36,646 nt of DNA from an uncultured delta proteobacterium (lineage in GTDB: Bacteria > Myxococcota_A > Polyangia > Polyangiales > Polyangiaceae), in assembly GCA_903870415.1 (NCBI GenBank), contig CAIQDA010000123.1:1-36646 (forward strand). The letters run 5' to 3'. The notes beneath the pieces are model-generated. The model saw nothing but the letters and a program-made list of their open reading frames with translations, had not been told where the DNA came from and searched no databases. The position numbers were made by a program, and so were the translations under genes. Below are positions 1 through 36,646 of the stretch, piece by piece (the first letter of the stretch is position 1; the number at the start of each line of letters is the position of its first letter).

Positions 1-164
1 CGTGCGTTGCCGCATTCGCACCAGAGCCACGCCCGACCGCGCAGACCGCTGACGCTCCTCATCATTCGCATCGCCAGGGATTCGAAGCTTGGCGCGCGCG
101 GGCGCATCGCTCCCTGCGCACGGGTTTCGAGACCCGTGCTAACTCGACGCCCGAGGTTCCCACC

Positions 165-1049
165 ATGAGCGAAATTGCAGGATTCAAGACGGTTGGCGTG
201 GTCGGCGCAGGGCAAATGGGCGGAGGCATCGCCCAGGTGTGCGCGGGACACGGTCTCAAGGTTCTTCTCTCGGACGCGTCGCTCGCCCACGCGGAAAAAG
301 GCAAGGCGAAGATCGCCTCAAGCCTCGACCGCCTGGTCGCCAAGGGCAAGATGGACGCCGCGGCAAAAGACGCGCTCCTCGCGAACATCACGCCCGTCGA
401 AAGCGTCGCGGACTTTGGCTCGTGCGACATCGCCATCGAAGCGGCCACCGAGAACGTGGAGCTGAAGCTCGCCATTTTCAAGAAGCTCGACGAAGCACTT
501 CCGAAGGGCGCGTTCCTCTCGTCGAACACGTCCAGCATCTCGCTCACGAAGCTCGCCGCTCACACGGGTCGGCCCGAACTCGTCATCGGCATGCACTGGA
601 TGAACCCGCCGCCGGTGATGAAGCTAATCGAGATCGTCCGCGCCGTTCAGACGAGCGACGAGACCTGGAAGCGCACCGTCGCGCTCTCCGAAGGCCTGGG
701 AAAGACCGTGGCTTCGTCGAACGACTCGCCGGGCTTCATGGTCAACCGCATCCTCATCCCGATGCTCTGCGAGGCCATCTTCGCTCTTCAAGAAGGCGTG
801 GGTCGCGCCGAAGACATCGACACGGGCGCGAAGCTCGGACTCAATCACCCGATGGGCCCTCTCGAGCTTGCCGACCTCATCGGCCTCGACACGGTGCTCG
901 CGATCGCCGACGTGCTCCACCGCGACCTCGGCGACAGCAAGTACCGCGCGCCAACCATGCTCAAGAACTACGTCGCCGCAGGCTGGGTCGGTCGCAAGAG
1001 CGGTCGCGGCTTCTACAAGTACGACGACAAGGGCGCGAAGGTCGCCTGA
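165..1049 (+). CDS. hbd: 3-hydroxybutyryl-CoA dehydrogenase (3-hydroxyacyl-CoA dehydrogenase family)
   Basis: Cytoplasmic NAD(P)-dependent oxidation of 3-hydroxyacyl-CoA to 3-ketoacyl-CoA (or the reverse) in short-chain fatty-acid or butanoate metabolism. The 294-residue length is normal for the family. The N-terminus has the Rossmann motif GVVGAGQMGGGIAQ, and the active-site region contains SNTSSISLTKLA followed by GMHWMNPP, whose His (about residue 144) is the expected catalytic base. The C-terminal dimerisation domain shows DSPGFMVNRIL and the LNHPMGPLELADLIGLD signature. The ATG at 165 has GAGG about 8 nt upstream. An enoyl-CoA hydratase gene begins 21 bp after the stop, so the pair probably carries out consecutive beta-oxidation steps. 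Whether the physiological substrate is C4 or longer cannot be told from sequence. Confidence 0.95.
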   Translation: MSEIAGFKTVGVVGAGQMGGGIAQVCAGHGLKVLLSDASLAHAEKGKAKIASSLDRLVAKGKMDAAAKDALLANITPVESVADFGSCDIAIEAATENVELKLAIFKKLDEALPKGAFLSSNTSSISLTKLAAHTGRPELVIGMHWMNPPPVMKLIEIVRAVQTSDETWKRTVALSEGLGKTVASSNDSPGFMVNRILIPMLCEAIFALQEGVGRAEDIDTGAKLGLNHPMGPLELADLIGLDTVLAIADVLHRDLGDSKYRAPTMLKNYVAAGWVGRKSGRGFYKYDDKGAKVA

Positions 1050-1070
1050 GTTTTTCCAAAGGAAACCATC

Positions 1071-1862
1071 ATGAGCACGACCACCTTCGAGACCATCCGC
1101 GTCGAGACCGACGGCCCCATCGCCACCGTGAGCCTCCATCGTCCGGAGAAGCTCAACGCGCTTAACCGCACGCTCATTCTTGAGCTCACCGCGGCGTTCA
1201 CGCAGCTCATCGACGCGGGGCAATCGCGCGTGGCCATCCTCAAGGGCAGCGGCGAAAAGGCCTTCGCGGCCGGCGCCGACATCTCGGAGATGGCGAACTT
1301 GACCTCCGTCGACGCTCGCCGCTTTTCGGAAGAAGGCCACCGCCTCGGCTCCGTACTCGAAGGAGCCCCCTTCCCTGTCATCGCGGAAGTCCAGGGTTTT
1401 GCCTTGGGCGGCGGCTGTGAGCTCGCGCTCGCGTGTGACTTCATTCATGCGGGGGTCAAGGCCAAGTTCGGTCAACCCGAGGTCAACCTTGGCGTCATTC
1501 CGGGCTTCGGCGGCACGCAACGACTCGCGCGACGCGTCGGTATCGGCATGGCCCGCGAGCTCTGTTTCAGCGGCAAGATCGTCGACGCGAACGAAGCGCT
1601 TCGCATCGGCCTCGTCAACGCCGTGCACCCGCAAGAAGAGCTCTCTGCAAAGGTCATGGAACTCGCAAAGCTCATCGCCTCGAAGGGCCCGCTCGCGGTT
1701 GCCGCCGCAAAGCGTGTACTCCTCAAGGGTGAAGACCAAGCGCTCCCGACAGCCAACGCACTCGAAATCGAGGCTTTTGGCGGCCTTTTCGGCAGCGCGG
1801 ACCAGCGCGAGGGCATGAGCGCCTTCGTCGAAAAGCGCGCCGCGGCGTTCACCGGAAAGTGA
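1071..1862 (+). CDS. Enoyl-CoA hydratase (crotonase family)
   Basis: Hydrates trans-2-enoyl-CoA to 3-hydroxyacyl-CoA, the step before the upstream dehydrogenase. The 263 residues match a single-domain crotonase. Visible motifs are LHRPEKLNALN near the start, the oxyanion-hole region KAFAAGADISEM, GGGCELALACDF with one catalytic Glu (about residue 117), and GQPEVNLGVIPGFGGTQRL with the second Glu (about 137). Both acids of true hydratases are therefore present, which argues against an isomerase or hydrolase relative. A strong AAAGGA ribosome site lies just upstream of the ATG. Its TGA overlaps the GTG start of holB (GTGA), implying translational coupling to a replication gene. Confidence 0.94.
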   Translation: MSTTTFETIRVETDGPIATVSLHRPEKLNALNRTLILELTAAFTQLIDAGQSRVAILKGSGEKAFAAGADISEMANLTSVDARRFSEEGHRLGSVLEGAPFPVIAEVQGFALGGGCELALACDFIHAGVKAKFGQPEVNLGVIPGFGGTQRLARRVGIGMARELCFSGKIVDANEALRIGLVNAVHPQEELSAKVMELAKLIASKGPLAVAAAKRVLLKGEDQALPTANALEIEAFGGLFGSADQREGMSAFVEKRAAAFTGK

Positions 1863-2866
1863 CGACGGTGTCCGGGGGTACGCTCGACTCGGTGCTCGGC
1901 CAAGCGACGGCTGTTGGCACCTTGCGTCGTGCCCTCGGGTCCGATCGCCTCCATCACGCGCTGCTCTTCGAAGGGACCGCGGGCGTAGGCAAGAGCTTCG
2001 TCGCAGAAGGCCTCGCTCAAGCGTTGCTTTGCGATGATCGCCGCGAGGGTCTTGCCTGCGGAGTATGTGTACCCTGCATCAAAGTTCTGCGACGCGACTC
2101 GAACGGACGCTCGGTCCACCCGGACTTCGCCACGGTCGCTCGCGCCATGTATGACCCCGCGACCATCGGGCGAAAGACTCAGGAAACGCAGGATATCTCC
2201 GTCGATCAGGTGCGCACGGTCGTGCTCGCACGCATTTCGCTCGGGCCTGTTCTCGGGCGCGGTCGCGTCTTTCTGGTGCGCGACGCCGACGAGCTCAGCA
2301 CCTCGGCCGCAAACGCACTTCTCAAGACGCTCGAGGAACCTCCGCCGCGGACCTACTTCGTGCTCACGACCACGCGCCCCGGCGAGCTCTTGCCCACCAT
2401 CCGCTCGCGCACGCAGCACATCCGCTTTGCGCCGCTCCCCGACGACGTGGTCACCAGGCTTCTTGTTCGCGAAGGGCACGAGCAAGCCGCCGCCGAGGCC
2501 GTGGCGCGCGACGCCCAAGGGTCGCTTTCGATTGCCCGCGACAAGCTTCGCGGAACGGCGAAAGAAGCCGTGGACACGTGGATTTCTGCAATGGAAGACG
2601 CGCTCAAGGACAAGACCTTCGCGAGCGCGTTGAAGGCGTCGGAGGCCTCGAAGGGATCGCGTGATGCGGCGGCCCTCGGTCTCGAAGCGTTCGCAGCACA
2701 CCTCGTTGACGAAGCACGCAAGAGCGTCGGCGAGCCCACGGCCCAAGCGCTTCGAGCGGCCGAGCGTTACGTGCGCGTGCAGAAGGCCCTTCGCCAACTC
2801 GATGGAAACGGCTCGCCGCAGCTCGTGATGGAGGCCCTGCTCGCGGACCTCAGGAGCACCCCGTGA
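1859..2866 (+). CDS. holB: DNA polymerase III subunit delta' (clamp loader)
   Basis: AAA+ subunit of the DNA polymerase III clamp loader, which loads the beta sliding clamp onto primed DNA. 335 residues, GTG start overlapping the preceding stop by four bases. The Walker A motif GTAGVGKS sits at about residues 39-46. A zinc-binding set of cysteines follows (C58, C67, C70, C73), as in delta' and gamma/tau. Further on are the RDADELSTSAANALLKTLEEPP region, matching the family's Walker B and following helix, and SRTQHIRF at the sensor/arginine-finger position. The family is distinguished from DnaX by its length and the lack of a tau-like extension. The next gene, ricT, also overlaps by GTGA; a holB-ricT neighbourhood is known from Firmicutes and other bacteria, which supports both calls. 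Confidence 0.92.
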   Translation: MTTVSGGTLDSVLGQATAVGTLRRALGSDRLHHALLFEGTAGVGKSFVAEGLAQALLCDDRREGLACGVCVPCIKVLRRDSNGRSVHPDFATVARAMYDPATIGRKTQETQDISVDQVRTVVLARISLGPVLGRGRVFLVRDADELSTSAANALLKTLEEPPPRTYFVLTTTRPGELLPTIRSRTQHIRFAPLPDDVVTRLLVREGHEQAAAEAVARDAQGSLSIARDKLRGTAKEAVDTWISAMEDALKDKTFASALKASEASKGSRDAAALGLEAFAAHLVDEARKSVGEPTAQALRAAERYVRVQKALRQLDGNGSPQLVMEALLADLRSTP

Positions 2867-3786
2867 CGCTTCCTGACCGTCATTCGCCCCGTCCCTCCGC
2901 GCCTCCTGGAACCGGGAAGCGCCGGCTACCGATGGAGTCGCAGACGCGTGAACAGCAGGATTCGAGCTGGGGAAAACGCCTCGTCCGCGTCGTCTCGGTG
3001 CGGCTTGGCGACGGCTCGCGTGGCGTGTTCGAAGCTCCGCGCGGAGTCTTCACGCCGGGAACGACCGTCACGCTCGGGGGCCCGTCAACGCCAGGCACGG
3101 GAGTCATCCTCACGCACGCGGGCATGGTCTTGGACCCGCTGCGTGTGGACGGAACGGTCACGGGATTGGCCACCGACGCCGACGTGAACCGCGAGGCGAA
3201 AGTTCGTGCGCGCGAGCATGTGGTGGCGCGCATTGGCCGCGCGGTGATGCGCGATCTCGACTTGCCCGCGAAGGTCGTGTGCGCCCGCGCCGAAGACGGC
3301 GGAAACCGTTTTTCCCTGATTGTTTGCACGGAAGATCGCATCGACTTCCGCGTCGTGCTCCGAACCCTGGGCCAACGAACGCGTGAGCGCGTGGAGCTTC
3401 GCGTCGTGGGCGATCGCGACGCCGCGAAGATCATCGGCGGCGTAGGTCCGTGCGGTCTGCAACTATGTTGCAACACGTTCCTCGAGAACTTCGCGCCCGT
3501 CGGCATGCGCATGGCGCGCGAGCAGGGTCTTGCGTTGCATCCTGAGCGCGTGAACGGCGTATGCGGACGCCTCTTGTGTTGCCTCGTTTACGAAGACGCC
3601 GCGTACCGCGCTGCCCGCGCTGCCGTGCCGCGTCTCGGCGACATGCGTGACGTCGAGGGCACGCTCGGCGAAGTCATCGGCGTTGACACGCTTGCCGGAA
3701 CGATGCGCGTTCGCATGCCCGATGGCCGCGAGCTCACGGTGCCCACGACCGGGCTCGCACCCCCTGAGACCCCGCCTGCGACGTAG
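2863..3786 (+). CDS. ricT: PSP1/RicT-like iron-sulfur regulatory protein
   Basis: PSP1 C-terminal domain protein of the RicT (YaaT) family. In Bacillus RicT works in a complex with RicA and RicF that binds [4Fe-4S] clusters and controls RNA processing through RNase Y; the role in this lineage is not established. Two cysteine clusters typical of the family are present: PCGLQLCC (C197, C202, C203) and VCGRLLCCLVYE (C234, C239, C240). The GTG at 2863 overlaps the holB stop (GTGA). An internal ATG at 2932 (MESQTREQ) is a plausible alternative that would remove a Pro-rich leader of about 23 residues. It is the last gene of the operon; no ricA or ricF partner is in the window. Confidence 0.88.
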   Translation: MTLPDRHSPRPSAPPGTGKRRLPMESQTREQQDSSWGKRLVRVVSVRLGDGSRGVFEAPRGVFTPGTTVTLGGPSTPGTGVILTHAGMVLDPLRVDGTVTGLATDADVNREAKVRAREHVVARIGRAVMRDLDLPAKVVCARAEDGGNRFSLIVCTEDRIDFRVVLRTLGQRTRERVELRVVGDRDAAKIIGGVGPCGLQLCCNTFLENFAPVGMRMAREQGLALHPERVNGVCGRLLCCLVYEDAAYRAARAAVPRLGDMRDVEGTLGEVIGVDTLAGTMRVRMPDGRELTVPTTGLAPPETPPAT

Positions 3787-3846
3787 CCGCATGCTCGTGC
3801 GAGGGGTGTCGTTCCTCTAACAGGCGGCGACACACGTGCCGCGCAA

Positions 3847-4482
3847 TCAGGACGGACGCAGCCCAAGGCGTTCGAACGGCGCTTCCCACGGCTCACCGCC
3901 TGCGGGCAAGAGCGCCGAGATCAACGCGACCGCTTCGCAATGCGCCCGAACCGCCACGAGACGTGACGCGTCGATGCCGCCAATGGCCACGAGCGGAATC
4001 GACGCCGCTCGTGCCATCGCATGCGCATGACGCAGCCCCTCGACGCCCACCGCAGGTGACGCATCGAGCTTCGAACGCGTGGAAAAAACCGGGCCGTAGG
4101 CCACGTACGGGGGCGCCTCGAGGAGCGCAAGGGCGAGCTCTTCGCGCGTATGCGTCGACAGCCCAAAACGCGCGCGCGGAGCAATCCGAGACGCGTCGGC
4201 GGGCCGCGCATCGCCCTGCCCCAGATGAATGAACGTCGCACCGACATCGATGGCAAGCGCGACCCTGTCGTTGACAACGAAGGACGTCTCGGACCCCTTG
4301 CAGAGTGCATTCATTGCCATGGCGATGGCGAGGTGTGTCGCGTCGGTGCCCGGCTTCGCACGAAGCTGAATCCACTTGGGTGCATAACGCATGCATCGCT
4401 CCGCATGCGCGCGCGGGTCGAGGCCAACGGAAGCGCACGCCTCAACGTCGACGATCGGATAAAACCAGCTGTTCTCGCTCAT
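3847..4482 (-). CDS. thiE: Thiamine-phosphate synthase
   Basis: Joins hydroxymethylpyrimidine diphosphate and thiazole phosphate to give thiamine phosphate, in the cytoplasm. The (beta/alpha)8 motifs are clear: IQLRAKPGTD, VVNDRVALAIDVGATFIHLGQGD, FGLSTHTREEL, YVAYGPVFSTRSK and PLVAIGGI. I place the start at the ATG at 4482 rather than the track start at 4587: it gives 211 residues, the usual family length; it overlaps the stop of the upstream Rsm22-like gene as ATGA; and a GCGAGAG purine stretch precedes it. The extra 35 residues in the track are Arg-rich out-of-frame coding sequence of the neighbour. It is the last gene of the minus-strand run; no other thiamine gene or TPP riboswitch is visible nearby. 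Confidence 0.93.
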   Translation of the reverse strand: MSENSWFYPIVDVEACASVGLDPRAHAERCMRYAPKWIQLRAKPGTDATHLAIAMAMNALCKGSETSFVVNDRVALAIDVGATFIHLGQGDARPADASRIAPRARFGLSTHTREELALALLEAPPYVAYGPVFSTRSKLDASPAVGVEGLRHAHAMARAASIPLVAIGGIDASRLVAVRAHCEAVALISALLPAGGEPWEAPFERLGLRPS

Positions 4483-5633
4483 CTCTCGCCATTCCCGAGT
4501 CGTGCGATGGAGACTTCGCCGTCGACGCGCCCCGGCTCGGGCCACGGGTTCATGGACAACACCGACCCGCGTTCGGCGGCGACCCAAGCGTCGCGTGACG
4601 GCCCTCGGTGCCGATCGAGGCGTTCAAACTCCGACAGCGTCCCGCGAGCGGCGTCGCCTCCATCGTGGCAGATCGAGAGACCTCGCTTTCCCTTCGCATC
4701 GCGCGGCGGCGCCACCACGCGTCCGCGGGCGCTCGTCACGGGCAACGACGCGCGGGAGACGATCAGATACGAAAATGTCAGGCCCTCGTAGTGAAGGCCC
4801 GCGGCGCGCGCGATGGGAATGAGGGCTGAAGGCAGGGAAATCGCTCGGTCTTCGTGGCACCAGTCCCCTTCATCCACGAGAAGCGGGCAGGCTTTCAGGT
4901 GCGTGCAAGGTGCAACGATCGAAAAGCCTCCGGCGATCAGGCGTGCACGCTGGGCCTGAAGCGCCCTCGCCGTGCTCTTGAGCGCGGGCTCGATGATCAC
5001 GAGATGGCCGTCGGGAGCGAGGCCTCGTGTCCAGCGGTGCAAAAGGGCCGCGAGGCGATCGGCGCGAAGGTTCAGCTCGGTTCCCCGTTCGAGTTCGCAG
5101 AGCACGTTCGATGCGAGCACGAGGTCGACGTCGCCCTGGGGCGAGAACGCGCTGAGCGGCTCCGAGAGAAAGCGCGCTGCCGCCGAAACCTCAGGGAAAA
5201 GACGCACGAGAAGCTTCTCGGCGATGGCCATTGCGGCCCGGTCGTCGTCGATGAGTGTAAGCGCGAGCGTCACGTCGGGACGCAGGTCGCGAACGGCCAT
5301 CGCAAGCCCAAGGGCGCTGGCTCCGAGCCCCGCGCCCACGTCAACCGCGCGAACGCGTGCACCTTGCACAAGCCGCGGCATGAGATCCCGCGCGGCCTCG
5401 TAGGCCTTGCCCACGTCGCGCGGCAAAAAGAAGTGAAGCCGCGCGGAGAGCGCGTCGGGCAAGGCAGTCGACGGGCGTCGCGCTCGCTCATCGCGACCGA
5501 GCGCATTGTACGCCGCCGAGACCTCTTGAATTGCGCCGACGAGCGCCCGCGAAGGCTCTCGAACAAGGAGCTTTTCCTCGCGCGCGACCTGGTCAACGGC
5601 GGAAAGAAACGGAACGTCGATGAGCGTTCGCAC
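4479..5633 (-). CDS. Rsm22-family rRNA methyltransferase-like protein
   Basis: Class I SAM-dependent methyltransferase of the Rsm22 family, whose mitochondrial members associate with the small ribosomal subunit and carry an Fe-S cluster; the bacterial role is inferred. Diagnostic parts are the N-terminal LSARLHFFLPRDVGKAY region, the SAM motif VDVGAGLGASALGLA, and the cysteine block PCTHLKACPLL...DWCHED. KGKRGLSICHDG near the C-terminus could supply a fourth ligand. The start is uncertain. GTG at 5633 lies one base after the upstream stop and is preferred (384 residues). The track start at 5699 (GTG) would overlap the upstream coding region by about 65 bp. The stop overlaps the thiE ATG as ATGA. 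Confidence 0.82.
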   Translation of the reverse strand: MRTLIDVPFLSAVDQVAREEKLLVREPSRALVGAIQEVSAAYNALGRDERARRPSTALPDALSARLHFFLPRDVGKAYEAARDLMPRLVQGARVRAVDVGAGLGASALGLAMAVRDLRPDVTLALTLIDDDRAAMAIAEKLLVRLFPEVSAAARFLSEPLSAFSPQGDVDLVLASNVLCELERGTELNLRADRLAALLHRWTRGLAPDGHLVIIEPALKSTARALQAQRARLIAGGFSIVAPCTHLKACPLLVDEGDWCHEDRAISLPSALIPIARAAGLHYEGLTFSYLIVSRASLPVTSARGRVVAPPRDAKGKRGLSICHDGGDAARGTLSEFERLDRHRGPSRDAWVAAERGSVLSMNPWPEPGRVDGEVSIARLGNGER

Positions 5634-5634
5634 G

Positions 5635-7071
5635 TCAGTCGACGAGGGGTCGCTCGGCCAACATGATGAGCCTCGGCGCATCGCCTCCGAAGAACGCACC
5701 AGGCGTCGCCACGTGTCCGCTCACCTCGACCACGCGGAACCCCGCGCGCTCAAGCATGGCCCGAAGTTCGTGCGACGAGAAAAGCCGCAGCGAATAGTCG
5801 TATTCGCGTGAGCGACCTTCTTCGAAGAGCACCGTGCGATGCACCACAAGGCGACTCGTGGCCTCATCGACGTGCGCATCGTCCATGCAGATGCAGCGAT
5901 CGCCTTGAAACCAAACGAGCGACGGCAACCGCGGCACGGCGTAGTCACGGTTCAGCAGATCGATGAGGATTTGCCCACGTGGTCGGAGCGCCCGATGCAC
6001 TTTCGTCAGCACCGATTCGTTCGCCGCGTCGTCGAAAAACCCGAAGCCGTTGTCCCAAATAATCGCGCCGTCGTATGCGGCGTTCTCGGCGAGATCACGC
6101 ATGTCGAGTTGCTGAAATTGCACGCGTTGGTTCGCGCTCTGGGCGTGTGCCGACGCGCGAGCAAGAAGCGGCAAGCTCGTGTCGATGCCGACCACCTCGA
6201 AGCCACGCGCCGCAAGCAACGCCGCGTGAGCGCCGTCGCCACACGCCAGGTCGAGCACGCGGGCCCCCGAAGCGAGATTGAGACGCTGCTCGATGAATCG
6301 CACGTCCGCCGCCACTTGTTGCGCGGTCCGCGGCGGCGAGAAACGCAGGTAATCATCTTGGAAAAGCGCCTCCCACCAAGGTCGAGCTTGCGGAGGCATC
6401 GAGTCGACGCCCAAGCGCGAGCGGCCACGACTGTTGGCATTGCCCGTCGCCGGCGGCGTACGAACCGGCGTCTTCGCGCTTGCGTGAGACCCGGGACCAT
6501 GGGCGCCCGGCGGAGGCGCAAGGCCCACGGGGATGGCTCCTGGCGTCGGCATTGAAAGCGTTGCCGCGGGTTGCGTCGGCGTATCGTCGAAGTCGCCGCC
6601 CACGTCATCAAGCTCTCCGCCGACGTCGTCGAGGTCGAGAACCGAAGGCGCGTCCATCGGAGGCATGGCGAGGGGTCGAACGGCCACTGCAGGGACGTCA
6701 TCAGGCGGAGGCCCCGCTTCAAACGGGTCGACCAACGTCGGTTGCCGCGTGCGCGCAGAGTTGGGAGCCGCGTCGACCAGAATGTCCTCAAGGCTCAGGT
6801 CCGATGGCGCAGCACGCCCCGCCGCAGGCGTCATTTCAAAAGCGTCCGGCGACGTTTTCACACGAAAAGAAGCTGCGAGTCCGCCGCGATCGCTCGCGGG
6901 AACGTCGTCGAGGGACTCCGCGCGCGCTAGGATGGGCGGAGTCAGCGGGCGCGAGACGGCGTCTTCGGGAATGCGAAGGGCCGAGATGCGACGACGCGAC
7001 GTCGATGGCACCGACTCGAGCTCCGCATCTGCGGGGCGACTGCTGCGAGGTCCGGTCGGTTCGTCGGGCAT
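5635..7071 (-). CDS. Class I SAM-dependent methyltransferase with long disordered N-terminus
   Basis: The C-terminal half, about 230 residues, is a class I methyltransferase (Methyltransf_25/11 type) with motif I VLDLACGDGAHAALLA, an acidic strand end VVGIDTS, a QFQQLDMRDL segment and a motif-IV-like IIWDNGFGFF. The substrate cannot be told from sequence. The N-terminal 240 or so residues are low complexity, rich in Pro, Ala, Asp and Thr, with a repeated LDDVGG unit, and look disordered. ATG at 7071 is chosen (478 residues). The track start at 7134 is a TTG three bases after the psd stop and would add 21 residues; neither has a good Shine-Dalgarno. It lies between psd and the Rsm22-like gene on the same strand and is probably co-transcribed with them. 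Confidence 0.78.
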   Translation of the reverse strand: MPDEPTGPRSSRPADAELESVPSTSRRRISALRIPEDAVSRPLTPPILARAESLDDVPASDRGGLAASFRVKTSPDAFEMTPAAGRAAPSDLSLEDILVDAAPNSARTRQPTLVDPFEAGPPPDDVPAVAVRPLAMPPMDAPSVLDLDDVGGELDDVGGDFDDTPTQPAATLSMPTPGAIPVGLAPPPGAHGPGSHASAKTPVRTPPATGNANSRGRSRLGVDSMPPQARPWWEALFQDDYLRFSPPRTAQQVAADVRFIEQRLNLASGARVLDLACGDGAHAALLAARGFEVVGIDTSLPLLARASAHAQSANQRVQFQQLDMRDLAENAAYDGAIIWDNGFGFFDDAANESVLTKVHRALRPRGQILIDLLNRDYAVPRLPSLVWFQGDRCICMDDAHVDEATSRLVVHRTVLFEEGRSREYDYSLRLFSSHELRAMLERAGFRVVEVSGHVATPGAFFGGDAPRLIMLAERPLVD

Positions 7072-7137
7072 GGTGAAATCAGTTGCGTTGCCGGAGGGCA
7101 GACGAGAATGCGAGTGTCCCGTTGTGACAGGCAAGCG

Positions 7138-7995
7138 TCAAGGTTTGGTGACGCCGCGGGCCGCGATCGCTTCGCCCATGCGGACTTTTTGGCCACCGCT
7201 CAAGCTGTCGAAGCCGCTGACGGCGCCCTTTTCGGTGAAGAGGACCACCGTCGAGCCCAAGTGAAAGATGCCGAGTTCGTCGCCGCGCTCAAACGCTTGC
7301 GGCGTCGCAAAGCGCTGATCGCCGACCGGAACGTCCGCGGCGTCGATCCCCGTGGCGGTGATGCGTCCGACAACGAGCGCGGCAACCATGACGAGGGCCA
7401 CGTGACCAAAGCCCGCTTCCGTGGCGTCGAGATGAAACACGACGCGACGGTTCACGGCGAAGAGTTTCGGCACGTGGGTGAGCCCCATCTCGTTGACCGG
7501 GTAGAGCTCGCCGGCCAGAGAAACCACCCGCGAAAGCTTCGCGGTGCAGGGCACGTGAACCCGATGGTAGTCCCGCGGCGAAAGGTAAATGACGACGCCT
7601 TCGCCGCCCACGTAGCGCGCGGCATCCGCTTCGGACCCGAGAAGTTCGGCGACGCTCACGTCGGAACCCTTCACGCGCCACGTACCCTCATCGTCCACGG
7701 TGCGCGACACTTCAACGCGGCCGTCGCAGGGGCTCACAAACGTCGACTCGTCACCATCCAGCGGGCGCGCACCTGGCTCGAGCGAACGCGTGAAGAATGC
7801 ATCGAATGAGCCCCATCGCGAGGGAACGACGCAACCGGTGAGGTCCACGTCGTAGGCCTTCGAATACAGTCCAACCGCGAGTCGCTCGACCGCCTCGGGA
7901 ACCGAAGCATCGGTGAGCTTGCCCACGAGGCGAGTGATGCGCTCGCGCGGCATACGCTGGATGATTTCGAAAGCGGCGTTCCGCGGAGCAGTCAT
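7138..7995 (-). CDS. psd: Phosphatidylserine decarboxylase proenzyme
   Basis: Membrane-associated pyruvoyl enzyme that converts phosphatidylserine to phosphatidylethanolamine. 285 residues, close to proteobacterial Psd. Family blocks include WGSFDAFFTRSLEPGARP, FVSPCDGRV, YLSPRDYHRVHVP and the autocleavage site HLGSTVVLF. Cleavage is expected between G247 and S248, giving a large beta chain and a small alpha chain whose N-terminal Ser becomes the pyruvoyl group. The catalytic His and Asp regions are intact, so the enzyme should be active. It is part of the minus-strand run; 91 bp separate it from the metallopeptidase gene upstream, the largest internal gap of the cluster, so an internal promoter is possible. 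No phosphatidylserine synthase is in the window. Confidence 0.94.
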   Translation of the reverse strand: MTAPRNAAFEIIQRMPRERITRLVGKLTDASVPEAVERLAVGLYSKAYDVDLTGCVVPSRWGSFDAFFTRSLEPGARPLDGDESTFVSPCDGRVEVSRTVDDEGTWRVKGSDVSVAELLGSEADAARYVGGEGVVIYLSPRDYHRVHVPCTAKLSRVVSLAGELYPVNEMGLTHVPKLFAVNRRVVFHLDATEAGFGHVALVMVAALVVGRITATGIDAADVPVGDQRFATPQAFERGDELGIFHLGSTVVLFTEKGAVSGFDSLSGGQKVRMGEAIAARGVTKP

Positions 7996-8086
7996 AGGAG
8001 GCTCGCTAGCAAGGGGAACCCGTGCTGTCAGGCTTCACGAGACGCCCGCGCTGACGTTCTCTCGACGTCGTCGCTACACACTGCCG

Positions 8087-9583
8087 TCACTCGACCCCTG
8101 GTTGCATGCGCTGACGGGCTGCATCGCACAACGCGGCTTCGCGCCCGGTTCGCCCATCCTCGCAAACGGCTTCAGGCCCGTACGGCTCTCGGGACACTGC
8201 TTTTTCCCTGTCTTTCGCGCCAGCAGAGCCATCGCCTCGCCCTTCGTCGCGACGCGCACGCAAGCGGTACCAAGCACCACGCGGATCGGTCGCCGGAGCC
8301 GCCCCAAAAAGAAGCGCATCGAGAGCCACGTCATCGTGACGCTGATCATGCGCCAGCGCGTGAAGCGTAAACCACCCGCCTTCGCGCTCAACCGATCGCC
8401 GAGCCACATCGCCGACGCGCGCAAGCTCTTTCATCGCGGCTTCCCCGTGCGCACGCTCGACGAGGAGACGCCCAATGCGCATGCGCCGCGGTACGTCGCG
8501 ATCGATTTCAGGAACCGATGGCGTCGCGTTCGACATGGTTTTTCCCTCACGGCGAACCGATGCGAGCCACGCCGCTTGCCAGGTTCCGAAGCTCTTTCCT
8601 GTGGCCTCAAGGAGCACGTCGGACGATCGACTTCCGGCAAGCGCGCGCAAGTACGCGGGCCACCGTTGAGGACCGAGGTCCGAGCGCAGGTACCGCACGA
8701 AGCTCGTCGCAGACGCGAACGCAATGGCTGCCGATCGCGCACTCGGAAGCATCGCAACGCTCGGCCCGAGTTTGTCGAGCGGTAGCAGTTCGCCCTTGGC
8801 ATCGGCCTCGAGAACAAGCGCTTCTGGCGGCGGCTGCTCGTCGAACGGTTCACGCTCTCGCCAGTGCGTTTCCATGTCTTTTGCCACGCCCTCTTGAAGC
8901 CAGAGCGGCGCGTGGTCCGAGGTGACCGCCGTGAGCGCGAGGTGCGCAAGCTCGTGGACGATGGTGTCCCGCCACGGAAATCCGCCCTCGGTTGCGCGGG
9001 GCGAAAGCATCGTCACGCGGCCCCATTTTGCGATCGCAAGAGTGCCCGTCGTGCGCGCCGATTCGTAAGGAAGGCCCGTGGCCTCCGCAAGCGTCTGCTG
9101 ATCGCGAACGAGCACAACGTACGTCGGAGAGGACCATGTGTAGCCGAGCGACTCGCCCGTCACGCGGCGCGCGGCAACAACGGTATCGGCCAGCCATGGA
9201 AGGAGCGCGACATCGCCGCCGTGCTGAAATTGAACGCGCAACGCGCCATCGTCCGTCGTCCGCTCAACGGCACCTTCCGTCGCGTGAAGCAGACCGAACG
9301 CGATGGACCGAAGCTCTCGCCCGTCTTCTGAACCGGCCTCGGCGCCCGCGGCGTCAAGGAGGCTCAGTGCCACTTTCGGCTGTCCGCGATGCACGGCGAT
9401 ACGTGCAATCTGCACCATGATGCGCGGGCCGCTCTTGCCCGCATCGCGAATGACTCGTTCAGCCCCCTGCGTGTCGAGGCGCGCGAGCCACTCATCGACG
9501 ATACCGGGCGCCCGTTGCGCATGACCGAGCGCCGTCGCAAGGAACAGCGACGCGCCAACCTGAAGATTGCGGCGCTTTCTCAT
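8087..9583 (-). CDS. Secreted HExxH zinc metallopeptidase (peptidase MA-like)
   Basis: 498-residue protein with a short basic N-terminus and hydrophobic stretch (MRKRRNLQVGASLFLATALG), read as a signal peptide or anchor. The central part carries TIVHELAHLAL, an HExxH zinc site (H210, E211, H214), followed about 15 residues later by WLQEGVAKDME, where the Glu is the likely third ligand. This arrangement is typical of gluzincin peptidase-MA-like domains. The C-terminal third is Ala/Arg-rich and helical, possibly TPR-like. Its ATG overlaps the stop of the DUF4175 gene (ATGA), so the two are probably translated together. The substrate is unknown; an envelope processing or housekeeping role is an inference from the signal sequence and neighbours. 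Confidence 0.75.
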   Translation of the reverse strand: MRKRRNLQVGASLFLATALGHAQRAPGIVDEWLARLDTQGAERVIRDAGKSGPRIMVQIARIAVHRGQPKVALSLLDAAGAEAGSEDGRELRSIAFGLLHATEGAVERTTDDGALRVQFQHGGDVALLPWLADTVVAARRVTGESLGYTWSSPTYVVLVRDQQTLAEATGLPYESARTTGTLAIAKWGRVTMLSPRATEGGFPWRDTIVHELAHLALTAVTSDHAPLWLQEGVAKDMETHWREREPFDEQPPPEALVLEADAKGELLPLDKLGPSVAMLPSARSAAIAFASATSFVRYLRSDLGPQRWPAYLRALAGSRSSDVLLEATGKSFGTWQAAWLASVRREGKTMSNATPSVPEIDRDVPRRMRIGRLLVERAHGEAAMKELARVGDVARRSVEREGGWFTLHALAHDQRHDDVALDALLFGAAPATDPRGAWYRLRARRDEGRGDGSAGAKDREKAVSREPYGPEAVCEDGRTGREAALCDAARQRMQPGVE

Positions 9584-12279
9584 CGCAAGAGTCCTTCCTC
9601 GTAGCGCTGAACCGCCTCCGGCACCTTCGTGTCACGGCGCCCCGCGAGGCCTTCGATCACGCGACGTCGCCATGCCGCAGCGCGCGCTTCTTCGGTGCGC
9701 GGGACAGCCGCGTGGGCAGCTTCGTCACTGCCTTTCGCGTCTTCCGATTGAAGCGCATCACGGGCCGCGTCGAGACTGTCGAGCGCCACGCCTTGCGCAT
9801 CGACGCCCTCGCGAATCTTGCCCTCTCGAAACGCCTGCGACGCCCGATCCATGGCCTCTGCGCTCTTGTCGAGCGCCTTGCTTACCGCTTCGTCACGAGA
9901 CGTTGGACGAAGCTGTCGCGCGCGATCCGCCAAGCGTTTTTCATCCTCCGCAAGAACCTTCGCGTCACCGTGGAGCTTCTCGTCGAGCCACGTGCCTTCG
10001 TCTTGAATGCGCCCGCGCAAAGCGGCGCGCTCGCGCGATGAGCCCTTCGGCAACGTATGCTCGGCGTCGTTCACGGCTTGGCGCGCACGCGCGAAGTCAC
10101 CACGCCGCACGAGGTCGGCAGCCTTGCGCAATTGGGTCTCGCCCTCCCCATGCCGAAGCTCGTCGGCCGCGCCGAGTGACTGAAGCCGCTTCGCGTGTTC
10201 TTCGCGCTCCTCACGCTCACCGCCCAGCGGCTCGTGCGTGAGACCTTCGCCTGCACGCCGAAGCATTTGCTGTTCGCCCGCGAGCTCATCGACGGCGGAT
10301 CCTTTGGTCGAACCTGCGCCACCCGCATTGGCTTCCGCGTCTGAGCCTTCGCTTCCGGTGCCTTCGGACGAACCTTCACCGCCCATGCCGGCGCGACCAT
10401 CGCCCGTGCCGCCTTTTCCAGAACCGCGCGCACCGAAACTCGGGTCGGGACGCGCTAATCGCCTGGCCAACGCCGCGAGGAGAAACTTTGCCGAACCTGG
10501 CTCCGCCGCCACAAGAGGCTTCACGCGCGCGAGTTCGCCTTCGATGAGATCGCCCAAGTCGCGCCCGAGTGGCCCGAGAACGCGCAGGGTGCGACCCGCG
10601 GCGTCAAGGTGAGCCAGGTCGTCCCCGAGAGTCGCGGGCGCGGTCGGACGAAACGAGTCACTTGCATTCTGCACCTGTTGCCCAATGCGGCGTGCAACGA
10701 CTTTTGCATCCGTCCACGCGAGCTGCCGAAGGGCTCCATCGAGGTCCAGCACCACCTCCTCGGTGGCGGAGAGAACGTCTTTTCGGCCGCTCTCGCTGTC
10801 TCGTCGAGGAAGATTTTCCGCAAGGCTTTGAAGCTTCGAAACGCTTCGTCGCACGGAGCTTCGAACTGGCGGCGGAACGAGGAGGCCAAGCGTCGAAGTG
10901 CCGAGACTTGCGTCGATTTCTTCGCGTTCGTCCTCAAGGTCCACGAGCCATTCGGCCAGCGGGTCGACGCTCGTTGCCGCTGCGGGCACGAGGCGATGCG
11001 CCAGGCGATCCACTTCATGGTCGCGAAGCATGACGAGGGACTTGAAGCGCTCCGCCTCAGCGGTTCCGAGGGCCGGAGGTACGACGACAATGGCTTCGCT
11101 CCGCCCCCAACGAGCGCCTTCACGACCGTCGTCGCGAGCCTCAACACGCAGCTCGACAGGTCCTATGGCCCTGCGAAAGAACGGGTCGGACGTGCGTACG
11201 AAGGACGCTCCACTGTCCGACAGATGAGCTCCGTCCAGGGTCGCGAGCGGACGTCGCTCTTCGAGCGTGCCGCTGCGAAGCACGAGCTGCACCTCGCGAA
11301 GTCCGTGATCGTCTTCGGCGCGGTAGGCGATGGCCACGCCACCGTCACGATCCGTTTCGCTGAGCAAAAGCTGCTTCGGAGCGCCCTTCAGTTCGACGAC
11401 GGGGAGGGCATCTCGTGCGGTTTCGAAGACGACGACCGCGCCATCGGGAATGAAGACACCTGCCACGCGACGACCGAGGCGCCAGGTTTCACTTTCGCGA
11501 ACGGACCTTTGTGCGAGCACCGATCCCTGGCCGTCGCTCGTGAGCGGAAGCACAGCGTCGCCACACACCGCAACGAACGCCACAGCGGGCCGTACAACGC
11601 GCGCACGAGCCTCAACGTCGCTGCCCGCGTGGATGATGACCGTGCCCTCGAACGGCGCCGTTGCGTCGACCACGCGCAGGTAGGCTGGCGCACGGACAAC
11701 CACTTGGGCTCCGCGCAGCGATGCGAGTGAAAATCGCGCTTCGCTCCCGCGCGCCGTGAGCACCGCAACGCCCTCGGCGACCGCGTGAAATTGGAAAACG
11801 ACGACGGCAACCATTGCGGCCACAACCACGCGAGCGGTCACGAGCAAGCGACGATGAGCCTGCGCAACGCCTGCGTCGAACGCGGACCAATCGACCCGCG
11901 CATCGAGGCGCTCAAGATGCAACGCCGCGAGCTCTGGCGACTCACCGTGAAGGCTGCCGCGGTCGGCCATCACCTCCGCGCGCGCAAGGCTCTCGCGCAC
12001 CTCGAGCGGCAGGTTGTTGCGCGCCAAGCGTGCGGCAAACGTCAGCGCAAGGGCTCGACATTGCGGAATGCGCCTCACCGCCACGAGGAGCGCAAACGGC
12101 ACGAGGGCTAGCGGAACGAGGGCCCGCGCGGCTGTCACCCCAGGCTCCGAGCGCGCAAGCATCGTCACGCACGCAAGCGCAAGGAGCGTTGCCCTCCACG
12201 TCAGCGCCTCCACCGCGGGCTGCATCGGCGCAAACCAACGTTCGGCGTAGCGGCTTCGACGCGGCGGAAGTGGGTTCAC
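9580..12279 (-). CDS. DUF4175-like multi-domain membrane protein
   Basis: 899-residue protein. Two hydrophobic segments lie near the N-terminus (about residues 28-66) and a third at about 150-170, followed by a large extracytoplasmic beta-rich region that includes YRAEDDHGLREVQLVLR, a hallmark of DUF4175-like proteins. The C-terminal part holds a long helical region, a Gly/Ser-rich linker (GSGKGGTGDGRAG and on) and Glu/Arg-rich coiled coil to the end. This matches the layout of the DUF4175/TIGR02302 low-complexity family, which has no assigned function. The start is a GTG at 12279 with no Shine-Dalgarno; ATG at 12225 is an alternative. It is the first gene of the minus-strand run and is divergent from plsB across a 220-bp gap. 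Confidence 0.75.
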   Translation of the reverse strand: MNPLPPRRSRYAERWFAPMQPAVEALTWRATLLALACVTMLARSEPGVTAARALVPLALVPFALLVAVRRIPQCRALALTFAARLARNNLPLEVRESLARAEVMADRGSLHGESPELAALHLERLDARVDWSAFDAGVAQAHRRLLVTARVVVAAMVAVVVFQFHAVAEGVAVLTARGSEARFSLASLRGAQVVVRAPAYLRVVDATAPFEGTVIIHAGSDVEARARVVRPAVAFVAVCGDAVLPLTSDGQGSVLAQRSVRESETWRLGRRVAGVFIPDGAVVVFETARDALPVVELKGAPKQLLLSETDRDGGVAIAYRAEDDHGLREVQLVLRSGTLEERRPLATLDGAHLSDSGASFVRTSDPFFRRAIGPVELRVEARDDGREGARWGRSEAIVVVPPALGTAEAERFKSLVMLRDHEVDRLAHRLVPAAATSVDPLAEWLVDLEDEREEIDASLGTSTLGLLVPPPVRSSVRRSVSKLQSLAENLPRRDSESGRKDVLSATEEVVLDLDGALRQLAWTDAKVVARRIGQQVQNASDSFRPTAPATLGDDLAHLDAAGRTLRVLGPLGRDLGDLIEGELARVKPLVAAEPGSAKFLLAALARRLARPDPSFGARGSGKGGTGDGRAGMGGEGSSEGTGSEGSDAEANAGGAGSTKGSAVDELAGEQQMLRRAGEGLTHEPLGGEREEREEHAKRLQSLGAADELRHGEGETQLRKAADLVRRGDFARARQAVNDAEHTLPKGSSRERAALRGRIQDEGTWLDEKLHGDAKVLAEDEKRLADRARQLRPTSRDEAVSKALDKSAEAMDRASQAFREGKIREGVDAQGVALDSLDAARDALQSEDAKGSDEAAHAAVPRTEEARAAAWRRRVIEGLAGRRDTKVPEAVQRYEEGLLR

Positions 12280-12499
12280 TGCGAACCGAACTACGCGCCT
12301 CCTCGCAGGGAATCAACGAGAGAAGCGCCACGCGGGTTCGTGACGTCGAATCACGGTTAGCGCCCTCGGTTTACCTTCGGTGCCCAGGGAAATCGCAGTC
12401 TTTTCTGACATCGAAGGCCGTGACCTCGGGGCGCGCGCTACGCGTGCATGCTCGTCCTAACGGTTGACCGCACGCCGCTCCCTTGGAAAGGAGAATTCC

Positions 12500-15142
12500 G
12501 TGAGCTCCCGCCCCCTTGTCGGTCATCGCCCGAACGCGCTTCTTTCCGCGCTGTACGATCGTTTCTTTCGCCACATCACCGTCGACCCAACTTGGGCCGA
12601 TGCGGTGCGAAATGCGCAAGCGCGAGGCACGGTCGTCTACGTGCTCCGCAACCTTTCGTTCGTCGACTTCTTCGCGCTCGACTACCTGGTCAAGCAGCTC
12701 GATCTCCCCGCGATTCGCTTCGCGAACGACTTGGGCATTTGGCTCCTCGACCCGTTGCGCGGTGGCGGTCTCGACGCGCTGAAGCCCGCCAGTTTTCGAG
12801 ACGATGCGAGCGACTTGCGACGCGCTCTCGGCATCGGCGCCTCTGCTGCGCTCTTCCTCAAACGGTCTCCGACACTCCTCGAGGGAAGCAAGCGCGGACA
12901 AGTCGAAGGCGACGAGTTTCTGCGCACGCTCATCGACGTGCAGCGCAACTCCGACGAGCCGATCATCCTCGTGCCGCAGATGTTCATTTGGTCGAAGGCC
13001 ACGGGCGAGACGAGTCCCGCCGTTCTCGACGCGTTGCTCGGACCAACGGAGTGGCCAGGCCGTTTGCGGTCCATCGCGCAGTTCGTGTCGAACTACCGAA
13101 ACGTCACGCTCCGCGCGGGAGAGCCCGTGGACCTGCGGGAGTTTCTCGACGAACAGGGCGGCCTTGAGTCACCGGCTCAAGATGAAACGCTCGTGCGGCG
13201 ACTCACGTACATGCTGCTGCGTCGCCTCGAGCGCGAGCGTCGATCCATCGTTGGCCCCACGCGCAAACCTGCCGATCGCATGCGAGAAGACGTGCTTCGA
13301 AGTCCAAAACTTCGACAGGTCATCGCCGACATGGCGGGCGAAGGTGAAGTCGCGCAAGAGGCGCTCCGCAAGCGCGCCCGGCAGATGCTCGCGAAGATGG
13401 AGGCCACGCTCGACATGAGCGGAGTCGCCGCATTCGGAGCGACGTTCGAGCAAGCCTCAAGTCGCATGTATTCTGCAGTCGACATCGACTTCGCTGGAAT
13501 CGAGCGGCTGCGCGAGTGTGCGAAAGACGGCGTTCTCGTGCTCTTGCCCAGCCACAAGAGCCACGTCGACTACATCGTGATGAGCTACATTTGCTACAAG
13601 CACCATCTCCCGGTGCCGCTCATCGCTGCAGGCGACAACCTCGCGTTCTTTCCGATGGGGTTCATCTTCCGCCGCTGCGGAGCGTTCTTCATTCGCCGCA
13701 GCTTCAAAGGCGATCGCCTCTACGCGGCCGTCGTCGAAGCCTATTTGCGTCGCGTCATCAAAGACGGAAGCACCCTCGAGTTCTTCATCGAAGGCGGTCG
13801 CTCACGCACCGGAAAGCTCCTGCCTCCGAAGGTGGGCCTGCTCTCGATGGTCGTCGACGGTGCCATCGCGAACACCGGCCGCCCCGTTTACTTCTGCCCC
13901 ATCTCCATTGGCTACGAGCGAATCGTTGAGACCGAGGCCTTCGTTCGCGAACTCGTGGGCGGCGAGAAGAAAGAAGAAAACGTCGGGAATATGCTGGAGA
14001 ACGCCGAGAAGGTCACCGGTCGCTACGGACGCCTCGACGTGCAGTTCGGCGAACCGATGACGCTGCAGCAGCTCGACGCGGAACTGAGCGACGGACCAAG
14101 GGACCTCACGCAGCTGTCGCCCGCGAAGCGACGGGCGCTCGTGACCCGTCTGGGCCACCGGGTCATGCAGCGCATCAACGAAGTCACCTCGGTGCTTCCC
14201 GGAGCTCTCGTCGCCGCGGTGCTTCTCTCGCACCCGCGCCGAGGCATGGCGCACCAAGAACTCGTCGCGACCGCGCAGCGTCTCGTGCGATGGCTCGGCA
14301 CGCGCGGGGCTCGCTTCGGCGCAACGGTGCTGCGGTCGCCCGATTCGCTGGACGTGGCCGAAGGATCGCTCGTCGAAGCCCTCGACCTCTACGCCAAGAA
14401 CAAGCTCATCGAGATCCACCGTCCGGACGCTCAGCCTGGGGGCAAGGGCGGTCGACCACGCGCGGGCGACGGAGCCATCTACGTGCTTCCGCCGGAGGCT
14501 CGCCTGTCGCTCGAAATTGCGAAGAACCACATCGTGCACTTCTTCGTCGCTCGGTCGCTCATGGCGGTGGCCCTGTTTGCGAGCCCTTCGATTCCTGTGC
14601 CAATCGACCCGCTCCGCGAGCGCGTGCGCGCACTTTCGCGCCTCTTCAAGCACGAGTTTCAGTTCCGCGCCGACGCGTCGTTTGAAGCAATTTTCGACCA
14701 GGAATTGCAGGGCCTGCTCAACGACGGGCTCCTCACGCGCGAAGGCGATTCGGTCACGCTCGCGAGCGACGACGCCCGAGCGGAACTCGAACTGTTCGGT
14801 GCGCTCTTGCGGCCATTCCTCGAAGGCTATCGGGTCGCGGCGCGAGGGCTCACGCTCTTGCTCAGGAACCCGCTGTCGAGCAAAGACCTCACGAAGAAGT
14901 GCGTCCCCATCGGGCGACGCATGTTCTTGGCGGGCGAGATCGAATGCCCCGAGGCCGTGATGACGCCGCTCTTCGAAACAGCGATTCAGAGTTTCGTCGA
15001 CCAAGCGTACCTCACGCGACAGGACAGCAAGCTCGTGCTCGTCGACTCGTTCGCGAACCAAGAGGCCGTCAAAGCCATCGAGCTTCGCGTCGCGTCCATG
15101 CTGGGAAAACGCAACTCCGACGACTCGTCCCGCCCGGCGTGA
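12500..15142 (+). CDS. plsB: Glycerol-3-phosphate 1-O-acyltransferase (PlsB-like)
   Basis: Inner-membrane enzyme that acylates glycerol-3-phosphate to start phospholipid synthesis. All four acyltransferase blocks are present: block I LLPSHKSHVDYIVMSY with the HX4D catalytic pair (H352, D357), block II GAFFIRRSFKGD, block III EFFIEGGRSRTGKLLPPK and block IV YFCPISIGYERIVE. At 880 residues it is slightly longer than E. coli PlsB and has the same N-terminal extension and C-terminal helical region. I use GTG at 12500, which has a perfect AAGGAG six bases upstream; the track start (TTG at 12464) has none. The stop overlaps the GTG of the following mepA-like gene (GTGA), linking phospholipid and peptidoglycan functions. 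Confidence 0.92.
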   Translation: MSSRPLVGHRPNALLSALYDRFFRHITVDPTWADAVRNAQARGTVVYVLRNLSFVDFFALDYLVKQLDLPAIRFANDLGIWLLDPLRGGGLDALKPASFRDDASDLRRALGIGASAALFLKRSPTLLEGSKRGQVEGDEFLRTLIDVQRNSDEPIILVPQMFIWSKATGETSPAVLDALLGPTEWPGRLRSIAQFVSNYRNVTLRAGEPVDLREFLDEQGGLESPAQDETLVRRLTYMLLRRLERERRSIVGPTRKPADRMREDVLRSPKLRQVIADMAGEGEVAQEALRKRARQMLAKMEATLDMSGVAAFGATFEQASSRMYSAVDIDFAGIERLRECAKDGVLVLLPSHKSHVDYIVMSYICYKHHLPVPLIAAGDNLAFFPMGFIFRRCGAFFIRRSFKGDRLYAAVVEAYLRRVIKDGSTLEFFIEGGRSRTGKLLPPKVGLLSMVVDGAIANTGRPVYFCPISIGYERIVETEAFVRELVGGEKKEENVGNMLENAEKVTGRYGRLDVQFGEPMTLQQLDAELSDGPRDLTQLSPAKRRALVTRLGHRVMQRINEVTSVLPGALVAAVLLSHPRRGMAHQELVATAQRLVRWLGTRGARFGATVLRSPDSLDVAEGSLVEALDLYAKNKLIEIHRPDAQPGGKGGRPRAGDGAIYVLPPEARLSLEIAKNHIVHFFVARSLMAVALFASPSIPVPIDPLRERVRALSRLFKHEFQFRADASFEAIFDQELQGLLNDGLLTREGDSVTLASDDARAELELFGALLRPFLEGYRVAARGLTLLLRNPLSSKDLTKKCVPIGRRMFLAGEIECPEAVMTPLFETAIQSFVDQAYLTRQDSKLVLVDSFANQEAVKAIELRVASMLGKRNSDDSSRPA

Positions 15143-16062
15143 CGCACGACGTGGGCATCCGTCCTTTCGGTGATGCAGACGCGGCGACGACTTCCATCGC
15201 AAGCGAGACTGCCCGCGCGTCCGCTTCAAACGCGGCGGGACGGCGTCGCGTTCGCGCTTGGTCAAACGGTGCCCTCGCCCGCAGCACCGTTACCGGCCTC
15301 ATGCTTGCAGGATGCATGCGTATGCCGAACCCGATCTTCCCCGACCAAGCGGGGAGCATCGGACTGCCGCACGAAGGAACGCTGCTCGGCGCCGTTCCCG
15401 TAGGCGACACCAGCTTCCCGCTCGCACGCCTGCGGGACAACGACCGGCGATGGGCGCACCCTGCCCTGGCGCGCATTCTCCTTGATTCCGCTCGAACCAC
15501 AGGCCTTCGCGAATCGCCTCTCGTCGTGGGCGATATCGCCGCCTCCACCGGCGGGGAGCTCTCGGGTCATCGATCGCACCGCACGGGACGCGACGCAGAC
15601 GTCCTTTTCTACTTTCGCGATCTCGCGGGCGACGCGATTCGAACGCCCGACTTCCTCGTGGTCGGTCCCGACGGCCTGGCTTGGGACAAAGTCCGGCGCC
15701 GCTGGCTTCGCTTCGACGACGCGCGCAACTGGGCGTTCGTGCGCTCCGTGGTGACCAATCGCGAAGCGCCCATCCACTGGGTCTTCGTCCACCGAGCTCT
15801 TCGTGAGCGACTGCTTCGCTACGCCACCGCCGTCGGCGAACAGCCCGCCGTGATCTACGAGGCCTCCGAACGCATGGCGCAGCCCATGCCGAGCGGTCCC
15901 CACGACGACCACTTTCATGTGCGCATCGGCTGCACCGAGTCTTACGTCATCGAAGGCTGCGAAAACGGCTGGACCGGACGCGTCAAGGCGTTGCCCTTGC
16001 TCGGCATCACGCTCGCGCCTGGCGACATTCGCGCCGCGGTGCTCGCGCTCGCCGAACCGTAA
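15139..16062 (+). CDS. mepA: MepA-like penicillin-insensitive murein endopeptidase, probable lipoprotein
   Basis: Zinc D,D-endopeptidase (LAS/M74 type) that cuts peptidoglycan cross-links in the periplasm. Signature blocks are GELSGHRSHRTGRDADVLF, giving metal-binding His and Asp, and HDDHFHVRIGC, giving the HxH pair. The track start at 14899 lies inside plsB; the GTG at 15139 overlaps the plsB stop (GTGA), is in frame and gives 307 residues. Unlike E. coli MepA, which has a cleavable signal, the N-terminus has an Arg-rich stretch followed by TVTGLMLAGC, a good lipobox, so a lipid-anchored protein is likely. The 45 or so residues ahead of it are longer than usual, and a start further downstream cannot be excluded. 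The gene converges on the M23 peptidase gene, with 18 bp between the stops. Confidence 0.87.
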   Translation: MTHDVGIRPFGDADAATTSIASETARASASNAAGRRRVRAWSNGALARSTVTGLMLAGCMRMPNPIFPDQAGSIGLPHEGTLLGAVPVGDTSFPLARLRDNDRRWAHPALARILLDSARTTGLRESPLVVGDIAASTGGELSGHRSHRTGRDADVLFYFRDLAGDAIRTPDFLVVGPDGLAWDKVRRRWLRFDDARNWAFVRSVVTNREAPIHWVFVHRALRERLLRYATAVGEQPAVIYEASERMAQPMPSGPHDDHFHVRIGCTESYVIEGCENGWTGRVKALPLLGITLAPGDIRAAVLALAEP

Positions 16063-16080
16063 ACGCGCCGCCCTCGACGC

Positions 16081-17619
16081 TCAGTTTCCCGCGTCGGGAA
16101 CTTCGTCGAGAATTTCGTCCTTCTCTTCGGCCTCGTCCGGCGGGGCGTCGCCCAAAAGCCGAATGCCATCGAGGATCGGATCGAGTTCCGCCTTGCGTTG
16201 GGTAAAGTCGCGCGCCTGTTTCCGCGGAAGCGTGCGCACGCCATCGAAGTTGAGCGTCAACGGGTCAAAGAACACGTCGTTGCGCTTCATGGCGAAGTGC
16301 AAGTGAGGCCCCGTCGCGCGTCCGGTGCGCCCGACGTAACCCACGAGCTGCCGAGCATTGACCTTTTGACCCGCGACAAGCTTCGCCGCAAAACGCGAAA
16401 AGTGGCAGTACGCGCTCACAAGTCCGCGATCGTGTTGAAGCTGCACCATGTTGCCGCAGGGGCCGCCGTCGCCCACCGAGCGCACCGTTCCAGGCGCAAC
16501 CGCGTAAACCGGCGTGCCCGAAGCCGCCGCGTAGTCCACGCCGTTGTGCGGCATCACGACCTTCAAGACCGGGTGCATGCGCCGCGGATTGTAACGCGAC
16601 GAAATGCGCGCGAGCGGAATCGGCGCGTGCCAGCTTCCATCGTGCGGCTGTTTTCCGTCTTGCGAAAAATAGCCAGGAGCTACTTTCTTGCTTGGCTGAA
16701 AGCGGTAGACGCGCACGGGCTTCGCTCTTCCGCCGGGCCGCACTTCGATCGCGTGGATCGCCAAATAGCGTCCGAACTTCTTCTCGACCCGCTCTTCTTC
16801 GACCACGAGACGAAGCTGAACGCCGGGCCGGAGCACACCCGACTTCACGTGGCCCGACAGCATCTCGTCGATGAGCTTGATGAGATCATCGTCGAGGCCC
16901 GCCGCAAGAACGGACGCTCTCAAGTCCGCTTCGAGCACGATGCCCACGCCGAGCATGCGCACCTCGCGCTCAAACTCGAGCTTTTCGCCACGAAACCCCA
17001 CGTCGTCGCGCTCGCGCGCTTGCCACACCTCAACGGGAGACTCGATGAGCTCGATCGCCACGAGATGGTCGTCACTCTTGTCGATCGCGATGCGCAGTTT
17101 GAGTGCGGGCGAAAGACGGTCGAGCTTTCGAACGCCTTGAAACGCCGTGAGTACCTTCTGCACGTCCGTGCGCGACACCTTCGCGGCGAGAAGCGCGTCG
17201 TAGAGGCGACGGTTGCCGAGGGCGTCGTCGACGATCAGGATGTTCTCGTCTTTCGCCAGGCGCGTGATGCGCCACAGGCGTTCGTCGTACGTCGGTTCTG
17301 CGTTTTCCGCGGCCTGGAGCGCCGGGTCCGCAGAGCCGCCATCTTGAAGCTCGACCCCACCGTCCGCAGCAGCCATCGCTTCTGCCGCAGCAACCTGCGC
17401 CGCAGCCGCCACGCGTACGGCCTCTTGCGCGGCGAGTTCCGCTTCGACCGATTCGAACAACTGGTCGCTCGCGCGAAGCGAGAACACGATCGTCACGGCG
17501 AGTGCCCCTATCGCGAGGAGCCCAAATAGCGCCGTGATCGATCGCTGAATCCAAGGGTTTTGAGGGCGATTCGGCACGGGGTTCTCCCCTGCTCCACGCG
17601 GACCGAATGCGTCGCTCAT
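16081..17619 (-). CDS. M23 family (MepM/YebA-like) murein endopeptidase, membrane anchored
   Basis: 512 residues. A short cytoplasmic tail and one transmembrane helix (ITALFGLLAIGALAVTIVF, about residues 29-47) are followed by an Ala/Glu-rich stalk, an OapA/MepM-like middle region and a C-terminal LytM domain. The zinc site is complete: MPHNGVDYAA gives His and Asp, and GPHLHFAMK gives the HxH pair; the SSRYNPRRMHPVLK lead-in is typical of MepM relatives. It therefore should cleave peptidoglycan cross-bridges in the periplasm. A charged tail (EAEEKDEILDEV) follows the domain. ATG at 17619 overlaps the lipB stop, so it is translated with lipB and guaB. Activators such as NlpI are not in view. 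Confidence 0.9.
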   Translation of the reverse strand: MSDAFGPRGAGENPVPNRPQNPWIQRSITALFGLLAIGALAVTIVFSLRASDQLFESVEAELAAQEAVRVAAAAQVAAAEAMAAADGGVELQDGGSADPALQAAENAEPTYDERLWRITRLAKDENILIVDDALGNRRLYDALLAAKVSRTDVQKVLTAFQGVRKLDRLSPALKLRIAIDKSDDHLVAIELIESPVEVWQARERDDVGFRGEKLEFEREVRMLGVGIVLEADLRASVLAAGLDDDLIKLIDEMLSGHVKSGVLRPGVQLRLVVEEERVEKKFGRYLAIHAIEVRPGGRAKPVRVYRFQPSKKVAPGYFSQDGKQPHDGSWHAPIPLARISSRYNPRRMHPVLKVVMPHNGVDYAAASGTPVYAVAPGTVRSVGDGGPCGNMVQLQHDRGLVSAYCHFSRFAAKLVAGQKVNARQLVGYVGRTGRATGPHLHFAMKRNDVFFDPLTLNFDGVRTLPRKQARDFTQRKAELDPILDGIRLLGDAPPDEAEEKDEILDEVPDAGN

Positions 17620-18461
17620 GGGTCCACCGTCGCGTCGCCCGTCACGTCAACCGTCGCGTCAACGACAAGGCTCGGTGCAACGCAGGCGCGCACCGCCGCG
17701 ATCGAACTCTCCCGGTGAAAGGAAACGCTCGCTCCGAAGACACGTGCAATATGCACCGAGGCACGTTCCGCAACGTCGACGAGGGACGGAGCTGAAACCC
17801 CGAGAGCAACAAGCGAGGTGACCGCCTTCGTCGGAATTCCGCAGGGCACAATCGCCTGAAAATGCGCGAGGTTCGTCGCGACGTTGAAGGCGAATCCATG
17901 CATAGTGCACCAACGAGAGACGCGGACGCCGATGGCACCGATCTTCGCGAGATCGCCGTGGGGCTCGCCGGCCTCGTCGATGATTGGATCGGCCCACGCG
18001 TGCTGCTGCGCACGATTGACCCAGACGCCGATGAACTTCGACGACCCTCCGATGACCCCCGCACCGACGCCGCTGTCGGCCGCGAGCGCGATCATGACCT
18101 CCGCGAGGTCGCGCACGTAGCGACGAATGTCGGGGCGATCGGGACTCAAGTCGAAGATGGGGTATGCGACGAGCTGGCCGGGGCCGTGGTAGGTGACGTC
18201 GCCGCCGCGCCCGGTTTCGTGAAGTCCGATTCCTTGCGCCGAGCGTTCTTCCTCGGAAAGCAGCACGTGTTGCGCCTTCGCTCCTCGCCCCATCGTCAGC
18301 ACGGGAGGGTGTTCGAGAAGCAGGAGCGTATCGCCGACGCGCTTGTCGATGCGTGCCGCGATAAGCTCCTCTTGAAGCGTATGCGCGTCGTCATACGTCA
18401 CACGCCCAAGCCAGTGCGCATCGATGGTGCGATGGAACGGCGCTTCGGCGGACGTGCTCAT
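17616..18461 (-). CDS. lipB: Lipoyl(octanoyl) transferase
   Basis: Transfers octanoyl groups from acyl carrier protein to lipoyl domains, the first step of endogenous lipoate synthesis in the cytoplasm. Motifs are LLLEHPPVLTMGRGAK, RGGDVTYHGPGQLVAYPI, and AKIGAIGVRVSRWCTMHGFAFNV with the catalytic Lys (K173), and IVPCGIP with the acyl-accepting Cys (C207). The track ORF begins at 19025 inside guaB; the ATG at 18461 (MSTSAEAP) is the first sensible start and gives 281 residues. It begins 14 bp after the guaB stop. The C-terminus is longer than in E. coli LipB and ends in a Val/Asp/Thr-rich tail that overlaps the M23 peptidase start. lipA is not in the window. Confidence 0.93.
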   Translation of the reverse strand: MSTSAEAPFHRTIDAHWLGRVTYDDAHTLQEELIAARIDKRVGDTLLLLEHPPVLTMGRGAKAQHVLLSEEERSAQGIGLHETGRGGDVTYHGPGQLVAYPIFDLSPDRPDIRRYVRDLAEVMIALAADSGVGAGVIGGSSKFIGVWVNRAQQHAWADPIIDEAGEPHGDLAKIGAIGVRVSRWCTMHGFAFNVATNLAHFQAIVPCGIPTKAVTSLVALGVSAPSLVDVAERASVHIARVFGASVSFHRESSIAAVRACVAPSLVVDATVDVTGDATVDP

Positions 18462-18475
18462 GGACGACGTGGGGC

Positions 18476-19936
<1,461 letters not shown>

Positions 19937-19967
19937 CTAGTAGAGCCGCCGCGGCTTGTCATGGGCG

Positions 19968-20032
19968 CCGTGAACGAAGACGGTCCAAGTCCGGCGCTCG
20001 CTGTCTTTTTCCACACGCTTTCGCGTTCACGG
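19968..20032. repeat. Imperfect inverted repeat upstream of guaB
   Basis: CCGTGAACG (19968-19976) and CGTTCACGG (20024-20032) are exact reverse complements separated by 47 bp, in the gap between the peroxidase stop and the guaB start; the second arm overlaps the last codons of the peroxidase gene. The flanks also nearly match (GCG before the left arm, GGCGC after the right). It could be a bipartite operator, part of a long-loop terminator, or chance in GC-rich DNA. Confidence 0.3.
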
Positions 20033-21880
20033 TGGCGCGAGCGAATCGACAGAGTCGCCCTTGAGCACCTTGAGGAACGGCACGAGGGAGTCACGCAAGC
20101 CCGTGTCGAACTCGGGCACCCACGCGTCGACGGTCCCAACGGCCTTCGCGTCGGAGTCCTTCAAGCCGCGCTCGCTGTAGTGCTTTGCCACGTCTTCGAT
20201 CGTCGCAAGCGTCCCGCCATGGCCGAACTGCCCGCGACTCGCAATTCCGCGAAGGGTCGGTGTCTTGAACGCGCCAAGCAAGCGATCGCGATCCGCTGGA
20301 AGCGCGAGCGCCATGGGCGAGTCTGACCAAACGCCTGCACCGTTGAACTCGGAACCTTCGAGCAACGCGAAGGCATCGATGCGTCCCCGATCGGCCAAGC
20401 CGTCTTGCCGTCCCGTGGGAAAACGCAGGACATGGTACGCGTCATCGGTGAGTCGAGGTCCCGCGTGGCATTGGGTGCATCCTGCATGAAGGAAGCCCGC
20501 GAGGCCCTTGCGCTCGGGGTCTGTGAGCGCGGTCACGTCTCCGCGGGCGTAGCGGTCGAGGGCGTTTTCGCGCACGCGAAGAGTCCTCTCATACGCCGCA
20601 ATAGACTTTCCGATGTTCACGAAAATGCCCGTGACCGTGCGCTTTTCATCGGTCGCGAGCGCGTCCCACGCCACCGTGCCAGGCATCGCGTTCACGAGGC
20701 GCGCGTCGGTTGAAAGCGCGGGCATCGTTCCGAAGACGGCTTCGTAAGCCGCGCGGTAACTTGCCGCGACACGCCCAACCACCGTGCCGCGAGATGAGCC
20801 CATTTCTTTGGCATTTTCCAAGGGCCCAAGCGCCTGCATCCAGAGTGAGTCGGCGCGGCCATCCCAAAATTGCGCATGCTTGTAGGATGCAAGTGCCACG
20901 TTGGGCGCATGCCGATCGACCTTCGCGAGTCCGAGCGACTGGGGGCGATCGTCACCAAAGTTCTTTTCGGGCGCGTGGCAGCTCGCACACGACACAGCTC
21001 CGTTTGACGAGAAGGTTTCGTCGAAGAACAGCCTCCGCCCAAGCTCGGCCGCCTGCGGCGATGTTGCAACGCGATTCGACGGCTCGTCGACGGGCTCGCC
21101 ATGCCACGCCATGCCCTCGATCACGGCCCACTCGGACTCGTCGAAAAGACCGTCGTGGAGCGCCGGTGGCACGAACGATGACCAGGGATTTGGCTTCTTA
21201 TACCGCGCAAAGAGCGCTCCCAAACGTTGCGGATACTCCTGCCAGCCCCACCCGTGGCCGAGGCCGACGACATGCATCGATCGCTTCTCGACGATGACCG
21301 TATACGGCATATGGTTCGGGGCTGTATCGAGCGCAAACCAGCGGCGCTCCGCCGTCGAGGCCACCACGTCCGCATCGGAGTGGACGCGCCACGCGGCAAG
21401 ATCGGCGGCGGTCGGCACTTGCTGCTCCGCGTTCGCAAGCAGGACGTCAATGACCTCCACACTCCCTGCGGGCTCGAGGCCTCGCCACTTGCTCGTGCTC
21501 GCCGCGGCGATTCTGCACGGCTCGCACCAGGTCGCACCGATGCGCAAGACGAGGAATTTTGGCTCCGTTCGGCATGGGAGGTAGCGCTCGTGAAGCGTGA
21601 AGTCCGCTCTTGCGCTGTCCGCCGCGAGCGCGGTGAACGCCACGTCGGGCAACGCCGCGTCGATGGAGAACGTTCCCACGTCGGGCGGGTGCGTGCGGGT
21701 CGAGTCGCATGCGGGCACTGCCGCATCGGCGGACACTGGGTCAAGATGCGTGGACGAACACGCTGGGGCTCCAGCGGCAATCGCGGCGAGAAGCGCGAGC
21801 GTCGACGCGAAGACCCCGTTCGCACTTGCTGCACGAGCTGCACGAGCTGCGCGATCGCCTCGAACGCCAAAGAACGTCAT
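20027..21880 (-). CDS. Thioredoxin-like / dihaem cytochrome c peroxidase (MauG) fusion lipoprotein
   Basis: 617-residue exported fusion. N-terminal: Arg-rich start, hydrophobic stretch and APACSS, a plausible lipidation site. Domain 1 (about residues 85-235) is thioredoxin/TlpA-like with ATWCEPC (C119, C122) and a cis-Pro site NHMPYTVIV. Domain 2 (about 265-605) is a bacterial dihaem peroxidase with two CxxCH sites, CASCH (C298-H302) and CTQCH (C468-H472), and the family block KTPTLRGIASRGQFGHGGT. At the usual axial-Met position (YMHDG) this protein reads FGHGG by eye, so haem ligation may be MauG-like or unusual. ATG at 21880 is chosen over the track start at 21973, which adds 31 Arg-rich residues. 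Reaction and electron donor are not known; peroxide reduction coupled to thiol-disulfide exchange is an inference. Confidence 0.83.
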   Translation of the reverse strand: MTFFGVRGDRAARAARAASANGVFASTLALLAAIAAGAPACSSTHLDPVSADAAVPACDSTRTHPPDVGTFSIDAALPDVAFTALAADSARADFTLHERYLPCRTEPKFLVLRIGATWCEPCRIAAASTSKWRGLEPAGSVEVIDVLLANAEQQVPTAADLAAWRVHSDADVVASTAERRWFALDTAPNHMPYTVIVEKRSMHVVGLGHGWGWQEYPQRLGALFARYKKPNPWSSFVPPALHDGLFDESEWAVIEGMAWHGEPVDEPSNRVATSPQAAELGRRLFFDETFSSNGAVSCASCHAPEKNFGDDRPQSLGLAKVDRHAPNVALASYKHAQFWDGRADSLWMQALGPLENAKEMGSSRGTVVGRVAASYRAAYEAVFGTMPALSTDARLVNAMPGTVAWDALATDEKRTVTGIFVNIGKSIAAYERTLRVRENALDRYARGDVTALTDPERKGLAGFLHAGCTQCHAGPRLTDDAYHVLRFPTGRQDGLADRGRIDAFALLEGSEFNGAGVWSDSPMALALPADRDRLLGAFKTPTLRGIASRGQFGHGGTLATIEDVAKHYSERGLKDSDAKAVGTVDAWVPEFDTGLRDSLVPFLKVLKGDSVDSLAPP

Positions 21881-21942
21881 GAACGGGTCGCATAGCGCAA
21901 TCGCCCTGCACACGCCGGCCCCGCGGACCGGGGTCCGAATCG

Positions 21943-22190
21943 TTGCGCGTCGTCGGCGACGAGGTCGAAGCAACGCTCCTTGTGAACGGACAAGAGCTCG
22001 TGGAGCGAGCAGACAGGTGCCTCGTGGCAGCCGGTCGCGTTCCCCGCACGCACGGTCTCGGACTCGACGCGCTCGGCCTATCGCTCGAGCCGAGCGCGCC
22101 GCTCACGGTCGACGGAACGCGGGTCCGCGGCACGACGTGGCTCTACGCCGTGGGCGACCTCACCGCCGCGGGAGCTTGCACAATGCATTC
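21943..22190 (+). pseudogene. Remnant of an FAD-dependent pyridine nucleotide-disulfide oxidoreductase
   Basis: The translated frame reads RADRCLVAAGRVPRTHGLGLDALGL and then TWLYAVGDLTA. This is the C-terminal half of the FAD/NAD-binding region of dihydrolipoamide dehydrogenase or mercuric reductase relatives, where VA.GR.P and YAVGD contact cofactor. The preceding NAD-binding domain and the FAD GxGxxG motif are missing, and after GDLTA the frame loses similarity within a few codons, so neither end of a normal 450-residue enzyme is present. No sensible start or ribosome site exists. It lies in the only long non-coding stretch of the window and is best read as a deletion relic. The part after about 22190 in the ORF track is random-looking. 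Confidence 0.65.
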
Positions 22191-22366
22191 ATCCCCACCC
22201 CGCGGTTCCCGAAGGGCTTCAGGAATGCGCGCGCTTGCTTCTCGGCGAGTCGATCCTCAAGCCTCGGGTTTTCGGCCCTGAACTTCTCGCGGTACGCGAG
22301 CACTTGCGCTGACTTCGGTTCATCCGTCGCGCACTCTCTGCGCGCGTCGTCGAACGGCGAGCGGAT
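22160..22366 (-). pseudogene. Possible coding remnant opposing the oxidoreductase fragment
   Basis: An open stretch of 68 codons between two stops on the minus strand, not in the ORF track because it lacks an early start. It reads DEPKSAQVLAYREKFRAENP then RLEDRLAEKQARAFLKPFG, with well-biased codons and a soluble helical composition unlike the Arg/Ser-rich shadow frames around it. The 3' end reads GNRGVGMNALCKLPRR before TGA. I do not recognise the family. It may be the tail of a lost gene or a small hypothetical gene starting at an internal GTG. It overlaps the very end of the oxidoreductase fragment, so the two cannot both be intact; this suggests a deletion junction. Low certainty. Confidence 0.3.
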
Positions 22367-22425
22367 TCAACGCGTGAGAAAGCACCGCGCTTGACGCTCT
22401 TCGGCGGGACGAGAACGATGGCAAA

Positions 22426-25400
22426 ATGGAACGCATCTCGCGGAGTTTGGACAAGCTGCCCGCGTTGAACATGCGGCCGCCTGCGTCCGGTCGTCGTCGG
22501 TCCAGCCCGGCGGCACGACGTGGCTTCGCCCATACGCTATTTGCATTCTGCATCTTCTCGATGCTGTCCGTCTTCGCAAAGCCCGCTCATGCGGAAGCCC
22601 GCCTCGTCCTCGCAGACGGCTTTGCTGAGCGATCGCTCGGAAGCGTTCTTGAGCTCGCGCACGACCCGTCGGACTCCCTCACGTTCGACGCGGTGCGCTC
22701 CGGGGCCCTCGCCTTCGCTCCAAGCACCCAAGACATTCCGAACTTCGGGTACCGCGGAGGGGCCGAATGGGCACGACTGACCTTGGACGATCGCCGCCGC
22801 GACAAGGAGCCGCTCGTCCTCGACCTCTCGTACGCGATCACCGATCGCCTCGAAGTTTTCATCGAACGCAATGGAGAGGTGGCCTCGTTCATCGCCGGCG
22901 ATCACACCGATCACCGCGCATGGCCAATCGACGCGCGTTTGCCCTCGTTTCCCATGGGTTCCGGCTCGGCGAACGTATGGATTCGATTGAGTGGCGGCGC
23001 CTCGCACCAGCTCCCGCTTACGCTTCGAACCCGCGAGGCATGGCACGACGCCACAGCCCGCGAGAACATCGCCCAGGCTATCTACTACGGCGCCCTTGGG
23101 GCGATGTTGTTGTACAATGCACTCGTTTGGGCGGCGGTCGGCCTGCGGCTCTACGGGGCGTACGTGGCCTTCCTCGGCTCCTATGGACTCTTTTCCCTGA
23201 GCCTGAACGGCATCATCTTCGCTCGCGTATGGCCATGGGCTACGTCTCTTAATGATCACATCTTGGTACCGGCTCTTTGCGGTATAGGTGCGTTCGGTTT
23301 CTACTTCACGTTGGCGCTTCTCGACCTTGGGCCGTTTCGAGCCGCCGCGAAGACCGCTGAACGCGCGATCGCTTGGTCCGCGCTGGTGTTTGCAACGGGT
23401 TCGCTCTTCGTCCCCTACGCAACAGCGATTCGCGTCGTCTTGGCATTTATCGCTGTTTGGAGCGCGCTCCTCATCGCGTGCGGCGTCGTGGCGGCAAGGC
23501 GCGGCGAGGCGCTGGGGCGTTTGTACCTCGTGGCTTGGAGCGCGTTCATCGTGGGCGTGGTCATCAACGTGTTGCGCGTCCTCGGCTACATTCCGACCAA
23601 CGCGGTGACCGTGAACGCGCACCAGGTCGGCTCCGCCATTGAGTTTTTGCTGTTGTCGTTCGCCCTGGCCGACCGCATCAAGCGCCTGCAAGCGGAGGCC
23701 ACGCACCACGCGGAGCTTGCCGCGATCCATGCGCGCGCAGCACAAGCCGCCGCCGACCATGCGCTCGCGGAAGAGAGACGCCTCGGCGAAGAACGCGATC
23801 AGTTCGTCGCCAACACGTCGCACGAACTGCGAACGCCGCTCAACGGCATGCTCGGGCTCGTCGAAGCGGTGCGGATTCGTGAGGGACTTACGCTTTCGGA
23901 TGCGTCGCGGCGAAGCCTTGCGGCGGTCTCGTCGTCTGGACAACGGCTCGCGTCCCTGGTTGGTGATCTGCTGGATTTTTCTTCAGCACAGCGCGGAACG
24001 ATCGCCCTTCGACGATCGCCGACGAGCATCGAAACGCAAGCGAGCTTCGTTGCCGATCTCTTGAGGTCGACTCTCGAAGGCCGCCCCGTTGAGCTCGTGG
24101 TCGACATGCCGCCGGCGTTGCCCGCAGCCGACGTAGACCCGCATCGCCTTCAGCAGATTTTGTTCAACATCGTCGGCAACGCGATCAAGTTCACGGAAAA
24201 GGGCTCGATACGCATCGGTGCCCAAGCTCACGACGGCACGATCACGGTGCGCGTTCGCGACACGGGAACCGGCATTCCCGACGACGCCCAAAGTCGGATT
24301 TTTGAGGCCTTTCAGCAGGCAGATGGCGGCATCGCACGACGCTTCGGTGGCACGGGGCTTGGGCTGGCGATCACCAAGCAGCTCGTCGAGGCCCACGGGG
24401 GCGAGGTCGGTGTTTCGTCCACGCCAGGCTTCGGCTCGACCTTTTGGTTCACCCTGCCCGCGAGCGCCGAGATCGCTTCAGCGAGTGACGACGGAATCGT
24501 CTCGTCCGCGATTGGCTCGAAGGCTCAAGCCCTTCGCGCGCAACTCGAAGCCGCTGGGGCAGCGCGAGGAACTTCGAGCGTGGGGTCGATCACCAGCGCG
24601 GCGCCGGTCGAAGCCGACGTAAAAAGTGCTGAAAAGCGTCTCACCGTTCTCGTCGCCGATGACGAAGCGGTGAACCGGCAAGTGCTCACTGAGCTTCTTT
24701 CCCTCGGCGGGTACCATGTGCAAATTGCAACCAATGGTCGCGAGGCCGTCGAGTCGGTTCGGCGCTCGAAACCTGACGTGGTGCTTCTTGACGTGATGAT
24801 GCCGGAACTAAGCGGCTACGACGCGCTCTCGCAACTGCGCACCGACTACGACGAGCTCGCGCTGCCCGTGTTGCTTCTAACGGCAAAAGCCCAGGCGAAG
24901 GACTTGGTCGAAGGCTTCCGTCGCGGCGCCACCGACTACATCGTGAAACCGTTTTCGGGCGCGGAGGTACTTGCGCGCATCCAGCACCAAGCCCGCCTTC
25001 TGGTCGCACTCGCGCGCGCCACCGAGCTTCGCCACGAGGGAGACGCGCTGCGAGAGACCCTCGGCCATGCGGAAGAGCAGCTTCTGCACAGCGAGCGCCT
25101 CGCAAGCATCGGGGCAGCAACCGGCGGCATCGCGCATGATCTCTGCAACCCAATCCACCACATTCTAACGGCGCTCGAGAGCATCGGCGAGCACGCGGAG
25201 AAGGTCGAGAACGCGTCGCGCGAAATGGCGGAGATTCACGAAGACGTGCTCGCGATTGCAGACTGGGCGACCGTTGGTACCACGAGCGGCCGAAACGCTC
25301 TCGCCATCGCCGATACGATTCGGGCGGCGATGCGCAGCGACAATGGCACACCGGAGCTCGTCGTCCTCGATGAGGTCGTCGACGACGCGCTTCTGATTCT

Positions 25401-25800
25401 CACGCACAAACTCAAGCCCTTCGACGTCGTTCGCGTCCGTGCAAACGGAGCCTTGATCGAAGCGCGGCGCACCGAAGCGCTCCAGGTCGTGATGAACCTC
25501 ATCGCAAACGCCGCCGACGCGCTCGAGGAAGCGAAAACGTCTCGCATGAGCGTGCGACTCACAATGACCGGCGAACGGGTCGACCTCTTCGTGGAGGACA
25601 ACGGACTCGGTGTGCCCGATGCGCTTCGATCGCGAATCCTTCAGCCGTTCTTCACGACGAAGCCGAGAGGAAAAGGCACCGGGCTTGGGCTCGCAACGGT
25701 CGCCACCATCGCCGGACACTGGGGTGCAGAGCTGTCGATCGGCCGCAGCGAGAGCCTCGGCGGAGCGGCGTTTCGCGTTTCGATGACGAGGGCGACCTAG
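22426..25800 (+). CDS. 7TMR-DISM hybrid histidine kinase with receiver and second kinase module
   Basis: 1124 residues. Order: signal sequence (HTLFAFCIFSMLSVFAKPAHA), periplasmic 7TMR-DISM extracellular domain (about 60-200), seven-helix 7TMR-DISM region (about 210-420), coiled coil, HisKA with NTSHELRTPLNG (phospho-His about 466), HATPase (NIVGNAIKF, DTGTGIPDD, GGTGLGLAI), receiver (VADDEAVN, VVLLDVMMPE with Asp about 790, conserved Lys in YIVKPF), then a second kinase unit with GGIAHDLCNPIHH (about 902), N box LIANAADAL, DNGLGVPD and GKGTGLGLAT. All phosphorelay residues look intact, so two ATP-binding cores flank one receiver. 7TMR-DISM modules are thought to bind small or carbohydrate ligands; the ligand here is unknown. 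Its TAG overlaps the next gene's GTG by one base. A weak ribosome site precedes ATG 22426; ATG at residue 16 is an alternative. Confidence 0.9.
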   Translation: MERISRSLDKLPALNMRPPASGRRRSSPAARRGFAHTLFAFCIFSMLSVFAKPAHAEARLVLADGFAERSLGSVLELAHDPSDSLTFDAVRSGALAFAPSTQDIPNFGYRGGAEWARLTLDDRRRDKEPLVLDLSYAITDRLEVFIERNGEVASFIAGDHTDHRAWPIDARLPSFPMGSGSANVWIRLSGGASHQLPLTLRTREAWHDATARENIAQAIYYGALGAMLLYNALVWAAVGLRLYGAYVAFLGSYGLFSLSLNGIIFARVWPWATSLNDHILVPALCGIGAFGFYFTLALLDLGPFRAAAKTAERAIAWSALVFATGSLFVPYATAIRVVLAFIAVWSALLIACGVVAARRGEALGRLYLVAWSAFIVGVVINVLRVLGYIPTNAVTVNAHQVGSAIEFLLLSFALADRIKRLQAEATHHAELAAIHARAAQAAADHALAEERRLGEERDQFVANTSHELRTPLNGMLGLVEAVRIREGLTLSDASRRSLAAVSSSGQRLASLVGDLLDFSSAQRGTIALRRSPTSIETQASFVADLLRSTLEGRPVELVVDMPPALPAADVDPHRLQQILFNIVGNAIKFTEKGSIRIGAQAHDGTITVRVRDTGTGIPDDAQSRIFEAFQQADGGIARRFGGTGLGLAITKQLVEAHGGEVGVSSTPGFGSTFWFTLPASAEIASASDDGIVSSAIGSKAQALRAQLEAAGAARGTSSVGSITSAAPVEADVKSAEKRLTVLVADDEAVNRQVLTELLSLGGYHVQIATNGREAVESVRRSKPDVVLLDVMMPELSGYDALSQLRTDYDELALPVLLLTAKAQAKDLVEGFRRGATDYIVKPFSGAEVLARIQHQARLLVALARATELRHEGDALRETLGHAEEQLLHSERLASIGAATGGIAHDLCNPIHHILTALESIGEHAEKVENASREMAEIHEDVLAIADWATVGTTSGRNALAIADTIRAAMRSDNGTPELVVLDEVVDDALLILTHKLKPFDVVRVRANGALIEARRTEALQVVMNLIANAADALEEAKTSRMSVRLTMTGERVDLFVEDNGLGVPDALRSRILQPFFTTKPRGKGTGLGLATVATIAGHWGAELSIGRSESLGGAAFRVSMTRAT
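22600..23690 (+). repeat. Tandem-duplicated sensor module, copy 1
   Basis: DNA and protein of this stretch (DISM domain plus seven-helix region) match the stretch at about 25857-26955 in the next gene. Near-identical patches include GCCCAGGCTATCTA (23071 and 26337) and the exact 17-mer CAGGTCGGCTCCGCCAT (23623 and 26889). The copies are in the same orientation, about 3.26 kb apart, and each belongs to a separate kinase gene. Confidence 0.75.
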
Positions 25801-28800
25801 TGTTTTTCTTCAGGCTTTTATTGATTGTTCTCTTCGGCGCGTCCGCGGCACAGGCCCGTGACCTCGTGATTGACGAAGGCTTCTCGAGCGCGTCGCTCGG
25901 CCGCCGCATCGAGGTTGGCTACGACCCGACTCTAGCCTTGAGCCTCGACGACGTGCGGAGCGGAGCGCTGGCTTTCGCCGCGACGACCGAAGACGTGCCG
26001 TCCTTCGGCTACCGATCGGGTGCCGAGTGGGTTCGATTCACCCTCGACGACAGGCGGGGCGCCAAACGTGACCCGCTCGTGCTCGAACTCGCCCATCCCG
26101 TCACCGACGTGGCCGAGGTGATCACCGAAACTGCTGAAGGTCGCCGCGTCACGATGCGCGCAGGCGATCACGTCGACCACCGCACGTGGCCCCTCGACGC
26201 GCGCGTTCCCTCGTTTCCCATCGAACCGGATGTCGTGAACGTGTGGATGCGCGTCACGGGTCGATCGTCGCACCAGCTCCCGCTCACGCTGCGCACGCGA
26301 GAAGCGTGGCACTTGCACACCGTTCGCGAAGACGTTGCCCAGGCTATCTATTACGGCGCCCTCGGCGCTATGCTCATATACAATATCCTCGTATGGGCTG
26401 CGGTCGGGCTGCGCCTTTATGGCTTTTACGTCTGGTTCTTGGCTTGTTATGGGTTTCTTTCGCTCGTTCTGAACGGCGTGTTCTTTGCGGAGTTCGCGCC
26501 GGGCGCGGTCGGGTGGACAGACCGCCTCACGATTCCGCTTATGGCGGGACTCTCGTTTGGCGCGTTGGGCTTCACGCTCGGACTTCTCGACTTCGGTCGA
26601 CGCAGGCCTTTGGCGTTGCGCATCGCCTTCGCGCTTTCGGCACTGTTCGGCACGCTGATGTGCATTTCTCCTGCCATTCCGTATTCGGTTGGAATCCGCC
26701 TCGCCATCGTCCTCGACGCAACGCTTGCGATCCTACTGGTGGTGGCCGGAGTGTTCGCCACCGTGCGCGGAGAGCGACCGGGACGCTGGTTCGTCACGGC
26801 GTGGAGCGCGTTTCTCACCGGCGCCCTCGTCTATGTCCTGCGTGCGGCAGGGGTCGTTCCGAGCAACGCCTTCACAGCGAACGCCCATCAGGTCGGCTCC
26901 GCCATCGAGTTCTTGCTTCTGTCGTTTGCCCTCGCCGACCGGATCAAGCAGCTCCAAGCGCAGGCCACGGCGAACGCCGAACTGGCCGCAGCGAGCGCCG
27001 AACTCGCCCGCGTCGCGTCGGTTCATGCGCTCGAGGAAGAGGCCAAGGCAAACCAAGAGCTTCGTCGTCTCGACGCACTGAAAGACGAGTTTCTCGCCAA
27101 CGCCTCCCACGAGCTGCGAACGCCACTCAACGGCATCATCGGCATGGCGGAGGCGCTCGATGAGAGCCGCGAATTGCCCGCGTCACTGCGCGCGCGCTCC
27201 GTGGATATTCTCAGTGCGGCACGACGACTTTCGGCGCTTGTCTCCACCATCATCGACTTCGGCGCAAACCATTCGGACGAGCTCGCTCCGGCCCTCGTGC
27301 CAACCGACCTTGCCGCGCTCGTTTCGCGCGCGCTCGATGAATCCCGTCGCGATCACGCGAGCAAGAACCTTCGGGTTGTCACCGACTTTCCGCCCGAGGC
27401 CTCGACGGTTCTTGCGGAGGAACATGCGCTCATCGAAACCCTTCGAGCGCTCATCGGAAACGCGTTCAAGTTCACCGCGTTCGGCTCCATCGAGGTGCGT
27501 GCTCGGCGCGCAGGCGACGTCGTCGAAGTCGTGGTCATCGACGAGGGAATCGGCATCGACCCCGCGCGCCTTCCGTCCATCTTTCGGCCCTTCGAGCAAG
27601 GCGATGGGAGTTCCACGCGTCTTCATGGCGGCACCGGACTCGGCCTTGCGCTCGCAAAAAAATTCGTCGAGGCGCTCCGCGGAACCATCGCGATTGATTC
27701 GCAACCTCGCGTCGGAACGACCGTCACGCTTCGACTCGTGGCCTCCGACGAGGCGAGCGTGCCGCAAACGCCTCCCCCTGGCCCTGCGCAGCCTTTTCCA
27801 ACGTTTGACGATCCGCTGTCGGTCGCGGAGGTCGAACCGGCGCCTCTCAGCGTCGCCGTCGTCGATTCGCTTCGTCCCGTTTCGATCTCGAGTTCGCGCC
27901 CAAAGTCATTGCCTCCAGCTCCTGCCGGCGCGGCGAAGACCCGACGTGCACGCGTGCTTGTGGTCGACGATGATCCCCTCAATCGTCGCGTCGTGGCCGC
28001 ACACCTTCGGACAGCTCCCTTCGACCTCGTCGATGCGGTCGACGGCCCCGATGCCCTCGACGCGTTCGCCAACCGCGGCCCCTTCGATGCAGTGCTTCTC
28101 GACGTGATGATGCCCGGCATGAACGGGTACGAGGTGTGTCGCCGCATGCGCGAGTTTGCGAGTGCGACCGACGTGCCCATCCTGATGCTCACGGCGAAAC
28201 AACAAGTGGGCGATCTCATCGAGGGCTTCGAAGCCGGCGCGAACGACTACGTGCACAAGCCCATCGGCCGCGGAGAACTGCGCGCACGCCTCTCGACGCA
28301 CGTGAGCTTGGCGAGAGCGTCACTCGCGATGAGGCGCTTCGTTCCCCGCGAAACCATTCGCCTTTTGGGCTTCGATGACTTGACGGATGTGAGCCTCGGC
28401 GATGCCGCAGAACACGAACTCACGGTGGCCTTCAGCGACGTGCGCGGCTTCACGGCGGCTGTCGAGCGAATGACACCGAAGGGAGCCTTCGAGTGGCTCA
28501 ATCGTTGTTACGGCGTCATCGGGCCCGAGGTTCGTCGCAACGGCGGCTTCATCGACAAGTACATCGGCGATGCGGTGATGGCTCTATTTCCGCGCACGCC
28601 CGCGGACGCGGTGCGGGCCGCCATCGCGATGCAACGTGGCATGGATGCCCTCGGCGACATTCACCTCGGCACGGGCATTCATGTGGGCTCGACGATGCTC
28701 GGAACCTTGGGCGAAGCAGAACGATTCGAGGCCACGGTGCTCGCCGATACCGTGAACGTCGCAAGCCGCGTGGAGGGCGCGAGCAAGTTCTTCGGCACCC

Positions 28801-29153
28801 GCGTTCTCGTGACGGACGATGTTCGCAATCAATCCGAAAGCGAGGGATTCTCCTGGCGTTCGCTCGGCTCGATTCGACTGAAAGGGCGAAGCGCTCCCGT
28901 GAACTTGCACGAACTTCTCGATGCGGACACGGCTCCGGAGCGTGACCGCAAACTCGCGCTCCTCCCGGACTTCGCGGAGGGCCTCGCCGCGTTCCGCGCG
29001 GGCCGCCTGCGTGAAGCCGCCGCACGCTTTCGGCGCATCGTGGACGAGAACCCGAACGACGGCCCGGCACAGGCCTGCCTCGCGCAAGCCACGAGGCTCA
29101 TCGACACGAAGGACGCTTCGTTCGACGGAACGTTCGTCCTCGCGGACAAGTAG
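25800..29153 (+). CDS. 7TMR-DISM hybrid histidine kinase fused to receiver and class III adenylate cyclase
   Basis: 1117 residues, paralogous to the preceding gene in its sensor. Order: signal sequence (FFRLLLIVLFGASAAQA), DISM extracellular domain, seven-helix region, coiled coil, HisKA NASHELRTPLNG (about H437), HATPase (LIGNAFKF, DEGIGIDP, GGTGLGLAL), Pro/Ser-rich linker, receiver (VVDDDPLN, VLLDVMMPGMNG with Asp about 767, KPIGRGE), then a cyclase domain (about 870-1030) and a TPR-like tail. The cyclase has both metal Asp (FSDVRGFT, KYIGDAVMALF), the adenine-selecting Lys and Thr (FIDKYIG, FEATVLAD) and the transition-state Asn and Arg (TVNVASR), so it should make cAMP and fits class IIIb. 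GTG at 25800 overlaps the upstream TAG by one base, with GAGGG ahead of it. Confidence 0.9.
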   Translation: MFFFRLLLIVLFGASAAQARDLVIDEGFSSASLGRRIEVGYDPTLALSLDDVRSGALAFAATTEDVPSFGYRSGAEWVRFTLDDRRGAKRDPLVLELAHPVTDVAEVITETAEGRRVTMRAGDHVDHRTWPLDARVPSFPIEPDVVNVWMRVTGRSSHQLPLTLRTREAWHLHTVREDVAQAIYYGALGAMLIYNILVWAAVGLRLYGFYVWFLACYGFLSLVLNGVFFAEFAPGAVGWTDRLTIPLMAGLSFGALGFTLGLLDFGRRRPLALRIAFALSALFGTLMCISPAIPYSVGIRLAIVLDATLAILLVVAGVFATVRGERPGRWFVTAWSAFLTGALVYVLRAAGVVPSNAFTANAHQVGSAIEFLLLSFALADRIKQLQAQATANAELAAASAELARVASVHALEEEAKANQELRRLDALKDEFLANASHELRTPLNGIIGMAEALDESRELPASLRARSVDILSAARRLSALVSTIIDFGANHSDELAPALVPTDLAALVSRALDESRRDHASKNLRVVTDFPPEASTVLAEEHALIETLRALIGNAFKFTAFGSIEVRARRAGDVVEVVVIDEGIGIDPARLPSIFRPFEQGDGSSTRLHGGTGLGLALAKKFVEALRGTIAIDSQPRVGTTVTLRLVASDEASVPQTPPPGPAQPFPTFDDPLSVAEVEPAPLSVAVVDSLRPVSISSSRPKSLPPAPAGAAKTRRARVLVVDDDPLNRRVVAAHLRTAPFDLVDAVDGPDALDAFANRGPFDAVLLDVMMPGMNGYEVCRRMREFASATDVPILMLTAKQQVGDLIEGFEAGANDYVHKPIGRGELRARLSTHVSLARASLAMRRFVPRETIRLLGFDDLTDVSLGDAAEHELTVAFSDVRGFTAAVERMTPKGAFEWLNRCYGVIGPEVRRNGGFIDKYIGDAVMALFPRTPADAVRAAIAMQRGMDALGDIHLGTGIHVGSTMLGTLGEAERFEATVLADTVNVASRVEGASKFFGTRVLVTDDVRNQSESEGFSWRSLGSIRLKGRSAPVNLHELLDADTAPERDRKLALLPDFAEGLAAFRAGRLREAAARFRRIVDENPNDGPAQACLAQATRLIDTKDASFDGTFVLADK
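25857..26955 (+). repeat. Tandem-duplicated sensor module, copy 2
   Basis: Second copy of the duplicated sensor. Shared protein blocks include RSGAEW/RGGAEW, SHQLPLTLRTREAWH, AQAIYYGALGAML and VGSAIEFLLLSFALADRIK. Divergence is greatest in the extracellular loops and lowest in the last helix and its junction with the kinase coiled coil. Confidence 0.75.
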
Positions 29154-29254
29154 ACGCGCGCCGTCGACAACCAAAGTCTCGCGGCCTCTTCGCATCGACT
29201 CACGCCCGCATCTGCGGACGACCGCGCAGGCTCCGGTGATAGCGTCCTAAGCCG

Positions 29255-30493
29255 ATGTCAACGATAGCCCATGAGGCGCTCGAACTCGCTCAGACCATCG
29301 CCGCTCCGTTGCGGGACCTCGGCACGGAGATCGACGAGGCCGCGAACCTCGCCCGTTCGCCGCGAGCGAGCGCCCTTTCGGTCCTTCCGCGCATCTCGGT
29401 CGACGGAGGTCGAGCCGTCTTCGAGCCCGCAAGCGGCCCGCGCTACGTGCCCATCAAGGCGATTGGCGAAGGCGGAATGGGGGAAGTGGCGCTCGTCGAA
29501 GATCGCGACATCGGGCGTAAAGTTGCACGCAAGCGTCTCCTTCCCGGAAGCGGCGCGGGTGCCGTGATGCGTTTCGTCGATGAGATTCGCGTCATCGGTC
29601 AGCTCGATCATCCTGGCATCGTGCCCATTCACGACGTTGGCCTCGACGAGCGCGGCGAGTTCTTCTTCGTCATGAAATACGTCGACGGAGAGACGCTCGA
29701 GGACATCATCTCGCGCCTCCGCGACGGAGACCCCGCAACGCTTCGCGACTGGGATACGCCGCGTCGCATCGAGGTCTTCGTCGCCCTGCTTCGTGCCCTC
29801 GACTACGCGCATTCGCGCGGCATTCTTCACCGCGACATCAAGCCCGCCAACGTCATGCTCGGTCGCTTCGGCGAAGTCATGTTGATGGATTGGGGAGTTT
29901 CACGCCCCATCGGCGGACCCCGAGAAGCGCACCTCGCAACAGGTGATGGCGGTGCAGCCGGCGACTCCGTTCGCACCTCGAGCACCCGCGTAGGCTCGAT
30001 CATCGGAACGCCGCTCTACATGTCGCCGGAGCAAGGCCGCGGAGACACCGACACGCTCGACCACCGCAGCGACCTGTATTCAGCCTGCATCCTCTTTCAC
30101 GAACTCCTCACCACGCGACACATCCACGAAGAGGTCGAAACCATGGAGAGCCTCATGGTGCGCGTCATCACGATGCAGGCCCCCTCGTCAGCGGACCTTC
30201 ACAACGTGTGGCGCATACCTGCAGAATACGCGCACTTTCTCCATCGCGGTCTCGCCCACGCGCGCGACGATCGCTGGGCGTCTGCCAAGGAAATGGTCTC
30301 CGAACTCCACGACATTCTCGACGGCCGATGCCGCGTGCAATGCGCCTTCACGCTCACCAAGCGCAGCCTCAGCGACCTCGGTCGCCTGCTCGATCGGTAC
30401 CCGATGCGCGCGCTCGCCAGCATCATCGCGTTCTTCGCGCTGTTCGTGGCGCTCGCCGCGATGGTGGCGGTCATGTTCCTCGCCCGCGCGTGA
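29255..30493 (+). CDS. Membrane-anchored Hanks-type Ser/Thr protein kinase
   Basis: 412 residues: an 80-residue N-terminal leader, a kinase domain (about 62-345) and a single C-terminal transmembrane helix (ASIIAFFALFVALAAMVAVMF) that leaves almost nothing outside, so it has no visible extracellular sensor. Motifs: glycine loop AIGEGGMGEV, the VAIK-type Lys in VARKRLL, catalytic loop HRDIKPANVML, and MSPEQGRG at the P+1 loop. The Mg-binding DFG is DWG (LMDWGVSR), a variant common in active kinases of Myxococcota and Planctomycetes. ATG at 29255 lies 101 bp after the cyclase-kinase stop on the same strand, so a shared transcript is possible but not shown. The substrate is unknown. Confidence 0.9.
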   Translation: MSTIAHEALELAQTIAAPLRDLGTEIDEAANLARSPRASALSVLPRISVDGGRAVFEPASGPRYVPIKAIGEGGMGEVALVEDRDIGRKVARKRLLPGSGAGAVMRFVDEIRVIGQLDHPGIVPIHDVGLDERGEFFFVMKYVDGETLEDIISRLRDGDPATLRDWDTPRRIEVFVALLRALDYAHSRGILHRDIKPANVMLGRFGEVMLMDWGVSRPIGGPREAHLATGDGGAAGDSVRTSSTRVGSIIGTPLYMSPEQGRGDTDTLDHRSDLYSACILFHELLTTRHIHEEVETMESLMVRVITMQAPSSADLHNVWRIPAEYAHFLHRGLAHARDDRWASAKEMVSELHDILDGRCRVQCAFTLTKRSLSDLGRLLDRYPMRALASIIAFFALFVALAAMVAVMFLARA

Positions 30494-30712
30494 CCGTAAC
30501 CGTGTGCGCCGAAGTTCGTTGATGCGCGCGCCGACCTTTTTCGCCGCGCCATGACGTAACGTCCGCTATTTTCAGCCCCCGGAAGACGCGCGAAGGCCGT
30601 GTGGCGGCATTCCGCGATTGACCCGAATCCATGAAGAGCAGAGTCTTCGCCGCGGCGGCTCCTCGCACGAACAAACTTTCTCGATGCGCGGCCGACCGAC
30701 ACGGAGAAAAGC

Positions 30713-32431
30713 ATGATCCTGCTGAACCCTGCGAAGTACGCGCCTCATGACCTGGACGAACCGTCCGCCGAGTTGATGCGGAAGACCATTGCGTTCTTCG
30801 AAGCCAAAGGGAAGCGGAAGCTAAAAGACGACGATCGCGAACGCGTTTGGTACGCCGATTTTATCGAATTCGTCGGTCGCGAGAACATCTTTGCAACGCT
30901 ACTGACGCCGACTCCGCACGCAGAGGGCGACTCGAACGCGCGATGGGACACGCACCGCAACTGCGAATTCAGCGAGATTGCAGCATTTTACGCGCTTCAC
31001 TATTGGTACACGTGGCAAGTTTCCATCCTGGGCCTTGGTCCCATTTGGATGGGAACGAACGACGAGGTCAAGCAGCGCACGCGAGCCTATCTCCTGAACG
31101 GAGGCATCTTCGCGTTTGGCCTCTCCGAGAAGGAACACGGAGCCGACCTCTATTCGAGCGAGATGCGCCTGGCGCCCGCGGGCGACGGCACCTGGGTTGC
31201 GAACGGCTCAAAGTACTATATTGGCAATGCGAATGAAGCGGCCATCGTGTCGACGTTCGGCAAAACGACCGATACGAACGAATTTGTTTTCTTCGGCGTC
31301 GACCCGAAGCACCCTAAATACTCGCTCGTGAAGAACACGGTCAACGTGCAGTCGTACGTCGCGGAATACCGCTTGAATGACTACCCGATTACGCAGGCGG
31401 ATATCTTCTCGCGCGGAACAGAGGCGTGGGATTCGTCTCTCAACACCATCAACGTCGGCAAGTTCAACCTTGGCTGGGCATCGATTGGTATTTGCACGCA
31501 CGCGTTCTACGAAGCGATTCACCATGCGGCACATCGCGTGCTTTACGGGAACAGCGTCACCGACTTTCCGCATGTTCGCCAACTGTTCGTCGATGCGTAT
31601 ACACGCCTCGTCGCGATGAAGGTATTTTCGCGTCGTGCGTCGGACTACATGCGAGCGGCGTCCCTTGGCGACCGCCGGTACCTGCTTTTCAATCCAATGG
31701 TCAAAATGAAGGTGACCACCCAGGGCGAAGAGGTCGTGAACCTTCTCTGGGACGTGATCGCAGCCAAGGGCTTCGAACGCGATACGTACTTCGAAATCGC
31801 CACCCGCGACATTCGCGCATTGCCGAAGCTCGAAGGCACCGTGCACGTGAACATGGCGTTGATCGTCAAATTCATGCGCAATTACTTCTTCAATCCCGGC
31901 GAATTCCCCGATATTCCTCGGCAGACCGAGGCGAAGAACGACGACTTTCTCTTCGCGCAAGGGCCGACCAAGGGACTCGGCGCGATTCAGTTCCACGATT
32001 TCAGCGCCGCCTACGCGAGTGCCGAAACGCCGAATCTGGCTATTTTTCGCGAGCAAATCGAAGTCTTCAAGCAGTTCCTCATCGCTTCGGCGTCGGACCC
32101 CGCGGCCACCGCATCCCAGGGCAAGGACATCGACTTCTTGTTGTCCCTCGGAGAGGTCTTCACGCTGGTCGCCTACGGGCAACTCATTCTTGAGTACCGC
32201 AAGCTTTGCCCAGCCGACGTGAGCGACGATCTGCTCGACCAGATCTTCGACTTCATGGTGCGCGACTTTTCGAAGTTCGCTTTGCAGCTTTTCTCCAAGC
32301 CGAGCAGCACCGCGACCCAGATGGACCTTTGCCAGAAGATGATCCGCAAGCCGTCAGTCGACGCCGCACGGACGCAGCGCATTTGGTCAGAAGTATTCGC
32401 GCTCCGCGACGCCTACGAGATGTCCCCGTAA
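30713..32431 (+). CDS. Acyl-CoA dehydrogenase family flavoprotein
   Basis: Flavin-dependent alpha,beta-dehydrogenation of an acyl-CoA (dehydrogenase or oxidase-like). 572 residues, longer than standard 380-residue acyl-CoA dehydrogenases because of N- and C-terminal extensions. FAD and substrate region: FAFGLSEKEHGADLYS and WVANGSKYYIGNANEA, at the place of the usual TEP.AGSD and G.K.WITN blocks. The catalytic base Glu is in KLEGTVHVNMALI. The ATG at 30713 has GGAG nearby. The gene stands alone between the Ser/Thr kinase (219 bp upstream) and the convergent tetR gene. Many codons end in A or T (runs such as TAT ATT, TTT GTT), unlike neighbouring genes, hinting at transfer or different expression. 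Electron acceptor and chain length are not inferable. Confidence 0.88.
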   Translation: MILLNPAKYAPHDLDEPSAELMRKTIAFFEAKGKRKLKDDDRERVWYADFIEFVGRENIFATLLTPTPHAEGDSNARWDTHRNCEFSEIAAFYALHYWYTWQVSILGLGPIWMGTNDEVKQRTRAYLLNGGIFAFGLSEKEHGADLYSSEMRLAPAGDGTWVANGSKYYIGNANEAAIVSTFGKTTDTNEFVFFGVDPKHPKYSLVKNTVNVQSYVAEYRLNDYPITQADIFSRGTEAWDSSLNTINVGKFNLGWASIGICTHAFYEAIHHAAHRVLYGNSVTDFPHVRQLFVDAYTRLVAMKVFSRRASDYMRAASLGDRRYLLFNPMVKMKVTTQGEEVVNLLWDVIAAKGFERDTYFEIATRDIRALPKLEGTVHVNMALIVKFMRNYFFNPGEFPDIPRQTEAKNDDFLFAQGPTKGLGAIQFHDFSAAYASAETPNLAIFREQIEVFKQFLIASASDPAATASQGKDIDFLLSLGEVFTLVAYGQLILEYRKLCPADVSDDLLDQIFDFMVRDFSKFALQLFSKPSSTATQMDLCQKMIRKPSVDAARTQRIWSEVFALRDAYEMSP

Positions 32432-32546
32432 CGCGAGCCCGCCATCGCATGGCCCTTCTGTCGGCATCGGTCGTCACGACGCAGGCAGGAGGGCATGAAT
32501 GACGCTCATTGCGCCAATTCATTGCTCCAACTCGTCGTCGTGAGTT

Positions 32547-33209
32547 CTACCTCGGTTTGAGGCCGTTCACGAGCACGTCGACCATTGTCGCCATTTCCGC
32601 TTCGTCATCCCATTCCGAATGGGGCCGAAAGACAAAGCGCGCGAGCATGTACCCTGCGGTCATCGACATGACGATGCGCACAAGGGACGCTCGCGGGATT
32701 CGGCGAAGCTCTCCGACGCGCTCAAGCTCGGCGGTGACTTCGGCCATTCGTGGTTCGATTTGCTCCTGGAAAACGCGCACAAACAGCTCGGCAAGCTCCG
32801 GATGCACCATGACGGCGTGAGCGATGAGCTTGAGTTTCGACGGGTGCTCCTGCACGAACTTGAGGCGGCTGTGCATGAAGGCGTCGAGAAGCCCTGACGT
32901 TGAGGCCCAATTCATCGCCAGCGTTTCGCGAACGCCACCTATGGCGTCCGGCATCAAGAGCTCGAGCGCCGCCGGCGTGAGAATTTGCTCGAAGAGGCGC
33001 TCCTTCGTCGTGAAGTTCGCAAAGATGGTCTTCTCGGCCACCCCTGCCCCTTTCGCGATCGCCGCAGTGGACGTCGCGGCGTAGCCACGCTCGGCGAAGA
33101 GCTCGAGGGCGGCCCGGAGAATTCGTTGCTTTGTCCCCGAGGGGGCCTTCGCGTCGGCGCTTGGCTCGCGGGGGGATTCGACCTTCGCCATGAGGGACAC
33201 GCTTGACAT
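32547..33209 (-). CDS. TetR family transcriptional regulator
   Basis: 220-residue repressor-type protein. N-terminal TetR helix-turn-helix is clear: KQRILRAALELFAERGYAATS followed by AIAKGAGVAEKTIFANFTTKERLF; the C-terminal ligand and dimerisation domain is helical and unassigned. It is divergent from the HlyD-ABC exporter genes; a perfect palindrome lies between them and is its likely operator, so it probably represses the exporter and itself until a ligand binds. This resembles CecR (YbiH), which controls ybhGFSR in E. coli. ATG at 33209 is used, but ATG at 33191 (MAKVESP) is an equally good start and would leave the putative exporter -35 outside coding sequence. The stop converges on the acyl-CoA dehydrogenase gene. 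Confidence 0.92.
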   Translation of the reverse strand: MSSVSLMAKVESPREPSADAKAPSGTKQRILRAALELFAERGYAATSTAAIAKGAGVAEKTIFANFTTKERLFEQILTPAALELLMPDAIGGVRETLAMNWASTSGLLDAFMHSRLKFVQEHPSKLKLIAHAVMVHPELAELFVRVFQEQIEPRMAEVTAELERVGELRRIPRASLVRIVMSMTAGYMLARFVFRPHSEWDDEAEMATMVDVLVNGLKPR

Positions 33210-33232
33210 GTTCCGGCCACAGGAGCAAGTAA
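33203..33232 (+). promoter_or_regulatory. Putative promoter of the HlyD-ABC exporter operon
   Basis: A perfect TTGACA (33203-33208) is followed after 18 bp by AAGTAA (33227-33232), a poor -10 match, directly overlapped by the palindrome. The -35 overlaps the annotated tetR start codon. By eye only; the -10 is uncertain. Confidence 0.4.
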
Positions 33233-33242
33233 GTGCTTACTT
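33227..33242. promoter_or_regulatory. Putative TetR operator, perfect 16-bp palindrome
   Basis: AAGTAAGTGCTTACTT is AAGTAAG, a TG centre, then CTTACTT: arms of 7 bp, exact. It starts 18 bp from the tetR ATG and ends 21 bp before the hlyD ATG, with a further TACTT repeat on the right. It is AT-rich in a GC-rich region and sits where the -10 of the divergent gene is expected, the classic position for repression by a TetR protein encoded next door. Confidence 0.65.
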
Positions 33243-33263
33243 ACTTTTTGATCGAGGTACGCC

Positions 33264-34310
33264 ATGCGGAAGCAGCTTCTCTCGGGCCTCATGCTCGTCA
33301 TCGTGCTCGCCACGGTCATCGCGCTCCGTGTGCGCGCGCAGAACGCTTACAAACACGCGCCTTCGGGCGGGTCGTCGACGCTCGAGGGCACCGAGGCCGT
33401 GGTCGCAACGAAGCAAGGAGGCCGCCTCGTGGAGGTGCTTGCGCGCGAAGGCGACGCGGTGAAGGCGGGCCAGGTGCTCGCGCGTCTCGACTGCGACGAC
33501 CAAGAGGCAACGCTCGCGCTCGCGAAGGCCCGAGCGCGCCAAGCGGTGGCGCAGGTCGAACTCGCGGAAAGCGGCGTGGGGGGCGCGAGGGAGACCGCGA
33601 TGGCCGCGGCGGCGCAGGTGCATGTCGCCTCGGCGCGCGCGGGCTCGCTTGATGTTCAGCGTCAGAAGGCGACGCGTGATCGCGAGCGGGCAAACACATT
33701 GGCGGCGGCGGGAGCGGCGCCGAGCGTTGACCTCGACCGTGCGGAAACCGCGGAGAAAGGTCTCGCTGCGGAGACCCAAGCGGCCCAGGCGACCATCGAT
33801 GCGGCGCGCTCGGCCGCGAAGGCGCAAGCGTCGACGGTGGGCACGGCCGGGGCTCAAGTGGCAGTGGCACGCGCCGCTCTCGACGCGTCGAACGCCGACG
33901 TGCGACGCCTTGAACTCGCGGTGGCGGAGTGCGTCCTCAAAGCTCCACGCGATGGCGTCGTCGTCGATCGCCTGCACGAGCCCGGCGCCGTCATCGGACC
34001 GGGGACACGCGTCCTCACGCTCATCGACATCTCGACGATCAAGGCGACGTTTTTCTTGCCAAACGCCGAGCTTTCTCGAGCCAAACTTGGCGCGCGAGCG
34101 GAGGTGCGCGTGGATGCGTACCCGAGCCGCGTCTTCGTCGGCACGGTGCGCCACGTGGGAAGCGAAGCGGAGTTCACGCCTCGAAACGTTCAAACGCGCG
34201 AAGATCGCGATCGTCTCGTGTACGCGGTGGAGGTCGCGCTCGAGAACCCCGACGGCGACCTGCGCTCCGGCATGCCCGGTGAGGTCGTGCTTCCGGGGAC
34301 AAACCCGTGA
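33264..34310 (+). CDS. HlyD/YbhG-like periplasmic adaptor (membrane fusion protein)
   Basis: 348-residue adaptor subunit of a drug-type ABC exporter. One N-terminal membrane anchor (LSGLMLVIVLATVIALRV), a biotinyl-lipoyl-like first half (GGRLVEVLAREGDAVKAGQVLARLD), a long Ala-rich helical hairpin (about 85-215), the second lipoyl half (VLKAPRDGVVVDRLHEPGAVIGPG) and a beta-barrel ending in RSGMPGEVVLPG. ATG at 33264 has GAGG seven bases upstream. The stop overlaps the GTG of the first ABC gene (GTGA). It should bridge the inner-membrane transporter to an outer-membrane channel, which is not encoded in view. Neighbours and layout match ybhG. Confidence 0.92.
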   Translation: MRKQLLSGLMLVIVLATVIALRVRAQNAYKHAPSGGSSTLEGTEAVVATKQGGRLVEVLAREGDAVKAGQVLARLDCDDQEATLALAKARARQAVAQVELAESGVGGARETAMAAAAQVHVASARAGSLDVQRQKATRDRERANTLAAAGAAPSVDLDRAETAEKGLAAETQAAQATIDAARSAAKAQASTVGTAGAQVAVARAALDASNADVRRLELAVAECVLKAPRDGVVVDRLHEPGAVIGPGTRVLTLIDISTIKATFFLPNAELSRAKLGARAEVRVDAYPSRVFVGTVRHVGSEAEFTPRNVQTREDRDRLVYAVEVALENPDGDLRSGMPGEVVLPGTNP

Positions 34311-35236
34311 GCGCACTCTTGGAAGCCAGGCGCGTCGTGCGCCGCTTCCCCGGGGTGACAGCCCTCGACGACGTGTCGCTCGCTATTTTGCCAGGTGAAT
34401 TGCTCGGTCTTGTGGGCCCCGATGGCGCGGGGAAGACGACGTTGATTCGCGCGCTCACGGGCCTCATCGACGTCGACGATGGCGACGTGCTCGTTTCGGG
34501 CACCTCGTGGAAGCACGCGCCAGAAGAGGCGCGCGAGCAGCTCGGGTACATGCCGCAACAGTTTGCACTCTACAGTGATCTGTCCGTCGACGAAAACATG
34601 CTCTTCTTCGCGCATCTCTTTGGCCTCTCGAAGCGCGACTTCGCCGAGCGCCGCGATCGCCTCCTCGCGGTCACTCAGCTCACACGCGCGAAGGATCGAC
34701 CCGCGGGCGCGCTCTCCGGTGGCATGTACAAAAAGCTGGCGATTGCCTGCGCACTTCTCCATCGACCGCAGGTGCTCGTGCTCGATGAGCCGACGAACGG
34801 CGTCGACCCGGTGAGCCGTCGCGAGGTGTGGGCGCTCCTTTACGAGTTCGTCGCCGAGGGCATGGGTGTCCTCGTTTCGACGCCGTACATGGACGAGGCC
34901 GCACGCTGCAGCCGCGTGTGCCTGCTCTCAAACGGAAAGGTGCTCTCGGAGGGTGACCCTGCGGAGCTCGTTCGGCGTTGCGAGGACGTGGTGCTCGAAG
35001 CAACGACCGACGACCGCGGGCCCCTCGACGCGTTTCTCGAAGGCCACGAGGCGGTCATTGCGGTGACGCCCGCGGGCGAACGCCTTCGCGCGCTCGTTCA
35101 GGGAAATCGCTCAGAAGAAGTGCGCGCTGGACTGATGGCTCGCGGCGCAGAGGTTCAGCGCAGCGTGCCCGACTTCGAAGACCTTTACTTCTCGCTGGCG
35201 GCACGAGCGAAACGCGACGCGCGGGTGCACGCGTGA
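34307..35236 (+). CDS. ABC transporter ATP-binding protein, YbhF N-half-like
   Basis: 309-residue ATPase of the exporter. Walker A GPDGAGKTT, Q loop YMPQQFALY, signature LSGGMYKKL, Walker B VLVLDEPTNGVDP. At the switch position the sequence is VLVSTPYMDEA: the usual His (ST-H-YMDEA) is Pro, while the partner ATPase keeps His. The loss suggests a degenerate nucleotide site in an asymmetric pair, as in other heterodimeric ABC exporters. The C-terminal 80 residues are the DUF4162-like extension of this subfamily. GTG at 34307 overlaps the hlyD stop. In E. coli YbhF, two ATPases are fused in one chain; here they are split into neighbouring genes with a GTGA overlap. Confidence 0.92.
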   Translation: MSALLEARRVVRRFPGVTALDDVSLAILPGELLGLVGPDGAGKTTLIRALTGLIDVDDGDVLVSGTSWKHAPEEAREQLGYMPQQFALYSDLSVDENMLFFAHLFGLSKRDFAERRDRLLAVTQLTRAKDRPAGALSGGMYKKLAIACALLHRPQVLVLDEPTNGVDPVSRREVWALLYEFVAEGMGVLVSTPYMDEAARCSRVCLLSNGKVLSEGDPAELVRRCEDVVLEATTDDRGPLDAFLEGHEAVIAVTPAGERLRALVQGNRSEEVRAGLMARGAEVQRSVPDFEDLYFSLAARAKRDARVHA

Positions 35237-36180
35237 CCGCCGTTGCACCCGACGCGCCCGTCATCCTCGAGACGCGCGGCCTCGTGAAACGCTTCGACGA
35301 GTTCACCGCGGTGAAGTCCGTGTCGTTCTCCGTGCAGCGTGGAGAAATCTTCGGGTACCTCGGCGCGAACGGGGCCGGCAAGTCGACAACGATTCGCATC
35401 CTCTGCGGGCTCCTCACACCCACCTCGGGCGAGGCCATCGTGGCGGGGCATGACGTGGCGAAAGACCCGGAATCCGTCAGGCTTTCCGTCGGATACATGT
35501 CGCAGCGGTTCTCGCTCTACCCGGACCTCACCGCAGCAGAGAACCTCGACTTCTTCGGCGGCGCCTACCGCATTCCACGAACGCTTCGTCTTGCGCGCGC
35601 GGCGGCGTTGCTCCGCGACGTCGATCTTCCTCCGAACGATCCTCGCCCCGCTGGAGAGCTTCCCGGCGGCATGCGCCAACGGCTCGCGCTCGCAACTGCG
35701 CTCATCCACGCGCCACCGATCGTGTTTCCCGACGAGCCCACCGCGGGCGTAGACCCGGAGGCGCGACGCAACTTTTGGCGCATCATCCGCAAGCTCGCCG
35801 CGGCGGGAACCACGGTTTTTGTCACGACGCACTACATGGACGAGGCGGAGTACTGCGGTCGCGTGGGCATGATGGTGGACGGCGAACTCGTCGCCCTCGA
35901 CACGCCGCAGGGCCTCAAACGGTCGTTCGTTCCCGGGCGCACCTTCGCCCTTCGCGGCCGACGCTTGCCTCACGCGGCCCTCGCTGCGCTGCCCTACGTG
36001 CGTGCGGTCGAGGGCTTCGGTGCGGGACTGCACGTGCGCTGCGACGAAGATGCGCCGGGCGCATTGGCTCTCGTGGAAGCCGCGCGCGCAGCAGGCGCCG
36101 AAGAGCCGTTTGCCGAGGAAATTGCCGCAACGTTGGAAGATGTGTTCCTCGCGGTTGCGGGGCGCAGCGAGGCTTCATGA
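35233..36180 (+). CDS. ABC transporter ATP-binding protein, YbhF C-half-like
   Basis: 315-residue ATPase partner. The track start (34978) lies inside the previous gene; GTG at 35233 overlaps its stop as GTGA and gives a standard N-terminus (ILETRGLVKRFDEFTAVKSV). Walker A GANGAGKST, Q loop YMSQRFSLY, signature LPGGMRQRL (LP in place of LS, seen in YbhF-type halves), Walker B IVFPDEPTAGVDP, with Pro where Leu is usual, and switch VTTHYMDEAEYC, which keeps His. With the previous protein it should form the heterodimeric motor. The TGA overlaps the ATG of the permease gene (ATGA). Confidence 0.92.
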   Translation: MTAVAPDAPVILETRGLVKRFDEFTAVKSVSFSVQRGEIFGYLGANGAGKSTTIRILCGLLTPTSGEAIVAGHDVAKDPESVRLSVGYMSQRFSLYPDLTAAENLDFFGGAYRIPRTLRLARAAALLRDVDLPPNDPRPAGELPGGMRQRLALATALIHAPPIVFPDEPTAGVDPEARRNFWRIIRKLAAAGTTVFVTTHYMDEAEYCGRVGMMVDGELVALDTPQGLKRSFVPGRTFALRGRRLPHAALAALPYVRAVEGFGAGLHVRCDEDAPGALALVEAARAAGAEEPFAEEIAATLEDVFLAVAGRSEAS

Positions 36181-36646
36181 ACACCCCATCGAGACGAAGG
36201 TCCGGCGTCCGCGGATCGCTCCGGCGCATCTTCGCCATCGCGCTGAAGGAGGTGATGCACATCTTCCGTGACCCAGGCACGCTCTACTTCGCCGTCGGCA
36301 TGCCGCTCATCATGCTCGTCCTCTTCGGCTACGCGATTTCCTTCGACGTCGATCACATCCCCGTCGTCGTCGTGGACCAAGACCGAAGCGCCGATAGCCG
36401 CGAGCTTATTGCGAGGTTTCTCTCAGGCAAAAGCTTCACACAGGTCGCCACACGAAGCGCCGCCGAGGACATCGAGCCGCTCTTTCGACGACGAGAGGCG
36501 AGCGTCGGCTTCGTGGTGCCAAAAGGATACGCGAAGGCTGTCTCGCGCGGGGACGCGACCGCCGTGCAGGTGCTCGTCGACGCCGCTGACAACGCGACCA
36601 CGAACACGGTGCTCGCGTCGGCGATGCGTTTCTCGATCAGCGTGAA
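36177..36646 (+). CDS. ABC-2 type permease, YbhS/YbhR-like (3' end outside window)
   Basis: Partial: 156 codons to the window edge, no stop reached. It is not in the ORF track; ATG at 36177 overlaps the previous stop (ATGA). It begins with a basic segment (NTPSRRRSGVRGSLRRIFAI), the KEVMHIFRDPGTL elbow typical of ABC-2 permeases, a first transmembrane helix (FAVGMPLIMLVLFGYAISF) and then an extracytoplasmic domain with VVVVDQDRSADSRELI, a common YbhS/YbhR feature. It should form the membrane channel with a second permease expected just downstream. Confidence 0.9.
   Translation, partial: MNTPSRRRSGVRGSLRRIFAIALKEVMHIFRDPGTLYFAVGMPLIMLVLFGYAISFDVDHIPVVVVDQDRSADSRELIARFLSGKSFTQVATRSAAEDIEPLFRRREASVGFVVPKGYAKAVSRGDATAVQVLVDAADNATTNTVLASAMRFSISV

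Follow-up and report, generated by a model that had tools for sequence, protein, structure and literature searches.

The window, a 36,646-nucleotide stretch of DNA from an uncultured member of the Polyangiaceae, encodes on its minus strand (20027-21880) a 617-aa protein, P0001, in which a thioredoxin-fold domain is joined to a MauG-type dihaem domain. It is one of 58 homologous single-frame fusions, its own included. We propose, at a probability of about 0.42, that P0001 is a MauG-type oxidase that acts in protein maturation and has a thioredoxin-fold partner module fused to it. The domain architecture, its conservation, the residues at key positions, the grouping of the fusions in trees and the gene contexts were established directly and are described below.

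The gene is a single ORF of 617 codons, with its ATG at 21880, within a stop-free frame of 691 codons; all features of the protein given here lie on the minus strand. A WCEPC motif and two CxxCH sites occupy this one open frame, as stated in the original prediction of a thioredoxin-fold/MauG fusion. The protein begins with a signal peptide and a lipobox cysteine, C41 (21758..21880), and residues 10-36 form a helix in the structural model. C41 is present in 22/22 rows of the alignment, and the lipobox is of a plain form in most of these 22 homologues, the window's own APAC being weak. The assignment as a lipoprotein therefore held, and the fusion product is a predicted exported, periplasm-facing lipoprotein. 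The full-length model of the fusion has a pLDDT of 81.4 and a pTM of 0.80.

The dihaem domain (residues ∼271-605; 20066..21070) belongs to the CCP_MauG superfamily: Pfam CCP_MauG (PF03150) matched residues 276-449 with 133.1 bits against a curated cut-off of 25.6 (E = 1.6e-38), two CxxCH sites are present at 298 and 468, and PDB searches returned dihaem CCP and MauG structures. The first haem c site, CASCH 298-302 (20975..20989), lies on the peroxidatic side and the second, CTQCH 468-472 (20465..20479), on the six-coordinate side; H302 and H472 are each found in 58/58 fusions, and the full CxxCH was shown for 39 at both sites. W339 (20864..20866), which corresponds through the CCP alignment to the inter-haem Trp of CCP and MauG, is conserved in 57/58. 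The pocket residues Q349 (20834..20836; 56/58), equivalent to MauG Q103, and E359 (20804..20806; 58/58), equivalent to the catalytic E113 of MauG, are separated by 10 residues, as in MauG.

The axial ligand position of the second haem was located from H554 (20219..20221), a histidine in a GHGG stretch that is invariant in 58/58, as the residue 14 positions further on. In the window protein this is Y568 (20177..20179), and 54 of the 58 fusions have Tyr here, the other four having His; canonical CCPs have Met here and MauG has Tyr. Applied to controls, the same H554+14 rule returned Tyr for mau-operon MauG, MbnH and MTO-associated MauG, and Met for the genome's own canonical CCP (L001). The axial Met had been suspected of being altered, and Tyr568 indeed stands where the genome's own CCP has Met, the change being of the MauG type. 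By this residue the domain would be classed as MauG-type rather than as a canonical CCP, and we infer a Tyr-His ligated six-coordinate haem and a peroxidatic pocket lined by Gln and Glu. The four axial-His fusions (L084, L097, L126 and L130; His read directly in the first three) form one clade, each with an NHL-type propeller gene upstream, and in L084 and L097 the pocket Gln is missing as well. This clade resembles, in nature, the Y294H mutant of MauG. In the BthA report, both MauG Y294H and BthA Y463H are described as losing the bis-Fe(IV) near-infrared feature (PMC6405878).

Pfam detected no thioredoxin family in the single window sequence, and profile and fold searches were needed to recognize the N-terminal domain (residues ∼70-240; 21161..21673). 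A 39-sequence profile of the domain gave thioredoxin-family lipoproteins and TlpA as its best solved matches in the PDB (E ∼2e-5 to 5e-5), and a model of the domain (pLDDT 86.9, pTM 0.84) matched the folds of ResA, Etrx2 and DsbE/TlpA (best E ∼1e-7). The fold, the WCEPC active-site motif (residues 118-122; 21515..21529) and P192 at the thioredoxin cis-Pro position (21305..21307; invariant in 58/58) place it among TlpA/ResA-like thioredoxin folds. We also considered and rejected SCO1 as the identity of this domain. None of 39 members gave a Pfam SCO1 match, the cysteine spacing is WCxxC and not the CxxxC metal site of the SCO1/SenC family (PF02630), and the hhalign probability was 2%, far below the 98.8% at which the fused domain aligned with a set of TlpA and redoxin lipoproteins from myxobacteria. 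A conserved cluster of DUF6029, TlpA and redoxin lipoprotein genes lies near nine fusions (loci including L067, L068, L083, L096, L106, L111, L114 and L118), and its redoxins have a 'D-RTM' stretch after the cis-Pro in common with the fused domain. The fused domain may derive from the redoxin lipoproteins of this cluster; the proximity of the cluster to the fusions may be simple synteny.

Both cysteines of the WCxxC motif are present in 43/58 fusions and neither in 15/58, where WSGPS and similar sequences take its place. Loss of a single Cys was never seen, and two changes on the tree suffice to account for the pattern of presence and absence. All 15 CxxC-less fusions retain both haem His, Glu359 and cis-Pro192. 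The CxxC is dispensable within the order, and the retention of both haem sites where it is missing argues against its being generally needed to attach the haems or to pass electrons to them. Two mechanisms offered in the original prediction, self-assisted haem attachment and direct electron passing via the CxxC, are thus not generally supported. A third, peroxide-dependent thiol oxidation, is possible for the CxxC-bearing branches, the window's among them, and does not apply to the CxxC-less fusions. A further pair, C58 (21707..21709) and C103 (21572..21574), was either complete or entirely missing in the homologues read, and C103 is kept in 53/58 fusions, including CxxC-less ones. This co-occurrence suggests that C58 and C103 probably pair in a structural disulfide that is independent of the CxxC.

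Among the 58 full-length single-frame fusions in the fetched loci, 57 belong to the window's order; the remaining one, L084 (G192), comes from a different family in the same class. The genomes analysed are mostly MAGs, and the 284 sampled over the phylum contained no fusion outside the class, only MauG-only relatives. A plasmid search returned matches to the MauG part, with no record in which one place covered 80% of the query. Of the relatives with a name, the closest is a MAG that carries the label Polyangium aurulentum (72% identity in the best segment), which was also the only match in a scan of genome contigs with one protein as query. Its copy has a frame change near residue 285 and retains the WCEPC and both CxxCH sites, and the dN/dS values against it, 0.21 in the thioredoxin domain and 0.14 in the MauG domain, indicate purifying selection on both. 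Pairwise distances in the two domains are correlated (r = 0.73; 0/999 permutations as high), from which it follows that the domains travel together. In two trees, quick ones with SH-aLRT support only, the fusions fall on one side of a branch (support 91 and 36); the simplest reading is one fusion event. Judged by these sequences, the fusion is old and conserved within one bacterial order.

The possibility that the fusion is an artefact, produced by a frameshift or by the joining of two genes in assembly, draws on frame changes that interrupt the P. aurulentum copy and two further MAG copies. The split points lie away from the domain junction, however, and 58 uninterrupted fusions from dozens of genomes rule out such a join, leaving an artefact a practically negligible chance. 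The companion worry of the original prediction, that homologues might always be separate, fails as well, since many relatives align across both domains in one frame. Three fusion copies split by frame changes were seen in MAGs, at L135 (G002), L085 (G013) and L086 (G030), and may reflect either sequencing errors or real losses.

In the window, the gene is followed on the same strand by one for IMP dehydrogenase and is preceded by a divergent hybrid histidine kinase gene; no propeller, YtkA, SCO1 or cox gene adjoins it. Two hybrid histidine kinases abut each other at 22426-29153; both have 7TMR-DISM sensor domains, and the second has a guanylate cyclase domain as well. An 899-residue ORF on the minus strand (9580-12279) has no Pfam match. 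Elsewhere, 16/58 fusions have a beta-propeller lipoprotein gene immediately upstream in the same orientation; these fusions are spread over three clades and all have the CxxC. Neighbouring genes were predicted by a simple GC-frame method. Related loci have contexts in common, so these and the following counts are not independent events. The propellers are of the BNR/YCF48 type in nine loci and of the NHL/SGL type in seven. Their families differ from clade to clade, and none of their residues stands out as a specific substrate. The BNR-type propellers (L117, L127, L125, L081, L101, L129, L072, L131 and L100) have three invariant Cys besides the lipobox Cys, which are possible targets of thiol chemistry.

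Relatives without the thioredoxin fusion adjoin YtkA in 20/29 loci (at L093 the two are fused), with CtaG in 10, COX3 in 9, SURF1 in 8 and SCO1 in 7. In the Myxococcota, unfused MauG-type genes are found in cytochrome oxidase assembly operons composed of COX3, CtaG, YtkA and MauG, several with SCO1 and SURF1 (L140, L141, L142, L145, L147, L148, L151, L156, L157 and L158); we found no paper on this context in the open-access literature. A second fused-partner arrangement, in which a YtkA-like domain is fused N-terminal to a MauG-type domain, occurs at L093:4774-6495 (+). Four CxxC-less fusions lie ∼1.4 to 2.2 kb from cox genes, with SCO1 further on in three, and four fusions lie within ∼5 kb of heavy-metal RND pump genes.

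We favor the maturation-oxidase reading because both haem sites are conserved in 58 single-frame fusions, because the axial residue is Tyr as in MauG, MbnH and MTO-associated MauG and not Met as in the genome's own CCP, and because both domains are co-inherited and under purifying selection. The genomic context adds to this: unfused relatives adjoin YtkA together with CtaG, SURF1 and SCO1, four fusions lie beside cox genes (three with SCO1), and the propeller lipoprotein gene upstream in three clades has an analogue in SCO1-MauG and methanethiol oxidase. In such an enzyme, the dihaem centre would take oxidising equivalents from H2O2 and apply them to a partner protein during its maturation, and the fused domain would serve as a built-in partner or docking module, replacing the separate YtkA or SCO1 partners of unfused relatives. 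In the CxxC-bearing branches, including the window's, it would probably also carry out dithiol-disulfide exchange on the partner. The haem ligation, the chemistry, the partner or client, the use of H2O2 and the direction of electron flow in this scheme are drawn from family knowledge and context. Against it stand the window gene, which has none of the propeller, YtkA, SCO1 or cox neighbours, the propeller families, which differ by clade, and the four axial-His fusions, given the effect of the corresponding substitutions in MauG and BthA.

A plainer possibility is that the dihaem part reduces H2O2 at the cell envelope and that the thioredoxin fold is a docking or structural appendage, its CxxC being a relic in some lineages. 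Such a peroxidase is consistent with the loss of the CxxC in 15/58 fusions that keep the peroxidatic Glu, and with the statement, in the BthA report, that BthA Y463H still reduced H2O2 with an external donor (PMC6405878). We nevertheless think it unlikely, as an axial Tyr in place of Met resembles the protein-modifying branch, the CxxC is kept in 43/58 with cysteines lost only pairwise, and propeller neighbours recur. The operons in which CtaG, YtkA, MauG, SCO1 and SURF1 occur together, the cox and RND pump genes near four fusions each, and the TlpA-like fold would also suit a copper-site assembly factor. Here the thioredoxin domain, like TlpA, would reduce the Cys of SCO1 or those of a CuA-type site, and the MauG part would supply or remove oxidising equivalents in the assembly of cytochrome oxidase or another cuproprotein. 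However, the cox-adjacent fusions are exactly the CxxC-less ones, and most fusions, the window's included, lie away from cox genes, so that this role is unlikely.

If the haems instead oxidised the CxxC dithiol, which would in turn oxidise substrate Cys, the protein would be a peroxide-driven disulfide generator. The CxxC of the window protein and its P. aurulentum relative and the three invariant Cys of the BNR propellers fit this scheme, but it is inapplicable to the 15 Cys-less fusions and we regard it as improbable. Very improbable is that the thioredoxin domain keeps the Cys of the protein's own CxxCH sites reduced during cytochrome c maturation. The fold matches ResA, a reductase of apocytochrome CxxCH, yet the 15 CxxC-less fusions keep both haem sites, and the domain is missing from unfused relatives and from ordinary CCPs. 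The fused domain is thus more likely to act as a built-in partner module in a protein-maturation enzyme than to assist the attachment of the protein's own haems. Within protein maturation, we also entertain, as a rather unlikely case, a two-step enzyme of a new class, in which the thioredoxin domain would reduce or dock the client (the propeller lipoprotein in several clades) and the dihaem centre would oxidise the same client to yield a new protein-derived cofactor or cross-link.

To our knowledge, a function is known for few MauG-type enzymes, and for most members of the superfamily no substrate is known. The conserved thioredoxin fusion, the recurrent propeller neighbours and the unfused relatives in oxidase-assembly operons point to specific candidate clients and bring the question of the substrate within reach of testing, for which the natural CxxC-less and axial-His variants are ready-made controls.

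Compared with known systems, the window protein has in common with MauG of methylamine utilisation the dihaem CCP_MauG fold, the axial Tyr, the Gln/Glu pocket and the inter-haem Trp. It differs in carrying a thioredoxin domain, no mau genes or mau cluster are present among the annotated genes of the window, and the equivalog for TTQ biosynthesis (TIGR03791) scored 135.5 bits against a cut-off of 443.85. MbnH likewise has a Tyr-ligated dihaem centre and modifies a partner protein, and an MbnH-type model matches the window protein (E = 2e-27). However, the MbnH family model (TIGR04039) gave 96.2 bits against a cut-off of 362.85, the neighbours are IMP dehydrogenase and a histidine kinase and not MbnP, and the gene that groups with MbnH is L002, a paralogue in the same genome, rather than the window gene. 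TlpA and ResA have the fold and WCxxC motif in common with the window domain but are separate proteins, whereas the window domain is fused and has the extra conserved C58-C103 pair. BthA of Burkholderia is a dihaem enzyme that resembles MauG but is divergent. It has Tyr-His ligation and a disulfide near the six-coordinate haem, no substrate is known for it, and the accessible part of its report describes no thioredoxin-fold domain (PMC6405878); its sequence match to the window protein is weak (E = 1.3e-5).

The nearest published analogue is SCO1-MauG, a fusion or gene pair that adjoins mtoX, the gene for a beta-propeller methanethiol oxidase, and has been proposed to act in the maturation of that enzyme (PMC5739008, PMC6548844). 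The original prediction, in holding that thiol-disulfide and haem peroxidase chemistry normally reside on separate proteins, overlooked these published fusions; besides them, we found no Redoxin/thioredoxin-MauG fusion in the open-access literature. The SCO1-MauG of mto clusters (Methylophaga thiooxydans) resembles the window family in combining a thioredoxin-fold, chaperone-type domain with a MauG-type dihaem domain in one exported protein that has a propeller neighbour. Its first domain is SCO1, whereas that of the window family is TlpA/ResA-like, with WCxxC or no Cys, and the window gene has no mtoX/SBP56 neighbour. In Ruegeria, SCO1 and MauG are a gene pair beside mtoX, and this MTO-associated MauG groups outside the fusion clade. 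The thioredoxin-MauG fusion looks like a parallel solution, in which a MauG-type oxidase has been joined to a thioredoxin-fold partner.
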